This document shows, piece after piece, positions 1-63,365 of a stretch of 63,365 bases of DNA. The position numbers and the translations under genes are program-made. Positions within the stretch are counted from its first letter, which is position 1. Each line of letters starts with the position of its first letter. Origin of the DNA: Pseudomonadota bacterium (GTDB taxonomy: Bacteria; Pseudomonadota; Gammaproteobacteria; Xanthomonadales; SZUA-36); the NCBI GenBank assembly GCA_015222805.1, contig JADFVZ010000109.1:1-63365 (forward strand). Direction: 5' to 3'. The notes below the pieces were generated by a model. That model made no database searches and had not been told where the DNA came from. It was given only the letters and a program-made list of their open reading frames with translations.

Positions 1-465
1 TTGGTCGAAATCCTCGAAGCTGCGGGCCTGGATGATGTTAAAACCTATATCCAGAGCGGTAACGCCGTATTCCGCTGCAAGCGGAAGCAAGCGACTGAAC
101 TGACGGATGAGATCAGCCAGTTGATTCAGCAGCGGAAGGGTTTTCTGCCAAAGCTGTTGTTGTTAAAAAAAGAAGAATTCCAGGCCGCAGCGAATGCAAA
201 CCCCTTCCCATCCGACGGCGGTAAGTTACTGCACCTGTTTTTCCTTTATGAAAAATCAACCGACCCGGATCTGGAAAGCCTGGCTGCAGTTCAGTCTTCA
301 ACAGAGGACTTCAGGCTGATTAATAAGGTATTCTACCTGTACGCACCCGATGGAATCGGGCGTTCAAAGCTGGTGGCAAAAATTGATAAGGCGATGAAGG
401 TGCCGGTAACGGCCAGAAACTGGAATACGATCCGGAAATTACTTTCAATGCTCGAGACTATGTGA
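1..465 (+). CDS. DUF1697 family protein, 5' end off window
   Basis: The 154 visible residues match the DUF1697 family, small cytoplasmic proteins of unknown function. The recognisable part is the segment LDDVKTYIQSGNAVF at residues 11-25, which in full-length members follows about 25-30 N-terminal residues (typically containing a LRGINVGG-like motif). Those residues are absent because the window begins here. The TTG at base 1 is therefore probably an internal codon and not the start. The C-terminal part (NWNTIRKLL near the end) is also typical of the family. The gene stops 9 bases before the next start, so the two may be cotranscribed. The family call is fairly secure; no activity can be assigned. 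Confidence 0.75.
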   Translation: MVEILEAAGLDDVKTYIQSGNAVFRCKRKQATELTDEISQLIQQRKGFLPKLLLLKKEEFQAAANANPFPSDGGKLLHLFFLYEKSTDPDLESLAAVQSSTEDFRLINKVFYLYAPDGIGRSKLVAKIDKAMKVPVTARNWNTIRKLLSMLETM

Positions 466-474
466 GTACACGAG

Positions 475-792
475 ATGCAGAAATCCTCTTTAGCCATACT
501 TATTTGCCTGCTTGCCCTTAGCACAGCGGCCATTGCAAGCACAGATGATGCTCGAGCCAGGCAACAACAAAAGCTGGATGATGCCTGCAAGCAAGCCAGG
601 GAAGTTAAGATTGCACCCCTCAGGGAAGCGGTAATTAAAGACTGCATAGATACTGGAAAAACGGAAGAAGACTGCAGGAAATTTAATCAGGACTATGGCG
701 AAAAAATGGGCAACCGTGCGGCTTTATTTATGGATTTGCCCGAGTGTGTAAAAGCCTTTAAGCATAACCAGTCAAACAGAAGTACCCGTTAA
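475..792 (+). CDS. Small secreted hypothetical protein with four cysteines
   Basis: A 105-residue protein that I do not recognise. Residues 1-22 form a clear Sec signal peptide (a lysine, a hydrophobic core, then AIAS), so the mature protein of about 83 residues should be periplasmic. The mature part is charged, probably helical, and carries four cysteines in the contexts DACKQ, KDCID, EDCRK and PECVK. These could form two disulfides in the periplasm. It starts 9 bases after the DUF1697 gene. The export signal and even coding character support a real gene; no function is claimed. Confidence 0.6.
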   Translation: MQKSSLAILICLLALSTAAIASTDDARARQQQKLDDACKQAREVKIAPLREAVIKDCIDTGKTEEDCRKFNQDYGEKMGNRAALFMDLPECVKAFKHNQSNRSTR

Positions 793-860
793 ACATTAAT
801 GACCCGTAAGGTCATCCATCCCGGACGGGCCAGCCACTAATCAGGAAAGAAAATAAACAA

Positions 861-1316
861 ATGGAAAACGACGATATCAACACAGCACCTGACGGGTCCT
901 TTACCAGCCGCCAACAGCTTTTTATTAAATATACCCTTGCCATCCTGGTTGATCTCACCGTGCTCAACCTGTTCAATGAGTACTGGGACTATGTCTATAT
1001 AGAGCTCTTCTCGATCTCATTACTTGCCGCCATCCTGCTGCAGTTTTTATTGCAGCTAACACTTAAAATTGAACATCGTGTAGCCGACTACTTTAAAGCC
1101 AGGCCCGGCCTGCGGCCTAAAATCATGCGGATTGTTTCAGCATGGGCCATTCTGTTTATCTCCAAACTGCTTATCCTCGAGGCAATTAATTTTGCTTTTG
1201 GCGAGAGCGTCATATTCGGCGGCCCGGTCCATGGCCTGATATCGTTTATTGTGGTGGTTATAGCAATGATCGTGGCGGAACGGCTTGTTTCACGAATTTA
1301 TAATTCCCTGGCCTGA
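861..1316 (+). CDS. Four-helix inner membrane protein, function unknown
   Basis: A 151-residue protein with about four hydrophobic stretches (roughly residues 26-44, 48-70, 88-110 and 122-142). It should be an integral inner membrane protein with a polar N-terminal tail of about 20 residues. A purine-rich sequence (AGGAAAG) precedes the ATG at a normal distance. I recognise no family. It follows the small secreted protein by 68 bases and precedes the DUF924 gene by 51 bases, so it may belong to a loose housekeeping cluster. The hydrophobic pattern and start signal make it a likely gene. Confidence 0.6.
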   Translation: MENDDINTAPDGSFTSRQQLFIKYTLAILVDLTVLNLFNEYWDYVYIELFSISLLAAILLQFLLQLTLKIEHRVADYFKARPGLRPKIMRIVSAWAILFISKLLILEAINFAFGESVIFGGPVHGLISFIVVVIAMIVAERLVSRIYNSLA

Positions 1317-1367
1317 GCCTTCCCGATAGAGGATTCCCCCGGCCCATAGACTTTCGAGGAAAAAAAT

Positions 1368-1904
1368 ATGCAGCAAGAAGTATTGAAATTCTGGTTTGAG
1401 GACCTGCAGCCATCACAATGGTGGACTCGGGACGATGCGCTGGACACGCTAATAAAACAAAAATTCTCTGCAATCCACAGCAGGGCGGTCGCCTGTGAGC
1501 TGTTTACCTGGCGGCAAGACCCCCGGGGAAGGCTGGCGGAAATTATTATCCTGGATCAATTCTCCAGGAATATGTTCCGGGGCACAGCCCTGTCATTTGC
1601 TTACGATTCACTGGCCCTGGTACTGGCACAGGAGGCCATAGCAGCTGGCGCTGATACTCATTTAACACCGCTGGAATGCAGTTTCCTGTACTTACCTTTT
1701 ATGCACAGCGAATCATTAACCATCCACGAAATTGCTACCGACCTGTATAAAAAAGACGGGCTCGAAAGTAATTACGATTTTGAATTGAAACATAAAATAA
1801 TTATTCAACAGTTTGGCCGTTACCCGCACCGCAATGAGATATTAAACAGGACTTCCAGCGCCGAAGAAATTGAGTTTTTGAAGCAACCCGATTCTTTATT
1901 TTAA
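1368..1904 (+). CDS. DUF924 family protein
   Basis: A 178-residue cytoplasmic protein of the DUF924 family, common in proteobacteria and of unknown biochemical role. Family hallmarks are the N-terminal VLKFWFEDLQPSQWW, the central ILDQFSRNMFRGT and the later LPFMHSES. The length is typical of the family (about 180-200). The ATG follows a purine-rich AGGAAAAAAA sequence. It ends three bases before a TTG and 21 bases before the better ATG of the serine hydrolase gene, so the two may form one transcript. Confidence 0.85.
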   Translation: MQQEVLKFWFEDLQPSQWWTRDDALDTLIKQKFSAIHSRAVACELFTWRQDPRGRLAEIIILDQFSRNMFRGTALSFAYDSLALVLAQEAIAAGADTHLTPLECSFLYLPFMHSESLTIHEIATDLYKKDGLESNYDFELKHKIIIQQFGRYPHRNEILNRTSSAEEIEFLKQPDSLF

Positions 1905-1925
1905 ACATTGCCCGATATTCAGATA

Positions 1926-3011
1926 ATGACAAAATTTCTTATTTCCCTGTTTTTCTTAACCGCGCTGATAAGCACACCTTCCGGCGCTGACGAACTTGAC
2001 GACAAACTAAACCAGCTGCTACTGCAATTTTTACAGCAGAACAAAACCCCGGGATTATCCGTATCCATTGGACATAACAATAAAATCCTCTGGTCAAAGG
2101 GGTTTGGTTACGCCGACCTGGAACAAAGGGTTCAGGTGGACCCTGCATTGACAAAATTCAGGGTGGGCAGTATTGCCAAGCCGTTCACAGCCTTCGCGCT
2201 GGCAAAGTTACTGGAAGCGGGGAAAATTGGCCTTGATGCTGAAATACATGCCTATGTGCCCTCCTTTCCACAAAAGAATTATCCGATCAGCATTCGCCAG
2301 CTTGCGGGGCACTTGTCAGGAATTCGTCATTATGCCAATGATGAAATGTACAATCGTTCCAGCTATACAGGTGTGGTTGCGGGACTGGCCATATTCCAAA
2401 ACGATCCCTTGCTGTACAGGCCAGGCGAAAAATGGTTATACACTTCATATGGTTATAATCTATTAAGTGCTGCCATCGAAAAGGCCTCCGGTAAAAACTT
2501 CCTGGATTACATGTCTGAAACCGTTTTCCTGCCCCTGGGTATGACCCAAACCGGGCCGGATCACCTTCAGCAAATTATTCCACACCGGGGCAGGTACTAT
2601 TTGCAGAGTGAAAACAGCTACTCAAACGAGCCGGAAGTGGATAACAGTTATAAGTGGGCAAGCGGCGGGTTTTTGTCCACCAGCGACGACCTCGTCAGGT
2701 TTGGCCTGGCACACCTGAATAACCGGCAACTTAAGCAAAACACCATCAACATACTCTGGACACCCCAAAAAACCACTGCCGGGGAAAGCACCGAGTATGG
2801 AATAGGCTGGAGGGTTTTTAGCGACAACGAAGGTCAAAAATGGGTCGGGCACGGGGGCGGGTCGATAGGTGGTACTACGCAATTTTGGCTGTACCCTGAA
2901 CATGGCCTGGTTATCGCTGCAATCAGCAACCTGAGTGATATGAAGTATGCGAAGCTGATTCCTGATCTCAACAAGCTGCTGATACAGCAACTGGCATTGA
3001 ACCCTGAATAA
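1926..3011 (+). CDS. Serine hydrolase, beta-lactamase/LACTB family, exported
   Basis: A 361-residue serine hydrolase of the class C beta-lactamase/penicillin-binding fold. I chose the ATG at 1926 over an upstream in-frame TTG (1908) because it begins directly with a signal peptide (MTKFLISLFFLTALISTPSGA), which places the enzyme in the periplasm. The catalytic SxxK motif is S82-I-A-K85. The second motif appears as Y172-T-S in LYTSYGYNLL, and HGGGSIGG near residue 310 takes the place of the KTG box. Substrates in this family range from peptides to esters, so no specific substrate is claimed. Its TAA is immediately followed by the ATG of the ATP-grasp gene, implying translational coupling. Confidence 0.88.
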   Translation: MTKFLISLFFLTALISTPSGADELDDKLNQLLLQFLQQNKTPGLSVSIGHNNKILWSKGFGYADLEQRVQVDPALTKFRVGSIAKPFTAFALAKLLEAGKIGLDAEIHAYVPSFPQKNYPISIRQLAGHLSGIRHYANDEMYNRSSYTGVVAGLAIFQNDPLLYRPGEKWLYTSYGYNLLSAAIEKASGKNFLDYMSETVFLPLGMTQTGPDHLQQIIPHRGRYYLQSENSYSNEPEVDNSYKWASGGFLSTSDDLVRFGLAHLNNRQLKQNTINILWTPQKTTAGESTEYGIGWRVFSDNEGQKWVGHGGGSIGGTTQFWLYPEHGLVIAAISNLSDMKYAKLIPDLNKLLIQQLALNPE

Positions 3012-4187
3012 ATGTTTTTAATCGACAAGCCCTATATTTCAGACTTCTTCAAGGCAACGATCAGGGATAACAACATCCCTGTCATTGGCACAGCCGAAGC
3101 AAGCGAATTTGACCTCTATCCTGATACCCGGGTAATCAGTGAAGCTACTGCTATAACAGCTATTAGTGACCGGCAATACCCCTGCTTATACAGCAACTCG
3201 GAAAACTCGATTGGCTGGATCGCCAAACAGCTTGCCTTCAGTCAGTTGCCCGGACAAATTGACCTGTTTAAAAACAAACTCAAATTTCGAGAGCTGACTC
3301 AATCACTTTTTCCCGAGTTCTATTACCAGGGCATTACCACCCAGGACCTCGTCAAAATAAAACCAGATAATGTCCCCCTGCCTTTTATCATCAAGCCTGC
3401 TGTTGGTTTTTTCAGCCTGGGGGTTCACAAAGTATCAGCACTGGATGAGTGGGATTCCACTGTGGATTCCATCTTGCAGGAAATACAGCAGATAAAAGAA
3501 GTCTTCCCTGCTGAGGTCCTCGATACCTCAAATTATATTATCGAGCAATGTATCGAGGGTGATGAATACGCGATAGATGCTTATGTTGATGAGTCCGGGG
3601 ACACCGTAATTTTGGGTATCTTTAAACATGTATTTTCATCCGCTGAGGATGTCAGTGACAGGGTTTACATCACCTCAAAAGAAATTATTGAAGAAAACCT
3701 GGATGAATTTACCGGGTTTTTAAATACACTCAGTCAGTTTGCCGGGATCAGGAACTTTCCCCTGCATGTTGAACTAAGGCGCGATAGTAATGGCCTGCTG
3801 CTGCCCATCGAGGTCAATCCGCTACGTTTTGGCGGCATGTGCACCACCGCCGATGCGACCTATATGGCTTATGGTTTTAACCCCTACCTGTATTATTACC
3901 AGCAAAACAAGCCCGACTGGGACCATTTGCTGGAGGGCAAGGAAAATAAATTATTCAGTATTATCGTGCTGGATAATTCGACCGGTATCCCGGCAGGGGA
4001 AATCCGTTCCTTTGATTATGAAAAACTGCTCACCAGGTTTGAGCGGCCACTTGAGTTAAGAAAGTTTGATCACAGCCAATACCCCTTGTTTGGTTTTCTG
4101 TTCACTGAAACCCGGGCTGATAATTTTGAGGAGCTTAAGAGCATCCTGCATTCGGATTTAAGTGAGTATATTTCTTTGCAGTCATAA
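3012..4187 (+). CDS. ATP-grasp domain protein
   Basis: A 391-residue protein with an ATP-grasp fold over about residues 90-310. Recognisable elements are the ATP-binding lysine strand PFIIKPAVGFFSLGV, the hinge strand IIEQCIEGDEYAIDAYV, and the metal-binding strand LLPIEVNPLRFGG near residue 270, with the expected E-x-N. ATP-grasp enzymes join a carboxylate to an amine or thiol through an acyl phosphate; the substrate cannot be read from the sequence. No signal peptide is visible, so it is cytoplasmic. Its start directly abuts the serine hydrolase stop. A second, shorter ATP-grasp gene lies 2.5 kb downstream beside a threonine-dehydratase-like enzyme, hinting at amino-acid or peptide chemistry. 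Confidence 0.8.
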   Translation: MFLIDKPYISDFFKATIRDNNIPVIGTAEASEFDLYPDTRVISEATAITAISDRQYPCLYSNSENSIGWIAKQLAFSQLPGQIDLFKNKLKFRELTQSLFPEFYYQGITTQDLVKIKPDNVPLPFIIKPAVGFFSLGVHKVSALDEWDSTVDSILQEIQQIKEVFPAEVLDTSNYIIEQCIEGDEYAIDAYVDESGDTVILGIFKHVFSSAEDVSDRVYITSKEIIEENLDEFTGFLNTLSQFAGIRNFPLHVELRRDSNGLLLPIEVNPLRFGGMCTTADATYMAYGFNPYLYYYQQNKPDWDHLLEGKENKLFSIIVLDNSTGIPAGEIRSFDYEKLLTRFERPLELRKFDHSQYPLFGFLFTETRADNFEELKSILHSDLSEYISLQS

Positions 4188-4279
4188 CACATTGGGCTGA
4201 AAATAAGGGCTAGAATGTAGTCAGGATTATTTCACATGCTCCATGCTCCATCCCCAACAACCTGTCTGAGGACTATAAA

Positions 4280-4567
4280 ATGGCAAATGAAGGTTATCAC
4301 GAACCCATCAATGAACTCTCCACTGAAACCCGGGACATGCATCGGGCCATAACTTCATTAATGGAAGAGCTTGAAGCAGTTGACTGGTATAACCAGCGCG
4401 TAGATGCCTGCACCAACGAAGAACTAAAGGCTATCCTTGCACATAACCGTGATGAAGAAAAAGAACACGCGGCCATGGTGCTGGAGTGGATCCGTCGGCA
4501 GGACCCGTCTTTTGATAAAGAGCTGAAAGACTATTTGTTTACCGATAAACCCATCGCTCATAAATAA
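4280..4567 (+). CDS. Encapsulated-ferritin-like protein (EncFtn family) without shell gene or targeting tail
   Basis: A 95-residue ferritin-like protein closely resembling the encapsulated ferritins of Rhodospirillum rubrum and Haliangium: MEELEAVDWYNQRVDA (28-43), the AHNRDEEKEHAAM segment (54-66), LEWIRR and YLFT. The expected ferroxidase ligands are present as E30, E60 and H63, equivalent to E32, E62 and H65 of the R. rubrum protein. Known members continue for about 20-40 residues to a cargo-loading peptide; this one ends at DKPIAHK. No encapsulin gene occurs in the window. In the studied family the protein is an annular decamer that oxidises Fe(II). A good ribosome site (GAGG) precedes the ATG. 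The downstream exporter starts 11 bases later. Confidence 0.85.
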   Translation: MANEGYHEPINELSTETRDMHRAITSLMEELEAVDWYNQRVDACTNEELKAILAHNRDEEKEHAAMVLEWIRRQDPSFDKELKDYLFTDKPIAHK

Positions 4568-4578
4568 CCGGCAATAGT

Positions 4579-5211
4579 GTGATCCCGGTCGAGCAGCTTG
4601 CCACGTTTATCATTGCCTCCGTTGCCCTGGCGCTGGTGCCCGGGCCCGACAATATCTTTGTCTTAACCCAGTCTGCGCTATATGGGCGCAAAGCGGGCGT
4701 GCTGGTAACTATCGGCCTTTGCAGCGGATTAATTTTCCACACCTCCGTGGTTGCCCTCGGGGTAGCGGCCGTTTTAATGGCATCAGCAATAGCCTTTAAT
4801 GTCTTGAAGTTTGCCGGCGCCATATACCTGCTGTATCTTGCCTGGCGGGCCTTTCATGCATCTTCTGCTGCCTTGCAGGATAAGAAATCACCGGAATTAA
4901 CCGACTTTCAGCTTTATCGGCGGGGCATTATTATGAATGTCACTAACCCCAAGGTTTCGGTGTTTTTCCTGGCTTTCCTGCCCCAGTTTGCCTCATCCTC
5001 GAACGGACCCATGGCACAGCAGATATTCCTGCTGGGTGGTATTTTTATTATTGTCACTTTTATTGTATTTGGCGGGATCGCACTATTGGCCGGCAGCCTG
5101 GGAGCCTGGCTCAAACACACCCCTAAAGCCCAGATATACCTGAACCGCATCGCCGGATTTGTATTTGCCGCCCTGGCACTCAAATTAATCAGCGCCGACC
5201 TGCAGGGATAG
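4579..5211 (+). CDS. LysE/RhtB family amino-acid exporter
   Basis: A 210-residue inner membrane protein of the LysE/RhtB/threonine efflux family. The diagnostic N-terminal segment VPGPDNIFVLTQSALYGRKAG is at residues 20-40, and MNVTNPKVSVFFLAFLPQF in the middle is also typical. About six membrane helices are evident. The start is a GTG 11 bases after the ferritin-like gene. Family members export amino acids such as threonine, homoserine or lysine by proton exchange. The nearby threonine-dehydratase-like gene makes a role in amino-acid overflow plausible, but the substrate is not readable. Confidence 0.9.
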   Translation: MIPVEQLATFIIASVALALVPGPDNIFVLTQSALYGRKAGVLVTIGLCSGLIFHTSVVALGVAAVLMASAIAFNVLKFAGAIYLLYLAWRAFHASSAALQDKKSPELTDFQLYRRGIIMNVTNPKVSVFFLAFLPQFASSSNGPMAQQIFLLGGIFIIVTFIVFGGIALLAGSLGAWLKHTPKAQIYLNRIAGFVFAALALKLISADLQG

Positions 5212-5243
5212 AATCAATATGTTAGAAATGAAGGAAACAGGAC

Positions 5244-5753
5244 ATGATGTCAGGCTTAATTGAAACCACCCGCCTGGGTATGCGCAAGTTCTGCCTGGAT
5301 GATATTGATGCGGTTTACGCATTCAGCTCCAATGTAGAAGTCCAGCGCCTAACTGGCGACCCGGTGTTTCAGTCCAGGCAGGAAGCTGAAGATGTTATCC
5401 GCAAAATCTGGTTGGCTGAGTATAAAAAATACGGCTATGCCCGCTATGCCCTGGTACATAAAGCTGATGATAAGGTGATCGGTTTTTGCGGCTTGAAATA
5501 TGAGCCACACCTGAACGGCCCGGATATTGGCTATCGAATGCTGCCGGAATATTGGGGCATGGGGCTGGCTACAGAGGCAGTAGTGGCAACCCTGGAATAT
5601 GCAGACCGTGTCCTGGGGATTTCAAAAGTCATGGGTGAAGTTCTGACCGAGCACCCCGCCTCCAGTCATGTTTTACTAAAATGTGGCTTTAAGCTGGTAC
5701 AAACATATTCCAGGGATGGCTTTGATATCAACCAATACCAGTGGCATAAATAA
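5244..5753 (+). CDS. GNAT N-acetyltransferase, RimJ/RimL type
   Basis: A 169-residue acetyltransferase. The N-terminal IETTRLGMRKFCLDDIDAVYAF and the acetyl-CoA-binding stretch IGYRMLPEYWGMGLATEAV (residues about 95-113) are typical of the RimJ/RimL-like GNAT group, which acetylate protein N-termini or small amines. The end (ASSHVLLKCGFKL) is the usual last conserved motif. It has two adjacent ATG codons; the first follows AGGAAACAGGAC. It lies between the exporter and the PLP enzyme in the same direction with short gaps. The acceptor substrate is unknown. Confidence 0.88.
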   Translation: MMSGLIETTRLGMRKFCLDDIDAVYAFSSNVEVQRLTGDPVFQSRQEAEDVIRKIWLAEYKKYGYARYALVHKADDKVIGFCGLKYEPHLNGPDIGYRMLPEYWGMGLATEAVVATLEYADRVLGISKVMGEVLTEHPASSHVLLKCGFKLVQTYSRDGFDINQYQWHK

Positions 5754-5774
5754 GCAATAAACAGGAAGTAAATA

Positions 5775-6731
5775 ATGCAAGTTAAGCTCACACAAATCCG
5801 CGAAGCAGCAGCTGTTGTTTATTCAGCCATGCCGCCAACCCCTCAATACCAATGGCCCCTGCTGAGTGAGCGCCTGGGTGCCGAAATCTGGGTCAAACAC
5901 GAAAACCACAGCCCGGTTGGCGCATTCAAAATCCGTGGTGGGCTGGTTTACTTTGATCATCTGCAAAAATCCGGGGCGCTTCCGCTGGGTGTCATTGGAG
6001 CAACCCGAGGAAACCATGGCCAGTCCATCGGCTTTGCCGCGCGGCGTTATGCTATCCCGGCCACCATCGTGGTCCCGCACGGCAATAGCAAGGAGAAAAA
6101 TGTTGCTATGCAGGCGCTTGGTGTCAGGCTGATTGAACATGGCGATGACTTCCAGGCCGCACGTGAATTTGCTACTAGCCTTGCTGCCGAGGAATCTTTG
6201 CACCTGGTACCCTCTTTTCACCGTTTACTGGTTGCCGGGGTGGCCACCTACAGCCTGGAATTACTGGAAGCGGTCAACGACATTGATGTCGTATATGTGC
6301 CCATCGGCCTGGGCTCCGGTATTTGCGGGATGCTGGCTGCCCGTGATGCTTTAGGACTAAATACCAAAGTGGTCGGCGTTGTCTCTTCACATGCCACCGC
6401 TTATGCACAATCGTTCCGTGCCGGCAAGCCAGTTGAGTCACCGGTCAGCACAGTGATAGCTGACGGTATGGCCTGCCGGGTTCCGGAGCCCGCTGCACTG
6501 GAAATTATTCTTCAGGGTGTTGATCATATTGTTGAGGTGAGTGATGCCGCCGTTGAAGATGCTATCAGCATGATGTTTGAGTGCACCCATAATGTCTGTG
6601 AAGGCGCAGGAGCCGCCGCACTGGCTGCCGCAACACAGGAAGCGGGGTTGAATGCCGGAAAGAAAGTTGCGGTTGTTGCATCGGGTGGAAATATTGATCA
6701 GGATATCCTTGCGGATGTACTCAAGCGGTAA
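5775..6731 (+). CDS. Threonine/serine dehydratase-like PLP enzyme
   Basis: A 318-residue fold-type II PLP enzyme related to threonine dehydratase, 3-hydroxyaspartate ammonia-lyase and serine racemase. The PLP lysine is K52 in GAFKIRGG, the GNHGQS segment near residue 80 binds the substrate carboxylate, and GLGSGICGML near 180 is the phosphate-binding loop. It lacks the regulatory ACT domain of biosynthetic IlvA, so a catabolic or side-chain-specific role is more likely. It is followed after 3 bases by an ATP-grasp gene, indicating one operon. Exact substrate uncertain; the deaminating reaction class is fairly sure. Confidence 0.85.
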   Translation: MQVKLTQIREAAAVVYSAMPPTPQYQWPLLSERLGAEIWVKHENHSPVGAFKIRGGLVYFDHLQKSGALPLGVIGATRGNHGQSIGFAARRYAIPATIVVPHGNSKEKNVAMQALGVRLIEHGDDFQAAREFATSLAAEESLHLVPSFHRLLVAGVATYSLELLEAVNDIDVVYVPIGLGSGICGMLAARDALGLNTKVVGVVSSHATAYAQSFRAGKPVESPVSTVIADGMACRVPEPAALEIILQGVDHIVEVSDAAVEDAISMMFECTHNVCEGAGAAALAAATQEAGLNAGKKVAVVASGGNIDQDILADVLKR

Positions 6732-6734
6732 AAA

Positions 6735-7598
6735 ATGAAAAAAGTTGCATTCCTCAGCATGGATACCCTGGATGATTTTGTCTGCTATGACAGCCTGCTT
6801 TTCGAGCCATTGCATAAGCTGGGATGGAAAGCCGAAACTGTTTCCTGGCGTGATAAACAAGTGAACTGGAATGATTATGATGTAGTGCTGATTCGCTCCT
6901 GCTGGGATTACCAGGACGACCACACACAATTTTTATCTGTTCTGCAAAGCATTGAGCAATCTTCTGCACAACTTGAAAACAAGCTTGAACTGGTTAACTG
7001 GAACCTGGATAAAAAATACCTGCGTGAACTTGAGCATGCTGGTATTAAAATTGTTCCCACGTTATGGATGTCAGGGTTTTCCCGCTCACAAATCATGGGG
7101 TTCTTTGAAGAACTCGACACCCAGGAGATAGTCATAAAACCTAATATTAGTGCTAATGCTGACGATACCTTTAAGCTGACACCAGAAAAAGCCCTGCTTT
7201 CGGCGACTAGCCTGCAAAAGATTTTTGCACAGCGTGACTATATGGTGCAGCCGTTTATGCAGGGCATTGTAGATGAGGGTGAATATTCCCTGTTCTTCTT
7301 TGCAGATGAATTCAGCCACTGCATTTTGAAAAAGCCCAAAGCCCGGGACTTTCGGGTGCAGGAAGAACATGGCGGCATACTAACAAGCGTTGAGCCGGAG
7401 CCCGAGTTGCTGGCATGTGCAGGGAAGGTGCTGAAGTCAGTCAATCCAAAACCACTTTACTCCCGGGTTGATTTTGTACGCACAGGTGCGGGTTTTGCCC
7501 TGATGGAACTGGAAATAATTGAACCATCGCTGTATTTCAATATGGATTCAAACTCAGCGGGCCGTTTTGCGCGGGTTTTTGCTAACTGGATAAACTGA
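6735..7598 (+). CDS. ATP-grasp protein, glutathione-synthetase/RimK-like
   Basis: A 287-residue cytoplasmic protein with an ATP-grasp fold of the glutathione synthetase/RimK type, resembling the group that includes the cycloserine ligase DcsG. Supporting segments: IRSCWDYQDD near residue 55, EIVIKPNISANADDTF near 135 (ATP lysine), YMVQPFMQGI near 165, and the metal-binding strand FALMELEIIEPSLYF near 260. It begins 3 bases after the PLP enzyme and precedes the TauE-type permease by 4 bases, so the three are very probably cotranscribed. It probably forms an amide or ester bond on an amino-acid-derived substrate; this is inferred from family and context only. Confidence 0.78.
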   Translation: MKKVAFLSMDTLDDFVCYDSLLFEPLHKLGWKAETVSWRDKQVNWNDYDVVLIRSCWDYQDDHTQFLSVLQSIEQSSAQLENKLELVNWNLDKKYLRELEHAGIKIVPTLWMSGFSRSQIMGFFEELDTQEIVIKPNISANADDTFKLTPEKALLSATSLQKIFAQRDYMVQPFMQGIVDEGEYSLFFFADEFSHCILKKPKARDFRVQEEHGGILTSVEPEPELLACAGKVLKSVNPKPLYSRVDFVRTGAGFALMELEIIEPSLYFNMDSNSAGRFARVFANWIN

Positions 7599-7602
7599 GA
7601 TT

Positions 7603-8376
7603 GTGGACATTCTGATTGTATCCCTGGCAGCGCTTGCCGCTTCAGCGCTGACCCTGTTTTCAGGTTTTGGCCTGGGCACACTGCTAATGCCAGTCGTCGC
7701 CATTTTCTTCCCGATAGAAATGGCAATTGCCATTACTGCCATCGTCCACCTGGCCAACAACCTGTTTAAAGTTGCCCTTCTAGGTAAACACGCTGTGCGC
7801 TCGGTACTCATCAGCTTTGGTGTTCCAGCCATTATCTTTGCACTGCTTGGTGCGCTCGCCCTTAACTGGATTGCGGATATGCCATCACTGATCGCGTACA
7901 CCCTGTTAGGCCGGCCAATGCAGGTCTTTCCGGCAAAGTTGCTTATCGGCTTGCTGATATTAAGCTTTGTCATGCTGGAGTTTTCTAAAAAATTTGCAGC
8001 CATCACACTTGACCGAAAATATCTTCCTGCCGGTGGCGCGATCAGTGGTTTCTTTGGCGGCTTTTCTGGTCACCAGGGAGCTTTCAGGAGTATGTTCCTG
8101 CTCAAGGCCGGACTGGATAAAAAACAGTTCGTTGCCACCGGGGTATTACTCGCAGTAATGGTAGATATGTCGCGCATGCTGGTTTATGGCTGGGAAATGT
8201 CAGCAGATCGCCAGGCGATTAATTGGGCGCTGGTCCTGGCTGCCACTTTATCAGCCTTTGCCGGTGCGTTTATGGGTACGCGATTACTCAACAAACTCAC
8301 CATCCGCTCGATTCAGCTAATGGTTTCTGTCTTGCTGATATTCGTTGCTGTTGGCTTGATCACGGGTTTCCTGTAG
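7603..8376 (+). CDS. Sulfite exporter TauE/SafE family protein
   Basis: A 257-residue integral membrane protein of the TauE/SafE family, with about eight hydrophobic segments. The opening segment with FSGFGLGTLLMPV and the central GGAISGFFGGFSGHQGAFRS are the repeated signature loops of the family. Members export sulfite, sulfoacetate or other small organic anions, but many are uncharacterised. The GTG start follows the ATP-grasp stop by 4 bases, so the permease may move the product or by-product of the upstream PLP/ATP-grasp enzymes. That link is inference. Confidence 0.87.
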   Translation: MDILIVSLAALAASALTLFSGFGLGTLLMPVVAIFFPIEMAIAITAIVHLANNLFKVALLGKHAVRSVLISFGVPAIIFALLGALALNWIADMPSLIAYTLLGRPMQVFPAKLLIGLLILSFVMLEFSKKFAAITLDRKYLPAGGAISGFFGGFSGHQGAFRSMFLLKAGLDKKQFVATGVLLAVMVDMSRMLVYGWEMSADRQAINWALVLAATLSAFAGAFMGTRLLNKLTIRSIQLMVSVLLIFVAVGLITGFL

Positions 8377-8464
8377 CTACACCCACAAACGGGGCTGTAT
8401 ACTCTGAATTCCATTTCTTGGGTTCAAGAAATATTAGCTACTGTAACAAAGAGGGGGAAGCTGG

Positions 8465-11122
8465 ATGAAATTTCTGCACTGGTCTACATTTTGTCTTGGG
8501 CTTTGTTTAGCGGCCTGTGGTCCGGCGGACGACACCAGGCAGACAAGTGACCCAATCACAGCAAACAATTCAGCAACGACCCGTACTGACGAGGATGCTT
8601 TAACCTTCCTGCAGGCAAAGGCCAGAAAAGCGCGTATTGGTAAAATTCATTACCAGCTGTTTTTTGATCTTGCTTCCAGTCCTGATTTGTTCAAGGGGCG
8701 TGCGCTGGTAAATTTTGAATTGTCTTCGGCAGACGCCGCGCTGACGATTGATTTCGCCAACGCACAACTTGACCGCGTGCTGGTCAATGGACATGAAGTT
8801 GATACGCAATACAACGGTTTTTTCATCACCATCCCAGCTGATGTCTTACTTGTTGGTAACAATAAGCTGGAAGTCGAATATCAGCACCCATACAGCATTG
8901 ATGGCACCGGGCTACACCACTTCACCGACCCGGAGGATGGCTTAACGTACGTTTACACCTACCTTTGGCCCTACTACGCCAATCGTTTGTTTCCGGCTTT
9001 TGACCAGCCGAACCTGAAGGCAACCTTTGACCTGCAGGTAAAAGCTCCTGAAGAATGGGTGGTTGTTTCAACTGCTGCAGGTGAAATTAGTGAAAGCAAT
9101 GGTTCAGTTTCCACCTGGACATTTGCGACCACAGCCAAAATGTCGACCTATGTCTTCTCCCTGCATGCCGGACCTTATAAAATTTGGGAAGATAAGGCCG
9201 GCGACATTCCCATTCGCCTGTTTGCACGTCAAAGCCTGGCCAGGTATGTGGCTGTCGATGAATGGTTTGAAGTTACCCGTGGCGGCCTTGATTTTTATGC
9301 CCGCTATTTCGATATTGTTTACCCCTTTGGAAAATATGATCAGCTAATCGTGCCCGACTTCGCCATCGGCGCAATGGAAAATATAGCCGCAGTGACCTTT
9401 AAGGAGGGCTATGTACAACGTCAAACCAGCAACCAGTTCGAGCGCGAAGCCCGCGCCAGCGTCATCCTGCATGAAATGGCGCATATGTGGTTTGGTAACC
9501 TGGTTACCAAGGACTGGTGGAATGGTCTTTGGTTGAATGAGAGCTTTGCCACACTGATGGCAAATCTTGCCTTGATCGAATCAACCGAATTCAAAGATGC
9601 CTGGCACCGCTTCTTCACCGATAATAAACAACAGGCCTATGCCAAAGACAGTCGGGTAACGACCCACCCCATTGAAGTACCCGTTAACAGTACCGCTGAT
9701 TTTTTCTCGGTGTTTGATGAAATAACCTATCAGAAAGGTTCTTCTGTGTTAAAACAGCTGGCCCATTTTGTCGGTTATGAAAACCACCGTTTCGGTGTTT
9801 CAAACTACCTCAAGGAGCATGCTTACGGCAACACCGTATTGCAGGACTTCATTGATGCACAAGCGGCTTCATCTGGACGAAACCTTGACCAATGGTCACA
9901 GCAATGGCTGTATCAGGCGGGCTTTAATGAACTGGAAGCACGCTTTGAATGTGCCGATGGCCGTATTGTTAATCTCAACATCCTGCAAACTGCGCCTGAA
10001 GGGCATCCGCAGTTACGGCAACATCGTGTGGCCGTTGCACTCTATCATCTGGATTCGAACCAACTGAAACCCGGAGCCATTTACGATGTCGAAATATACG
10101 GCGAGAAAACTGAAGTAAAACAAGCGGTCGGCGCAGCCTGCCCGGTTTTTGTGTTCCCCAATCATGATGATTGGGGTTTTGCGAGAGTAGCATTGGACGA
10201 TGCTGCTATTCATGCCATCCGTGGCCGAATCCAGGATTTACAAGACCCGTTAGTACGCTCCATGATGATCCGCTTACTGTATGACATGACACACAGCGGT
10301 CGTATGCCAATACAGGATTATGTCATCCTGGCTCTGGATGAATTGAAAACAGAAACCAATTTGCGGGTGTTGGCCCAGTTAACCCGATCCATTGCCGATT
10401 CAGTGAATTTACTTTATCGCCTGCGCCCCGAAGCCGAAGCCGCTTTGGCCCAGGTTCTGGCAGCGCTCGAAGATCATGTCTGGCAACTTTCCACTACAGA
10501 AACCGACCCTGACCGCGCCAGCCTGTGGTTTGATCTACTGCTGGAGACAAGTGACGGCCCTGTCGCACAGGCGAGATTACTGTCATTGCTCAGCGAAACC
10601 ATCAGCTTGCCTGCGCTGCAATGGTCCGAGGACCTGCGTTGGCGGGTGGTCATTTCACTCAGTAGCCTGGGGGCCGCTGATGTACAGCGGTTAATCAAGA
10701 GCGAGTTAGAGCGCGATTCATCCGACCTGGGTCAGAAATTTAGTATTTCCGCCGACGCTGCATTACCTCAAGCCGCCAATAAGGAACGTTGGTTACAAGA
10801 ACTGGCAAACCCGGATTCGGAACTTGGCTTAGCCAAACAACGAGCCGCCCTGTTTACGCTGTTCCCCGCCAATCAAACTGCGCTACAGGCGGGTCAGCTT
10901 GTGCACATATTACAATCACTTTCCCTGCTATCAGATCGCGATCCTTATTTCATGTCCAGTTATGTCAGTAATCTGTTAAAGCCCATTTGTACACCAGAAA
11001 GTGTCGCTGCAATGAGCTCTGCCCTGGAAGCTGGCGGACTGAACTCAACCACAGAGTTATTCCTTCGCGAAGCCCAGCAAGCGGATGCCGAGTGCCTAAA
11101 ACTGAGACAAGCGCTCAGATAA
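8465..11122 (+). CDS. M1 family aminopeptidase N-like lipoprotein
   Basis: An 885-residue zinc aminopeptidase. The N-terminus is a lipoprotein signal with lipobox LAAC (cysteine near residue 18), so the enzyme should be anchored to a membrane facing the periplasm or surface rather than cytoplasmic like E. coli PepN. The exopeptidase motif GAMEN lies near residue 303; zinc ligands are H336, H340 (HEMAH) and E359 (NESFA). The ERAP1-like helical C-terminal half is present. It releases N-terminal amino acids from peptides, which fits the POT peptide importer and other peptidases of this window. An 8-bp inverted repeat lies 33 bases before the start. Confidence 0.93.
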   Translation: MKFLHWSTFCLGLCLAACGPADDTRQTSDPITANNSATTRTDEDALTFLQAKARKARIGKIHYQLFFDLASSPDLFKGRALVNFELSSADAALTIDFANAQLDRVLVNGHEVDTQYNGFFITIPADVLLVGNNKLEVEYQHPYSIDGTGLHHFTDPEDGLTYVYTYLWPYYANRLFPAFDQPNLKATFDLQVKAPEEWVVVSTAAGEISESNGSVSTWTFATTAKMSTYVFSLHAGPYKIWEDKAGDIPIRLFARQSLARYVAVDEWFEVTRGGLDFYARYFDIVYPFGKYDQLIVPDFAIGAMENIAAVTFKEGYVQRQTSNQFEREARASVILHEMAHMWFGNLVTKDWWNGLWLNESFATLMANLALIESTEFKDAWHRFFTDNKQQAYAKDSRVTTHPIEVPVNSTADFFSVFDEITYQKGSSVLKQLAHFVGYENHRFGVSNYLKEHAYGNTVLQDFIDAQAASSGRNLDQWSQQWLYQAGFNELEARFECADGRIVNLNILQTAPEGHPQLRQHRVAVALYHLDSNQLKPGAIYDVEIYGEKTEVKQAVGAACPVFVFPNHDDWGFARVALDDAAIHAIRGRIQDLQDPLVRSMMIRLLYDMTHSGRMPIQDYVILALDELKTETNLRVLAQLTRSIADSVNLLYRLRPEAEAALAQVLAALEDHVWQLSTTETDPDRASLWFDLLLETSDGPVAQARLLSLLSETISLPALQWSEDLRWRVVISLSSLGAADVQRLIKSELERDSSDLGQKFSISADAALPQAANKERWLQELANPDSELGLAKQRAALFTLFPANQTALQAGQLVHILQSLSLLSDRDPYFMSSYVSNLLKPICTPESVAAMSSALEAGGLNSTTELFLREAQQADAECLKLRQALR

Positions 11123-11270
11123 TGGCCCGCACTAACAATGATCTAAAATTCTAAGTTTTTTAACCCAGGTGGATGCCAGCTAGCATCCGCCAAATCAAGG
11201 CATCCTGACCAGCAGGCAACAATGAGTATGGTCCTAACCCGAAAGGTGTTGGTAACTAAATTTAAAATCA

Positions 11271-11291
11271 GCGGGTGGCTATGTCACCCGC
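11271..11291 (-). terminator. Hairpin downstream of deaD, possible terminator
   Basis: GCGGGTG (11271-11277) pairs perfectly with CACCCGC (11285-11291) around a 7-base loop. In the minus direction it is followed by TGATTTTAAATTT, a weak T-rich tract, 23 bases beyond the deaD stop. It could end the deaD transcript, though the tract is interrupted. Confidence 0.4.
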
Positions 11292-11302
11292 AACTGCCTG
11301 TG

Positions 11303-11334
11303 AAAGCCCGGAATTATTTTTTCTGGGCTTTTTT
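11303..11334 (+). terminator. Plus-strand terminator overlapping the deaD stop
   Basis: AAAGCCCGG (11303-11311) pairs with CTGGGCTTT (11323-11331; one G-T pair) and is followed by further T bases, making a plus-strand terminator for the M1 aminopeptidase transcript. The loop contains the deaD stop codon (11314-11316 on the opposite strand), so the element overlaps the coding end of deaD. Confidence 0.7.
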
Positions 11335-13125
11335 CTTATCCCGTTTGGTTGGCTTTTTGTTTCTTGCCCGCGGCTTATGCCGTTTTTTTGGTTTATGTGC
11401 AAACTTCCCGGCTGGCCGCCCACCGGGCTTTTCCTCGGAACCCTTTGCAGGTCCACCTGTATCAACTGAAAGTTGCAGCTGCTGACCGGCTACCCAGGTT
11501 TTCTTTAATAACTCAAGAATGTCTTTGGGCAGGTTTTTGGGCAAATCGACCAGGGTAAAGTTATCCCGAATATTGATGCGGCCAATATGCCCGCTATCAA
11601 GACCCGCTTCATTGGCAATTGCACCCACGATATTTCCGGGTTTGACCTTGTGTTTATAACCCACCTCAAGGCGATAACGCTGCATATCTTCACCCAGGCC
11701 AGGGTCGTTTCTCCTGGGCTTGCGTCCGCGATTGGCAGACCGACCCTCACCGCGTCCGTCACGACCATCCCGTTCCCAGCTAACCGGTCGTTTTCTCTGC
11801 GGCTGGTCTTTTAGCAGGAAGGGCACATCACCCTGCAGCATCTGTGCAATGGCGGCCGCAATTTCTACTGCCGGCACATTATGCTCCTGCTCATATTGTT
11901 CAATCAACTGACTGAATAAACCAAAGTCATCCGCTGCCAGGGTATCGCTAATCCGCTGCTTAAAGCGGGCAATGCGAGTATCGTTGATCAGCTCGGTAGT
12001 TGGCAGCTCCATGATGTCAATTTCTTTGCGGGTGGCTTTTTCTATCGCATACAGCATGCGTTTTTCACGCGGGGCCACAAACAGGATCGCATCACCTTTA
12101 CGGCCGGCACGGCCAGTACGGCCGATACGATGAATATAAGCTTCTGTGTCGTAGGGAATATCATAATTGATAACATGGGTGATGCGTTCAACATCCAGGC
12201 CCCGGGCAGCTACATCGGTTGCCACCAGGATATCCAGTGTGCCCTTCTTCAGGCGCCCAATCGTGCGTTCACGCTGGTTCTGTGGAATATCGCCGTTCAG
12301 GGGTGCGGCGGCAAAACCACGGGCTGACAGTTTTTCGGCCAACTCTACAGTCGATGTTCGGGTACGCACAAAAACAATCATTGCCTCAAACGGTTCGGCT
12401 TCGAGGATACGGGTAAGGGCATCCAGTTTGTGCACCCCGCTGACCGGCCAGAAGCGCTGGCGAATGGTATCAGCCGTCTGGGTTTTAACTTTAATCGTGA
12501 CTTCAGCCGGCTTGTTGAGGTATTTACGCGCAATCCGGCGGATTTGATCCGGCATGGTGGCTGAAAACAAGGCAATTTGCCTATCCCCGGGTGTTTTCTC
12601 GAGGATCCACTCCACATCATCGATAAAACCCATGCGCAGCATTTCATCAGCTTCATCCAGCACCAGCGTACTCAGGCTACCCAGTTTTAAGGTGCCTTTA
12701 CGCATATGGTCCATTACCCGCCCGGGCGTACCAACCACTACATGAACACCGCGTTTTAACGCTCGAATCTGGCCGCTGTAATCCTGGCCACCATAAACGG
12801 GCAGAACATGAAAACCCTTGAGGTAAGTAGCATATTTTTGAAAGGCCTCTGCTACCTGAATCGCTAATTCCCGGGTTGGCGCCAGCACCATGACCTGCGG
12901 GTCTTTCTGCTTAATGTCGATCCTGGATAATATCGGCAAAGCAAATGCTGCTGTTTTACCAGTGCCTGTTTGGGCCTGGCCTACAACATCCCGCCCCTCA
13001 AGCAGTAATGGAATGGTTTTTGCCTGGATAGGAGAGGGGCTTTCATAGCCTACATCATCCAGTATTTTGAGCATGGGCTTGCTCAGGGCAAGATCACTAA
13101 ATGCTGTTATGTTTTCGGTAGTCAT
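11314..13125 (-). CDS. deaD: ATP-dependent RNA helicase DeaD/CsdA
   Basis: A DEAD-box RNA helicase of about 603 residues. I chose the ATG at 13125 (MTTENITAFSDLALS) because the longer frame adds 40 atypical residues. The Q motif (SPIQAKTIP), Walker A AQTGTGKT, DEAD box VLDEADEM, SAT motif and the C-terminal HRIGRTGRAG are all visible. A DbpA-type RNA-binding domain (HKVKPGNIVGAIANEAGLDSG region) is followed by a very basic Lys/Arg tail, as in DeaD. In E. coli this enzyme helps ribosome assembly and mRNA unwinding in the cold. Convergent with the aminopeptidase gene; its stop codon sits inside the loop of a terminator hairpin. Confidence 0.95.
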   Translation of the reverse strand: MTTENITAFSDLALSKPMLKILDDVGYESPSPIQAKTIPLLLEGRDVVGQAQTGTGKTAAFALPILSRIDIKQKDPQVMVLAPTRELAIQVAEAFQKYATYLKGFHVLPVYGGQDYSGQIRALKRGVHVVVGTPGRVMDHMRKGTLKLGSLSTLVLDEADEMLRMGFIDDVEWILEKTPGDRQIALFSATMPDQIRRIARKYLNKPAEVTIKVKTQTADTIRQRFWPVSGVHKLDALTRILEAEPFEAMIVFVRTRTSTVELAEKLSARGFAAAPLNGDIPQNQRERTIGRLKKGTLDILVATDVAARGLDVERITHVINYDIPYDTEAYIHRIGRTGRAGRKGDAILFVAPREKRMLYAIEKATRKEIDIMELPTTELINDTRIARFKQRISDTLAADDFGLFSQLIEQYEQEHNVPAVEIAAAIAQMLQGDVPFLLKDQPQRKRPVSWERDGRDGRGEGRSANRGRKPRRNDPGLGEDMQRYRLEVGYKHKVKPGNIVGAIANEAGLDSGHIGRINIRDNFTLVDLPKNLPKDILELLKKTWVAGQQLQLSVDTGGPAKGSEEKPGGRPAGKFAHKPKKRHKPRARNKKPTKRDKKKAQKK

Positions 13126-13328
13126 AAGTATTGCCAGAATCTGGGGTTCGTGTTTCATCAGGGATACACAGGGCAGCCGATGTAATATCGTAAATTTACA
13201 CAAGCGAGACTGTGCTATTGTAACGGTTTGCCGTCGACAGGACACACTCTTGTTGACATCGGGCCCTGGTTAATTCGGTGGGAAATTTCACCGGGGTAAT
13301 AGAGTTAGGTTTAATTTAGGCTCAGACT

Positions 13329-14165
13329 ATGAATAACGATATATTTCCCAATATTGAGCAGGCACAAATCGATGCCTATAATAAAGACGGTGTCGTCATT
13401 TTACGTAATGCTTTAACTGCACCGATGCTAACTGAGCTACGCACGGCAATTGCATCAGAAATCCTCAACCCCGGACCTTATTACCACGGGTATGCTACTA
13501 AGGGCAGTGGAAAATTTCATGGCAACATGCGCCTTTGGGAAAACAACCCGTCTTTTCGAAATATAAGCCAGAATTCTCACCTGCCTGACATTGCCCAGCA
13601 GTTTCTCGGCTCTACTAAAGTCAACCTGTTCTACGACCAACTTTTCGTCAAAGAAGCCGGAACCCCGATCCCCACCCGCTGGCATAATGACCTGCCCTAT
13701 TGGCCAATTCGCGGATCACAAACCCTGTCATTCTGGTTCGCGGGTGATAAATCCACCCGGGAAAGTGGTGTGCTTGAATTTATTCGCGGTTCACATTTAT
13801 GGGATCGGTATTTTCAACCAGAGGTGTTTGGCAAAACACGTGCTATAGATGCCTATGAGAAAAACCCTGATTACGAACCCATGCCCGATATCGAAAACCA
13901 TCGTGATGATTACGATATTATTCACTGGGACCTTGAGCCGGGTGATGCCCTGCTGTTTCATGGATTAACGGTACACGGTGCTGCCGGCAATACCTCGCAG
14001 GCCCTGCGCCGCCGCGGGTATGCGATTCGCTATACCGGTGATGATGTGGTTTATGACGCCCGTATCGGCACCAACAAGCACCTTAGTAACGATACATTAG
14101 CGGATGGTGACCCCCTGGACAGCGATCAGTATCCACGTGTTCGCGGCCTGCAGGCCTGTAAATGA
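13329..14165 (+). CDS. Phytanoyl-CoA dioxygenase (PhyH) family protein
   Basis: A 278-residue Fe(II)/2-oxoglutarate-dependent dioxygenase of the PhyH family. The iron triad is visible as H119-x-D121 (RWHND) and H216 (LTVHGAAGN), with arginines around residue 228 (LRRRGYAIRY) placed to bind 2-oxoglutarate. Family members hydroxylate the alpha position of acyl-CoAs or other small molecules. It lies 12 bases before an FMN 2-hydroxyacid oxidase and then a peroxiredoxin, suggesting hydroxylation, oxidation of the hydroxy acid, and removal of the peroxide formed. The substrate is unknown and the pathway is an inference from order. Confidence 0.88.
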   Translation: MNNDIFPNIEQAQIDAYNKDGVVILRNALTAPMLTELRTAIASEILNPGPYYHGYATKGSGKFHGNMRLWENNPSFRNISQNSHLPDIAQQFLGSTKVNLFYDQLFVKEAGTPIPTRWHNDLPYWPIRGSQTLSFWFAGDKSTRESGVLEFIRGSHLWDRYFQPEVFGKTRAIDAYEKNPDYEPMPDIENHRDDYDIIHWDLEPGDALLFHGLTVHGAAGNTSQALRRRGYAIRYTGDDVVYDARIGTNKHLSNDTLADGDPLDSDQYPRVRGLQACK

Positions 14166-14177
14166 ATAACAGCTACT

Positions 14178-15374
14178 ATGTCCCTGCTTAGAAAACTATA
14201 CAAAGGTAAAGATTACCGTCGGGCCTTTTCAATTGAAGAGCTGCGCCTGGTCGGCCAGCGCCGGGTACCAAATTTTACTTTTGAGTACGTGGAAGGTGGT
14301 GCGGAAACAGAAACTGCCCTGCACAGGAATCTTGATGTATTTAAACGCTATAGCTTTAAGCCTTCAACCCTGGTCAATACCGATGGCCGTAACCAGGACA
14401 TTCGCATATTTGGCAAAGCATCACCCTCACCATTACTAATTTCACCCACAGGCCTCAATGGCTTATTGCACCACCGTGGTGATGTGGCGCTGGCCAAAGC
14501 TGCCGCAGCAGCCGGTATTCCCTTTTGTTTGAGCACGGTATCGAACGCCTCGCTGGAAGATATCGCCTCGGAGGCTGGGGGGCGGCTGTGGATGCAGTTG
14601 TATATGATGAATGATCGAAATGTCGGACGGGATATTATTTCCCGGGCTGAAAAAGCGGGTTATGAAGCCCTGATTTTCACTACCGATGCCAATGTGTTCG
14701 GTCGCCGCGAGTGGGACCTGAGAAATTACAAACAACCCGGCAAGCTGACCGCGCGTAATGTCCTCGATGTCGCCCTGCATCCGCGCTGGATTAATGATGT
14801 GCTCATTCCGCACGGCATCCCCCTGTTCGAAAATGTTGTTGAATACCTGCCACCTGAAATGCGCACGGTTAAGGGTGGGGTTGTTTCCCTGCCGGGCATG
14901 CTCGCCCCGGATATATCCTGGGAAGACCTGCAGTGGATCAGGGATATGTGGCCGCGAAAACTTATCCTCAAGGGGGTGTTATCGGTTGAAGATGCACAAC
15001 AAGCTGCAAGTATGGGTTGTGATGGCATTATTTTGAGCAACCATGGTGGCCGTCAACTGGATAGTTGTGTGGCGCCGATTGAGGTCTTGCCAGAGATCGT
15101 CCAGGCGGTGGGTGAAAAACTAACGGTACTGATAGACAGCGGTTTCAGGCGCGGTAGCGATATCCTCAAAGCAATTGCCCTGGGTGCAGACGGGGTTATG
15201 CTCGGTCGGCCAACCCTTTACGGGCTTGCAGCTGGTGGTCAGGCCGGAGTAGAACATGCGCTGGCTTTATTAACCGATGAAATCGACCGGGTCCTGGGGC
15301 AGCTCGGCTGCCGCTCGCTGGATGAGCTCGGTCCACATATGCTGGTTGATAACCAGCCCTACATTAACCGCTAA
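14178..15374 (+). CDS. FMN-dependent alpha-hydroxy-acid oxidase/dehydrogenase (LldD/glycolate oxidase family)
   Basis: A 398-residue flavoenzyme with the full family layout: the opening IEELRLVGQRRVPNFTFEYVEGGAETE, the FMN-binding segment LISPTGLNGL, the substrate and catalytic region LSNHGGRQLD near residue 290 with its active histidine, and DSGFRRGSDILKAIALGADGVMLGRP at the FMN phosphate end. It oxidises an L-2-hydroxy acid to a 2-oxo acid, passing electrons to oxygen (making H2O2) or quinone. It sits 12 bases downstream of PhyH and 12 bases upstream of a peroxiredoxin. L-lactate is one possible substrate, but the PhyH neighbour favours a longer 2-hydroxy acid. Confidence 0.9.
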   Translation: MSLLRKLYKGKDYRRAFSIEELRLVGQRRVPNFTFEYVEGGAETETALHRNLDVFKRYSFKPSTLVNTDGRNQDIRIFGKASPSPLLISPTGLNGLLHHRGDVALAKAAAAAGIPFCLSTVSNASLEDIASEAGGRLWMQLYMMNDRNVGRDIISRAEKAGYEALIFTTDANVFGRREWDLRNYKQPGKLTARNVLDVALHPRWINDVLIPHGIPLFENVVEYLPPEMRTVKGGVVSLPGMLAPDISWEDLQWIRDMWPRKLILKGVLSVEDAQQAASMGCDGIILSNHGGRQLDSCVAPIEVLPEIVQAVGEKLTVLIDSGFRRGSDILKAIALGADGVMLGRPTLYGLAAGGQAGVEHALALLTDEIDRVLGQLGCRSLDELGPHMLVDNQPYINR

Positions 15375-15386
15375 ACAGGATAGGTT

Positions 15387-15926
15387 ATGACTATAAAACA
15401 GGGTGATCATGTCGGCACACTGACACTGCCTGAAATTAAAGGTGGTGATTTTAATCTGGAAGCCTACAGCGGAAAGCGTTACCTACTCGGTTTCTTCCGC
15501 TTTGCTTCCTGCCCGTTTTGTAATATGCGTGTACACGAGCTGGTAGAAAAACACGGGAAATTACCGGAAGACTTCAAAATCGTCGCCATCTTTGATTCAC
15601 CGCTTGATAACCTGCAACGATTTTCCAGCGGGCATAATGCCCCCTTCCCAATTCTCGCGGACGCTAACAATATCTACTATAAGAAATTTGGGGTCAGGCA
15701 CTCTGTATTTGGCATGACACTGGGAATGGTAAAGCGCTTCCCGACCATGCTCAATGCGATGTTTGCCAAAGGTTATATCCCCTGGAGGATTAAAGGCAGC
15801 ATGACCACCATGCCGTTAGACCTGTTAGTGGATGAAAACGGTATTATCCAGGCGGCATACTCCGGCAAAGATGAGGGTGATCATATGCCTTTTGAACAAA
15901 TATTAGCTTTCGCTGGAAAAAACTGA
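15387..15926 (+). CDS. Peroxiredoxin-like AhpC/TSA family protein
   Basis: A 179-residue thioredoxin-fold protein of the peroxiredoxin-like AhpC/TSA group. The presumed active site is the C-P-F-C pair in FRFASCPFCNMRVHEL (residues about 35-50). This has the form of a CxxC redox pair and differs from the usual peroxidatic PxxxTxxC, so it may be a disulfide-reducing or peroxide-reducing enzyme. No signal peptide is present. It is the third gene of the PhyH/2-hydroxyacid oxidase cluster and could remove H2O2 made by the oxidase. It is followed after 19 bases by modA, so the molybdate genes may share its transcript. Confidence 0.85.
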   Translation: MTIKQGDHVGTLTLPEIKGGDFNLEAYSGKRYLLGFFRFASCPFCNMRVHELVEKHGKLPEDFKIVAIFDSPLDNLQRFSSGHNAPFPILADANNIYYKKFGVRHSVFGMTLGMVKRFPTMLNAMFAKGYIPWRIKGSMTTMPLDLLVDENGIIQAAYSGKDEGDHMPFEQILAFAGKN

Positions 15927-15945
15927 AGGCGGCAGCGAAAACCGA

Positions 15946-16737
15946 ATGAAACCACTGCTATTTGTACTGGTTTTCCTGCTTTTAAGAAGCATACCGGCCA
16001 GCGCGGATGAAATCCGGGTTGCTGTTGCCAGTAATTTTGCCCCTACACTTAAAGCCCTTGCCCTGGTCTTTGAAAAACAATCCGAACACCGGCTTGTGCT
16101 GGCCTCGGGTTCAAGTGGGAAGCATTATGCCCAGATCAGCCACGGTGCTCCTTTTGACCTGTTTTTTGCCGCAGATGCAAAACGACCGCAACTACTGGAG
16201 CGCAAAGGACTGGCTATAGTCGGTTCCCGCTTTACTTATGCCTATGGCAAGCTGGTACTCTGGCAGCCGCACACCCATAAACTGGATTATAAAACCACTG
16301 AAATTAACACGCCTGCAGAAAACCCCGTACTTGGCAAGCTGAAACAGGCAGGCTTTCGTTACCTGGCGATCGCCAACCCAAAACTTGCACCGTATGGAAA
16401 AGCAGCCGAGGAAACCCTGGTTAAGCTAAACCTATGGGATACATACCAAACCCGGATTGTGCGTGGGGAGAATATCGCCCAGGCCTTTCACTTCGTGACA
16501 ACCGGTAACGCACAGCTGGGCTTTATTGCCTATTCACAGATAAAAAACACCGACACCCACAGCACCGGCTCGTATTGGGATATACCTGCAGCCTATTACC
16601 AGCCGATTACACAACAGGCTGTCATCCTCAAACACAGTCCCGCAGCGGTCGCATTCATGACATTCATGCGTTCACCGGTCGCCATCGGCATTATCCACCG
16701 GGCCGGGTATTTTACCCCCACTGAAAACAGGCCATAA
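15946..16737 (+). CDS. modA: Molybdate ABC transporter substrate-binding protein ModA
   Basis: A 263-residue periplasmic binding protein. Residues 1-20 are a signal peptide ending SASA, and the mature protein begins with the ModA motif EIRVAVASNFAPTLKALA. The oxyanion-binding segment ASGSSGKHYAQISHGAPFDLFFAAD (about residues 54-77) is characteristic. It captures molybdate (or tungstate) and delivers it to ModBC. It is first of the consecutive genes modA-modB-modC, separated from modB by 11 bases. No ModE-type regulator is in the window. Confidence 0.95.
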   Translation: MKPLLFVLVFLLLRSIPASADEIRVAVASNFAPTLKALALVFEKQSEHRLVLASGSSGKHYAQISHGAPFDLFFAADAKRPQLLERKGLAIVGSRFTYAYGKLVLWQPHTHKLDYKTTEINTPAENPVLGKLKQAGFRYLAIANPKLAPYGKAAEETLVKLNLWDTYQTRIVRGENIAQAFHFVTTGNAQLGFIAYSQIKNTDTHSTGSYWDIPAAYYQPITQQAVILKHSPAAVAFMTFMRSPVAIGIIHRAGYFTPTENRP

Positions 16738-16748
16738 TAAGCACCTGT

Positions 16749-17429
16749 ATGTTTTCTGAAGCCGACCTCACAGCCCTGCTGATTACCCTCAAACTCGCCG
16801 GGCTTACAACCCTGATCCTCCTGCTCCTGGGTACTCCGCTGGCCTGGTGGCTGGCGCGCAGCCAGTGGCGCCTCAAGTTTTTACTCGAAGCCGTGCTCGC
16901 ACTGCCTCTGGTTTTACCGCCCACCGTGCTGGGCTTTTACCTGTTGATAGCTCTTGGCCCTGAGGGTCCCGTCGGTCAGTTGTTCCTGGCTTTTGGGGCA
17001 AATCCACCTACCTTTAGTTTTACCGGGCTGTTAATTGGTTCTGTTATTTACTCCATGCCCTTTGTGGTCCAGCCCCTGCAAAACGCCTTCAATGCCATTG
17101 GCAACAGGCCGATGGAGGTTGCCGCCACCTTGCGCGCATCACCACTGGATCGTTTTTTCACTATTGCCGTACCCCTGGCACGTCCGGGTTTTTTAACTGC
17201 TGCTGTGCTCGGCTTTGCACATACCCTGGGCGAATTCGGCGTTGTGTTGATGATTGGTGGCAATATTCCCGGTAAAACCCAGGTAGTTTCTATTGCCATT
17301 TACGACCATGTTGAACAACTCAACTATAGCCAGGCACACTGGTTATCTGCTGCATTACTGGTGTTTTCTTTTATCCTGCTGGTGTTAGTTTACGCATTTA
17401 ACCGGCGTTCGATCCTGATAAACGCATGA
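16749..17429 (+). CDS. modB: Molybdate ABC transporter permease ModB
   Basis: A 226-residue inner membrane permease with five to six helices. The characteristic ModB opening is TALLITLKLAGLTTLILLLLGTPLAWWLA, and the ATPase-docking EAA loop is recognisable as EVAATLRASPLDRFFTIAVPLARPG near residue 120. HTLGEFGVVLMIGGNIPGKTQ is also a family hallmark. It forms the transmembrane channel of the ModABC molybdate importer. Its TGA overlaps the ATG of modC by 4 bases (ATGA), the usual sign of translational coupling. Confidence 0.95.
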   Translation: MFSEADLTALLITLKLAGLTTLILLLLGTPLAWWLARSQWRLKFLLEAVLALPLVLPPTVLGFYLLIALGPEGPVGQLFLAFGANPPTFSFTGLLIGSVIYSMPFVVQPLQNAFNAIGNRPMEVAATLRASPLDRFFTIAVPLARPGFLTAAVLGFAHTLGEFGVVLMIGGNIPGKTQVVSIAIYDHVEQLNYSQAHWLSAALLVFSFILLVLVYAFNRRSILINA

Positions 17430-18493
17430 GTATCCAGGCACAGTTCAAATACCAGCAAACGGATTTTCTCCTGGACGTGGATATAAAGCTTCCAGATGTT
17501 GGAATTAGTGTTATCTACGGTCCTTCTGGATGCGGAAAAACCACCCTGCTGCGATTAATCGCCGGTCTTGATAGAGCTGAAAGTGGCTGCTTACGCCTCG
17601 GGAATACTGTCTGGCAGGATCAATCCAGTTTCCTGCCAACCCATCGACGCGCCCTGGGTTATGTATTCCAGGAGGCCAGCCTGTTCCCCCACCTCAGCGT
17701 CACGGCCAATATTCAATATGGTATTAAACGGGTGGGCAAAGACCCTCATTCGCTACCACTGGATACAATTATCCAGCTGCTGGGCATTGGCACTTTACTG
17801 GAACGCCAACCACACACGCTTTCGGGTGGCGAAAAACAACGTGTAGCGATTGCCAGGGCCCTGGCAACCCGCCCTGATCTCCTGCTTATGGATGAGCCGC
17901 TGGCAGCGATTGACTCAACTCGCAAGCAGGAAATCCTGCCTTACCTGCAAGATCTGCGCACACAATTGAAAATTCCTGTCATCTATGTAACCCATTCCCT
18001 GGATGAGGCCGCTCAACTGGCCGATCAACTAGTGTTAATGGATGGCGGCAGAATACGTGCAAACGGTACTGTCAGTGAAATGCTGTCCCGACTTGACCTT
18101 CCCCTGAGCACAGGGGTTGACCGCAGTTGTGTGATCAATGGGCTGGTATCTGCTATAGATGAAAGCTTTGGTATCAGCTATTTTGATTTTCCCGGTGGAC
18201 AATTTACTATTGCCGGCACAAACCTGGCCATCGGTGACAGTGTGCGTATCCAAATCTCCGCCCGTGATGTCTCCTTATCCCTTGAGAAGGCCAAAACCAG
18301 CAGTATTTTGAATATCTTTCCTGCCACGGTGATTGAAACCAGTGCGAGTGATGACTCACAGGTGTTGGTTAAGCTTGCTATCGGTCAAAGCAAATTGCTG
18401 GCCCTGATTTCCAGGAAATCTACCGAGGCCTTGCAAATCCAGGCCGGGGTTGAAGTCTATGCCCAGATTAAAAGCGCCGCATTACTCAACTGA
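17426..18493 (+). CDS. modC: Molybdate ABC transporter ATP-binding protein ModC
   Basis: A 355-residue ATPase that powers the ModB channel. Walker A is GPSGCGKTTLL near residue 32, the signature LSGGEKQRVAIARAL near 131, and Walker B LLLMDEPLAAID near 154, followed by the switch histidine in YVTHS. The last 100 residues contain the molybdate-binding TOBE/MOP-type domain (RIQISARDVSLSLEKAKTSSILNIFPA), as in E. coli ModC, which lets intracellular molybdate feed back on transport. It overlaps modB by 4 bases and is followed after 49 bases by a cytochrome c gene. Confidence 0.95.
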   Translation: MSIQAQFKYQQTDFLLDVDIKLPDVGISVIYGPSGCGKTTLLRLIAGLDRAESGCLRLGNTVWQDQSSFLPTHRRALGYVFQEASLFPHLSVTANIQYGIKRVGKDPHSLPLDTIIQLLGIGTLLERQPHTLSGGEKQRVAIARALATRPDLLLMDEPLAAIDSTRKQEILPYLQDLRTQLKIPVIYVTHSLDEAAQLADQLVLMDGGRIRANGTVSEMLSRLDLPLSTGVDRSCVINGLVSAIDESFGISYFDFPGGQFTIAGTNLAIGDSVRIQISARDVSLSLEKAKTSSILNIFPATVIETSASDDSQVLVKLAIGQSKLLALISRKSTEALQIQAGVEVYAQIKSAALLN

Positions 18494-18542
18494 GTAAAAA
18501 TACGAGATATAATCCCCGATTCAGACATAACCGGAAACCAGC

Positions 18543-18860
18543 ATGCAGATGATTGAAACAAGCTTTAAAGCCATAACCCTTACCTTGATGATAAGCAGCG
18601 GAGTCTGCCTCGCCGGCCCCGGTAGTGTGGACGAGGGAAAAGCCCTGTTCAACAACCCTGGCCTGGGTGACTCAACTAGCGACAAAAGCTGTAACAGTTG
18701 TCATAATAACGGAACAGGCCTTGAAATATCGTTAAACAACCCTAAAATTGAACAACAAATTAATCGGTGTATCGTTGGCGCGCTTCAGGGTGAGGCTCTC
18801 AAGCTCGATTCTCACGAAATGCAGTCGTTAAAGAAATACCTGGTTTCCCTGGGTGAATAA
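18543..18860 (+). CDS. Small periplasmic c-type cytochrome
   Basis: A 105-residue protein with a signal peptide (cleavage probably near VCLAG, residue 23) and one haem-binding motif C-N-S-C-H. The segment GKALFNNPGLG before the motif and the C-terminal MQSLKKYLVSLGE resemble small monohaem cytochromes c, with the methionine near residue 93 as possible distal ligand. A further cysteine (NRC) lies in the middle of the mature protein, which is unusual. It would carry electrons in the periplasm. No partner oxidoreductase is adjacent. The start could be either ATG, two codons apart. Confidence 0.85.
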   Translation: MQMIETSFKAITLTLMISSGVCLAGPGSVDEGKALFNNPGLGDSTSDKSCNSCHNNGTGLEISLNNPKIEQQINRCIVGALQGEALKLDSHEMQSLKKYLVSLGE

Positions 18861-18913
18861 AACCCAACAGACCCCCGCCGAACCAGTACAACCACCATTT
18901 AAAGGAATACTTT

Positions 18914-19348
18914 ATGCAAGCCTTACCCCACCACTATCAAGTTTCTGCCAGCTCAAGCCCCAAGCAAACCGTAATGCTGAAAGCTGAAGGCTTGCCTGAC
19001 CTTGAAACCGATGCCCCGGAAGAGTTTGGCGGACCCGGGGATATCTGGTCACCCGAAACCATGCTGACTGGTGCCATTGCTAATTGCCTGATTTTGTCTT
19101 TTCGCGCCATAGCCCGGGCCTCAAAAATGGAGTGGACGGAGATTGACTGTGATGTAGAGGCGGTACTCGAACGCATCGACAGGGTGACCCGTTTTACCCG
19201 TATTATCCTGAAAGTCAGGCTTGTTGTACCCGCTGGGACCGACCAGGTAAAGGCTGATAAATTACTCGACAAATCCAAGATCGTTTGTCTTATTACCAAC
19301 TCAATGACCTCAGAGGTAGTGCTGGAAAAGTCGATAATTAGCGAATGA
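18914..19348 (+). CDS. OsmC family protein
   Basis: A 144-residue protein of the OsmC/Ohr superfamily. The opening HHYQVSASSSPKQTVMLKAEGLPDLETDAPEEFGGPGDIWSPE region and TMLTGAIANCLILSFRAIARASKMEWTEI contain the conserved central helix with a single cysteine (residue about 61, ANC). The second catalytic cysteine is probably IVCLITNSM near residue 123. Such proteins are thiol-dependent peroxidases in the OsmC and Ohr groups, but this subgroup is less well characterised. It is last on the plus strand before a strong terminator shared with the convergent gyrB. Confidence 0.85.
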   Translation: MQALPHHYQVSASSSPKQTVMLKAEGLPDLETDAPEEFGGPGDIWSPETMLTGAIANCLILSFRAIARASKMEWTEIDCDVEAVLERIDRVTRFTRIILKVRLVVPAGTDQVKADKLLDKSKIVCLITNSMTSEVVLEKSIISE

Positions 19349-19450
19349 TAGTTTATTTTATCAGCATTTAAAGACTTTAAGCTAATTACCACCTTGGCAC
19401 CTGGTCATTTATGGCCACCCTGCACTATTGTTTCATGACGCCCTTCGAGC

Positions 19451-19491
19451 AAAAAAACCCCCCGGTTGCACCTCAGGCAACCGGGGGGTTT
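19451..19491 (-). terminator. Rho-independent terminator at the gyrB/OsmC convergence
   Basis: A perfect 15-bp stem (19455-19469 with 19477-19491) of GC-rich core with a 7-base loop. On the minus strand the stem is followed by a run of T bases from the A7 tract at 19451-19457, which makes it a strong terminator for gyrB, whose stop lies 20 bases before it. On the plus strand the flanking TTTGCTTTC is a weaker tract that may still help end the OsmC transcript. Confidence 0.92.
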
Positions 19492-19511
19492 GCTTTCAAT
19501 TAAGCGTACGG

Positions 19512-21911
<2,400 letters not shown>

Positions 21912-22019
21912 TTAGAGTGCTCCGTTTAATCACATAACTGAACCCGGCCGCAAACCTGGTTTCCGGCGAAAATTACTGACTGGGTTTTGTTCTGTTATTT
22001 AATAAATAATTGCTGATAA

Positions 22020-23117
22020 TTATACCATTTTTAAGAATTTTCCGTGTTTCACGTGAAACACACTATATTCAGGTCCTTTTAGCGACAAACCACTTATCCA
22101 GAGGGGCGGGTCAGGCTCAACCGATGTAACCCACAACTGGCCAGACCCTTTATAAACCCTTTGAAACAGCAGGGAAAGCGTCGTCTCATCCAGCTCTGAT
22201 GCCGGATCATCCAACAGAATAAGCGGCTCTATTTTATTTTGTTTGAGGTGGTCCACCTGGGCAACCAGCATTGCGTATGCAAGGGCTTTTTGCTGACCCC
22301 TGGAAAACCTGTCCCTGACCCGGTCCTTAGCAGACATCATTTCAATATTAGCGCGGTGCGGCCCTCCAAGGGTTTGTCCCGCATCACAGTCCCTTTGTCG
22401 ATTAGCACCCAGGTACTCCAGGTAATCGTCGCCACTCCAGCCGCATGAATAACCTAGCCGGGTGTCAGGGGTGCCTGGTGCTATCGCTGTCAGCGCATCC
22501 ACAACGCAGGGCTGGAGTTCTTTAAATGCTGCCTCACGCAATCTGTTTATACTGTGGCCGGCAAGCGCAAGTTGCTGGTCCAGGGAGTCTAATATTGTAT
22601 GGTTTGCCCGGGAGGTTGGTTGTTTAAGCAGGGCGTTGCGCTGTTTCAAGCTTCGATGAAAGCGATACCAGACGGATAAAAACTCAGGTTTCACGTGAAA
22701 CACCGACCAATCCAGGTAACGACGACGGTAGTCAGGGCCACCATCAACCAATAGGTGGCTGTTAGGTTCAAACAACACATGCGGGAGCAGGTGGGCTAAT
22801 CCAGAGCGTTGCTTCATCTCTTCACCGTTAAGGCGCCCACGCCAGCTGCTAATACCTCGCTCAATGCCAAGTTTGTGTGTTTTTCCCTGAATTCTTAGCT
22901 GGCAGTGCAGTTGTAGTTTTTTTTCCTTGGGGCCGATAAGATCCCGGTGGCTACCGCTACGAAAGCTACGCCCCTTAGAGAGTAGCACCAGGCACTCAAG
23001 CAGGCTAGTTTTACCGGCGCCGTTGGTGCCGATAATTAAATTCAGGCGGGGGTGGGGTTCTAGAGATGCTTGCTCAATATTGCGAAAATTGGTTATATTG
23101 AGCTTTAATACCTGCAC
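22020..23117 (-). CDS. recF: DNA replication/repair protein RecF
   Basis: A 365-residue SMC-like ATPase that acts with RecO and RecR to load RecA at gapped DNA. Walker A is IIGTNGAGKTSLLE near residue 30, the ABC signature region is DRFSRGQQKALAYAMLVAQ near 270, and Walker B is PLILLDDPASELDE near 300. LNITNFRNIEQASLEPHPRLN at the start is the usual N-terminus. It lies 31 bases downstream of dnaN and 108 bases upstream of gyrB, the standard gammaproteobacterial order. Confidence 0.97.
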   Translation of the reverse strand: MQVLKLNITNFRNIEQASLEPHPRLNLIIGTNGAGKTSLLECLVLLSKGRSFRSGSHRDLIGPKEKKLQLHCQLRIQGKTHKLGIERGISSWRGRLNGEEMKQRSGLAHLLPHVLFEPNSHLLVDGGPDYRRRYLDWSVFHVKPEFLSVWYRFHRSLKQRNALLKQPTSRANHTILDSLDQQLALAGHSINRLREAAFKELQPCVVDALTAIAPGTPDTRLGYSCGWSGDDYLEYLGANRQRDCDAGQTLGGPHRANIEMMSAKDRVRDRFSRGQQKALAYAMLVAQVDHLKQNKIEPLILLDDPASELDETTLSLLFQRVYKGSGQLWVTSVEPDPPLWISGLSLKGPEYSVFHVKHGKFLKMV

Positions 23118-23148
23118 TGGTCCGGCTCTATCAGGCGGCCGACTAAAA

Positions 23149-24249
23149 TTACAACTTCAGGGGCATTACAACATGGCGGATGTTGTCATTATCCGGCTCC
23201 GTTACCAGGCAACTGGAACTTGGGTCCTGCATTGACATCACCACAACCTCGCTATCAAGAGCACTCAGGGCATCCAGCAAGTAGGTCACATTGAATCCTA
23301 GTTGGGTGTTTTCCATGTCCTGTTCAATTGTCAGGTTTTCTACGGCTTCTTCCTGGTCCCTGTTGTGAGCAACAATTTTCATATTATTATCAATGAGTTC
23401 CAATCTTACCCCGTGGTATTTTTCATTGGATAAAATGGAAACACGCTGCAGTGCACGAATGATTTCCGCACGATCAGTCTGGAATGATTTTTCAGCACCG
23501 ACTGGAATTACAGCCTCATACTCGGGGAAGCGGCCATCAATTAACTTTGAAGTGAAGGTAAAGTCACCACGCACCAGGCGAACAAATTTCTCCGCCAGAC
23601 CAAGGGCTACGGTCTGCTCGCTGTCTGAGAGCATCCTGATCAGCTCGAGAACACCTTTTCGGGGAACTATCAGCTTGAGGTCTTTGTTAAGGTTTAATTG
23701 CGTCTGCATGTCACACAGCGCCAGGCGATGCCCATCAGTAGCTACGGTTCGCAATAAGTCATTGCTGAGGTCAAACAACAGCCCGTTGAGGTAATAGCGT
23801 ACATCGCCATTAGCCATTGCAAACGCTGTTTTATCGAGTAATTTCTTCAGGCCTTTTTCCTCGATTTGGATAGTTTCCATGGCTTCAGTTGCCTCAATCG
23901 TTGGAAACTCGGAAGCAGGCAGGGTGCTCAGGGTAAAACGGCTGCGACCTGCCTTAACCAGAACACGCTCACCTTCCTGTTCAAACCTAATTTCAACACC
24001 ATCAGGCAGTGCCCTGCATATATCCACGAGTTTGCGTGCGGGAACTGTTGTTTCTCCAGGCTCAGAAACCTCAGCAGCAACCTTCGCAACCAGCTCAACT
24101 TCCATATCGGTACCGGTTACAGATATTTGATTATCCCGTGCAGAAATAAGAAAGTTTGCAAGCACTGGCAAGGTCTGTCTTCTTTCAACAACACCGACGA
24201 CTTGTGTCAGTGGTTGCAGGATAGCTTCACGTTGAATACTGAATTTCAT
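23149..24249 (-). CDS. dnaN: DNA polymerase III beta subunit (sliding clamp)
   Basis: A 366-residue sliding clamp, the normal length, beginning MKFSIQREAILQPLTQVVGVVERRQTLPVLANFL and ending in VVMPLKL, the conserved C-terminal hydrophobic-site residues (MPLRL in E. coli). It dimerises around DNA and tethers polymerase III and other partners. It begins 275 bases downstream of dnaA; that gap holds DnaA boxes and an AT-rich tract, so dnaN probably also has its own promoter there. Confidence 0.98.
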   Translation of the reverse strand: MKFSIQREAILQPLTQVVGVVERRQTLPVLANFLISARDNQISVTGTDMEVELVAKVAAEVSEPGETTVPARKLVDICRALPDGVEIRFEQEGERVLVKAGRSRFTLSTLPASEFPTIEATEAMETIQIEEKGLKKLLDKTAFAMANGDVRYYLNGLLFDLSNDLLRTVATDGHRLALCDMQTQLNLNKDLKLIVPRKGVLELIRMLSDSEQTVALGLAEKFVRLVRGDFTFTSKLIDGRFPEYEAVIPVGAEKSFQTDRAEIIRALQRVSILSNEKYHGVRLELIDNNMKIVAHNRDQEEAVENLTIEQDMENTQLGFNVTYLLDALSALDSEVVVMSMQDPSSSCLVTEPDNDNIRHVVMPLKL

Positions 24250-24524
24250 CTTTTGTTCCCGTGTTAATTAATAATATATATATATATAAAATATAGTAAT
24301 AATAGGCACTGATGCTTTCTGTGTAAAAGCCATTTATTAACATATATATCAATATGTTAAGTTAATTATAAGTCCCTGTTAAAAACCTGTATTGCTTGTT
24401 TGCAAGCTGTGGATAAATAACCCTGTTCGCTTTATACCATAGTTATCCACAACACATCCACACCATTGTACATTGCTTTTCCCTTGCGAAAAAATACTCA
24501 GGGTATTCTTTCTACCAGCGGGCA
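24250..24524. other. dnaA-dnaN gap: candidate origin part with DnaA boxes and AT-rich tract
   Basis: This 275-base gap contains two perfect DnaA boxes, TGTGGATAA at 24408-24416 and TTATCCACA at 24443-24451, in opposite orientations, and a relaxed box TGTGTAAAA (reverse of TTTTACACA) at 24320-24328. The half next to dnaN (24264-24370) is strongly AT-rich, including an (AT)7 run at 24274-24288, as expected of a DNA unwinding element. Together with the boxes upstream of dnaA this could be one arm of a bipartite oriC, or an autoregulatory region for dnaN. The exact origin cannot be settled from sequence alone. Confidence 0.65.
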
Positions 24525-25829
24525 TTAAGTTGTTAACTCCCGCAGCAGCCGAGACCAGTCTTCGCGTAGGCGAGCGTCGGTTTCACACTTTTCTTCAATC
24601 ACCCGACAGGCGTGCATAACCGTGGTGTGGTCTTTGCCACCGAAAGCATCACCAATTTCCGGCAGGCTGTGATCGGTTAATTCTTTTGCCAGCGACATTG
24701 CTATCTGGCGTGGACGGACGATAGAGCGCTGACGCCTTTTGCCGAGTATGTCACTTACCCGTATTTTGTAATATTCCGCTACCGTCCGCTGGATATTCTC
24801 AATTGAAATCAGGCGATCATGCACCATTAGCAAATCACGCAGTGTTTCGGTTGCAAATGCCACATCAATGGCGCGCCCGGTAAAGCGGGAATTGGCGCTT
24901 AAGCTGTTCAGGGCACCCTCAAGGTCGCGCACATTTGAGCGCATACGCTTAGCCAGCAGATAAGCAACATCTTCGGGTAACAACATGCCCTTTTCATCGG
25001 CTTTACTCATCAGGATGGCTACCCGGGTTTCAAAGTCCGGCGGCTCGATGGCAACCGTAAGACCCCAGCCGAAGCGTGAGCGCAGGCGTGATTCAATCCC
25101 CTTTACCTCTTTGGGGTAGCGGTCGCAGGTGAGGATGATTTGCTGCTGACCTTCTACAAGGGTATTAAAGGTATGGAAGAACTCTTCCTGGGTGGCCTCC
25201 TTGCCGGCGAAAAACTGGATATCATCGATCAGCAGGACATCCAGGGTGCGGTAATAATCCTTAAATTCATTAATTGTGCCCTGGCGAAGCGCGCTGATCA
25301 TATCGTTAATGAATTGCTCCGAATGCAGGTAAAGGACTTTTGCACGCGGATTGGATTCAATAATTAAATTGCCACAGGCGTGCAGCAGGTGGGTTTTACC
25401 CAGGCCAGTACCACCGTAAAGCAACAGGGGGTTGTAGGTGCGACCGGGCTTTTTAGCGACCTGTTGGGCGGCGGCAGCACCAAGTTCATTGGATTTACCC
25501 TGGACAAAGTTGGTAAAACTCTGGTTCGGGTCAAGTCCTGTTACAAAGCGAGTTTCATGGGTTTCCACCCGTGTTGCACCCGGTCTGGACTGGCCAATAT
25601 GAATGGTTACAGATTCTCTGTTGAGGCCCAGGTGTTCGAGGATGTCGCGGATGCGCTCCAGGTGCTCATTGGCAATCTGGTCACGGATAAAAGGGTTGGG
25701 TGCGAGCAGTTTCAGGCATCCGTCTGCCCCCGGACGTATCCGCAGCGGTCGAATATAGGTATCGATATCTTGCGGACTGAGCTCACGCTCAAGGTGTTGC
25801 AGGCACAGCTCCCAGTTTTTATTTGTCAT
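24525..25829 (-). CDS. dnaA: Chromosomal replication initiator DnaA
   Basis: A 434-residue initiator, slightly shorter than E. coli DnaA because the linker (domain II) is short. Domain I is the first about 80 residues. The AAA+ domain has Walker A GGTGLGKTHLLHACGN near residue 140 and Walker B LLIDDIQFFAGK near 200. The C-terminal DNA-binding signature GGKDHTTVMHACRVIEE near 400 recognises DnaA boxes. It opens the origin and loads the helicase. Consensus boxes lie both upstream and downstream of the gene, so it is probably autoregulated, as known for other bacteria. Confidence 0.98.
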   Translation of the reverse strand: MTNKNWELCLQHLERELSPQDIDTYIRPLRIRPGADGCLKLLAPNPFIRDQIANEHLERIRDILEHLGLNRESVTIHIGQSRPGATRVETHETRFVTGLDPNQSFTNFVQGKSNELGAAAAQQVAKKPGRTYNPLLLYGGTGLGKTHLLHACGNLIIESNPRAKVLYLHSEQFINDMISALRQGTINEFKDYYRTLDVLLIDDIQFFAGKEATQEEFFHTFNTLVEGQQQIILTCDRYPKEVKGIESRLRSRFGWGLTVAIEPPDFETRVAILMSKADEKGMLLPEDVAYLLAKRMRSNVRDLEGALNSLSANSRFTGRAIDVAFATETLRDLLMVHDRLISIENIQRTVAEYYKIRVSDILGKRRQRSIVRPRQIAMSLAKELTDHSLPEIGDAFGGKDHTTVMHACRVIEEKCETDARLREDWSRLLRELTT

Positions 25830-25999
25830 TTTTATTATATATCAATGTGTTAGCTTGTTTAGGATATATCCGGCACAGGGTGAATTTTGCTGTACCCGGT
25901 TAAACCAGAAAGGTAATAGCAGCAGTGCACCAAAACTTATTGTTGCAGGCTCTGCTCTTAGGCCAGATTTCCTGTAATTCCCGAGCAAGTGTACCCGTC

Positions 26000-26018
26000 T
26001 GTGGATAAGTTATCCACA
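26000..26018. promoter_or_regulatory. Inverted pair of perfect DnaA boxes
   Basis: Two exact 9-mer consensus DnaA boxes (TTATCCACA) lie on opposite strands with a single G between them, forming a 19-base near-palindrome. The site lies 170 bases upstream of the dnaA start codon, within reach of its promoter region, so it may serve both initiation and dnaA autorepression. Confidence 0.85.
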
Positions 26019-26064
26019 AAACAATGGAAAGATGTTATAAAACCTGTTTTTTTATAAAATTAAC

Positions 26065-26093
26065 TTGAAACCAGGCCCAGGTAAAGGTACTAT
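26065..26093 (+). promoter_or_regulatory. Sigma-70 promoter of rpmH
   Basis: A -35 element TTGAAA (26065-26070), a 17-base spacer and a -10 element TACTAT (26088-26093) give a near-consensus sigma-70 promoter. Transcription would start near 26100 and give a leader of about 70 bases before rpmH. It would drive rpmH, rnpA and probably yidC. The purine-rich AGGTAGAGACCC at 26159-26170 supplies the ribosome site. Confidence 0.7.
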
Positions 26094-26170
26094 TCGCCTC
26101 TTGTTTTGAGCAGGCTCATAGAGCAACTTATATGGTTGCGGGCCGATAGATATTAGAAAGGTAGAGACCC

Positions 26171-26305
26171 ATGAAACGGACATTTCAACCCAGCAATTTG
26201 AAACGCGCACGTACACACGGTTTCCGTGCACGTATGGCAACCCGTGGTGGCCGTGCAGTTATTCGCGCTCGTCGTGCTAAAGGCCGTAAACGCCTGTCAG
26301 CCTAA
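26171..26305 (+). CDS. rpmH: 50S ribosomal protein L34
   Basis: A 44-residue, extremely basic ribosomal protein. It begins [20 protein letters not shown] and ends in GRKRLSA, matching L34 over its full length. It is part of the large ribosomal subunit. The gene lies 5 bases before rnpA, the order seen in nearly all bacteria, and opposite to dnaA across the origin region. A strong promoter lies about 80 bases upstream. Confidence 0.97.
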
Positions 26306-26310
26306 GTGCG

Positions 26311-26727
26311 TTGACCAGCGACACGAACCTGGCTTATCCGCGCCGGCTTAGATTAACCGGCGGCGCAGACTTTTCCAGGGTTTTTAAGAAAAACATCAGC
26401 TGCCGCGATGAATATTTTAGAATTTTGGCCCAAACCGGTACTGGTTTGGGCTTTGCACGTTTAGGACAGGTTGTTTCCCGCAAGGTTGACCGGCGCGCTG
26501 TACAACGCAACCGGATTAAACGCCTGGTCAGGGAAAGCTTTCGACTTCAGCGCGTTAGTGTGCTGCAGGCAAGCGATGAATCCGCAGCTTATGGTGTAGA
26601 TTATGTGGTTTTAGCACAGCGCCAGGCCGCCAAAGAAAACAATAATCAGCTGCTCAGGGCTTCGATCGACCGGCTCTGGTTGCAAATAGAAAAAAAACTG
26701 GCTCGGGAAACGGGCAGCGTTAAATAA
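26311..26727 (+). CDS. rnpA: Ribonuclease P protein component
   Basis: A 138-residue basic protein that binds RNase P RNA and helps it mature tRNA 5' ends. The start is a TTG (MTSDTNLAYPRRLRLTGGADFSRVF); LRLTGGADFSRVF matches the usual N-terminus, and the conserved RNA-binding motif RNRIKRLVRESFR is near residue 70. It follows rpmH by 5 bases. In most gammaproteobacteria yidD overlaps or follows rnpA; here only 12 bases separate it from yidC and there is no room for yidD. Confidence 0.96.
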   Translation: MTSDTNLAYPRRLRLTGGADFSRVFKKNISCRDEYFRILAQTGTGLGFARLGQVVSRKVDRRAVQRNRIKRLVRESFRLQRVSVLQASDESAAYGVDYVVLAQRQAAKENNNQLLRASIDRLWLQIEKKLARETGSVK

Positions 26728-26739
26728 CAGGACTGATAG

Positions 26740-28440
26740 ATGGCTAATATACGCCCGATTTTACTGGTACTCCTGGTTTTTATGGGTTATTCCCTGTGGG
26801 TACAATGGCAGCAGGATTATCACCCAAAAACGGTAGACTCCGCCCAGCAAGCCACTAAACCAGACACCAGCGCAGATGTTCCCGCATTTGATACATCACG
26901 GCCCGCACAAACAACCGGGTCTGCTGAAGACTTACCTGCAGTACCGGTCAGCGCCGCTGACAGGCAGGCCAGCCAGGAAGCCAGTATTGGCGCAGAAAGC
27001 CCGCGGATTACTGTATTAACGGATGTGCTGAAGGTTGAAATTGACCTGGTAGGCGGCACCGTCAGTAATGCCTGGCTGCTGGAATACCCGGAACAGGTGG
27101 AAACACCGGAAACCAAGGTTCAAATACTCAACGCCAACAGTAACCTGTTGTTTATCGCCCAATCCGGGCTGTTAAGTACCGACCGATCGGTACCGACGCA
27201 TAATGACCGTTACCAGTCAGCACAAATGACTTACGCCCTGCATGCAGGCGCCGATGAGTTGCGGATTCCGCTGACCTGGGAGTCGGATAATGGGATTAAA
27301 GTTACCAAGACCATCATCTTCAAACGCAGTGATTATGATATCGAGATTCGCCACTACCTGAGCAATAACAGCGGCAAGGAGTGGCAGGGCAGCGGTTATA
27401 TGCAGCTGCAGCGCGCCAAAATGCCGGAGTCTGATACATCCTTTACCAACCCGGGCCGTTACAGTTTCCTCGGTGCCGCAATCTATACCCCCGAAGATAA
27501 GCTGGAAAAACTCCAGTTCGATGATTTCCAGAGTGACCCGATCAAGGTAAGTGCCGATGAAGGCTGGATTTCAATGATCCAGCATTACTTCTTTGCGGCC
27601 TGGATACCGAAGCCGGACCAGAGTGTGGTTTATTCCACAGCCGTGGTTGATCCGACCGGCTGGCCGCGTTATATCGTCAGGGCCGTTGCACCCCAGGTGA
27701 GTGTTGCCGCCAATGGCAACCATGAGTTTATAGACCAGCTCTATGTGGGCCCGAAGCTGCAGGATAAGCTTGATGATGTGGCCCCGGGTTTAAGCCTTAC
27801 GGTTGACTACGGTATCTTTACAGTGATTTCCAAACCGCTGTTCTGGCTGCTGTCATTCTTTCACGACCTCGTCAACAACTGGGGTTTTGCAATTATTTTA
27901 CTGACACTGACAGTTAAGCTGGCCTTCTTCAAGCTCACAGAGGCACAGTACAAATCCATGGCGCGTATGCGCAAGCTGCAACCGCGGATTGAGCAGATGA
28001 AAGCCCGCTATGGTGAAGATAAGCAGCGTATGAGCCAGGAAATGATGAAGCTCTACAAAAAGGAGAAGGTCAATCCTTTGGGCGGCTGCCTGCCGATGCT
28101 GGTACAGATTCCGGTGTTTATTGCCCTCTACTGGGTACTGCTGGAAAGTGTTGAGTTGCGCCAGGCGCCGTTTATGCTCTGGCTCCAGAACCTCAGCGCC
28201 AAAGACCCCTATTTTGTATTGCCTGTGCTGAACGGTATTTTCATGGTGCTGACACAGCGCCTGAGCCCGACCCCGGGTATGGATCCGATGCAGCGTAAAG
28301 TAATGCAGGCCATGCCAATTGCGTTCTCGGTGATGTTTGCCTTTTTCCCGTCAGGCCTGGTGCTGTACTGGGCAACCAATGCCGGTTTGTCATTGCTGCA
28401 ACAGTGGTATATCACACGTAAAATTGCGGCCATGGACTGA
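26740..28440 (+). CDS. yidC: Membrane protein insertase YidC
   Basis: A 566-residue inner membrane insertase of the gram-negative type. An N-terminal helix (residues 5-20) precedes a low-complexity linker and a large periplasmic beta domain (about 80-340). Then come five core helices, starting at LFWLLSFFHDLVNNWGFAIILLTL near 370. The groove arginine expected of the family is probably in KLAFFKLTEAQYKSMARMRKLQP. It inserts small membrane proteins alone or with SecYEG. It starts 12 bases after rnpA and is followed by a strong terminator. Confidence 0.97.
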   Translation: MANIRPILLVLLVFMGYSLWVQWQQDYHPKTVDSAQQATKPDTSADVPAFDTSRPAQTTGSAEDLPAVPVSAADRQASQEASIGAESPRITVLTDVLKVEIDLVGGTVSNAWLLEYPEQVETPETKVQILNANSNLLFIAQSGLLSTDRSVPTHNDRYQSAQMTYALHAGADELRIPLTWESDNGIKVTKTIIFKRSDYDIEIRHYLSNNSGKEWQGSGYMQLQRAKMPESDTSFTNPGRYSFLGAAIYTPEDKLEKLQFDDFQSDPIKVSADEGWISMIQHYFFAAWIPKPDQSVVYSTAVVDPTGWPRYIVRAVAPQVSVAANGNHEFIDQLYVGPKLQDKLDDVAPGLSLTVDYGIFTVISKPLFWLLSFFHDLVNNWGFAIILLTLTVKLAFFKLTEAQYKSMARMRKLQPRIEQMKARYGEDKQRMSQEMMKLYKKEKVNPLGGCLPMLVQIPVFIALYWVLLESVELRQAPFMLWLQNLSAKDPYFVLPVLNGIFMVLTQRLSPTPGMDPMQRKVMQAMPIAFSVMFAFFPSGLVLYWATNAGLSLLQQWYITRKIAAMD

Positions 28441-28470
28441 TATCGCAGACCTGTCAGATTTAAGTCTCCA

Positions 28471-28507
28471 AACCCGGTATTGGCTAACAGCCATACCGGG
28501 TTTTTTT
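28471..28507 (+). terminator. Rho-independent terminator after yidC
   Basis: The stem AACCCGGTAT (28471-28480) pairs with ATACCGGGTT (28493-28502); the pairing continues inside as GGCT/AGCC with one bulged base. A run of seven T bases at 28501-28507 follows. It closes the rpmH-rnpA-yidC unit, so mnmE, starting 49 bases later, needs a promoter of its own or readthrough. Confidence 0.9.
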
Positions 28508-28555
28508 CTTCCACAAGCTGTGGTTTTGTTACACTTTGCAGATGGTTAAAGCCAA

Positions 28556-29896
28556 ATGAGTCATAAAGACACCATTGCAGCTATTGCTACACCACCCGGT
28601 AATGGCGGTGTGGGCATTGTGCGTATATCGGGAGGTCAGCTGGAATCGGTTGCCAGGGGCTTACTGGGCCGGGATTTACCGCAGCCACGAATAGCGCAAT
28701 ACAGTAGTTTTATTGATGCTCACAACAACACCATTGATACGGGTTTGGCCCTGTATTTCCCGGCACCGCATTCATTTACCGGAGAAAATATTCTTGAGCT
28801 GCAGGCCCACGGCGGCGCGGTTATTCTTGGTTTACTGCTTGAGCGCGCGCTGCAGCTGGGTTGTCGCCAGGCGCGCGCCGGTGAATTTTCGGAGCGGGCT
28901 TTTTTAAATGGAAAGCTGGACCTGGTTCAGGCCGAGGCTATTGCGGACTTGATTTCCAGTTCCAGTGCCCGCGGAGCCCGCGCTGCGCAACGCTCGTTGT
29001 CAGGTGTTTTTTCGGCACGGGTTAATGCCCTGGTTGCAGAAATCACTTCAATCCGGGTGTTTGTAGAAGCTGCGATTGACTTTCCTGAAGAAGAAATTGA
29101 TTTCCTCGCCGATTCCGACATTCAGCAGCGCCTGCAACAGGTCATTGATGATATCGAAACCCTGATAGTAGAGGCTCATCAGGGCCGCTTGCTGCGAGAT
29201 GGCATAGAGCTGGCAATTGTGGGCCGCCCAAATGCAGGAAAATCAAGCCTGTTGAACGCCCTGGCGGGTGATGAGCTGGCGATTGTGACAGATATACCCG
29301 GAACCACAAGAGATGTAGTGCGGCAGCAGATCTTAATTGATGGGTTGCCGGTTTTTGTCGCCGACACGGCTGGCCTGCGTGAATCCGAGGATGTGATTGA
29401 AGCAGAGGGTGTCAGGCGTGCGTTGCAGATACAGGAAAAAGCGGACCTGGTATTGCTGGTGCTGGACGCAAGTACAGAAACCCCGGAAAACCTGCCGGTT
29501 ATACCCGACCCAAAACGGACAATCATCGTCTGGAATAAGCAGGATTTAGTTGCAGGAGAAATGCCGCTAGCCATTACAAAAGGACTGGATAGCGTCATCA
29601 TATCGATTCATAATACCAGCGGCCTGGACGTACTAAAACAAAAAATCCGTCAGCACGCCGGCCTCAACGAGGCAAGCGAAGGGGTTTTTTCAGCACGTGC
29701 CCGGCATCTGGATGCCTTGCACCGCAGTGAAAAACTATGCCGTCATGGCTTAGCCCAGTTGCAGGACTTTTCCGCCCCCGAATTGCTGGCGGAAGACCTT
29801 CGTCAGGCACAGCAGGTCCTGGCTGAAATTACCGGGCAATTCAGTAGTGATGATTTACTCGGTGAAATATTTTCCAGTTTTTGCATCGGCAAATAA
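28556..29896 (+). CDS. mnmE: tRNA uridine-5-carboxymethylaminomethyl modification GTPase MnmE
   Basis: A 446-residue GTPase that, with MnmG, modifies the wobble uridine of several tRNAs. The N-terminal folate-binding domain begins with DTIAAIATPPGNGGVGIVRISG. The G domain near residues 220-370 has GRPNAGKSSLLNAL, DTAGLRE and the NKQD motif. The C-terminus FCIGK carries the conserved cysteine required for modification. It follows yidC and its terminator, the usual order near the origin. Confidence 0.97.
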   Translation: MSHKDTIAAIATPPGNGGVGIVRISGGQLESVARGLLGRDLPQPRIAQYSSFIDAHNNTIDTGLALYFPAPHSFTGENILELQAHGGAVILGLLLERALQLGCRQARAGEFSERAFLNGKLDLVQAEAIADLISSSSARGARAAQRSLSGVFSARVNALVAEITSIRVFVEAAIDFPEEEIDFLADSDIQQRLQQVIDDIETLIVEAHQGRLLRDGIELAIVGRPNAGKSSLLNALAGDELAIVTDIPGTTRDVVRQQILIDGLPVFVADTAGLRESEDVIEAEGVRRALQIQEKADLVLLVLDASTETPENLPVIPDPKRTIIVWNKQDLVAGEMPLAITKGLDSVIISIHNTSGLDVLKQKIRQHAGLNEASEGVFSARARHLDALHRSEKLCRHGLAQLQDFSAPELLAEDLRQAQQVLAEITGQFSSDDLLGEIFSSFCIGK

Positions 29897-29974
29897 TGGC
29901 TGATGCAACTGTGAGCGCTGAATGGGGTCACAAGCAATGCTGATTCACAAAACAACAATATTACGGACAGGCAA

Positions 29975-30649
29975 TTGATCAGACTAAAAGGGGTTCAAAG
30001 ACATTTTCACATTGGTGACCAGGTGGTTCGCGCCCTTGATGGTATCGACCTGCGGGTCAGCAGGGGAGAGTTTATTGCGGTCATGGGTCGGTCGGGCTCC
30101 GGTAAGACCACCCTGTTGAATATGCTTGGCTGCATGGATCAGCCAGACCAGGGTGAATACTGGCTGGATGGTGTTGATGTTGCCAGTCTCGATGACGATG
30201 CCCTTTCGGCGGTAAGAAACCACAAACTCGGATTTGTATTTCAGAGCTTCCACCTGCTCTCACGCATGACCACGCTGGAAAATGTCATGCTGCCGCTGCA
30301 ATATGATCATGCCAATCCGCACCCGGACGCAGAGGAACGAGCGCGGGAACTGCTTGAGCGGGTGGACCTTGGTGATCGCCTGCAGCATAAGCCAAATGAG
30401 CTCTCCGGTGGCCAGCGCCAACGAGTGGCGGTGGCGCGTGCGTTGATTAACCAGCCTGCGGTTATCCTCGCGGATGAGCCTACAGGAAATCTTGACAGCC
30501 ACACCTCCGCAGCGATCATGGAGTTGTTGACATCGTTGCATGCCGGTGGTCAGACCATTGTTATGGTCACCCATGAAGATGACATCGCTGCCAACGCTAG
30601 CCGGGTGATTGAAATGCTGGACGGGAAAATTATAGGAGCAGGTAACTGA
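29975..30649 (+). CDS. ABC transporter ATP-binding protein, MacB/LolD type
   Basis: A 224-residue stand-alone ATPase of the MacB/LolD class. Walker A is GRSGSGKT at residues 38-45, the signature LSGGQRQRVAVARAL is near 142, and Walker B VILADEPTGNLD near 163. The start is a TTG at 29975; the next ATG in frame would cut the nucleotide-binding core. It is first of a five-gene operon with three membrane-fusion proteins and an FtsX-type permease, and its stop overlaps the next ATG. These ATPases drive export of peptides, siderophores or drugs by mechanotransmission; the cargo here is unknown. Confidence 0.93.
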   Translation: MIRLKGVQRHFHIGDQVVRALDGIDLRVSRGEFIAVMGRSGSGKTTLLNMLGCMDQPDQGEYWLDGVDVASLDDDALSAVRNHKLGFVFQSFHLLSRMTTLENVMLPLQYDHANPHPDAEERARELLERVDLGDRLQHKPNELSGGQRQRVAVARALINQPAVILADEPTGNLDSHTSAAIMELLTSLHAGGQTIVMVTHEDDIAANASRVIEMLDGKIIGAGN

Positions 30650-31593
30650 TGCGCAGCATGGTCTTCTTCATTTTTGCCCTTGGCAGTATGTCAGCAGTAG
30701 CAGATGCCATTCTGATCAGTGGTGAGGTTGCCGCCGATCAGTCACAAAAAATAATTGCCCCGATGAGTGCAAACTGGAGCCTGCGGATAGACTGGATGGC
30801 GGAAGAGGGAACCCCGCTGAAAAAAGGCGATGTTGCGGTTCGCTTTGATAACAGCGCCAATGATAGCCAGGTTATCCAGGTTCAGGAAAAACATGAAAAA
30901 ACCCGCGCTGAAGGAGCGCGCACAATAGCCAGGCTTGAAAAAGAGGAGCGACTGGCGCGCTACGATGCCGAAATTGCAGGTATTCGCCTGCAACTTGCAG
31001 CCACTGAGGCGCGTATTGAGTCCCGCTTTATTGGTGAATTGAATTTTGCTGATAATCAGCTGGCGCTGACGCGGGCACAGCAGGCACTGGTTAAAGCAGA
31101 GGAAGGTGCGGGTGATCGCCTGCAGAAGCTAAAAGAGGCACGCCTGAAGTCGGAGCTTGATCAAACCCTGGCCGATAATGACCTGGTCTGGTTCCGGAAA
31201 CTGGCAAAGGGTAATGTGATTAGTGCTGAGATGGATGGTTTCATTCTGTATAAAAGACACCCATGGACGCGCAGCAAGTTTCGCGCCGGCGATAATGTCC
31301 AAACCAGCTTTTATGTTGCCGAGGTGGTAGACACCCGGAATATGTATGTGCGCCTGTTTATAAATGCCGTTGATCGCACCCACCTTAAGCCGGAAATGCC
31401 GGTAAAGGTGTTCCTGGATGCCTATCCGGATCGGGCATACAGTGGAAAAATCACTGAAATGCTAGTCCAGGGAGAGTCGCGCAAGGAGTGGGGTAAAGGT
31501 TTGTATATGCAGGGCCGGGTAGTGTTTAATCCCGATCAGGACCTGCCCGCCCTGATGCCCGGGATGAGCGCACTGGTGGAGGCCTCGCCATGA
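30649..31593 (+). CDS. Periplasmic adaptor (HlyD/MacA-like) 1 of 3
   Basis: A 314-residue membrane-fusion protein. A signal peptide (about residues 1-20, ending near AVADA) precedes a split lipoyl domain (ISGEVAADQSQKIIAPMSANWSLRIDW and MDGFILYKRHP), separated by an alpha-helical hairpin (about 85-180), then a beta-barrel with VFLDAYPDRAYSGKI and a C-terminal MPGMSALVEA. Unlike the next two adaptors it has no lipobox. Its start overlaps the ATPase stop, and its end overlaps the next adaptor by 4 bases. It would bridge the inner membrane permease to an outer membrane channel. Confidence 0.85.
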   Translation: MRSMVFFIFALGSMSAVADAILISGEVAADQSQKIIAPMSANWSLRIDWMAEEGTPLKKGDVAVRFDNSANDSQVIQVQEKHEKTRAEGARTIARLEKEERLARYDAEIAGIRLQLAATEARIESRFIGELNFADNQLALTRAQQALVKAEEGAGDRLQKLKEARLKSELDQTLADNDLVWFRKLAKGNVISAEMDGFILYKRHPWTRSKFRAGDNVQTSFYVAEVVDTRNMYVRLFINAVDRTHLKPEMPVKVFLDAYPDRAYSGKITEMLVQGESRKEWGKGLYMQGRVVFNPDQDLPALMPGMSALVEASP

Positions 31594-32585
31594 AGCAGTT
31601 TTTATTCTTTGGGCTGTTGTTGTTATTGGTCGGTTGTGGGGATAAGGCGGCCAATGATGTGCCTGGTCAGGTTGCGGGAGAAAGCATCCAGAGCAGTGGT
31701 GAAATTGTGGCTACTCGGTTGCGCTCAATTACCCCGCCGCAATTCCAGAATGCCTGGAATGTGAAAATCGCGATGCTGAAAAAAGATGGTTCGCGGGTAA
31801 AGCCGGGTATGCCGATCGTGCGTTTTGATACCCAGGATTTGCTGGAGAAATTACGCACAGGTAAGGCCGATGTGGATAAAAAAGAAAAAGAACTCGAACA
31901 GCAGCAAATAAAAACAGCCCAGCTACTGGAAGACCTGCAGCTGGCGGTTGATCAGCAGGTGAGCAATCTTGAAAAAGCCAGGATGAAGGCGGATATACCC
32001 AATTCGCTGCTCGCCAGCAAGGATTACGAAAAAAACCAGTTAAACCTGGAGTTATCAGAACTTGAGTTACAGCGGGCTATATCTGCCTTAGACCTTGAAC
32101 GAAAACTGCAGCGGATAGAAAAACAGGTGCTCGAGGGCGAGCATAAAAAATTCAATAATAAGGTGAAAGAATTACAATCCGATATAGCCAAAGCAACCGT
32201 AATTGCCGATGAAGAGGGGGTGTTTGTCGTTGGTCGGGATCACCGCGGCAACCGGGTAAAGGTGGGCGACCAGGTTTGGCGTGGCCGCACGGTGGCAGAA
32301 ATTCCGGATATGCAGTCGCTGCAGATCCTGTTGCAAATCCCTGAACGCGAAGCTGCCAGGGTTAAGCCCGGTCAGCGGGTCAGGTTTCGACTGGAGGCAA
32401 AGCCGGAAGATCACTTTGAAGGCGTGGTTGTATCTCGCGGGTCGGTGGTTCGCAATCGCTCGCGTAACCAGCCGGCAAAAGTTTTTGATACCCGGGTCAG
32501 TATTGACGAGCTCAACCCTGAATTAATGCGTCCGGGAATGCGGGTGACTGCCGAAATATTTAGTGCGGGTGCAGGTAATGAATAA
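31590..32585 (+). CDS. Periplasmic adaptor (HlyD/MacA-like) 2 of 3, lipoprotein
   Basis: A 331-residue membrane-fusion protein with a lipoprotein signal: lipobox LVGC, cysteine at residue 16. A long charged coiled-coil hairpin (about residues 90-190) lies between the lipoyl halves, and the barrel ends MRPGMRVTAEIFSAG. It overlaps the first adaptor by 4 bases (ATGA) and the third by 8. The lipid anchor suggests fixation to a membrane on the periplasmic face. It is clearly homologous in architecture to its two neighbours but is not a close duplicate. Confidence 0.85.
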   Translation: MKQFLFFGLLLLLVGCGDKAANDVPGQVAGESIQSSGEIVATRLRSITPPQFQNAWNVKIAMLKKDGSRVKPGMPIVRFDTQDLLEKLRTGKADVDKKEKELEQQQIKTAQLLEDLQLAVDQQVSNLEKARMKADIPNSLLASKDYEKNQLNLELSELELQRAISALDLERKLQRIEKQVLEGEHKKFNNKVKELQSDIAKATVIADEEGVFVVGRDHRGNRVKVGDQVWRGRTVAEIPDMQSLQILLQIPEREAARVKPGQRVRFRLEAKPEDHFEGVVVSRGSVVRNRSRNQPAKVFDTRVSIDELNPELMRPGMRVTAEIFSAGAGNE

Positions 32586-33840
32586 GCTTCGTAGAGCTAT
32601 CATCTCAGCCATGAAACCATGGACTGTGCTGTTATCCACGGTGTTGTTGGTAGCTGGATGTGGTGAGCAGGATGAAACCGGGTCTGTGCCAGCAAGCGTT
32701 ATCATATCGGTGGGGTCGTTTAAGGTGCTGGTGGGTGCCGAAGGCGAACTTTCAGCCGAGAAATCCATACCCCTGACCCTGCCTGCGGGCAACGTCATGC
32801 CACGGACGATAGTGTGGCTGGCCGAAGACGGTAAGTGGGTTGAAGAAGGCGAAGTTGTCGCCCGTTTTGATCGTTCCATTGCAGAAAGGAGCCTGAATGA
32901 AATCCTGATGCAGCTGGAGAAGTCCGATCTGGACATTGAAGCAAAAAAACGTGAATTTACCCTGGCGCTAAATAAAATCACCGCCGATCTCTACGTGACC
33001 CAGCAGGAGCTGGACGTGGTCGAGCGCTTTAGTATTGAAGAGGGTAACATTGCCATGTCACGGCAGGAGATGATAGAGCGACTGCAGGATGAAGGCTTTT
33101 TACGGATTAAACAGGATCACTACCGGCAGCGGCAAAGCGGCCAGGAAAATCGGCGCCAGGCTGAACTCGCTGTCCTCGGGGCCCAGCGTGAAAGTGCATC
33201 GAGCAAGGGTGATCTGTTCCAGCAGCAAATTGATGCCTCTGTTACCCGGGCGCCCAATTCGGGCTATTTTGTGCGGCGTAAAAACTGGTATGGAGAATCA
33301 CTCAGTGCAGGGCAGTCGGTGTTTCCAGGCAATGCTTTTGGTGAAATCCCGGACCTTGGGAAAATGCAGGCGGTACTGCAGGTGCTGGAGTCGGAGGCAG
33401 GCAGTGTCGTGGTCGGGAAAAAGGTTGTCGTTTATATAGATGCCTTTCCGCAACGCCCTTTGACCGGAACCATTGAAAGCATGGCCCAGGTACCGGCCAG
33501 CCTGGAGCGTGACAGCCCGATCAAATATTTTGCAGTTAATGTGAATCTTGAACAGTCAGACCCCGAGTGGATTACTCCGGGTGCCAGGGTCCGTGGAATG
33601 ATAGAAATTCTCGACAAAGAGAATGTCCTGACGATCCCCAACCAGGCAGTAGAACAGGCCCGCGATAGCGATAACCCGCGGATGTGGGTTTATACCACGG
33701 CGGGCGGGCGCATAGAAAAACGTTTTATTGAAATAGGTGAACGCGGCCCGTTACGCACCGAAGTGACCGCCGGGTTACAGGTCGGTGATGAAATCCTGCT
33801 GGTGCGTCCGGTATACGGGCGCGAGGGTACGGAGTCATGA
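32578..33840 (+). CDS. Periplasmic adaptor (HlyD/MacA-like) 3 of 3, lipoprotein
   Basis: About 420 residues, the longest of the three adaptors. I chose the ATG at 32578 (MNKLRR), which overlaps the previous stop; an ATG 33 bases further, directly before the signal, is a possible alternative. The lipobox is VAGC (cysteine 28). A long coiled-coil stretch covers about residues 90-200, followed by the second lipoyl half (VTRAPNSGYFVRRKNWYGESLSAGQSVFPG), a beta-barrel and a membrane-proximal domain with TIPNQAVEQ and VGDEILLV. It overlaps the permease start by 4 bases. Confidence 0.85.
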   Translation: MNKLRRAIISAMKPWTVLLSTVLLVAGCGEQDETGSVPASVIISVGSFKVLVGAEGELSAEKSIPLTLPAGNVMPRTIVWLAEDGKWVEEGEVVARFDRSIAERSLNEILMQLEKSDLDIEAKKREFTLALNKITADLYVTQQELDVVERFSIEEGNIAMSRQEMIERLQDEGFLRIKQDHYRQRQSGQENRRQAELAVLGAQRESASSKGDLFQQQIDASVTRAPNSGYFVRRKNWYGESLSAGQSVFPGNAFGEIPDLGKMQAVLQVLESEAGSVVVGKKVVVYIDAFPQRPLTGTIESMAQVPASLERDSPIKYFAVNVNLEQSDPEWITPGARVRGMIEILDKENVLTIPNQAVEQARDSDNPRMWVYTTAGGRIEKRFIEIGERGPLRTEVTAGLQVGDEILLVRPVYGREGTES

Positions 33841-35072
33841 TGGAGGCGCGTGGCTTCAGGCAGGCCCTCAGGCAGTTGCGCCAGCATAAGTTGCGTACCT
33901 TGCTGACCCTGCTGGGTATGGTATTCGGGGTGGGCGCGGTAATTGCCATGTTGAGCATTTCTGAAGGCGGCCGCCAGGAAGCCCTGCGGATGATTGATTC
34001 AATGGGTTTACGTAACCTGATTGTCGAGGCGGTTGAGTTTGATCCGGAAACCCTGCAGGAAATTCGCGCCCAGTCGGTAGGCCTTTACGCGGGTGATATA
34101 GAAGCCATCATGACTACCCTGCCGATGGTGGAAGCTTATGCAGCGGCGAAGAAGATCAAAACATGGGATGTTTATAGTCTCGAAGGGCGTGCAAACACAG
34201 AAGTCCTGGCAGTTTCTTCTGAATATTTCAGTCTCGGAAATATGATTACCAGGAACGGTCGTACACTCGCTGATGATGATAATCGCAATTATGCCCAGGT
34301 GGCTGTTGTCGGTGCCCAGGCTGCTGAGGATTTATTTCCCGATGGTCTTGCTATCGATAAACTGATCAAGGTAAACCACCTCTGGCTGCGGGTTATCGGT
34401 GTTCTGGATAAGCCGGAGGAAGGTAAAAAAGAGTTTGCCGGAATTACTCTGGCGGATGACAGCAACCGGATTTTTATTCCACTTGAAATGGCCCGCAAAC
34501 GCTTAAAAATTGACTCGTTGGAAAGTCCGCTGGACATGCTTAAGCTGAAACTTAAAGAAGGCACCGATACCGCCTCGGCGGCCAGGGCACTGGACTACCT
34601 GCTGAAAAAACGCCATGGTGCATCGGCTGATTATCGGCTGATTGTCCCGGCGGCTTTGTTGAAGCAGGAGGAGCAGACCCAGCAGATCTTTACTATTGTA
34701 ATGGCCGCCATCGCTGGTATCTCCCTGCTGGTGGGTGGCATCGGGATTATGAATATCATGCTGGCCACAGTATTGGAGCGCACCCCGGAAATCGGCTTGT
34801 TACGCGCTGTCGGGGCACGCAAAAAAGATATCCGCGACCAGTTTCTAATGGAAAGCGTGACCATCGCCGGTATTGGTGCGTTGATAGGAATCGTCTTTGG
34901 TTTGTTCCTGGCTTTCACCGTGCAGTTGTTTGCCAACTGGCCGGTAGCCTTTTCGCTCTTCGGGATTGTGATCTCGGTGGTGATTTGTTTATTAACCGGC
35001 GTTGTATTTGGTCTCTACCCGGCCATCCAGGCTGCCGAACTGGATCCCATAAAGGCCTTGCAGCGGGATTAA
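33837..35072 (+). CDS. MacB-like ABC transporter permease (FtsX domain)
   Basis: A 411-residue permease with the MacB layout without a fused ATPase. A first helix (about residues 17-37, TLLTLLGMVFGVGAVIAML) is followed by a large MacB_PCD periplasmic domain (about 45-275), then three helices of the FtsX domain (IAGISLLVGGIGIMNIMLATVLERTPEIGLLRAVGARKKDI region onward). The end PAIQAAELDPIKALQRD is typical. It pairs with the first-gene ATPase and the three adaptors. No TolC-like channel is encoded here, so an outer membrane partner must come from elsewhere. Confidence 0.92.
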   Translation: MMEARGFRQALRQLRQHKLRTLLTLLGMVFGVGAVIAMLSISEGGRQEALRMIDSMGLRNLIVEAVEFDPETLQEIRAQSVGLYAGDIEAIMTTLPMVEAYAAAKKIKTWDVYSLEGRANTEVLAVSSEYFSLGNMITRNGRTLADDDNRNYAQVAVVGAQAAEDLFPDGLAIDKLIKVNHLWLRVIGVLDKPEEGKKEFAGITLADDSNRIFIPLEMARKRLKIDSLESPLDMLKLKLKEGTDTASAARALDYLLKKRHGASADYRLIVPAALLKQEEQTQQIFTIVMAAIAGISLLVGGIGIMNIMLATVLERTPEIGLLRAVGARKKDIRDQFLMESVTIAGIGALIGIVFGLFLAFTVQLFANWPVAFSLFGIVISVVICLLTGVVFGLYPAIQAAELDPIKALQRD

Positions 35073-35123
35073 AGCGGCTGTCTCAGGTGAACACCATAAA
35101 CTCATCCGTGAAACAGTAAGGCA

Positions 35124-35150
35124 GGCTGGGCATTTATGTCCACGCGGTAA
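35124..35150. repeat. Degenerate copy of the GTGGGCAT hairpin repeat
   Basis: The sequence CTGGGCATTTATGTCCACGCG resembles the palindromic element GTGGGCAT-N2-ATGCCCAC found three times near 48.7-48.96 kb, with two mismatches in the arms. It lies in the 115-base convergent gap between the ABC permease and the ArsR-type gene. It may act as a weak bidirectional stop or be a non-autonomous mobile relic. Confidence 0.55.
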
Positions 35151-35187
35151 GCTGAATTTATTAGGGGGCTTTACGAGAGACGGTCTT

Positions 35188-35544
35188 TTATTCTGTTTCG
35201 GCAGCGTCGCTGTAAATCTGGTTCAGTTTTTCCACCAGCTCCAGCCCGGGTGAGTCAGACAGGTAGTAAACAATGCTTTGTGATTGTCGCTGGGTGTTTA
35301 CCAGGCCGGCATCGCGAAGCACTGCAAGGTGTTGGGACAATGCGGATTGACTCAGGAAGGGCATGCACTGATTCAGCTCACCGACAGACAACTCCCCACC
35401 AGCAAGCGTACAGATCAGCATCAGGCGGTATTCGTTCGACAGGCACTTAAGCAACTCAACCGCCCGGTGTGCGTTTTTTTGCATCACCAGCGGATCAACA
35501 CCGCTCAGGGCACAATAACGGGACGTGGTATTTTGTTCTGACAT
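35188..35544 (-). CDS. ArsR/SmtB family repressor, probable sulfide/persulfide sensor
   Basis: A 118-residue winged-helix repressor. AVELLKCLSNEYRLMLICTL (residues 28-47) and SQSALSQHLAVLRDAGLVNTQRQSQSIVYYL are the core of the ArsR family, closest in feel to BigR/SqrR/YgaV. The cysteine conserved in those sensors (ICxL) is C45. Their second, C-terminal cysteine is absent: the other cysteines here are C11, C34 and C60. It is divergent from an Sqr gene, with two 15-bp dyads between them, so it most likely represses the sqr operon until sulfide is present. The ligand assignment is inferred. Confidence 0.87.
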   Translation of the reverse strand: MSEQNTTSRYCALSGVDPLVMQKNAHRAVELLKCLSNEYRLMLICTLAGGELSVGELNQCMPFLSQSALSQHLAVLRDAGLVNTQRQSQSIVYYLSDSPGLELVEKLNQIYSDAAETE

Positions 35545-35562
35545 AGTTGAATTTTATATTAG

Positions 35563-35577
35563 GTAAAACTTATTTAC
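35563..35577. promoter_or_regulatory. Operator-like dyad 1 in the arsR-sqr gap
   Basis: The 15-base sequence GTAAAACTTATTTAC has inverted arms GTAAA/TTTAC around a 5-base centre. Its centre lies 21 bases from that of dyad 2, two helical turns, so two repressor dimers could bind on the same face. It lies 19 bases before the repressor start codon, a position suited to autorepression. Confidence 0.5.
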
Positions 35578-35579
35578 AA

Positions 35580-35608
35580 TTGAGTTTATTAGATAAACCT
35601 GATATAAA
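35580..35608 (+). promoter_or_regulatory. sqr promoter with operator dyad 2 in its spacer
   Basis: The -35 element TTGAGT (35580-35585), a 17-base spacer and the -10 element TATAAA (35603-35608) form a good sigma-70 promoter facing sqr. A perfect dyad GTTTAT-TAG-ATAAAC (35584-35598) occupies the -35 edge and spacer, where a bound ArsR-type repressor would exclude RNA polymerase. The predicted start near 35615 leaves about 80 bases of leader before the sqr ATG. Confidence 0.6.
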
Positions 35609-35696
35609 TGGAGTTCTGGTCTTCATTTCTGTTGGCCGTGGTTTATTCAGTTTTGGAAGCAAGTTTAAAACAAGCATTTATTATGAGGTATTTGGC

Positions 35697-36983
35697 ATGG
35701 CAAAAATTGTAGTCCTTGGCGGTGGTGTCGGCGGTGTTTCTGCAGCGTATGAAGCGCGCGAAACCTTTGGCAAAGAGCACGAAGTTATTCTCGTTAGTGA
35801 TAGTGATTATTTCGAATTTACGCCCTCCAACCCCTGGGTGGCGGTGAAGTGGCGCACACCGGAGCAAATTAAGGTCAACCTTGCAGAAACCATGCCCAAA
35901 CATGGCGTGCGCTTTATCGGTACGGCGGCCGACGAGATCAAAGCTGACGAAAACACAATAGTGCTGGCCGGCGGTGATACCGTTCATTACGATTACCTGA
36001 TTATTGCCAGCGGGCCTGATTTGGCCTTCGATGAAATTGAAGGCATGGGCCCACACGATGGCTACACTGCCTCAGTGTGTAAAACCGGACATGCGGCCAT
36101 GGCGGGGGATAAATTTGAAGAATTTTGTGCCAATCCCCAGCCCATTGTAGTGGGTGCCGCACAGGGAGCTTCCTGTTATGGGCCGGCCTATGAATACGCT
36201 TTTATCCTCGATACCGAGCTGCGCAAGCGCAAGATTCGCCGCAAAGTCCCGATAACTTTCGTTACCGCAGAACCGTATATCGGCCACCTTGGCCTGGATG
36301 GCGTCGGTGATACCAAGGGTATGCTGGAATCTGAAATGCGGGATCGTGATATCAAATGGATTTGCAATTCCCGTATCGATAAATTCGAACAGGGAAAGGC
36401 TTTTGTTACCCAGATCAATACCGACGGTTCCGATGGTGACAACCACGAACTCAATTTCGGCCACTGCATGGTTTTGCCGGCCTTCAGGGGAATTAAGCCT
36501 TTAATGGGGATTGAGGGCCTGGTGAACCCGCGTGGTTTTGTACTGGTTGACCAGCACCAGCGGAACCCGAAATATGAAAATATATTTGCCGTAGGCGTCT
36601 GTGTTGCCATCCCACCGGTTGGGCCGACACCGGTTCCGGTAGGTGTACCAAAAACCGGCTATATGATTGAATCCATGGTTACGGCATCGGTACTGAACCT
36701 GCAGGAAATTATAAGCGGCCAGAACCCCACCCACCGAGCCAGCTGGAATGCTTTCTGCCTGGCCGACTTCGGCGACCGTGGTATGGCCTTTATCGCCGAA
36801 CCGCAAATTCCACCACGTAATACCAACTGGTCCGGTTCGGGCCGCTGGGTACATTGGGCCAAAGTGGCCTTTGAAAAATATTTCCTGCGCAAAGTGCGCA
36901 AGGGATCGCTGGAGCCGGTATTTGAAAAAGTGACCATGCGCCTGATCGGCCTTTCCAAGCTACGGCATAAACAGGAAGATTAA
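35697..36983 (+). CDS. sqr: FAD-dependent sulfide:quinone oxidoreductase family protein
   Basis: A 428-residue flavoprotein; I start it at ATG 35697, with GAGG 9 bases upstream and the FAD motif GGGVGG at residues 8-13, instead of an upstream ATG with 50 atypical residues. The segments SVCKTGHAAMAG, GAAQGASCYGPAYEYAF and VGVCVAIPPVGPTPVPVGVPKTGYMIE carry cysteines placed as in sulfide:quinone reductases, where a pair binds the persulfide. The enzyme would oxidise sulfide to sulfane sulfur at the membrane and reduce quinone. It is divergent from an ArsR-type regulator and followed by a DUF2892 membrane protein. Confidence 0.88.
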   Translation: MAKIVVLGGGVGGVSAAYEARETFGKEHEVILVSDSDYFEFTPSNPWVAVKWRTPEQIKVNLAETMPKHGVRFIGTAADEIKADENTIVLAGGDTVHYDYLIIASGPDLAFDEIEGMGPHDGYTASVCKTGHAAMAGDKFEEFCANPQPIVVGAAQGASCYGPAYEYAFILDTELRKRKIRRKVPITFVTAEPYIGHLGLDGVGDTKGMLESEMRDRDIKWICNSRIDKFEQGKAFVTQINTDGSDGDNHELNFGHCMVLPAFRGIKPLMGIEGLVNPRGFVLVDQHQRNPKYENIFAVGVCVAIPPVGPTPVPVGVPKTGYMIESMVTASVLNLQEIISGQNPTHRASWNAFCLADFGDRGMAFIAEPQIPPRNTNWSGSGRWVHWAKVAFEKYFLRKVRKGSLEPVFEKVTMRLIGLSKLRHKQED

Positions 36984-37018
36984 GTCCGCAAGCCCCATTT
37001 ATATAACAGGAGAATACG

Positions 37019-37213
37019 ATGACATTACAAAATTCAGTTCAGGTATTTGCCGGCACGATGGTGCTGCTTTCAGTATATTTAACCCTTTACGTACACCCGA
37101 ATTTTTTCTGGTTTACGGCATTTATTGGCTTTAACTTAATCCAGGCCTCGTTTACCGGATTTTGCCCGGCAGCGTTGGTTCTCGGCAAGCTCGGGTTTAA
37201 AAAAACCGAATAA
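37019..37213 (+). CDS. DUF2892 family membrane protein
   Basis: A 64-residue protein with two hydrophobic helices (about residues 6-24 and 28-50), matching the DUF2892 domain, seen alone or fused to rhodanese as in YgaP. The segment FTAFIGFNLIQASFTGFCPA is the family core, with a cysteine in GFCP. DUF2892 proteins often occur with sulfide oxidation genes, as here 35 bases after sqr. An AGGAGAA ribosome site precedes it and a strong terminator follows. Confidence 0.88.
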   Translation: MTLQNSVQVFAGTMVLLSVYLTLYVHPNFFWFTAFIGFNLIQASFTGFCPAALVLGKLGFKKTE

Positions 37214-37238
37214 AATCACAGTAGCACGCAAACAAACA

Positions 37239-37287
37239 AACCGCAGCAACGGCACCAGAATCAGGTGCCGTTGCTGCGGTTTTTTGT
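37239..37287 (+). terminator. Strong terminator after the sqr operon
   Basis: A perfect 18-bp stem (37239-37256 pairing with 37264-37281) with a 7-base loop is followed by a T-rich run. It ends the sqr-DUF2892 transcript and separates it from the cation exporter gene, which starts 50 bases further on. Confidence 0.93.
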
Positions 37288-37331
37288 TTTAATCCGTCAA
37301 TCTCAGCGGGTTTTTTTGCTAGAATGCGCCT

Positions 37332-38240
37332 ATGAACAGGGCGCATGAGCACAGTCACCACGAAATCTCGACGACCAACCGGGCATTTATGCTGGGGGTG
37401 TTGCTGAACCTGGTGTTTGTAGTGGTGGAAGTGGTTTTCGGGCTCTGGTCCGATTCGCTCGCGCTGTTAACGGATGCCGGCCATAATTTCAGCGATGTGC
37501 TCGCCTTGCTGCTGGCCTGGGGCGCAGCCTGGCTGGCGGCACGGAAACCGACTTCACGGCATACCTACGGCTACAGTCGCGGCACTATCCTGGCATCCCT
37601 GATGAGCGCATTAATGTTGTTGGTGGCAGTCGGTGTGATTGTCTGGGAAGCTATTCATCGACTGAAAAACCCGAGTCCGGTGGCTGGGGTTACGATGATG
37701 TGGGTTGCTGGACTGGGTGTGCTGATTAATACCGGCACGGCGTTGTTGTTTATGCGCGGCAGCAGCCACGACCTCAATATTCGCGGTGCCTTCCTGCATA
37801 TGGCAGCCGATGCGGTGGTATCCCTGGGCGTTGTCATCGCCGGCGGACTGATACTCTGGACCGGCAAGTTGTGGATAGACCCGGTGATTAGCCTGGTGAT
37901 TGCAGCAGTTATCTTTCTCAGCACCTGGGGCCTGCTACGTGACTCCCTCAACCTGGCCTTTGATGCGGTACCCACACATATCGAGGCAGATGCTGTGGAG
38001 GAGTTTCTGCAAGCCTTGCCCGGGGTAAGTGCGGTGCATGACCTGCATATCTGGGCAATGAGCACATCAGATACGGCCCTGACGGCGCATTTGATCATGC
38101 CTTCGGGTAGTACAGATGAGTTCCTCGAGAAAATCTCCCGGCAACTGGTGGAACGATTTCGCATTGGGCACAGTACAATACAGATTGAAACTGCTGAGTT
38201 TGGTATCGACCATCATTACCAATGCCAGGACCTGAGGTGA
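37332..38240 (+). CDS. Cation diffusion facilitator transporter (CzcD/ZitB-like)
   Basis: A 302-residue metal/proton antiporter. A histidine-rich N-terminus (HEHSHHE) is followed by six membrane helices. The metal site HxxxD appears as DAGHNFSD in helix II and again as HMAADAVVS in helix V. The cytoplasmic C-terminal domain (VSAVHDLHIWAMSTSDTALTAHL) is typical of zinc-type CDF proteins. It would export Zn, Cd or Co from the cytoplasm. The downstream gene overlaps its stop codon. Confidence 0.92.
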   Translation: MNRAHEHSHHEISTTNRAFMLGVLLNLVFVVVEVVFGLWSDSLALLTDAGHNFSDVLALLLAWGAAWLAARKPTSRHTYGYSRGTILASLMSALMLLVAVGVIVWEAIHRLKNPSPVAGVTMMWVAGLGVLINTGTALLFMRGSSHDLNIRGAFLHMAADAVVSLGVVIAGGLILWTGKLWIDPVISLVIAAVIFLSTWGLLRDSLNLAFDAVPTHIEADAVEEFLQALPGVSAVHDLHIWAMSTSDTALTAHLIMPSGSTDEFLEKISRQLVERFRIGHSTIQIETAEFGIDHHYQCQDLR

Positions 38241-38716
38241 AGCTGGAGGTTATTTCCGGTGGCCAGACCGGTGTCGACCGGGCTGCGCTGGATACCGCAA
38301 TCCGTTATGATCTGGCCTGTGGCGGCTGGTGTCCACCCGGACGGCTGGCAGAAGATGGGCCTTTATCGAACCACTACCCGTTAACAGAATTGAAATCCGG
38401 TGGTTATCCGGCACGTACGCGCCGCAACGTGAAAGACGCTGATGCAACCCTGATTATTCATGGGGGGGTTGCCGGGCGGGGTACCGGATTGACCATTAAT
38501 ACCTGTAAACAGCTGGATAAACCCATGCTGATCCTGAATTTGAAGGGCGTCAATGCCAACAGTGATTTTTCAGAGCAGAAAAAAAGCATCACGGAATTTC
38601 TGAATACCCATAAGGTTAAGGTACTAAATGTAGCCGGTCCGCGCGCTAGTGGCTGGGCAGGGGGCTACGGCCTGAGCCGGAAAATCCTGGCTCCAGTGTT
38701 TGCACGCTATGCTTGA
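38237..38716 (+). CDS. Putative molybdenum carrier, YpsA-like Rossmann protein
   Basis: About 159 residues of the putative molybdenum carrier family (related to the SLOG/YpsA group). Diagnostic segments are LEVISGGQTGVDRAALDTAI at the N-terminus, GGWCPPGRLAEDG, and ASGWAGGYGLSRKIL at the end. I prefer the GTG at 38237, which overlaps the upstream TGA and has AGGA 6 bases before it, over the ATG at 38222, which has no ribosome site. Members probably bind a nucleotide or molybdenum-cofactor-type ligand; function is not proven. modABC in this window gives at most a weak thematic link. Confidence 0.83.
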   Translation: MKLEVISGGQTGVDRAALDTAIRYDLACGGWCPPGRLAEDGPLSNHYPLTELKSGGYPARTRRNVKDADATLIIHGGVAGRGTGLTINTCKQLDKPMLILNLKGVNANSDFSEQKKSITEFLNTHKVKVLNVAGPRASGWAGGYGLSRKILAPVFARYA

Positions 38717-38721
38717 AAACC

Positions 38722-38764
38722 TTCTGGATCCCGGGTTCGGCTATTCGCCGCCCCGGGAGGACGG
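38722..38764. repeat. Dispersed GC-rich repeat, family C copy 1
   Basis: The sequence starting CTGGATCCCGGGTTCGG and continuing TATTCGCCGCCCCGGGAGGACGG recurs in diverged form at 55390-55428. CCCGGG arms around the TTCGGCTATTCGCCG core allow a hairpin. It follows the molybdenum-carrier gene directly and may serve as its transcript end. It resembles the repetitive extragenic palindromes widespread in gammaproteobacteria. Confidence 0.65.
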
Positions 38765-38878
38765 AGGCTGGGGCGGTATCAAAATAATACGTTATCCCTT
38801 GGCCGTTCCGCACATCCGCGTTCTCTCACGGCATTCGTGCATCCATGCACATCAATTTCGAATAGCATCACCCACAAA

Positions 38879-38918
38879 CGTCATCCCGGAAAGCCGAATA
38901 GGCTTATCCGGGACCCAG
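38879..38918. repeat. Dispersed hairpin repeat, family B copy 1
   Basis: A hairpin element: TCCCGGA (38884-38890) pairs with TCCGGGA (38907-38913), with an inner AAGCC/GGCTT stem and the loop GAATA. A second copy at 48973-49002 has the same outer stem and loop with the inner stem changed to AATGC/GCATT, so pairing is preserved. It lies in the convergent gap between the molybdenum-carrier gene and the M20 peptidase gene. Confidence 0.7.
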
Positions 38919-38938
38919 AAGCATTACCCCGGCCTAAC

Positions 38939-40360
38939 TTAATTATCCCGCTGGCAATGATCAGCAATAACCCGGGCAACACAGGCGGTTAACTTTTGCG
39001 CAAAAGGAATATGCAAAAACTCATTCGGCCCGTGGGCATTCGAATTGGGCCCTAAAACACCGGTGATCATAAACTGTGCTTCGGGGAAATAATCACCGAG
39101 CATGGCCATAAAAGGAATGGTGCCGCCTTCGCCCATATACATAACCGATTTCCCATAAAAAGCCTGCGATGCCGCCTCCAGTGATTGATGCAGCCAGGGG
39201 GCTATTTCCGGTGCACTCCAGCCACAGGCGGCCTGGTCTGCCTGGAACTCAACTTTGGCATTTTCCGGCGGGTCTTTTTCGAGTAGCTCTTTCATAAACG
39301 CGGCAGCCTGGTCGCCGTCGAGGGTTGGCGGCAGGCGCATAGAGAGCTTCAACTCGGTAAAAGGCCTGAGTACATTACCGGCATCCTGGATTTCCGGTAC
39401 CCCGCCGATGCCGGTATAGGATAGTGCCGGCCGCCAGGAGCGGTTGAGCAGGCGTTCGTAGTTGTTTTCTGCCATCGGTTCAACCCCGTCTGTGAAAGGG
39501 TAGGCCTGGTATATGGCATCACCAAGGGCAGCTGCCATCGCGCGGGTCTGGTCCAGCCGCTGCTGCGGAATTTCTGCGTAAAGCTCATCCGGGAGGACGC
39601 GCCCGGTAGTTTCATCTTCGAGGCGGGAGGTCAGTTTTTTTAACACCCTGAAACTGGAAGGTACAACGCCCGAGGCATAACCGGAATGTACGCCTTCATT
39701 CAGCACATCGGCACGTAATGTCCCCGAAGCCATGCCGCGCAGGGATACGGTCAGCCACAGTTGCTCGTAGTTGCCGGCACCGGAATCAAGGCAAATCACC
39801 AGCGAGGGTATCCCAATGCGTTCGCGCAGGTGCTCAATATAGTGGGGTAAATCATAGGATCCGGATTCTTCACAGGCTTCAATGATGACCACACAGCGTG
39901 CATGGGGTATGGTCTGTTCCTGCAGGGCCTTGATGGCAGTTAAAGATGAAAAGGCGGCGTAACCGTCGTCAGCACCGCCACGACCATAAAGTTTGCCGTC
40001 TTTGATGACCGGTTTCCAGGGTCCCAGGTCATCTGCCCAGCCGGTCATTTCTGGTTGTTTGTCGAGGTGACCATAAAGCAGTATCACATCATCGGAGTTG
40101 GGGTCAGTGCCGGGAATTTCCATAAAGATCAACGGGGTGCGGCCATCAAGCCGAACCACCTCCATTTGCATGCCGGCAATATCCTGTTCGGCACACCAGC
40201 CATGGATCAGGCTAACCGCCTCTTCCATATAACCGTGCTCAGCCCAGTCGGGATCAAAGTGAGGAGACTTGTTGGGGATTTTGATGTATTCAACCAGGTT
40301 GGAAACGATCGAGTCTTGCCAGACCTGATCAACAAATGCTTGGGTTGTTTTGGCGTCCAT
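38939..40360 (-). CDS. M20 family metallopeptidase (dipeptidase/carboxypeptidase)
   Basis: A 473-residue zinc peptidase of the M20 family, CNDP-like branch. Metal and catalytic residues are recognisable in LLYGHLDKQPE (His and catalytic Asp near residue 97), GRGGADDGY (bridging Asp), EACEESGS (catalytic Glu and zinc ligand) and ICLDSGAG. The dimerisation lid domain lies around residues 210-380. No signal peptide, so it cleaves di- or tripeptides in the cytoplasm. It is divergent from the POT peptide importer across a 253-base gap, which suggests that imported peptides are its substrates. Confidence 0.93.
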   Translation of the reverse strand: MDAKTTQAFVDQVWQDSIVSNLVEYIKIPNKSPHFDPDWAEHGYMEEAVSLIHGWCAEQDIAGMQMEVVRLDGRTPLIFMEIPGTDPNSDDVILLYGHLDKQPEMTGWADDLGPWKPVIKDGKLYGRGGADDGYAAFSSLTAIKALQEQTIPHARCVVIIEACEESGSYDLPHYIEHLRERIGIPSLVICLDSGAGNYEQLWLTVSLRGMASGTLRADVLNEGVHSGYASGVVPSSFRVLKKLTSRLEDETTGRVLPDELYAEIPQQRLDQTRAMAAALGDAIYQAYPFTDGVEPMAENNYERLLNRSWRPALSYTGIGGVPEIQDAGNVLRPFTELKLSMRLPPTLDGDQAAAFMKELLEKDPPENAKVEFQADQAACGWSAPEIAPWLHQSLEAASQAFYGKSVMYMGEGGTIPFMAMLGDYFPEAQFMITGVLGPNSNAHGPNEFLHIPFAQKLTACVARVIADHCQRDN

Positions 40361-40613
40361 AGGGCATTCCTCTACTGTGATATTGCTGAATTTGGTGCCT
40401 GATTATGGCATGCCGGAACGCTTGATGCTCATCTCGGGCCCTGCGGGAAACGGTCTGGCGTAAACAAGCGTGGCCAGTTCTGGTATCCTGTTACGCTTAA
40501 TTTGTACCAATTGGTCAGATTGCCGCAACTTGTTTACGGGAATCTGAATGATTTAGAGCAGAGTTCCCGGGTAAGCTTACCCGATCAATAATAATTAATG
40601 TGGAGGGTTACCC
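40361..40613. promoter_or_regulatory. Divergent regulatory gap with two palindromes
   Basis: This 253-base gap separates the M20 peptidase (minus) from the peptide transporter (plus). It contains a perfect 16-base palindrome CGGGTAAGCTTACCCG at 40568-40583, 30 bases before the transporter start, and a perfect 10-base palindrome ACCAATTGGT at 40506-40515. The first could be an operator or a leader hairpin; the second resembles half-sites of GntR-type operators only loosely. A GGAGGG ribosome site (40602-40607) precedes the TTG start. Confidence 0.4.
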
Positions 40614-42068
40614 TTGAGCCATTACAACGTCCCTGAGGGGGAATTTTTAGGTCATCCAAAAGGCCTGTTTTTACTGTTTACCACCGAAATGTGGGAGCGT
40701 TTCAGTTACTACGCCATGCGTGCGATCCTGGTGCTTTATCTCACCAGCCAGGCCCAGGGGATGGGCTGGACCAATTCCGATGCACTTTCAATGTATGCCT
40801 ATTTTACCGGCCTGGTGTATATCACCCCGCTGCTAGGCGGCTGGCTGGCAGATAATTATATAGGTCAGCGCAAAGCCATTCTGATTGGCGGCCTGATGAT
40901 GGCCATTGGTCAATTTTTAATTGGGATGCCCTATGACTGGATCCCTTCCTTGAGCAAAGACACCCTGTTCTTTATGGGACTAGGTAGTTTAATTCTGGGT
41001 AACGGCCTGTTTAAGCCGAATATCTCTACTATGGTGGGCGAGCTTTATGGTGAAGGTGACCACCGTCGTGACGGTGCCTTTACCATTTTCTATATGGGCA
41101 TTAACCTCGGTGCCTTTATGTCCGGTATTTTTGTTGGCCTGATTGTGGCGGCCTTCGATGGCAACTACCAGGTAGGTTTTGTTGCTGCCGGTGTTGGTAT
41201 GCTCCTGAGCCTGGTGATACAGGCACTGTTTGCACAAAAATATCTGGGTGATATTGGCTTGCAGGCCAATGCGGTCAGGTCTAAAGAGCTGCATGGTAAT
41301 GTGACCAAAGAACCGTTGACCAAGGTGGAGCGTGAGCGCATCAAGGTTATTATGATTTTAGGTTTGTTCACGATCATTTTCTGGGCAGGTTTTGAGCAGG
41401 CTGGTGGTTTGATGAATATTTATACTGAAAAATTCACTGACCGGTTTATCGGTGGCTGGGAAGTTCCAACCACTTTCTTCCAGTCATTGAATCCAGCATT
41501 TATCTTCCTGTTTGCGCCTTTCTTCGCAATCTTGTGGACCAAGCTGGGCCCGAAAGAACCGACATCGCCGATTAAGTTTGCGATTGCCCTGGTACTGCTG
41601 GCAATTGGTTTCCTGTTTATGATCGGTGCGGTTTTACAGCAGGGCGGCGATGCCAGCGTTAAAACCAGCATGGGCTGGCTGGTAGCGGCCTACTTCTTCC
41701 ATACCATGGGTGAGCTGTGTCTTTCTCCAGTGGGCCTGTCGATGGTAACCAAACTGGCTCCGCTGCGGCTGATGTCGTTGCTGATGGGTGTCTGGTTTGG
41801 CTTTACTGCCCTGGCAAATTTTGTTGCCGGTAAAGTAGGTTCACTGGTCGGTGGTGGTCACGGCGGTAGTGGCGGTGATGATGAAATGATTAACAACGCG
41901 ATTTCTATCTTTGGCGGGATTGCCATTACGGCGGTTATTTCCGCAGTGGTCCTGTATTTGATGTCGAATAAACTGATCGACTGGATGCACGGTGCCGAAG
42001 CGGGCGACCATGGTGATACCGTAAGCAAGCTGGAAGAAGAAATGGAAGTTGTGGCTGAAAAATCCTGA
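40614..42068 (+). CDS. POT family di/tripeptide:proton symporter
   Basis: A 484-residue transporter of the POT/PTR2 family with 12-14 helices. The family signatures are present: FTTEMWERFSYYAMRAILVLYL (residues about 20-41, with the E-x-x-E-R-type motif in the first helix), GGWLADNYIGQRKAI, and FTIFYMGINLGAFMSG in helix V. It imports di- and tripeptides with protons. The TTG start follows a strong GGAGGG site. The divergent M20 peptidase and the periplasmic M1 enzyme form a plausible peptide-utilisation set. Confidence 0.94.
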   Translation: MSHYNVPEGEFLGHPKGLFLLFTTEMWERFSYYAMRAILVLYLTSQAQGMGWTNSDALSMYAYFTGLVYITPLLGGWLADNYIGQRKAILIGGLMMAIGQFLIGMPYDWIPSLSKDTLFFMGLGSLILGNGLFKPNISTMVGELYGEGDHRRDGAFTIFYMGINLGAFMSGIFVGLIVAAFDGNYQVGFVAAGVGMLLSLVIQALFAQKYLGDIGLQANAVRSKELHGNVTKEPLTKVERERIKVIMILGLFTIIFWAGFEQAGGLMNIYTEKFTDRFIGGWEVPTTFFQSLNPAFIFLFAPFFAILWTKLGPKEPTSPIKFAIALVLLAIGFLFMIGAVLQQGGDASVKTSMGWLVAAYFFHTMGELCLSPVGLSMVTKLAPLRLMSLLMGVWFGFTALANFVAGKVGSLVGGGHGGSGGDDEMINNAISIFGGIAITAVISAVVLYLMSNKLIDWMHGAEAGDHGDTVSKLEEEMEVVAEKS

Positions 42069-42090
42069 TTCAGTCGCAGTTTAGATAAAA

Positions 42091-42122
42091 AAAAGCCCCG
42101 TTCATTAGGCCGGGGCTTTTTT
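42091..42122 (+). terminator. Terminator after the peptide transporter
   Basis: AAAAGCCCCG (42091-42100) pairs perfectly with CGGGGCTTTT (42111-42120) around a 10-base loop and is followed by further T bases. It is a standard Rho-independent terminator in the plus direction; the A-rich left flank also allows some function on the minus strand. Confidence 0.92.
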
Positions 42123-42149
42123 ATGGGTTTCTTTCTGTAGAATAAGCTT

Positions 42150-43511
42150 ATGAAGATAAGTATAGTTGGTGCCGGTATATCAGGACTAGCCACAGCCCAG
42201 GCCATCCTTGCCAGGAAGCCGGAAGCCGAAGTGACGGTTTTTGAAGCCAGCGGACGGGTTGGCGGCAAAGTCTGGACAGAAGCGACCCCGGAGGGGTATT
42301 TGTGTGAAGGTGGGGTAAACGGCTTTCTCGATAAGATTCCCCGTACCCTGCAATTGTGCCGCCAGGCCGGTGTCACCCCGGTGCCGGCCGATGAAGCCGC
42401 AAAAAAACGTTATGTTTACAGTCGGGGCAAGCTGCATAAATTACCGGAAAAACCGCAAGAATTTTTCACCTCCGGCTTGCTGACAATTCCCGGGCGCTTG
42501 CGGGTTATTTATGAAATGGTTGCCGCTGGCACCGACAACCCGGATGAAACCCTGGAGGAATTCGCCACCCGTAGACTCGGTAGTGAGGCCTTTGACCGCT
42601 TGATAGACCCAATGGCTTCGGGAGTATTTGCCGGAGATGCCCGCAAACTGAGCCTGAAGAGCTGTTTCTCCCGGATTCATGAAGTGGAAACTGAATACGG
42701 CAGCCTGATACGTGGCCTGCTGAAGCTACAAAAAAAGGCACGGAAAGAGGGCAACAAAATCAAACCGGAGGCTGGACCGGGAGGGATCCTGACCTCATTC
42801 GGTAATGGTATGAGTGTGTTAACCGATGCGCTGGCTGCGCAACTGGGTCCGCGAATCCGGCTTAATACCGTGGTGCAGGATATCAGCCGGGCAGGTAAGC
42901 GCTACTTACTGCAGACGGCCGATGGCGGTGAACATGAAAGCGATATCCTGATCCTGGCGGCTCCCGCCCACGCACAGGCGCGGATGCTGCAGGCCTTTGA
43001 TCCGGGCCTGGCTGGACTGCTCACCGAAATCCCCTATCCCGCGCTGTCCATCTGCTGTTTTGGTTACCGCAAGCAGCAGGTCGGCAAGGTACTGGACGGC
43101 TTTGGTTTCCTGGTGCCATCAAAAGAAAACCGTGCAGTTCTTGGTACCCTGGTTGATTCAAATATATTTCCGGGACGGGCCCCGGATGATTCCATTTTAT
43201 TGCGCAGCATGATCGGTGGTGCTCGGGCACCGGAATTGGCCCTGCTACCGGATGCGGAATTAATTAGCCGGGTTAAGGCTGATTTGAAAGACATTCTCGG
43301 TGTTAATGCAGAGCCTGACTTTATCCGCATTTTCCGGCATCAAAGGGCTATACCACAATATAATGTCGGACATGCGGCCCGCTTGAAAAGCATAGAAGAA
43401 AAGCTGCAGGCACATCCCGGATTGACCCTCACAGGCAATGCCTTCAAAGGTGTCAGTTTAAATGATTGTGTAGTCAACGCCGAAAAAATTGCCGAAGCAT
43501 TGTCGGTTTAA
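42150..43511 (+). CDS. hemG: Oxygen-dependent protoporphyrinogen oxidase (HemG/HemY type)
   Basis: A 453-residue flavoprotein of the oxygen-dependent PPOX family, called HemY in Bacillus and HemG in many annotations. The FAD motif VGAGISGLATA (residues 5-15) is followed by VFEASGRVGGKVWTE. The central domain has LIDPMASGVFAGDARKLSLKS, the hallmark PPOX motif, and the C-terminal TLTGNAFKGVSLNDCVVNAEKIA is the second FAD-binding segment. It makes protoporphyrin IX in haem synthesis. With hemN and hemL in the window, both aerobic and anaerobic haem-pathway enzymes are represented. Confidence 0.93.
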   Translation: MKISIVGAGISGLATAQAILARKPEAEVTVFEASGRVGGKVWTEATPEGYLCEGGVNGFLDKIPRTLQLCRQAGVTPVPADEAAKKRYVYSRGKLHKLPEKPQEFFTSGLLTIPGRLRVIYEMVAAGTDNPDETLEEFATRRLGSEAFDRLIDPMASGVFAGDARKLSLKSCFSRIHEVETEYGSLIRGLLKLQKKARKEGNKIKPEAGPGGILTSFGNGMSVLTDALAAQLGPRIRLNTVVQDISRAGKRYLLQTADGGEHESDILILAAPAHAQARMLQAFDPGLAGLLTEIPYPALSICCFGYRKQQVGKVLDGFGFLVPSKENRAVLGTLVDSNIFPGRAPDDSILLRSMIGGARAPELALLPDAELISRVKADLKDILGVNAEPDFIRIFRHQRAIPQYNVGHAARLKSIEEKLQAHPGLTLTGNAFKGVSLNDCVVNAEKIAEALSV

Positions 43512-43651
43512 TCGATGTCACCGTTAGTGCCGGTGAAAAACAAAACCCCGGAGTAGATACTCTGTTAAACCGCAAGTCTTAATCCACGCGCTGCCGAATC
43601 AAAGCGCTTTACAGTAAACTATCAAGTCAGAATTTAAAAAAAGGCAAAATA

Positions 43652-45466
43652 ATGGGCTGTAAAAATTTTCGTCATTTCATTCTAACGCTGTTGTTGCTTA
43701 CTGTTTTCGGCTGTCAGCAACAATCCTCACCTGAAGCAAGCGCAGCAGTTGAAACACCAGGGGCAGTGGAATCCCTCGCCGATACTACCGAGGTTGTTGC
43801 AGCACGCTGGGATAACCTGGTTAATGATTTTATCGAATCATTTTTTAAAGCCCATCCCACCTTTGCCATATTTGCCGGCCGACATGAGTTTGACGGTAAA
43901 CTGCCGGACTGGTCGGCCGCCGGGATTGCAACAGAAATCACCCGCCTGCATGCGATTGAAACGGCCGTTAAAGCGTTTGATGATGAAAGCCTGGACAATC
44001 AACGCCGCTACCAGAAAAGCTATCTGCTGGCGCGGGTCAAACGTGATTTATTCTGGCTGGAAAAAGCCCGCTGGCCATTCCGTAACCCGGCATTTTACTT
44101 TGACTGGCTCAGCGATACACTCGATCCTGATCCCTATATTTCTCGTCGCTACGCCTCGGTAGAAACCCGCATGCAGGCCTATATTGATTTTGCTATTGCC
44201 CTGCCAACCGCTGCAGCACAGATCCAGACTAACTTGCAGGCACCGATGCCGCGTACCTGGGTTGAATATGCGGTGGCGTCTTTCGGCGGCATGGGCGATT
44301 ACTTTGATACCGATGTTAAACAGGCCTTTAGCGCGGTTACTGATGAAGACCTGTGGGTGGCGTTTAACCGCGCTAATGGCGAAGCAGCTGCTGCAATGCA
44401 TAAACTGGCAGATTATTTCAAAGCCATGCGCGGTACGGCAACTGAAGATTTCGCCCTCGGCCCGGATTTGTTTGCCAGCATGATTAAAGACACGGAGATG
44501 GTGGATGTATCGCTGGAGAAAATGCTGGAGATTGGGCATGCCGACCTGGCACGCAACCAGCGGGCGCTGGCGGAAGCCTGCGGCAGTTATGCACCGGGTG
44601 AAAGCATAGAAGCCTGTTTTGCCAGAATGGCAAATCACAAGCCGGATGATGGTGCGGTAATTGCCGCACGTGAACAGTTAAAGGAAATCAAAAACTTTCT
44701 GATTGAGAAAGACCTGGTCAGTATTCCCGGCACCGAAGAGTGTGCGGTTGAGGAGTCGCCTCCCTACGCCCGTTCTAATTTTGCCTATATCAATATTCCC
44801 GGTCCATATGAGACCGGCGAGCAGTCCACTTACTTTATAGCTCCGCCCGACCCCAGCTGGCCGGAGGCGGAACAGCAGGCCTATATTCCGGGTGAGGCTA
44901 GCTTGCTAGCTGTCTCAGTGCATGAAGTTTGGCCGGGCCACTTCCTCAACTTCCTGCATGCGAACCGTTCAGACTGGCAATTCGGCCGGGTCTTTGTTGG
45001 TTATGCCTTTGCCGAAGGCTGGGCTCACTACACCGAAGAGATGATGTATAACGCCGGCTTACGGGACTATGATGTAGAAACCCGCATCGGCATGCTTTCC
45101 AATGCACTGCTGCGTAATGCCCGCTTTATTTCGGCAATTGGCCTGCACAGCGGCACTATGACGGTGGCAGAATCTGAAAAACTGTTCCTCGAGCAGGCGC
45201 ACCAGGATGCTGGAACCTCGCGTCAGCAGGCAGCTCGTGGTACCTATGACCCAGCCTACTTAAATTACACCATGGGCAAACTGATGATTCGGCAGCTGCG
45301 CGATGACTGGCTACAAGCTCGTGGCCTTGATTCGCAAGAGCAGACAAACTGGAAAGCCTTTCATGATGCCTTTCTTTCTTACGGCGGCCCGCCAATTCCG
45401 TTGGTGCGTGAGCAAATGCTGAATTCAGCAGCCGAAGCCGTTTTTTACCAACCCATAATGGAATAA
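43652..45466 (+). CDS. DUF885 family zinc peptidase-like lipoprotein
   Basis: A 604-residue protein of the DUF885 family. The N-terminus is a lipoprotein signal (lipobox VFGC, cysteine near residue 21) followed by a Ser/Ala/Glu-rich linker. The zinc motif HEVWPGH starts at residue 424, and GYAFAEGWAHYTEEM about 35 residues later provides the further glutamate, as in the thermolysin-like DUF885 group. It is probably an exported carboxy- or aminopeptidase. An AAAAAAAGG ribosome site precedes the start. It ends 3 bases before the MBL nuclease gene, so the two are likely one operon. Confidence 0.9.
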   Translation: MGCKNFRHFILTLLLLTVFGCQQQSSPEASAAVETPGAVESLADTTEVVAARWDNLVNDFIESFFKAHPTFAIFAGRHEFDGKLPDWSAAGIATEITRLHAIETAVKAFDDESLDNQRRYQKSYLLARVKRDLFWLEKARWPFRNPAFYFDWLSDTLDPDPYISRRYASVETRMQAYIDFAIALPTAAAQIQTNLQAPMPRTWVEYAVASFGGMGDYFDTDVKQAFSAVTDEDLWVAFNRANGEAAAAMHKLADYFKAMRGTATEDFALGPDLFASMIKDTEMVDVSLEKMLEIGHADLARNQRALAEACGSYAPGESIEACFARMANHKPDDGAVIAAREQLKEIKNFLIEKDLVSIPGTEECAVEESPPYARSNFAYINIPGPYETGEQSTYFIAPPDPSWPEAEQQAYIPGEASLLAVSVHEVWPGHFLNFLHANRSDWQFGRVFVGYAFAEGWAHYTEEMMYNAGLRDYDVETRIGMLSNALLRNARFISAIGLHSGTMTVAESEKLFLEQAHQDAGTSRQQAARGTYDPAYLNYTMGKLMIRQLRDDWLQARGLDSQEQTNWKAFHDAFLSYGGPPIPLVREQMLNSAAEAVFYQPIME

Positions 45467-45469
45467 ATC

Positions 45470-46873
45470 ATGGAACTTGAATTTTACGGAGCGTCACACG
45501 GAGTTACCGGTTCCTGTCATATCCTCAGGGTAAACGGCCATTCACTGCTGCTTGATTGCGGCATGATCCAGGGGGGCAGGCGACTGGAGGCGTTGAATCG
45601 TGAACCTTTTCCCTTTCGCGCAGAAGACATTGACGCGGTCATCCTCTCGCATGCCCATATTGACCATTCCGGGCGGTTGCCATTGCTGGTTCGGCGGGGA
45701 TTTAGTGGAAAAATATGGACCCAGAATGCCAGCCGGGATTTATGCGGGATATTGCTCGCCGATTCAGCCCACATCCAGGAGTCAGACGCTGCGTATAAAA
45801 ACCGTAAAGCCAAACCCGGTACCGCAGCGGTTAAAGCGCTGTATTCAAAAGCTGATGCGGCAGTGGCCCTGAAACAATTCGAGGGTGTGCGCTACCTGCA
45901 GTGGCAGGATGTGTTGCCTGGGGTACGGGTGCGTTTTCATGATGCCGGCCATATTCTCGGCTCGGCGGTAGTCGAGCTGGATTTACGCGAGGGTAATGTA
46001 CAGCGCCGTTTCGTTTTCAGCGGCGACCTGGGACAGTACGGCACGCCGATCCTCAGGGATCCGCAAACCCCGAAGCACGCCGATATTGTACTGATGGAAA
46101 CCACTTATGGCGGCAGGCGTCACCGCGACCGCCAGGCAACCATTGATGAAATCGGCGAAATTATAAAAGCGGCTGCAGAAACCCACGGTAATATCTTGAT
46201 ACCCGCCTTTGCCGTTGGGCGTTCACAGGAAGTGCTGTACCAGCTAGCAACCCATTTTGATGACTGGGGTGTGGGCCGGTTTAAGGTTTTCCTGGATTCG
46301 CCGATGGCAATTGAAGCATCAGAAGTGTACTGGAATTACCGTCAGGTACTGGATGAAGAGGCACAGCTGGTGCGTGATAACGCCGGTGACATGCCGCTGC
46401 TGCCCAATCTGGAATTAACCCGCAGCAGTGATGAATCCAGGGCAATCAACAAACTCAAAGACAGCGCGATTATCGTTGCCGCCAGCGGCATGTGTACGGG
46501 CGGACGGATTTTGCATCATTTGCGGAATAACCTCGCCAACCCCGGCACCCAGATTATCATCGTTGGCTACCAGGCTAATGGTACCCTGGGCCGACGCCTG
46601 GTAGATGGCGCAGATGAAATCCGTATGTTCGGCCAGACCATCCAGGTCAAAGCCAAAATCCACACCGTCGGCGGACTCTCCGCACATGGCGACCAGAATG
46701 ATCTGGCGCGCTGGTATGAGGGCTTTGAAAATAAGCCCGTAGTCTACCTTGTGCATGGCGAAGATGAGAGCAAGCTGGCATTTCAGGACTATCTCAATAA
46801 ACGCTGTGATGTTAAGCCGGGCTTAAGTGCTCCTGGAAAGAAGCTGGACCTGAAAACCCTGAAGTTAATCTGA
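45470..46873 (+). CDS. Metallo-beta-lactamase/beta-CASP RNA-processing nuclease
   Basis: A 467-residue zinc nuclease. The metallo-beta-lactamase motif HAHIDH is at residues 61-66, preceded by GASHGVTGSCHIL and LLDCGMIQGG. The beta-CASP insert spans about 215-330, and the RNA-specificity segment ends GGLSAHGDQNDLARWYEG, with the last zinc histidine. It is related to CPSF-73-like bacterial ribonucleases of the MBL-fold RNA specificity group. It acts in the cytoplasm on RNA. Likely cotranscribed with the DUF885 gene. Confidence 0.92.
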   Translation: MELEFYGASHGVTGSCHILRVNGHSLLLDCGMIQGGRRLEALNREPFPFRAEDIDAVILSHAHIDHSGRLPLLVRRGFSGKIWTQNASRDLCGILLADSAHIQESDAAYKNRKAKPGTAAVKALYSKADAAVALKQFEGVRYLQWQDVLPGVRVRFHDAGHILGSAVVELDLREGNVQRRFVFSGDLGQYGTPILRDPQTPKHADIVLMETTYGGRRHRDRQATIDEIGEIIKAAAETHGNILIPAFAVGRSQEVLYQLATHFDDWGVGRFKVFLDSPMAIEASEVYWNYRQVLDEEAQLVRDNAGDMPLLPNLELTRSSDESRAINKLKDSAIIVAASGMCTGGRILHHLRNNLANPGTQIIIVGYQANGTLGRRLVDGADEIRMFGQTIQVKAKIHTVGGLSAHGDQNDLARWYEGFENKPVVYLVHGEDESKLAFQDYLNKRCDVKPGLSAPGKKLDLKTLKLI

Positions 46874-46941
46874 GAGTCAGTTCGGCGATTTGTCAGGCTG
46901 TTATAATTTTAGTCAGTGAATAATAAAGTGGAGCGTTTCGC

Positions 46942-47799
46942 GTGAGATGGCAGTCAGGGCGTAGAAGTACCAATGTTGAAGATCGTCGCGGTATGCGCCC
47001 CAGCAGGGCTATGGGGGGCGGCATAGGTATGACGGTGGTCATCTTGCTGGCATCCTGGTTTTTCGGCATCAATCCTGCGACCCTGTTCCAGGCCGAGCAG
47101 GTGATTGGTCAGATCCTGCCGCCCAGCAGCAAAGTTGACGAAAACTGGCAGCCTTCCGCAAAAGAGCAGCAACTGGCAGATTTTACTATCACCGTGCTTG
47201 CCAGTACCGAAGATATCTGGAGGGAAATTTTTGCCGAAGGCGGTGCCCGCTATGTGGACCCGACACTGGTTATGTTTACCGACTCGGTGAGTTCCGGCTG
47301 TGGGGCGACATCGGCACAGATGGGACCGTTTTATTGTGGTGCGGACCAGAAGCTGTATATCGATTTGAGTTTCTATGACGACCTGAAAAACAAGCATGGT
47401 GCTGATGGGGACTTTGCCCAGGCCTATGTTATTGCACATGAAGTCGGTCATCATGTGCAAAAGCTGATCGGTGTTTCAGATCAGGTGCGAAAGTCTAATC
47501 GCGGTCGCAGTAAAACAGAGGTTAATGCCTTATCTGTACGTGTTGAACTGCAGGCAGATTGTTTTGCCGGCATCTGGGGCTCGCATAACCAGAACATTCT
47601 TGATCCGGGTGATGTAGAAGAAGCCATTACCGCCGCTACAGCTATCGGTGATGATCGCCTGCAGCGTGAGGCGACTGGCAGGGTGATGCCGGAAAGCTTT
47701 ACCCATGGAACATCTGAGCAGCGGGTGCGCTGGTTTATGACCGGCTTTCGTTCCGGGGATATGGCGGTTTGCAATACCTTTGAAGCCAAACGGTTATAA
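46942..47799 (+). CDS. YpfJ-type neutral zinc metallopeptidase
   Basis: A 285-residue protein of the YpfJ/neutral zinc metallopeptidase family. It begins MRWQSGRRSTNVEDRRG, family-typical, followed by one membrane helix (about residues 29-49) and a periplasmic domain. The zinc site HEVGHH starts at residue 166, and the third ligand region is LQADCFAGIWG near 210. The start is a GTG. Family members are annotated as peptidases from their HExxH motif; a substrate has not been firmly established. It stands alone between the nuclease and a GNAT gene. Confidence 0.92.
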   Translation: MRWQSGRRSTNVEDRRGMRPSRAMGGGIGMTVVILLASWFFGINPATLFQAEQVIGQILPPSSKVDENWQPSAKEQQLADFTITVLASTEDIWREIFAEGGARYVDPTLVMFTDSVSSGCGATSAQMGPFYCGADQKLYIDLSFYDDLKNKHGADGDFAQAYVIAHEVGHHVQKLIGVSDQVRKSNRGRSKTEVNALSVRVELQADCFAGIWGSHNQNILDPGDVEEAITAATAIGDDRLQREATGRVMPESFTHGTSEQRVRWFMTGFRSGDMAVCNTFEAKRL

Positions 47800-47820
47800 C
47801 TTGAGACGGTTAACAGGCGA

Positions 47821-48390
47821 GTGATTACAACACCTCGCCTAAGGGTTGGCCCAATGCTTGGCGATAACGCTAAACAATATGCGACGGCCCTGTATCACTA
47901 CCGCAACTTGCCGGAAGTCGCTGAATTCCAGGAATGGACACCGGAGACGGTTACTGAGGTAGAAATACTAATTGCGGGACAGGGGACATCTTTTCTTAAG
48001 TTGCCGGGGCAGTTCTATCAGTGGGGAATATTCCTTAAACATGAACAGGCCAGCCTGATAGGGGATTTCGGGGTCTCCTGCAAGCCTGACCAGGCAGGCC
48101 TGGTTGAGTTTGGTATTGCCCTTGATCCGGCTTACCAACACCAGGGTTATGCAACTGAGGCGCTCTGGCACTTGCTGGATTACCTGTTCAGGAAACAGGG
48201 CATATATCGGGTAATAGCATCGGTGGACCCCGATAACCAGGCGTCCATGCAGTTGATGCAGCGTGTCGGCTTCCGTCAGGAAGCGCACCATATTCGCAGC
48301 TACCCTTTTCGGGGGCGTATGGCAGATGATATAGTTTTTGCTTTGCTAGCCGAAGAGTGGCCGCCTTCCCCCTGGGAAGGTCAGGTATAG
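47821..48390 (+). CDS. GNAT family N-acetyltransferase
   Basis: A 189-residue acetyltransferase, RimJ-like. TPRLRVGPM at the start, GIALDPAYQHQGYATEALWHLLDYLF (the acetyl-CoA pyrophosphate loop, residues about 98-123) and VDPDNQASMQLMQRVGFRQEAHH are the conserved motifs. The start is a GTG 21 bases after the zinc peptidase stop, suggesting cotranscription. The acceptor cannot be inferred. Confidence 0.88.
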   Translation: MITTPRLRVGPMLGDNAKQYATALYHYRNLPEVAEFQEWTPETVTEVEILIAGQGTSFLKLPGQFYQWGIFLKHEQASLIGDFGVSCKPDQAGLVEFGIALDPAYQHQGYATEALWHLLDYLFRKQGIYRVIASVDPDNQASMQLMQRVGFRQEAHHIRSYPFRGRMADDIVFALLAEEWPPSPWEGQV

Positions 48391-48401
48391 GGACGTTTGA
48401 T

Positions 48402-48692
48402 ATGTATATTGTAGTTTTTACAGCTGAACTGATTGACCCGGGTGGCCATTATTTTGCCATGGCAGAAAAACTGCGCAAACTGGCTTTCGATGACTATGGT
48501 TGCCTGGGCTTTGAGGCGGTCTGTGAAGGCAAGGTTGAAATCGCCGTTTCCCGCTGGGATTCGCTGGAAGATATACAGCGCTGGAAGCAGGACCCGGTAC
48601 ATCAAAGCGCCCAGCACCTGGCGCATCAATGGTATAAGAGCTGGAAAGTAATCATCACCGAAGTTGCTCGAGAATACAGCGGCGAGCAATAG
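48402..48692 (+). CDS. Antibiotic biosynthesis monooxygenase (ABM) family protein
   Basis: A 96-residue ferredoxin-like fold protein of the ABM superfamily. I start it at ATG 48402 (MYIVVFTAELIDPGGHYF), which follows the GNAT stop by 11 bases; a longer frame overlaps the GNAT gene and lacks family similarity. GCLGFEAVCEGKVEIAVSRWDSLEDIQRWKQDPVHQSAQ is the core, with the W-x-x-D/H-x-H-like region of the family. Members act as small monooxygenases or binders. Its last 20 codons are duplicated 236 bases downstream as a decayed copy. Confidence 0.82.
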   Translation: MYIVVFTAELIDPGGHYFAMAEKLRKLAFDDYGCLGFEAVCEGKVEIAVSRWDSLEDIQRWKQDPVHQSAQHLAHQWYKSWKVIITEVAREYSGEQ

Positions 48693-48702
48693 CAATCGCG
48701 CG

Positions 48703-48720
48703 GTGGGCATAAATGCCCAC
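48703..48720. repeat. GTGGGCAT hairpin repeat, copy 1
   Basis: GTGGGCAT-AA-ATGCCCAC: perfect 8-base inverted arms around two bases, lying just after the ABM stop. Its flank CACCCTACCC is shared with copy 3, consistent with the tandem duplication of this region. Probably a dispersed extragenic palindrome. Confidence 0.85.
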
Positions 48721-48721
48721 C

Positions 48722-48799
48722 CTACCCACCAAACATCGCTTTTAAAATAACCAGAGAGGGGTCTTGGCGCAATCTTGTTTTTCTGACGCCTCCACTGCC
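48722..48799 (-). pseudogene. Decayed duplicate of the rep 3' end
   Basis: Read on the minus strand this segment resembles the last about 20 codons of rep. It ends in codons for K-A-M-F-G-G-stop (48742-48722), against E-A-M-F-G-G-stop in the intact gene, and further upstream has EKQDCAK, against EKQDRAK. Two extra bases and a stop separate the two blocks, so it cannot be translated as a Rep tail. It is a remnant of a tandem duplication. Confidence 0.8.
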
Positions 48800-48818
48800 G
48801 GAGCGCAGCAACCGTAGA

Positions 48819-48836
48819 GTGGGCATTTATGCCCAC
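48819..48836. repeat. GTGGGCAT hairpin repeat, copy 2
   Basis: GTGGGCAT-TT-ATGCCCAC, the same arms as copy 1 with the opposite orientation of the centre, within CCGTAGAGTGGGC...CCCACGCGTAACGG. The outer flanks CCGT and ACGG extend the pairing partly. It lies between the rep remnant and the ABM remnant, near the presumed duplication breakpoint. Confidence 0.85.
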
Positions 48837-48868
48837 GCGTAACGGTTTCAACCAGGAGAAAGCCTTAG

Positions 48869-48928
48869 TATAAGAGCTGGAAGATTATCATCACTGAAGT
48901 TAAGCGGGAGTACGAAGGTAAGCAATAG
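48869..48928 (+). pseudogene. Duplicate of the last 20 codons of the ABM gene
   Basis: The segment encodes YKSWKIIITEVKREYEGKQ-stop; the intact gene ends YKSWKVIITEVAREYSGEQ-stop. Fifteen of 19 residues are identical, and the upstream ABM sequence is missing, so it is a truncated copy without a start. It is followed by a hairpin repeat as in the intact copy. Confidence 0.85.
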
Positions 48929-48933
48929 CACCG

Positions 48934-48960
48934 TAGGGTGGGCATAAATGCCTACCCTAC
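48934..48960. repeat. GTGGGCAT hairpin repeat, copy 3
   Basis: GTAGGGTGGGCAT-AA-ATGCCTACCCTAC: 13-base arms with a single mismatch, the longest copy of this repeat family in the window. It lies after the ABM remnant exactly as copy 1 lies after the intact ABM gene. Confidence 0.82.
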
Positions 48961-48972
48961 CCATTATCGTTA

Positions 48973-49002
48973 TCCCGGAAATGCGAATAGCATTGTCCGG
49001 GA
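48973..49002. repeat. Dispersed hairpin repeat, family B copy 2
   Basis: Outer stem TCCCGGA/TCCGGGA, inner stem AATGC/GCATT, loop GAATA. Compared with the copy at 38884-38913 the loop and outer stem are identical and the inner stem has changed on both sides so that pairing is kept. It lies just downstream of the rep stop and may help end that transcript. Confidence 0.7.
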
Positions 49003-49012
49003 TCCAGCAGGG

Positions 49013-51004
49013 TTAGCCACCGAACATCGCTTCCAGATTAGCTAAATGGGCTTTGGCACGATCCTGCTTTTCTTCCTCCTCAACCTCTGAACCACTACCA
49101 CTTCGCAAAACACAGTCTTCGGGTAATTCATCGAGGAAACGACTGGGTTTACAGGTCAGGGCTTCACCGAAGCGTTTGCGTTTTTTGGCATGGCAGATGG
49201 TCAGGGTTTCTTCGGCGCGGGTGATGCCTACATACATTAGCCGGCGCTCCTCTTCTTCCCCGCCCTCATCCAGGCTCATCTTATGCGGCAACAGGCCTTC
49301 TTCCACGCCCACCATAAACACATGTTTGAACTCCAGGCCCTTGGCGGCATGCAGGGTCATCAGGCGCACAACCTGTCCCGGATCTTCATCATCATTCAGG
49401 GAGGTCATCAAAGTGAGCTGGCCGATCAGGTCGGTTAAATTCATTCCCGGACCACCCGTTTCTGCCAGTTTTCCAACCCAGCTCAACAGGTCATCCACAT
49501 TTTTTTGTCGCCACTCGGCATCCTTCGGGGTTTCTGCCTGGTCCTTGAGCCATTGTGAATAGTTGATGGATTTCACCAGCTCCTGAATGGCGGCCATTGG
49601 ATCACCGTGTTCACCGGCAGCGCCCAGTCGGAGTACGGTATCAGTGAAATCACGCATGGATTCGGCCACCCTGGGACTCAGCCGGTCGATACAGTGACTG
49701 TGACGAGCGGCATCGAGCAGGCCGCATTGCATTTCGGCGGCGGTTTCTGCCACTTTGGCAATACTGCCGGTGCCCAGCCCGCGTTTTGGAGTATTAACCA
49801 CCCGCAAAAAGGCGGTATTATCCGTAGGGTTAATCAACAGGCGAAAGTAACACAGCAGGTCTTTAATTTCGGTGCGGTCAAAAAATGAGATACCACCACT
49901 CAGGTGGTAGGGTACGCGCTGTTCGCGCAGCGCCTGCTCAAACACTCGTGACTGGAAGTTGCCACGGTAGAGAATGGCGAACTCACCGTAGTGGCTGTTG
50001 CGGGTAAATTTACGGTGTAGTATTTCACTGGTTACTTTGCGTGCTTCATCCTGTTCGTCATCACAGGGAATGATCCGCAACAGGTCGCCTTCAGGCAGGG
50101 CACTCCAGAGTTTTTTCTCATGCGCATGCGGATTATTGGCAATCACCGCATTGGCGGCTTTCAGCACCCGTCCGCTGGAACGGTAGTTCTGTTCCAGTTT
50201 TATGACTTTCAGCTTTGGGTAGTCGACACCCAGCTGGTTAATGTTTTCCGGTTGGGCTCCACGGAAAGCATAAATGGACTGGTCATCATCACCCACAGCG
50301 GTGAAGGCCCCGCGGCTGCCGCACAGTAATTGCAGCAGCTGGTACTGGGTTTCATTGGTATCCTGATATTCATCCACCAGGATGTAACGCAGTTTTTCCT
50401 GCCAGAGGGTGCGGATCTCTTCGTGCCGGAGCAGTTGCAGTGGTAGCATGATGAGGTCATCAAAGTCGACGGCGTTGAGGGTTTTCAGCTGGGCCTGGTA
50501 GCGCTGGTACAAGCTTAGTGCCGCGATTTCCCCGGGTGAGCGCGCGTGTTCTTCAGCCTCGCTCACATCCAGCGCCATATTTTTCCAGCGCGACAGCTGC
50601 CAGCGGGCCTGGCGTACAATATCGGCCTTGGTGCCGGGCACCAGCAGGTCGCGTACCAGTTGCATAGTGTCACGTTCATCAAGAATGCTGATACCGGGGC
50701 GATAGTCCAGTGTTTGCGCGTGTTCCCTGAGGATGCGCCAGCCGAGCGCGTGAAAAGTACACAGGCTGATACCGCGGGTGTTGTGATTTTTCAAGCGTTT
50801 ACTGATACGTTCACGCATTTCACGGGCGGCTTTATTGGTAAAGGTAATCGCCGCGATTTTCTCGGGCGCCAGCCCCATATTACTGATTAGATAGGCTATT
50901 TTTTCAGTAATGACCCGGGTCTTGCCGCTGCCTGCGCCCGCCAGCACCAATAATGGTCCGGAGAGGTACTCGACAGCAGCCTGTTGTTGCGGGTTCAGTT
51001 TCAT
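49013..51004 (-). CDS. rep: ATP-dependent DNA helicase Rep
   Basis: A 663-residue superfamily 1A helicase, 3' to 5', most like Rep by its opening [35 protein letters not shown] (Walker A at 23-29). [49 protein letters not shown] and [11 protein letters not shown] mark the remaining helicase motifs. Rep removes proteins ahead of replication forks. The length is near the E. coli 673. It is divergent from tdk. Its final codons are duplicated in decayed form downstream. Confidence 0.95.
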
Positions 51005-51110
51005 GGTATCTGGTTATTTACACGATTGGATTTCAGTCGGGTATTGTGACAGGCTTTGGCGTAGAATTGAGGACGATTTATTAATATTTTATTTCAGGTT
51101 ACCAGTTGCG

Positions 51111-51791
51111 ATGGCAAAGCTCTATTTTTACTACTCCAGCATGAACGCCGGAAAAACTACTACCCTGCTGCAATCGGCGTGGAATTACCGTGAGCGTGGC
51201 ATGCAGCCGCTGCTGTATACGCCCATCCTGGATAATCGCAATGCCAGTGGAATTATTAAATCCCGGATTGGGCTCGAAGCCCCGGCAACCAGTTTTTCCG
51301 TCACTGACGATCTTTACTGGAAAACAGAAGCTGTGCGTGAACAGCAGCTTGTGGATTGTGTATTAGTGGATGAGGCCCAGTTTTTGAGCAAGGACCAGGT
51401 TTTCCAGTTGGGTGAGATCGTTGATCGCCTGAAAATTCCGGTATTGGCTTACGGTATCCGCACGGATTTCCAGGGCGAGCTGTTTGAAGGCAGCAAGTAC
51501 CTGCTGGCCTGGGCAGATCATTTACGCGAGCTGAAAACCATCTGCCACACCGGCAAAAAAGCCACCATGGTGGTACGGGTAGATGATAAAGGCTATGCAG
51601 TACGCGAAGGCGCACAGGTAGAAATCGGCGGTAATGATCGCTATGTGGCGGTGTCGCGTGAAGAGTTCAAGGATGTTTTTTATGGTGGCAAGCGCATCCG
51701 CTTTATTGACCCGCCGCGGGCAGATACGAGCAACGAACAAATGGAGATTCCAATTGAGGATAATTTGGGAGATGAATCATGCGAAGCCTGA
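51111..51791 (+). CDS. tdk: Thymidine kinase with degenerate zinc site
   Basis: A 226-residue type II thymidine kinase. I start it at ATG 51111 ([20 protein letters not shown]-loop at residues 10-17), since the longer frame runs into the divergent rep promoter area. DEAQFL (catalytic Glu), [13 protein letters not shown] and the lasso segment [17 protein letters not shown] are present. The four structural zinc ligands usual for the family are mostly lost: TICHTGKK keeps one cysteine where CxxC-like pairs are expected, and VSREEF replaces VCRKHF. It phosphorylates thymidine for salvage. It overlaps the next gene by 13 bases. Confidence 0.94.
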
Positions 51792-51988
51792 TTGCCCTGC
51801 TGCTGGTTCTTGGTTTGAACGCTTGCGGTGACAGTAGTAAAAGTTCAGCTGCCCCAGAACAGCCGAAGCCCCAGAAGCGCTATATGGAAGAACAATTCCA
51901 GGCGCTGGATACAGCCAAAGGCCTGGAAAAAACCCTGCAGGAGGGTGCAGAACAACAACGTAAGGCAATCGAGGAACAAGGTGGATGA
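51779..51988 (+). CDS. Small lipoprotein, function unknown
   Basis: A 69-residue protein with a lipoprotein signal (lipobox LNAC, cysteine at residue 16) followed by a Ser/Pro-rich linker and a short charged helix ([29 protein letters not shown]) that may form a coiled coil. I recognise no family. It overlaps the 3' end of tdk by 13 bases, and its stop overlaps the ATG of the next gene (ATGA), so it belongs to the same transcript. The signal and overlap pattern support a real gene. Confidence 0.72.
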
Positions 51989-52348
51989 GCGACTGCAAGA
52001 CACACCCGTTTGAAGAGTTTAAGGAAAAAACGCGAAGCGGGTAACCAGAAGGCACTAAAAACTGAGAGCCTGGCAATTAAGCGTTTCTACGACCTGGATA
52101 AAACCGTATATGCCGATGGTGCCCTCAGTAGCCAGGACAAGGAGTTGCTTGGCCTGGTGGCTTCCATGGTGCTGCGCTGCAATGACTGTATCGACTATCA
52201 CCTCGAGCAATGCGTTGCCAAAGGTTGGCAACGCAAGCAGATTGATGAAGCCATGGCAGTGGCGATGATGGTGGGTGGCTCAATTGTCATTCCGCACACC
52301 CGGCACGCGGCTGAAACCTTAGAATACCTGTTTACCCAGAACCTGTAG
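51985..52348 (+). pseudogene. Carboxymuconolactone decarboxylase/AhpD-like gene with apparent frameshift
   Basis: Two frames together encode one family member. An ATG at 51985, overlapping the lipoprotein stop, gives [19 protein letters not shown] and then a stop. One frame over, from 52010 to 52348, the core continues: SLAIKRFYDLDKTVYADGALSSQDKELLGLVASMVLRCNDCIDYHLEQC. Removing one A from the A6 run at 52025-52030 joins them as PFEEFKEKREAGNQ, the usual N-terminus of this AhpD-like group. The redox motif CNDC is intact. It is either a recent frameshift, a homopolymer assembly error, or a +1 slip. A short version using the TTG at 52010 (112 residues) is also possible. Confidence 0.75.
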
Positions 52349-52349
52349 C

Positions 52350-52892
52350 TTAAAAAGCGATCAGGCTGTAGCCCTGGTGCTGCAGCTCTTCAAGCACCGT
52401 CAGTGCGGATAATGCCAGACCGGTGACTTCTGCCAGTTCATTCTTCTTATATCCACGATAGGCTGCAGTCTGGCCGCATATATAGGTTTTAACCCCGGCG
52501 GCGGCCAATTCCTTGAGTAGCGGCAGGTTGGGATTGTCGACCTGCATGCGCTTTTGATAAGCGGCGTTGCTAAGAACGTCCTTGCCGGCGCCGCCGTGTA
52601 CAACCAGTACCAGCTGCATGTTTTCTGTGGGAACCCCGGCGCGTGCGTGCATATTCAGGTAGCGTGCCAGGGTTTCAAAGCCAGAATTGACCGCTTCGGG
52701 ATCCTCCGGGCTTTTGCTAACATCAAAAACCACCTTATGCAGGCGCTTTTTATCAATAGGAAAATCGCTGGAAACAACGTCGGCCGCAGGTCCAAAGTTA
52801 TTAATAACAGGCCCCTTGGTAAAGCTTTCAGGACCTGCCAGGACGGTGCCACTTAGCAGTAATAGTAAAAACAGTGAGATACTTTTTTTCAT
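52350..52892 (-). CDS. Exported DsrE/DsrF family protein
   Basis: A 180-residue protein of the DsrE-like fold. I start it at ATG 52892 (MKKSISLFLLLLLSGTVLAG), a clear signal peptide; the longer frame overlaps the upstream gene. The mature protein contains VVFDVSKSPEDPEAVNSGFETLARYLNMHA, VLVVHGGAGKDVLS and the cysteine-bearing AAGVKTYICGQTAAYRGYKK, as in periplasmic DsrE proteins of sulfur-oxidising gammaproteobacteria. It could bind or relay sulfane sulfur or serve as a redox chaperone. It starts 10 bases after the START-domain gene and converges with the AhpD-like gene, their stops 1 base apart. Confidence 0.85.
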   Translation of the reverse strand: MKKSISLFLLLLLSGTVLAGPESFTKGPVINNFGPAADVVSSDFPIDKKRLHKVVFDVSKSPEDPEAVNSGFETLARYLNMHARAGVPTENMQLVLVVHGGAGKDVLSNAAYQKRMQVDNPNLPLLKELAAAGVKTYICGQTAAYRGYKKNELAEVTGLALSALTVLEELQHQGYSLIAF

Positions 52893-52902
52893 GATAATTC
52901 CT

Positions 52903-53529
52903 TTATTGTTCCTGGGTAGTGATATTACGAATAATTTCCAGTGACTCGGGTAAATCGTTTTGCAAGGCCCGCCTGATAATCCAGCCCGGCAAGGGCATGC
53001 TGGGCTGAATTGTAATGTAATGTACAGCCAGGGTTTCTGTGCCATAGGGATACAGGTTCCAGCCACCATCCAATATTTTAAGGTCACCTGAGACCGGCTG
53101 GTAACGAATAGTTCTAAAATTTATCTCCCGGGCTGAGAGCGGATCAGAATAGTCGGCCCTGAAGGTGTATTCAAGCTGCGGTAAAAACCAGATCAGTTTA
53201 ATCTTTTGATGGACGATCTCAACGTTATTACTGTGTTCGAGAACCTCGCAGCTGACCATGTGTTTGTAGTATTGCGGGGCATCTTCACATTTTATGATGG
53301 CCTCGTGTACTTTATCGATGCTGCCTGATATCAGTACCGCAGCCCACATGGAGACCGCCTGCTTGCCGGAACGGCTGGCAAAACTGCCGATGGGAATTTC
53401 ATTCTGTTCCAGGTGCCGGATAATCCGAGGGTCATTCATCGCCCTGACCAGCTCAGTGGGCAGGGCATCCCGCGCCATAGCCGGCGCGGGAATGAGGGCT
53501 AGTATTAGCAGCAGGTATACTGCACGCAT
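52903..53529 (-). CDS. Exported START/SRPBCC domain lipid-binding protein
   Basis: A 208-residue protein. I start it at ATG 53529 (MRAVYLLLILALIPAPAMA), which encodes a signal peptide; an upstream in-frame ATG adds 43 residues without export features. The mature part is a START-like helix-grip domain (HEAIIKCEDAPQYYKHMVSCEVLEHSNN, LEYTFRADYSDPLSAREINF, GWNLYPYGTETLAVHYITIQP). START domains bind lipids or other hydrophobic ligands. It precedes the DsrE gene by 10 bases and is probably cotranscribed. Its ligand is unknown. Confidence 0.78.
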   Translation of the reverse strand: MRAVYLLLILALIPAPAMARDALPTELVRAMNDPRIIRHLEQNEIPIGSFASRSGKQAVSMWAAVLISGSIDKVHEAIIKCEDAPQYYKHMVSCEVLEHSNNVEIVHQKIKLIWFLPQLEYTFRADYSDPLSAREINFRTIRYQPVSGDLKILDGGWNLYPYGTETLAVHYITIQPSMPLPGWIIRRALQNDLPESLEIIRNITTQEQ

Positions 53530-53700
53530 ACTATTTTCCAGGAGCCTGTTGGATTTAACATGAGCTACTGCGGAAAAGCCGAGTTTGGCCAGATTCCCCG
53601 CTCTTTTGCGGTGAATAGCGATACTATTCGCCTTAAAAGACCGAAAAATCTGACTCAAATCTGCTTTCCCTCGCTACAATCGGTCAAACCCGACAGGCTC

Positions 53701-54225
53701 CTAGCGACTTTTTAACCAGTTAAGCATGGTGTCTGCATCAGACACTTCGAATGGATCGCTGGGCGCATTATCCATTTTTCCCGCTTCAGAAAATACTTTT
53801 GTGATTTCACCATCTTCCACAAACATGGAATAACGCCAGGAGCGCAGACCGAAACCGACATTGTCTTTCTTCACCAGCATACCCATCAGCCGGGAAAAAT
53901 CACCGGAGCCATCAGGTAACAGGTGTACGTTTTCGGCGTTCTGCTTGAGGCCCCATTGGTACATAACAAAAGCGTCATTCACGCTCAGGCACCAGACTTC
54001 ATCAACACCCTGGTCTTTCAGTGCCTGGAAGTTGGCTTCATAACCCGGCAGGTGTGAGGTAGAACAGGTAGGAGTGAAAGCACCCGGCAGGGCGAAAAGA
54101 ACGATTTTCTTAGCGGAGAAAACATCACTGCTGCTCAGCGGCTGCCAGCGAAAAGGGTTGTCGCCTTCGATGCTTTCATCGCGGACGCGGGTCATAAAAT
54201 TAACTTCAGGCACTCTGTGGCTCAT
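53701..54225 (-). CDS. Peroxiredoxin, Prx5/AhpE-like
   Basis: A 174-residue peroxiredoxin of the Prx5 class. I start it at ATG 54225 (MSHRVPEVNFMTRV), which has GGAGAAACAC before it. The peroxidatic cysteine is in PGAFTPTCSTSHLPGY (about residue 48), and CLSVNDAFVMYQW is also a class motif. It reduces hydrogen peroxide and alkyl peroxides using glutathione or glutaredoxin in the class; no fused glutaredoxin domain is present. No regulator is adjacent. It stands alone, upstream of the START gene by 170 bases. Confidence 0.93.
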   Translation of the reverse strand: MSHRVPEVNFMTRVRDESIEGDNPFRWQPLSSSDVFSAKKIVLFALPGAFTPTCSTSHLPGYEANFQALKDQGVDEVWCLSVNDAFVMYQWGLKQNAENVHLLPDGSGDFSRLMGMLVKKDNVGFGLRSWRYSMFVEDGEITKVFSEAGKMDNAPSDPFEVSDADTMLNWLKSR

Positions 54226-54327
54226 GTGTTTCTCCATTGAATGGTTAGCAAATAATTGTGGTGCCAAAGGATATCACTTTGGAGTGAGTCGGTGGTTTGA
54301 AAAAAGCTATAACAGCGGTTATTCCTG

Positions 54328-54534
54328 TCAATAATGCGGGGGTACTTCGTGTTCCGGTCCCTGGTCTGAACCCGCCGTCTCGGAAAGGCCGCGCAAGCGC
54401 TCGGCCAATGTGTTACTGATAATTTCGAGGCGCTCTATTTGCTGCTGTTGCCGAATAACGGCATCGTTCAGGCTTTCTATTGTATCGTCCTGGAAGGCCA
54501 GGCGGGACTCAAGTTCAATCAGGCGCTTTTCCAT
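54328..54534 (-). CDS. slyX: SlyX family protein
   Basis: A 68-residue coiled-coil protein. The pattern RLIELESRLAFQDDTIESLNDAVIRQQQQIERLE covers about residues 4-37 and the end is HEVPPHY, the SlyX signature. Its biochemical function is unknown; it is widespread in proteobacteria. It begins 2 bases after the stop of the hemolysin-III gene, so they share a transcript. Confidence 0.93.
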   Translation of the reverse strand: MEKRLIELESRLAFQDDTIESLNDAVIRQQQQIERLEIISNTLAERLRGLSETAGSDQGPEHEVPPHY

Positions 54535-54536
54535 GG

Positions 54537-55214
54537 TTAACTCAGGTTGGTTGATGCTGGCATGATGTAACTATAAATGGCGACAAAGTGTAATACGCTG
54601 CCGGCGAGCACAAACAAATGCCAGATAGCGTGGTTGTAAGGGATCCGGTCATTGGCATAAAAAATAGTGCCCAGCGTATAAGCTAGTCCGCCGGCCAACA
54701 GGAAAACAAGGCCGCCTGCAGGGACTTTGACAATCAGTTCAGAGGCAGCAAAAATTACGATCCAGCCCATAGCGATATAACTGAACAGGGATAATTTTTC
54801 AAAGCGATCGTGGAAGAAAAACTTAAAACAGACACCGAATACTGCAATGCTCCAGACAATAGCCATCAGGGTATAGCCCCAGGCACCTTGCATACTGATT
54901 AATAATACCGGGGTGTAGGTGCCGGCAATCAGGACATAGATAGCGGCATGGTCAAGTTTTTTAAAAAACAGTTTGGCCCGCTTGCCGGGAACAGAGTGAT
55001 AAAGGGTGGATGCCAGGTAGAGCAAAATCAGGCTACTGCCATAAGTAATCGCGGCAGCCAGGCGCATACCGTCCTGCTGGGTTACCGCCATGATCACCAG
55101 CAGCACCAGTGCGGTGATGCCCAGGATGGCACCAATCCCATGGGTTGCGGCATTGGCAATCTCTTCACGCAGGTCGTAGAGGCTGTGGTGGTTTGATTTT
55201 TTGTTTTTACTCAT
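54537..55214 (-). CDS. trhA: Hemolysin III/PAQR family membrane protein (TrhA-like)
   Basis: A 225-residue membrane protein with seven helices of the hemolysin III (PAQR) family. The hallmark residues are in YDLREEIANAATHGIGAILGI (with the conserved E and H), YLASTLYHSVPGKRAKLFFKKLDHAAIYVLIAGTYTPVLL and the C-terminal NHAIWHLFVLAGSVLHFVAIY. Conserved His and Asp residues bind zinc in the superfamily. Bacterial members act in membrane-lipid homeostasis. Upstream is a 312-base gap with repeats. Confidence 0.93.
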   Translation of the reverse strand: MSKNKKSNHHSLYDLREEIANAATHGIGAILGITALVLLVIMAVTQQDGMRLAAAITYGSSLILLYLASTLYHSVPGKRAKLFFKKLDHAAIYVLIAGTYTPVLLISMQGAWGYTLMAIVWSIAVFGVCFKFFFHDRFEKLSLFSYIAMGWIVIFAASELIVKVPAGGLVFLLAGGLAYTLGTIFYANDRIPYNHAIWHLFVLAGSVLHFVAIYSYIMPASTNLS

Positions 55215-55526
55215 TATTAAATCCTGGCTGCCTTTTTAGCGCAGAAACAGCACTTTAACACTTAATTCAGCTGTCTGACCTAAAAACGGTTAATCAGTTC
55301 AGTTGATAAGAACAGTGCTTATACCGATTTTGCGGTGGTCTTGATGGTGTTCTGTAGAAGTGGTTCAGTTCTTGACGGGGGTAAAACAACTGGATCACGG
55401 GTTCGGTTACTCGCCGCCCCGAGATGATGTGGTTTTTTTAACCTCATCCCGGGATTAACATGCGTTATTCCCGCGGAGGCGGCAACCCAGGGTTTTGATC
55501 TTCAGGGTGTTGGTGTGTTGGGTCCC
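55215..55526. other. 312-base gap upstream of trhA, with repeat relics
   Basis: No gene is seen. The right part contains a diverged family C repeat (55390-55428), then CTCATCCCGGGATTAAC and TTATTCCCGCGGAGGCGGCAACCCAGG at 55443-55491, which look like further degenerate extragenic palindromes of the same kind. The left part, from 55215 to about 55380, has no recognisable signal apart from its expected role as the trhA promoter region. Confidence 0.6.
55390..55428. repeat. Dispersed GC-rich repeat, family C copy 2
   Basis: CTGGATCACGGGTTCGGTTA followed by CTCGCCGCCCCGAGATGATG matches the copy at 38722-38764 over about 35 bases with few differences. The CGGG/CCCCG arms allow a hairpin. The shared opening CTGGATC and closing GATG/GGACG suggest a defined unit of about 40 bases. 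Confidence 0.6.
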
Positions 55527-56582
55527 TTAACGCATTTTTTCCTGTAGCTTGATTAAGGCTTCACTGCCGGGGTTGAGGTCTTTGTAGTCAGCATGTACCA
55601 GTGATTCGGCAATTGTTCCTGACGCCTGGTGCATGGTTGGCAGGTCCTCATTGACATACAACAACCCGGTTACAATCTGGCGCTCAAGACGGTGCTTTTC
55701 CAGGTAGTGCAGGGATTTTTGCCGTGAAGTAGGGTCGTAATCGCCGTTGATTTTTTTCAGTACCAGGGTGGTGCCGTCGTGCAATTCAACCGGCATGGCT
55801 TCACCCTCATTGTAAGCGGTACGGATTTCTTCACTTGGCGGCACGAAGTCAGTATGGATCGCCGGGTGGTAGAACTCACGCACATGCTCATAACTTTTAG
55901 TCGATCCTACGTGGTTATTAAAGGTTACACAGGGTGAAATCACATCGAGGATGGCACATCCGCGATGTTTGAGGCCCGCCTTGATCAGTGGTACCAACTG
56001 GTCTTTGTCGCCAGAGAAGCCGCGCGCGGCAAAACTACCGCCCAGGGTTATTGCGGTGGCTACCGGATCAATGGCCTGCAGGTCGTTAACCTCACCTTTT
56101 TTACTGATGGTTCCGGGGTCGGCGGCGGCCGAGAACTGACCCTTGGTTAAACCGTAAACACCATTATTTTCGATGATGTACAACATATTCAGGTTACGGC
56201 GAATAACATGGGCAAACTGGCCCATGCCGATAGACAATGAATCACCATCGCCGGAAAGGCCGATGCAATAAAAATTACGGTTGGCGGCCATGGCGCCGGT
56301 GGCGATAGAGGGCATGCGCCCATGTACTGAGTTAAAACCATGCGAACCGCTGAGGAAATAGGCAGGTGTTTTACTGGAGCAGCCGATACCGGAGATCTTA
56401 ATGACTTCCTCCGGTCGGGTATCCAGCTCCCAGAATGCCTGCACAATAGCGGCAGTAATGGAATCATGTCCGCAACCTGCACAGAGGGTGGATAACACCC
56501 CTTCGTAATCACGAATGCTCAGGCCAAGTTTGTTCTTAGCCAGCCCGGGAAAATCAACTTTTGGTTTGGCCATGTAAGTCAT
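55527..56582 (-). CDS. korB: 2-oxoacid (2-oxoglutarate):ferredoxin oxidoreductase beta subunit
   Basis: A 351-residue TPP-binding beta subunit. LCAGCGHDSITAAI with its cysteines near residue 37, GIGCSSKTP, and the TPP motif GDGDSLSIGMGQFAHVIRRN ending ENNGVYGLTKGQ near residue 125 are characteristic of KorB-type enzymes. With KorA it oxidises a 2-oxo acid, most likely 2-oxoglutarate, to the acyl-CoA, donating electrons to an iron-sulfur partner. Its start overlaps the korA stop by 4 bases. The last gene in a three-gene operon with the FAD/FeS protein first. Confidence 0.93.
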   Translation of the reverse strand: MTYMAKPKVDFPGLAKNKLGLSIRDYEGVLSTLCAGCGHDSITAAIVQAFWELDTRPEEVIKISGIGCSSKTPAYFLSGSHGFNSVHGRMPSIATGAMAANRNFYCIGLSGDGDSLSIGMGQFAHVIRRNLNMLYIIENNGVYGLTKGQFSAAADPGTISKKGEVNDLQAIDPVATAITLGGSFAARGFSGDKDQLVPLIKAGLKHRGCAILDVISPCVTFNNHVGSTKSYEHVREFYHPAIHTDFVPPSEEIRTAYNEGEAMPVELHDGTTLVLKKINGDYDPTSRQKSLHYLEKHRLERQIVTGLLYVNEDLPTMHQASGTIAESLVHADYKDLNPGSEALIKLQEKMR

Positions 56583-58393
56583 GCTATGACCTCCGTCTTG
56601 AGTTGTTGCTTAACACCCTGGTAAATGCTTTCAGCGGAGATAGGCATCCCGGCATAGTAGAGCACAGAGTGCAGGGCACTTGCGCGTGAGGCGGTTTCAA
56701 GCTCGATCAGGGAGCGCATCTGCCTATCTCGATTTTGTTCAACCACCAGCACATTGTCGTGACTGTCGAGAAAATCGACCAGGTCCTGGTTGAAGGGCAA
56801 TGCGCGTATGCGCATGTAATCTATATGGATGCCTTCGGCCGCCAGGCAGGCCAGTGCCTCACGAGCTGCACCGTCGGAGCTGCCGTAAGCGATCATGCCG
56901 ATCCTGGTTGCTTCTGTGGCGGGCTGTAGTATGGGTGCCGGCATCAGTGATTTTGCCGTCTTCCACTTCACCAGTAAACGATCAACGACTTCCAGGTATT
57001 CATCGCTGTCTTCGGTATAGCCACCGAACCGGTTGTGCCCGGAGCCACGGACAAAATATACACCTTTGCGGCTACTGCCGGGATAGGTACGGTAAGGGAT
57101 ACCGTCGCCATCAACGTCATCATAACGGTAAAAATCCTCTACTTTTTCAAGGTCTTCATCAGTGAGGACTTTACCGCGGTCGGGGACATAGTTGTCATCA
57201 AACTTGATTTCATCAACCATCCAGTCGTTCATGCCGATATCCAGGTCACTAAGCATGAACACGGGTGTTTGCAGGCGTTCAGCCAGGTCAAAGGACTGAA
57301 TCGCCATATGGAAACACTCACCGGGATCTTTCGGCAGCAGGAAAGGATGCCGGGTATCACCATGGGAAGCGAAGGCACATAACATCAAATCACATTGCTG
57401 GGTGCGTGTGGGCATGCCGGTAGAAGGCCCGGTGCGTTGTACATTAATAAATACGCAGGGAATTTCGGCATAGTAAGCCAGGCCGATAAACTCGCTCATT
57501 AACGAAATGCCCGGGCCGGATGTTGGCGTAAACGCCCTGGCTCCTGCCCAGTTGGCGCTAATGGCCATACCGGCAGCGGCCAGCTCATCTTCGGCTTGCA
57601 TGATGATATAGCGGTTTTTACCCTCTTCGGTAGTGCGGAACTGTTGGCAGAACTTTTTAAAACTATCCATGACCCCGGTGGATGGGGTAATGGGATACCA
57701 GGCGCCGACCGTAGCGCCGGCATAAACACAGCCCAGGCCGGTAGCAGTATTACCATCGATGATAATGGAGTGATCCAGTTTTTCCCTGGCTTCAATATGA
57801 AAAGCCAGCGGGTATGAATAATGTTCGCAAACGTAGTCATGGCCCAGCTTGATGGCCTCGAGGTTACCGCCAACCAGTTTGGGTTTGCTGGCAAATATTT
57901 CTTCCAGCAGGGTTTTGACGATTTCCAGATCGATATTCAGGAATGCACAAACGGCACCGACATAGGCGATGTTTTTCATCAGGATGCGGATGCGGGCGTT
58001 GGCAAAATGTTCGTTGACCAGTTTTGCGAAAGGTACGCCAACGGTAGTAATGTCATCACGGTGCAGGCTTTTTTCCCGGGGCCAGGTGCTGTCATACAGC
58101 AGGTAACCGCCGGGACTCACTGCTGCCAGGTCTTTCTGGTAGGTTTGAGCGTTCATTGCCACCATCAAATCAACCCGCTCGGAGCGGCCGTTCCAGCCCT
58201 CATCGTTGGCGCGGATTTCATACCAGGTAGGCAAGCCCTGGATATTGGATGGAAACAGGTTTTTACCGCTTACAGGAACCCCGGAGCGGAAAATGGCTTT
58301 CATCAGCAGTCCGTTGGCACTGGCGGAACCTGTACCGTTGACGGTCGCGATCTTTAAAACAAAGTCATTTACCCGGCTTTGCGTGTCTGACAT
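56579..58393 (-). CDS. korA: 2-oxoacid (2-oxoglutarate):ferredoxin oxidoreductase alpha subunit (gamma-alpha fusion)
   Basis: A 604-residue fused subunit. The N-terminal gamma domain (residues about 10-190) includes GTGSASANGLLMKAIFRSG. The alpha domain begins near 215 with ATGLGCVYAGATVGAWYPITPSTGVMDSF, the usual YPITPSTP-like motif, and contains TSGPGISLMSEFIGLAYYAEIPC and RTGPSTGMPTRTQQCDLM. It forms the substrate and CoA site with KorB. It overlaps the upstream FAD/FeS gene by 25 bases and korB by 4, so the three are tightly coupled. Confidence 0.94.
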   Translation of the reverse strand: MSDTQSRVNDFVLKIATVNGTGSASANGLLMKAIFRSGVPVSGKNLFPSNIQGLPTWYEIRANDEGWNGRSERVDLMVAMNAQTYQKDLAAVSPGGYLLYDSTWPREKSLHRDDITTVGVPFAKLVNEHFANARIRILMKNIAYVGAVCAFLNIDLEIVKTLLEEIFASKPKLVGGNLEAIKLGHDYVCEHYSYPLAFHIEAREKLDHSIIIDGNTATGLGCVYAGATVGAWYPITPSTGVMDSFKKFCQQFRTTEEGKNRYIIMQAEDELAAAGMAISANWAGARAFTPTSGPGISLMSEFIGLAYYAEIPCVFINVQRTGPSTGMPTRTQQCDLMLCAFASHGDTRHPFLLPKDPGECFHMAIQSFDLAERLQTPVFMLSDLDIGMNDWMVDEIKFDDNYVPDRGKVLTDEDLEKVEDFYRYDDVDGDGIPYRTYPGSSRKGVYFVRGSGHNRFGGYTEDSDEYLEVVDRLLVKWKTAKSLMPAPILQPATEATRIGMIAYGSSDGAAREALACLAAEGIHIDYMRIRALPFNQDLVDFLDSHDNVLVVEQNRDRQMRSLIELETASRASALHSVLYYAGMPISAESIYQGVKQQLKTEVIA

Positions 58394-60174
58394 GGTTGGG
58401 TCTCATTTTGGGCGTGTGGGTGGGTAAGAAGGGATTTTTGCATATCCCAGGCTGCGGTAGGGCAGCGTTCGGCACAAAGACTGCAATGCAGGCAAAGGTT
58501 TTCATCTTTGATCATGATTCTTTGTGTTTGCGGCAGGGCGCCGGAAATATACAGGGCCTGCTCATGGTTTTCAGCTGGCGCTTTCAGTTTTTTGCGCAGG
58601 ACTTCTTCATTGTCTTCATTATTGGTAAAGGTAATGCAGTTGGTGGGGCAAATATCGATGCAGGCATCGCATTCTATGCACAGGTCCTCGGTGAAAACCG
58701 TTTGTACATCACAGTTCAGGCAGCGCTCAACTTCGGTTGCCATCTGTTCGGCGTCAAAGCCCAACTCGACTTCGGTATCCAGGTCCTTAAAGCGATTGAC
58801 CAGGTCGACATGCCGCATTTGTGAGCGGTGTGCCGGGTTGAACTGATTGGGAAAGCTCCATTCGTGCATGCCCATTTTCTGGGTGTTGAGGTTCACCAGG
58901 TCCGGCAGGCGGTCTGTTACAGGTAGTTTCTGGCAATACTGGTGAATAGAAATAGCGGCCTGGTGGCCGTGTTCTACTGCCCAGATGATGTTTTTAGGGC
59001 CAAAAGCCGCATCTCCGCCGAAGAAAACACCTTCGACATTGGACTGGAAGGTGGTTTTATCTACTTCCGGTTCATCCCATTTATTAAATTTTATGCCGGC
59101 GGCCTTGTCGATCCAGGGAAAAGCGTTTTCCTGGCCAATTGCCAAAATGACATCATCGCAGGGAATGGTGACCTCACCATTGCTCCAGGCTTTGGCGATC
59201 TGGCCGTTGCCGTCGATATCATATTGCATCAGGTCGAAAACCATACCGGTGAGCTTGCCGTTCTCGATAACGAACTCGCGGGGTGAGTGATTTACCACTA
59301 TTTCGACATTTTCTTCTTCGGCATCTTCCAGCTCCCAGTCAGAAGCCTTGAAGAACTCGCGAGGTTTACGCGCCATCACTTTGACGTTTTTCGCACCCAG
59401 CCGCAACGAACTGCGACAGCAGTCCATGGCGGTGTTGCCCACACCGATAATCAATACCCGTTCACCAATACTTTCGATATGCTTAAATGCTACTGATTTT
59501 AACCAGTCGATACCAATATGCAGGTTTTCGTCTGTTTCCCGTCCGGGTAGCACCAGGTCTTTGCCTTTGGGGGCACCGGAGCCGACAAAAACTGCGTCGT
59601 AACCCTCATTCAACAGGGCGCTAAGGCTTTCAACCGGCGTATTCAGGCGCAGGTCGACACCCATATTGACGATATTATTAATTTCTTCATCCAGGACTTC
59701 AGCCGGCAGGCGGAAGGAAGGAATGTTGTAACGCATCAGGCCACCGGGAACTTCCTGCGCTTCGAAGATGGTGCACTCATAACCCAGTGGCATCAGGTCA
59801 TTGGCCACGGCCAGGGAGGCGCAGCCAGCTCCAACCAGGGCTATTTTAAAGCCGTTTTTTTCAGCGGGAATTGCGGGCAGGTGTTCCTGGATATCGTCTT
59901 TATGGTCGGCGGCAACGCGCTTTAGGCGACATATTGCTACCGGCTGCTCTTCCACCCTGCCGCGACGGCAAGCCGGTTCACAGGGGCGATCGCAGACGCG
60001 TCCAAGGATTCCGGGGAATACATTACTGTGTCGATTAACCATATAGGCATCGGTATACTGCCCCTGGGAAATCAGGCGAATGTATTCGGGAACATCGGTA
60101 TGTGCGGGACAGGCCCACTGGCAGTCGACTACTTTGTGGAAGTAATCGGGGTTGCTAATATCAGTTTTTTTCAT
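58369..60174 (-). CDS. GltD-like FAD/NAD(P) oxidoreductase fused to a 2[4Fe-4S] ferredoxin domain
   Basis: A 601-residue protein in three parts. The N-terminus (CQWACPAH, CDRPCEPACRRG) resembles the cluster-binding domain of glutamate synthase small subunits. The middle is a two-nucleotide-binding flavoprotein with VGAGCASL (canonical GAGPAS changed at the proline) and the NAD(P) motif IGVGNTAMD near residue 240. The C-terminus has two 4Fe-4S motifs, CIECDACIDICPTNC and CLHCSLCAERCP. It probably links KorAB to NAD(P)H without free ferredoxin. It is the first gene of the korA/korB operon. The electron route is inference; fusion and motifs are plain. Confidence 0.9.
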   Translation of the reverse strand: MKKTDISNPDYFHKVVDCQWACPAHTDVPEYIRLISQGQYTDAYMVNRHSNVFPGILGRVCDRPCEPACRRGRVEEQPVAICRLKRVAADHKDDIQEHLPAIPAEKNGFKIALVGAGCASLAVANDLMPLGYECTIFEAQEVPGGLMRYNIPSFRLPAEVLDEEINNIVNMGVDLRLNTPVESLSALLNEGYDAVFVGSGAPKGKDLVLPGRETDENLHIGIDWLKSVAFKHIESIGERVLIIGVGNTAMDCCRSSLRLGAKNVKVMARKPREFFKASDWELEDAEEENVEIVVNHSPREFVIENGKLTGMVFDLMQYDIDGNGQIAKAWSNGEVTIPCDDVILAIGQENAFPWIDKAAGIKFNKWDEPEVDKTTFQSNVEGVFFGGDAAFGPKNIIWAVEHGHQAAISIHQYCQKLPVTDRLPDLVNLNTQKMGMHEWSFPNQFNPAHRSQMRHVDLVNRFKDLDTEVELGFDAEQMATEVERCLNCDVQTVFTEDLCIECDACIDICPTNCITFTNNEDNEEVLRKKLKAPAENHEQALYISGALPQTQRIMIKDENLCLHCSLCAERCPTAAWDMQKSLLTHPHAQNETQPCQTRKAG

Positions 60175-60248
60175 GAAAGCCCTGTTAAAATCTCTTTATT
60201 CTTATCGCTGGTTGGGAATTTAAAATCAGGCTGATCCTAAAGCCCGGG

Positions 60249-61061
60249 TTACAGCTCCATGTCCCTGGCATCGCAGCCACACCAGGCGGCGGTTCCGGCG
60301 GTTTTACACAACGCTTCTTTGTCGAGCAATTCAACCAGTTTGCGATCGACCTTGATCAGGCTCTTTTTCTGGAACCGCGCCAACACCCGGCTGACAGTCT
60401 CTGTTGCCAGTCGCAGGTAGTTGGCAATATCGGCACGCGACATGGCGAGGTTGAATTCTTTGGAAGAATAACCGCGCGCTTTGAAGCGGGCAGCCAGTCC
60501 CAGCAGGAAAGCAGCCATGCGTTCATCGGCCGTATGATCTGCTGCAGCGGCCGAGAGGTCTGAAATGCGGCGGCTCAACAGACGGAACATGTGGTTTTGC
60601 AGTTCTGGAATTTGCTGGGCCAGGGTGGTGACGTCGTTATATTGCAACTTACACACACTGCTGGTCCCCAGCGCTGCCGCATTGCTTACATGGGCGCCCT
60701 GGTAAATTGCATCCAGGCCAAGTAACTCACCGGCGAGGTGGAAACCCAGCACCTGTTCACGCCCGGCGGCATCAACAACATAGGTTTTAAAGCAACCGGA
60801 ACGAACGGCATAGATATCAGAAAAGTCATCAGCTACACGGAACAGGTGGTCACCGTTATGCAGTGGTCGGGATTTATGTACTATTTTTTCGAAGGTTTCA
60901 ACCTGTGGCTGATTCATGCTCGCCGGCAGGCAAAGCTTGCCCAGGCCGCATTTTGTGCAGGCAACATGGGATACCGAAGTGAGTACAGGGTTACTTTGCC
61001 CGGGGGTCCTGGGCTTTTGCCCGCTTGCTGTTGCCTTCTGTACCAATCGCTGATCTACCAT
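60249..61061 (-). CDS. fnr: FNR/Anr-type oxygen-sensing regulator
   Basis: A 270-residue CRP/FNR-family activator. The [4Fe-4S] ligands of FNR are present as C35-x2-C38-x5-C44 (ACTKCGLGKLC) and C137 (SSVCKL). The cyclic-nucleotide-like sensor follows, and the helix-turn-helix ADIANYLRLATETVSRVLARF has the E-x-x-S-R bases-reading motif that recognises TTGAT-N4-ATCAA. The extreme C-terminus, ALCKTAGTAAWCGC, adds three cysteines, unusual for FNR. It lies 112 bases downstream of hemN on the same strand and 74 bases downstream of nothing but the korC-like gene start region. Two FNR boxes occur upstream of hemN. Confidence 0.93.
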   Translation of the reverse strand: MVDQRLVQKATASGQKPRTPGQSNPVLTSVSHVACTKCGLGKLCLPASMNQPQVETFEKIVHKSRPLHNGDHLFRVADDFSDIYAVRSGCFKTYVVDAAGREQVLGFHLAGELLGLDAIYQGAHVSNAAALGTSSVCKLQYNDVTTLAQQIPELQNHMFRLLSRRISDLSAAAADHTADERMAAFLLGLAARFKARGYSSKEFNLAMSRADIANYLRLATETVSRVLARFQKKSLIKVDRKLVELLDKEALCKTAGTAAWCGCDARDMEL

Positions 61062-61173
61062 AATAAGTGAGTTCGTACTGACCAGACGTCATTTTATGCT
61101 ACAAATGCCCCGGGCACAAAAATTATGGCAGATTATTTCTACGACTTTATGCTTATATTGCCCTCAATACGGC

Positions 61174-62574
61174 TTAAATCACCTTGGAAAAGCGTGTGGT
61201 ATTGCCCGAATGATGCAGGTATTGGTCAAAAACCATGGCAATTGAACGCAACAGCAGACGCCCGCGCGGGGTCACTTCAAGGTAATCATCGGCCAGCTTA
61301 ATCAGGCCATCAGCCGCCTGAACCTTAAGTAAATCCAGTTCTATCGCAAAATGTTTGCGGAAGTGGATGTGGTACTTATGGGAAAAATCATTAAAATCCA
61401 GTCGGTCCTGGCACATGACCTGCTGGATAACAGCCCGCCGCAGCCGGTCTTCATCGTGCATGACCAAACCCCTGGCAATGGGCAGCTGGTTTTTTTCCAG
61501 GCCATTCTGGTAGTCGGCGATTATTTTCTGGTTTTGGGAGTAACAGTCACCCACCTGGCCAATGGAGCTGACACCCAGGCCGACCAGATCACAGCGGGCC
61601 ATGGTGGAATAACCCTGGAAATTACGCTGCAATGTACCCTCATCCTGGGCAATGCACAGCTCATCGGTTTCGAGGGCAAAGTGGTCCATGCCGATATAAC
61701 GGTAGCCGGCGGCGCCAAGGCGTTCAATGGTTTCGCCGAACATTGCCAGCTTGGTTTCAGCGGTTGGCAGGTCTTCAGCTTTGATCAGCCGCTGGGCACG
61801 GAATAGTTCGGGTAAGTGCGCGTAGTTATAGATCGACAGGCGATCCGGGCGCATCGCAACTACCGTATCAAGGGTCTGATTAAAGCTGGTAACAGTTTGA
61901 TGTGGCAAGCCGTAGATCAAGTCCACCGAAATGGATTGAAAACCCTGCTCGCGCGCACGAATCATCAGTGCTTCGGTCTGTTCCGGGCTCTGGATGCGAT
62001 TTACAGCTTTTTGAACAATGGGATTAAAATCCTGAATTCCCAGGCTCATGCGGTTAAAACCCAGGTCGGCGAGCAGGTCGATCCGGTTTTCATCCATGGT
62101 GCGCGGGTCGATTTCAATCGACCATTCATGTTCATCACATGCGGGCATATTAAAATGCTCGCGCAAATGCGCCATCAACTCGGTTAACTGGAGGTCTGTC
62201 AGGTAGGTCGGGGTACCGCCGCCAAAATGCAGCTGTACAACTTTTCGGTCATGGTCAAACAGCTGTGCCTGCAGTTCAATTTCCCGATAAAGCGCCCGCA
62301 GGTACGGAATCGCCTGCTCCGGATGCTGGGTAACTTTCTTGTTGCAGCCGCAGTAGTAACACAGCTCATGGCAAAACGGAATATGTATATATAGTGACAG
62401 CGGGCGCGGAATCAACTCTTCATTGCTGAGTTGAACCTGTTGCTCATAGCTGGGGATATCGAAGCTGTCATTAAATTGTACCGCTGTCGGATAGGAGGTG
62501 TATCGGGGACCCTGTTTATCGTATTTACGAATCAAACCCGCATCAAAGTTAGTTGTTTCCAGTACTGTTTTCAT
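61174..62574 (-). CDS. hemN: Oxygen-independent coproporphyrinogen III oxidase
   Basis: A 466-residue radical SAM enzyme for anaerobic haem synthesis. The cluster motif is CHELCYYCGC (C-x3-C-x2-C-x-C, residues about 68-77), preceded by SLYIHIPF. FGGGTPTYL, IEIDPRTM and MSLGIQDFNPIVQKAVNRIQ are also diagnostic, and the C-terminal HemN domain is present. Length near the 457 of E. coli. A perfect FNR box lies 63 bases upstream at the position of a class II promoter, so expression should rise without oxygen. Confidence 0.96.
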   Translation of the reverse strand: MKTVLETTNFDAGLIRKYDKQGPRYTSYPTAVQFNDSFDIPSYEQQVQLSNEELIPRPLSLYIHIPFCHELCYYCGCNKKVTQHPEQAIPYLRALYREIELQAQLFDHDRKVVQLHFGGGTPTYLTDLQLTELMAHLREHFNMPACDEHEWSIEIDPRTMDENRIDLLADLGFNRMSLGIQDFNPIVQKAVNRIQSPEQTEALMIRAREQGFQSISVDLIYGLPHQTVTSFNQTLDTVVAMRPDRLSIYNYAHLPELFRAQRLIKAEDLPTAETKLAMFGETIERLGAAGYRYIGMDHFALETDELCIAQDEGTLQRNFQGYSTMARCDLVGLGVSSIGQVGDCYSQNQKIIADYQNGLEKNQLPIARGLVMHDEDRLRRAVIQQVMCQDRLDFNDFSHKYHIHFRKHFAIELDLLKVQAADGLIKLADDYLEVTPRGRLLLRSIAMVFDQYLHHSGNTTRFSKVI

Positions 62575-62608
62575 GATTTTTATAAAAAATAATTTGTCTA
62601 GGTCCGAG

Positions 62609-62650
62609 AATATAGCTCCTTAAAGGGTGCATGCACTTGATAAAGATCAA
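62609..62650 (-). promoter_or_regulatory. Class II FNR-dependent promoter of hemN
   Basis: A perfect FNR box TTGAT-AAAG-ATCAA (62637-62650, centre 62643.5). On the minus strand a -10 element TATATT lies at 62614-62609, predicting a start near 62602. The box centre is then at -41.5, the classic spacing for class II FNR activation. Confidence 0.8.
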
Positions 62651-62694
62651 TTTAAGTGAAGCTTGATGGTTTACAGGCATGGCAAGACGAAATA

Positions 62695-62736
62695 CTGATC
62701 CAGATCATGTTGCAACACCTGGTTGCGGGCTAAACT
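62695..62736 (+). promoter_or_regulatory. Second, plus-strand class II FNR promoter (predicted)
   Basis: An FNR-like box CTGAT-CCAG-ATCAT (62695-62708, 8 of 10 consensus positions, arms still nearly symmetric; centre 62701.5) is followed by TAAACT (62731-62736) as -10 element. The start predicted at 62743-62744 places the box at -41.5/-42.5. It points away from hemN into a gap with no gene, towards a terminator. Confidence 0.5.
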
Positions 62737-62742
62737 CTCTAC

Positions 62743-62842
62743 CACTGGGGCAGTTAACTCAATGTTCCGGTGCTGAATCTCATATTGAGACTCTCCGTTA
62801 CGGGATATTCTACCGAAGCTGGCAACGGCTTCGGTTTTTTTT
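62743..62842 (+). ncRNA. Candidate FNR-activated small RNA of about 100 nt
   Basis: A predicted transcript from the second FNR promoter to a Rho-independent terminator on the same strand, containing no open frame of note. It has a short internal hairpin TCTCA-TAT-TGAGA (62778-62790), then an exposed CTCTCC (62791-62796) that could pair with ribosome-binding sites, and a terminal stem with a T8 tail, like Hfq-binding sRNAs. FnrS of enterics and PhrS of pseudomonads are known FNR/Anr-dependent sRNAs, but I cannot claim homology. Evidence is positional only. Confidence 0.45.
62812..62842 (+). terminator. Terminator on the plus strand with no coding gene before it
   Basis: ACCGAAGC (62812-62819) pairs with GCTTCGGT (62828-62835) around an 8-base loop, followed by T8 on the plus strand. 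On the minus strand the stem is followed by AGAATATCC, no T tract, so it is not a queD terminator. Its existence implies a plus-strand transcript starting between hemN and this point. Confidence 0.85.
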
Positions 62843-62862
62843 ATTTTAGTTTCGGAAAACTG

Positions 62863-63219
62863 TTAGCTACCCCGATATATGCAGCCGGCATTGCAGGTTT
62901 CCTGCACAATCACTTTGCTAAGGTTAGGCAGTGCTGGTTGCAGTTCACGCCAGATCCAGCGGGCCAGGTTCTCGGAAGTCGGGTTTTCAAGGCCTTCAAT
63001 CTCGTTGAGGTAATGATGATCAAGGCGGTCGTACAATGGCTGGAATGCCTGTTTTAGCTCGGCAAAATCCAGTACCCAGCCGCTTTGTTCACCAACATCA
63101 CCGGAAATATGCACTTCAATTCGAAAAGAATGACCGTGCAGCCGGGCGCATTTGTGACCTTCGGGTACATTCGGCAAATGGTGCGCCGCTTCTACCTGGA
63201 ATACCCTGAAAATTTCCAT
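62863..63219 (-). CDS. queD: 6-carboxytetrahydropterin synthase QueD
   Basis: A 118-residue enzyme of the PTPS/QueD family (queuosine precursor synthesis). The zinc histidines are in [10 protein letters not shown] (about residue 15) and [13 protein letters not shown] (about 29-31). The remaining core is [25 protein letters not shown], and the catalytic glutamate region is [12 protein letters not shown] prefer the ATG at 63219, sharing one base with the hemL stop (TGATG), over a GTG one codon earlier. It is thus translationally coupled to hemL. Confidence 0.93.
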
Positions 63220-63365
63220 CACAATTCTCGGAAACAGGCTGCTGCAGCAGCGATAGTTTCATCAATCAACTGATCCGTATGCGCCTGGGACATAAACCCG
63301 GCCTCATAGGCAGACGGCGCCAGGTAAACCCCGCGCTCCAGCATGCCGTGGAAAAAATGCTTAAA
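63219..63365 (-). CDS. hemL: Glutamate-1-semialdehyde 2,1-aminomutase, C-terminal end only
   Basis: The last 48 codons of a gene that continues beyond the window. On the minus strand they encode [20 protein letters not shown] followed by [20 protein letters not shown] and an end in CFREL, matching the C-terminus of HemL (typically FxxFFHxMLxxGVYLAPSxFEAGFxSxAH). HemL makes 5-aminolevulinate, the first haem precursor. It is upstream of queD, overlapping its start by one base. Confidence 0.93.

Follow-up and report, generated by a model that had tools for sequence, protein, structure and literature searches.

Does the space between hemN and queD in an uncultured Xanthomonadales-type bacterium hold a gene of its own and, if so, what would that gene do? 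We addressed this question for positions 62695-62842 of a 63,365-nt stretch of DNA, referred to below in its whole length as the window, from the genome assembly labelled G000. The locus had originally been predicted to encode a new member of the functional class of oxygen-responsive sRNAs under FNR control. Our comparative analysis agrees with the assignment to this class, makes the case stronger than originally claimed, and found no homologue among the Rfam families; in our judgement, the locus most probably encodes a stand-alone, FNR-activated, trans-acting sRNA of about 100 nt with a Shine-Dalgarno-masking seed.

Results

The neighbourhood of the locus

The surroundings of the locus comprise the following features:

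60249..61061, minus strand: fnr, oxygen-sensing regulator (NCBIfam NF008365, 233.8 bits, cut-off 228)
61174..62574, minus strand: hemN, oxygen-independent coproporphyrinogen III oxidase (NCBIfam TIGR00538, 599 bits)
62637..62650, minus strand: perfect FNR box in the divergent promoter of hemN, TTGATCTTTATCAA (read on the plus strand as TTGATAAAGATCAA)
62863..63222, minus strand: queD, convergent neighbour of the sRNA (NCBIfam TIGR03367, 112 bits, cut-off 89)

The suspicion that hemN is FNR-controlled and that fnr itself lies close by proved well founded, as the hemN box is perfect and NCBIfam identifies the regulator as a true Fnr. The fnr gene follows hemN, two genes away from the sRNA, and its product is the presumed activator of the latter. 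The hemN box is located exactly 22 bases before TATATT (62613-62608) and is one of 17 perfect TTGATNNNNATCAA sites in the G000 assembly, compared to a single match of the reversed control pattern; these 17 sites constitute a ready-made list for the FNR regulon of this organism. Relative to two congeners, the window carries a 21-base insertion, GGTTTACAGGCATGGCAAGAC, at 62668-62688, between the hemN and sRNA boxes, which are 58 bases apart in the window and 37 in the two congeners.

The promoter of the sRNA

Two elements make up the predicted promoter:

62695..62708, plus strand: FNR-type box CTGATCCAGATCAT, degenerate in the window, at a fixed 22-base distance to the -10 element and with homologous boxes in relatives
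62731..62736, plus strand: -10 element TAAACT (TAAAAT, TACACT, TATACT or TAGACT in relatives)

The spacing of exactly 22 bases between box and -10 element is identical to that of the hemN promoter and, together with the position of the box, puts 41.5 bases between the box centre (62701.5) and the predicted start at 62743. The coordinates given for this arrangement in the original prediction were correct, and every one of the 19 homologous loci has the same layout. Two doubts had accompanied it, of which one stands in part: the box agrees with the consensus at 8 of 10 positions, with two mismatches to TTGATNNNNATCAA, and is weak when taken alone, since sequences with up to two mismatches occur at close to chance frequency (48 matches in the window versus 32 expected, about one per 1.3 kb). 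The other, a -35 spacing of 15 bases, is a minor worry: a good -35 element is dispensable at class II FNR promoters, in which the box lies at -41.5.

The core TGA[CT]N4[AG]TCA is rarer than the two-mismatch class. Combined with TANNNT at 21-23 bases, it occurred six times on both strands of 400 kb of one relative, that is in 800 kb of strand-bases, so that any one stretch of 60 bases would contain it by chance with a probability of about 5e-4. All 19 homologous loci carry this core 21-23 bases before the -10 element, 16 of them at 22 bases. The boxes of the relatives, among them TTGACTCAGATCAA, TTGACCTAGGTCAT and ATGACTCAGGTCAA, are often near-consensus, as is TTGACTCAGATCAA, and those of the sister genomes follow a near-consensus TTGAC-N4-ATCAA pattern; the box of G001, CTGACCTATGTCAT, is weaker than that of the window.

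Structure of the predicted RNA

Downstream of the promoter we delineate the RNA and its parts as follows:

62743..62842, plus strand: predicted sRNA of about 100 nt, conserved in the same genus (start site inferred, 62741-62744)
62743..62772, plus strand: 5' hairpin of 10 pairs, all kept in three species
62790..62796, plus strand: predicted anti-Shine-Dalgarno seed ACTCTCC, the core of a conserved motif (GACUCUCC); no other internal block is as conserved in the sRNA family
62812..62842, plus strand: intrinsic terminator with a U8 tail (10 pairs, 4-base loop, 8 T)

As had been noted before, the roughly 100 bases between the -10 element and the terminator of the window contain no credible gene and end in a strong terminator that operates on the plus strand only; the minus strand has no run of T. 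Short ORFs occur sporadically among the homologues and their frame is not kept; with no conserved ORF, a dual-function RNA encoding a peptide was rejected. The RNA body of the window folds with a predicted energy of -38 kcal/mol (z = -4.95), which none of 200 shuffled sequences equalled. Across three species, the 5' hairpin shows one pair changed on both sides and four on one side, and the terminator stem is invariant within the window's genus; in relatives the stems differ, with a terminator always present. All pairs hold in the three sequences of the window's genus, which are too few for a covariation test. The alignment of the ten sister sequences (A4) has 98% of its cells paired and six pairs changed on both sides, a level of covariation reached by none of 500 shuffles, while slid partners pair at 26-43%. 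In the predicted fold of the window, the CUCUCC motif is largely paired (mean unpaired 0.29); in the sister clade, it is part of an invariant loop hairpin, AGACU-CUCCA-AGUCU, the CUCC loop of which is predicted to be fully exposed.

Conservation and distribution

A DNA search of 61 genomes yielded matches in the window's genus only, where the RNA body has a mean column identity of 93%, compared to 79% upstream of it (window and two genomes of the same genus). A covariance model built from three sequences of this genus (R1) found a fourth congener at an E-value of 4.6e-11 and, in a different genus, a match in G004 that is marginal and sits at the expected position. When 30 loci upstream of hemN were read, an equivalent sRNA gene emerged beside hemN in most genera of the window's family. 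In total, 18 other genomes of this family encode a homologue beside hemN, giving 19 copies from nine genera, all of which have an FNR-type box, a -10 element, a 5' hairpin, a CUCUCC-like motif and a terminator; the homologue filter required the box, but the only candidate that it removed was a chance match (L046). The family layout consists of the box, the -10 element, a hairpin, often ACGATTGTGT, then GACTCTCC, and the terminator. As the original prediction had required of it, box, -10 element, terminator and CUCUCC are kept in relatives that retain the locus, and the remainder varies.

The gene is also kept where queD is not the neighbour; in G006 (L024) it is inverted, running in the same direction as hemN, with promoter and terminator retained, and a probable copy in a tenth genus (G012, L032), with box and CTCTCC, lies about 0.9 kb from hemN. 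The inverted copy and the probable copy apart from hemN indicate that the sRNA behaves as a gene of its own. The covariance model of the sister clade (R2) does not by itself reach the window copy, and the link between the two rests on G002 as an intermediate, on the marginal match in G004, and on the shared position, promoter and motif.

The family is narrowly distributed. When 84,980 species representatives were scanned for the sister-clade motif as a pattern, it turned up in 13 MAGs, which carry the labels Lysobacterales, Xanthomonadales, Chromatiales or Gammaproteobacteria, and in one chance match. Searches of 250 order-level genomes with R2 and of 274 class-level genomes with R1 returned no true copy outside the window's family. 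The weak matches at the order level (L068, L070-L074, L076 and L077) and one at the class level, downstream of a glutamine synthetase-like gene (L282), were rejected as terminator-only, and the pattern match L046, from Bacteriovoracaceae, as a chance hit with which neither an FNR box nor a terminator was found. Within the family, G005 and most members of genus g8 lack the sRNA in the hemN-adjacent slot. Three of the g8 loci without it (L021, L027 and L029) have an FNR-type box beside hemN, such as CATGACTTGAGTCATT in L021, which precedes an apparent TonB-dependent receptor gene, as judged from its N-terminal residues only. Upstream of hemN in G010 (L025) we observed CTGACACACGTCAA, followed after 22 bases by TATATT and then by a hairpin whose loop reads CCCCTCC and by a terminator; this element is possibly a strongly diverged copy of the sRNA or an analogue.

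At both gathering and permissive thresholds, Rfam searches with the window and its homologues gave nothing credible and no family above threshold, and the literature we searched, which left many subscription papers out of scope, contains no report of the family.

The seed and its candidate targets

Judged by its sequence, the conserved seed is most likely anti-Shine-Dalgarno in kind, pairing with purine-rich GGAGAG. A search for TTGGAGAGT before ATG in the ten sister genomes returned fnr in five of them. In all ten, 7-10 contiguous bases at the fnr Shine-Dalgarno are complementary to the sRNA loop, ACUCUCCAA; five genomes have TTGGAGAGT exactly, and the others differ from it by one or two changes. 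The leader flanks around this stretch have diverged. Among 288 leaders of one genome, the fnr leaders rank in the top 0.3-3.5% by duplex energy and in the top 3% by contiguous run. When 18 genomes were searched more broadly for GGAGAGTC, bacterioferritin (bfr) came up in four; bfr pairing is good in six of nine sister genomes and weak in the other sister genomes and in clades b and c. The bfr leaders of sister genomes (L246-L253, L255) often read (C)TGGAGAGTC, which is complementary to the sRNA loop. Since purines abound in any Shine-Dalgarno sequence and the leaders used as background were few, the predicted fnr and bfr pairings are suggestive, and we regard them as leads. Neither extends to the window's genus, where the fnr leader has no complementary Shine-Dalgarno; within this genus no conserved target was found apart from oppC, which we rejected because, in our reading of the frame, its conserved GGAGAGTC falls into the end of the preceding coding frame.

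It is conceivable, if rather doubtful, that the main role of the same RNA gene is local feedback, such that the FNR-activated sRNA would block fnr translation and thereby limit FNR build-up under anoxia. The complementarity within diverged flanks in every sister genome and the high rank of the fnr leaders speak for this possibility, as does the lack of GGAGAG before fnr in the family members without the sRNA (genus g8 and G005). However, GGAG is part of an ordinary Shine-Dalgarno, the leaders of clade b are of the GGAGG type and offer only about four pairs, and those of the window's genus do not pair at all. Moreover, the similar complementarity of bfr in several sister genomes implies that fnr is not a unique match.

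Discussion

We favour a broader role in trans. From the sequences we infer that the sRNA is transcribed, that FNR binds its promoter, that Hfq is used, which targets are paired and in which direction the effect goes. Under low oxygen, FNR would activate the sRNA from a class II promoter, with its box centred at -41.5, divergently from the FNR-driven hemN promoter. The CUCUCC of the sRNA would then pair in trans with GGAGAG-type Shine-Dalgarno sequences of other mRNAs, probably with the help of Hfq, such that translation of a set of mRNAs would be lowered when oxygen falls; Hfq is encoded in G000, and in 15 of the 18 genomes in which it was sought. In the sister clade, fnr would be one likely target, resulting in a negative feedback in which FNR induces the sRNA and the sRNA represses fnr. 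A more far-reaching idea, which we put forward as speculation, is that fnr, hemN and the sRNA form a compact, vertically kept oxygen-control module, the sRNA of which silences fnr in several genera and has had its seed retargeted elsewhere. An sRNA-based FNR feedback loop is not reported in the literature searched.

Could a different protein be the activator? The sites bound by FNR, ANR and DNR are almost identical, and the sRNA box of the window is less canonical than the hemN box, so one might envisage that another protein of the CRP/FNR superfamily, such as an NO sensor of the DNR type, acts at the sRNA promoter, and FNR on hemN only. We consider this improbable, given that an NCBIfam Fnr is encoded two genes away, that the boxes of the sister genomes are near-consensus, and that the geometry of the sRNA promoter equals that of hemN. 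That there is no separate gene, just a chance promoter-like stretch next to the terminator of queD, is very unlikely in light of the comparative data: the box alone is within chance expectation, but the terminator functions on the plus strand only, opposite to queD, nine genera keep the promoter, the body and the terminator as a set, even without queD as neighbour or in the inverted copy, and the ten sister copies covary.

The gene, its promoter architecture, its conservation and covariation, and its restriction to one family can be read from the genomes themselves. On firm comparative grounds, an sRNA family that had not been listed, carried by a group of uncultured Xanthomonadales-type bacteria, is hereby added to the small set of sRNAs controlled by FNR or ANR, which supports the view that oxygen-controlled sRNAs evolved independently in unrelated lineages. 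Its fixed locus provides defined, testable candidate targets, fnr and bfr, in the sister genomes.

How does this sRNA compare to known systems? The RsaE and AbcR types have C/U-rich loops that mask Shine-Dalgarno sequences, and resemble the hemN-locus sRNA in their use of a short, pyrimidine-rich loop as a seed for GGAG-type ribosome sites; sequence, structure and control are different, however, and the hemN-locus sRNA has no Rfam match above threshold. PhrS of Pseudomonas aeruginosa is likewise under FNR/ANR-type control, in its case by ANR, but is longer and contains a small ORF, of which the hemN-locus sRNA has no conserved counterpart. FnrS of Escherichia coli and relatives is an FNR-activated sRNA that represses messages dispensable without oxygen (PMC8139620). 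It is a short noncoding RNA under FNR, and we propose the same logic for the hemN-locus sRNA, which differs in its family-specific locus and its pairing motif CUCUCC; a scan with all 4227 Rfam models, presumably including that of FnrS, gave no FnrS match in the window or the homologues. SicX (PA1414) of P. aeruginosa is induced at low oxygen via an Anr motif, base-pairs and acts on translation, activating ubiUVT by opening a leader hairpin in a reportedly Hfq-independent manner (PMC10247376). Compared by control and mechanism alone, the two have the low-oxygen logic in common, but SicX activates, while the Shine-Dalgarno-complementary loop of the hemN-locus sRNA points to repression. In kind, the hemN-locus sRNA is most probably an FNR-controlled sRNA, distinct from the FnrS and PhrS families.
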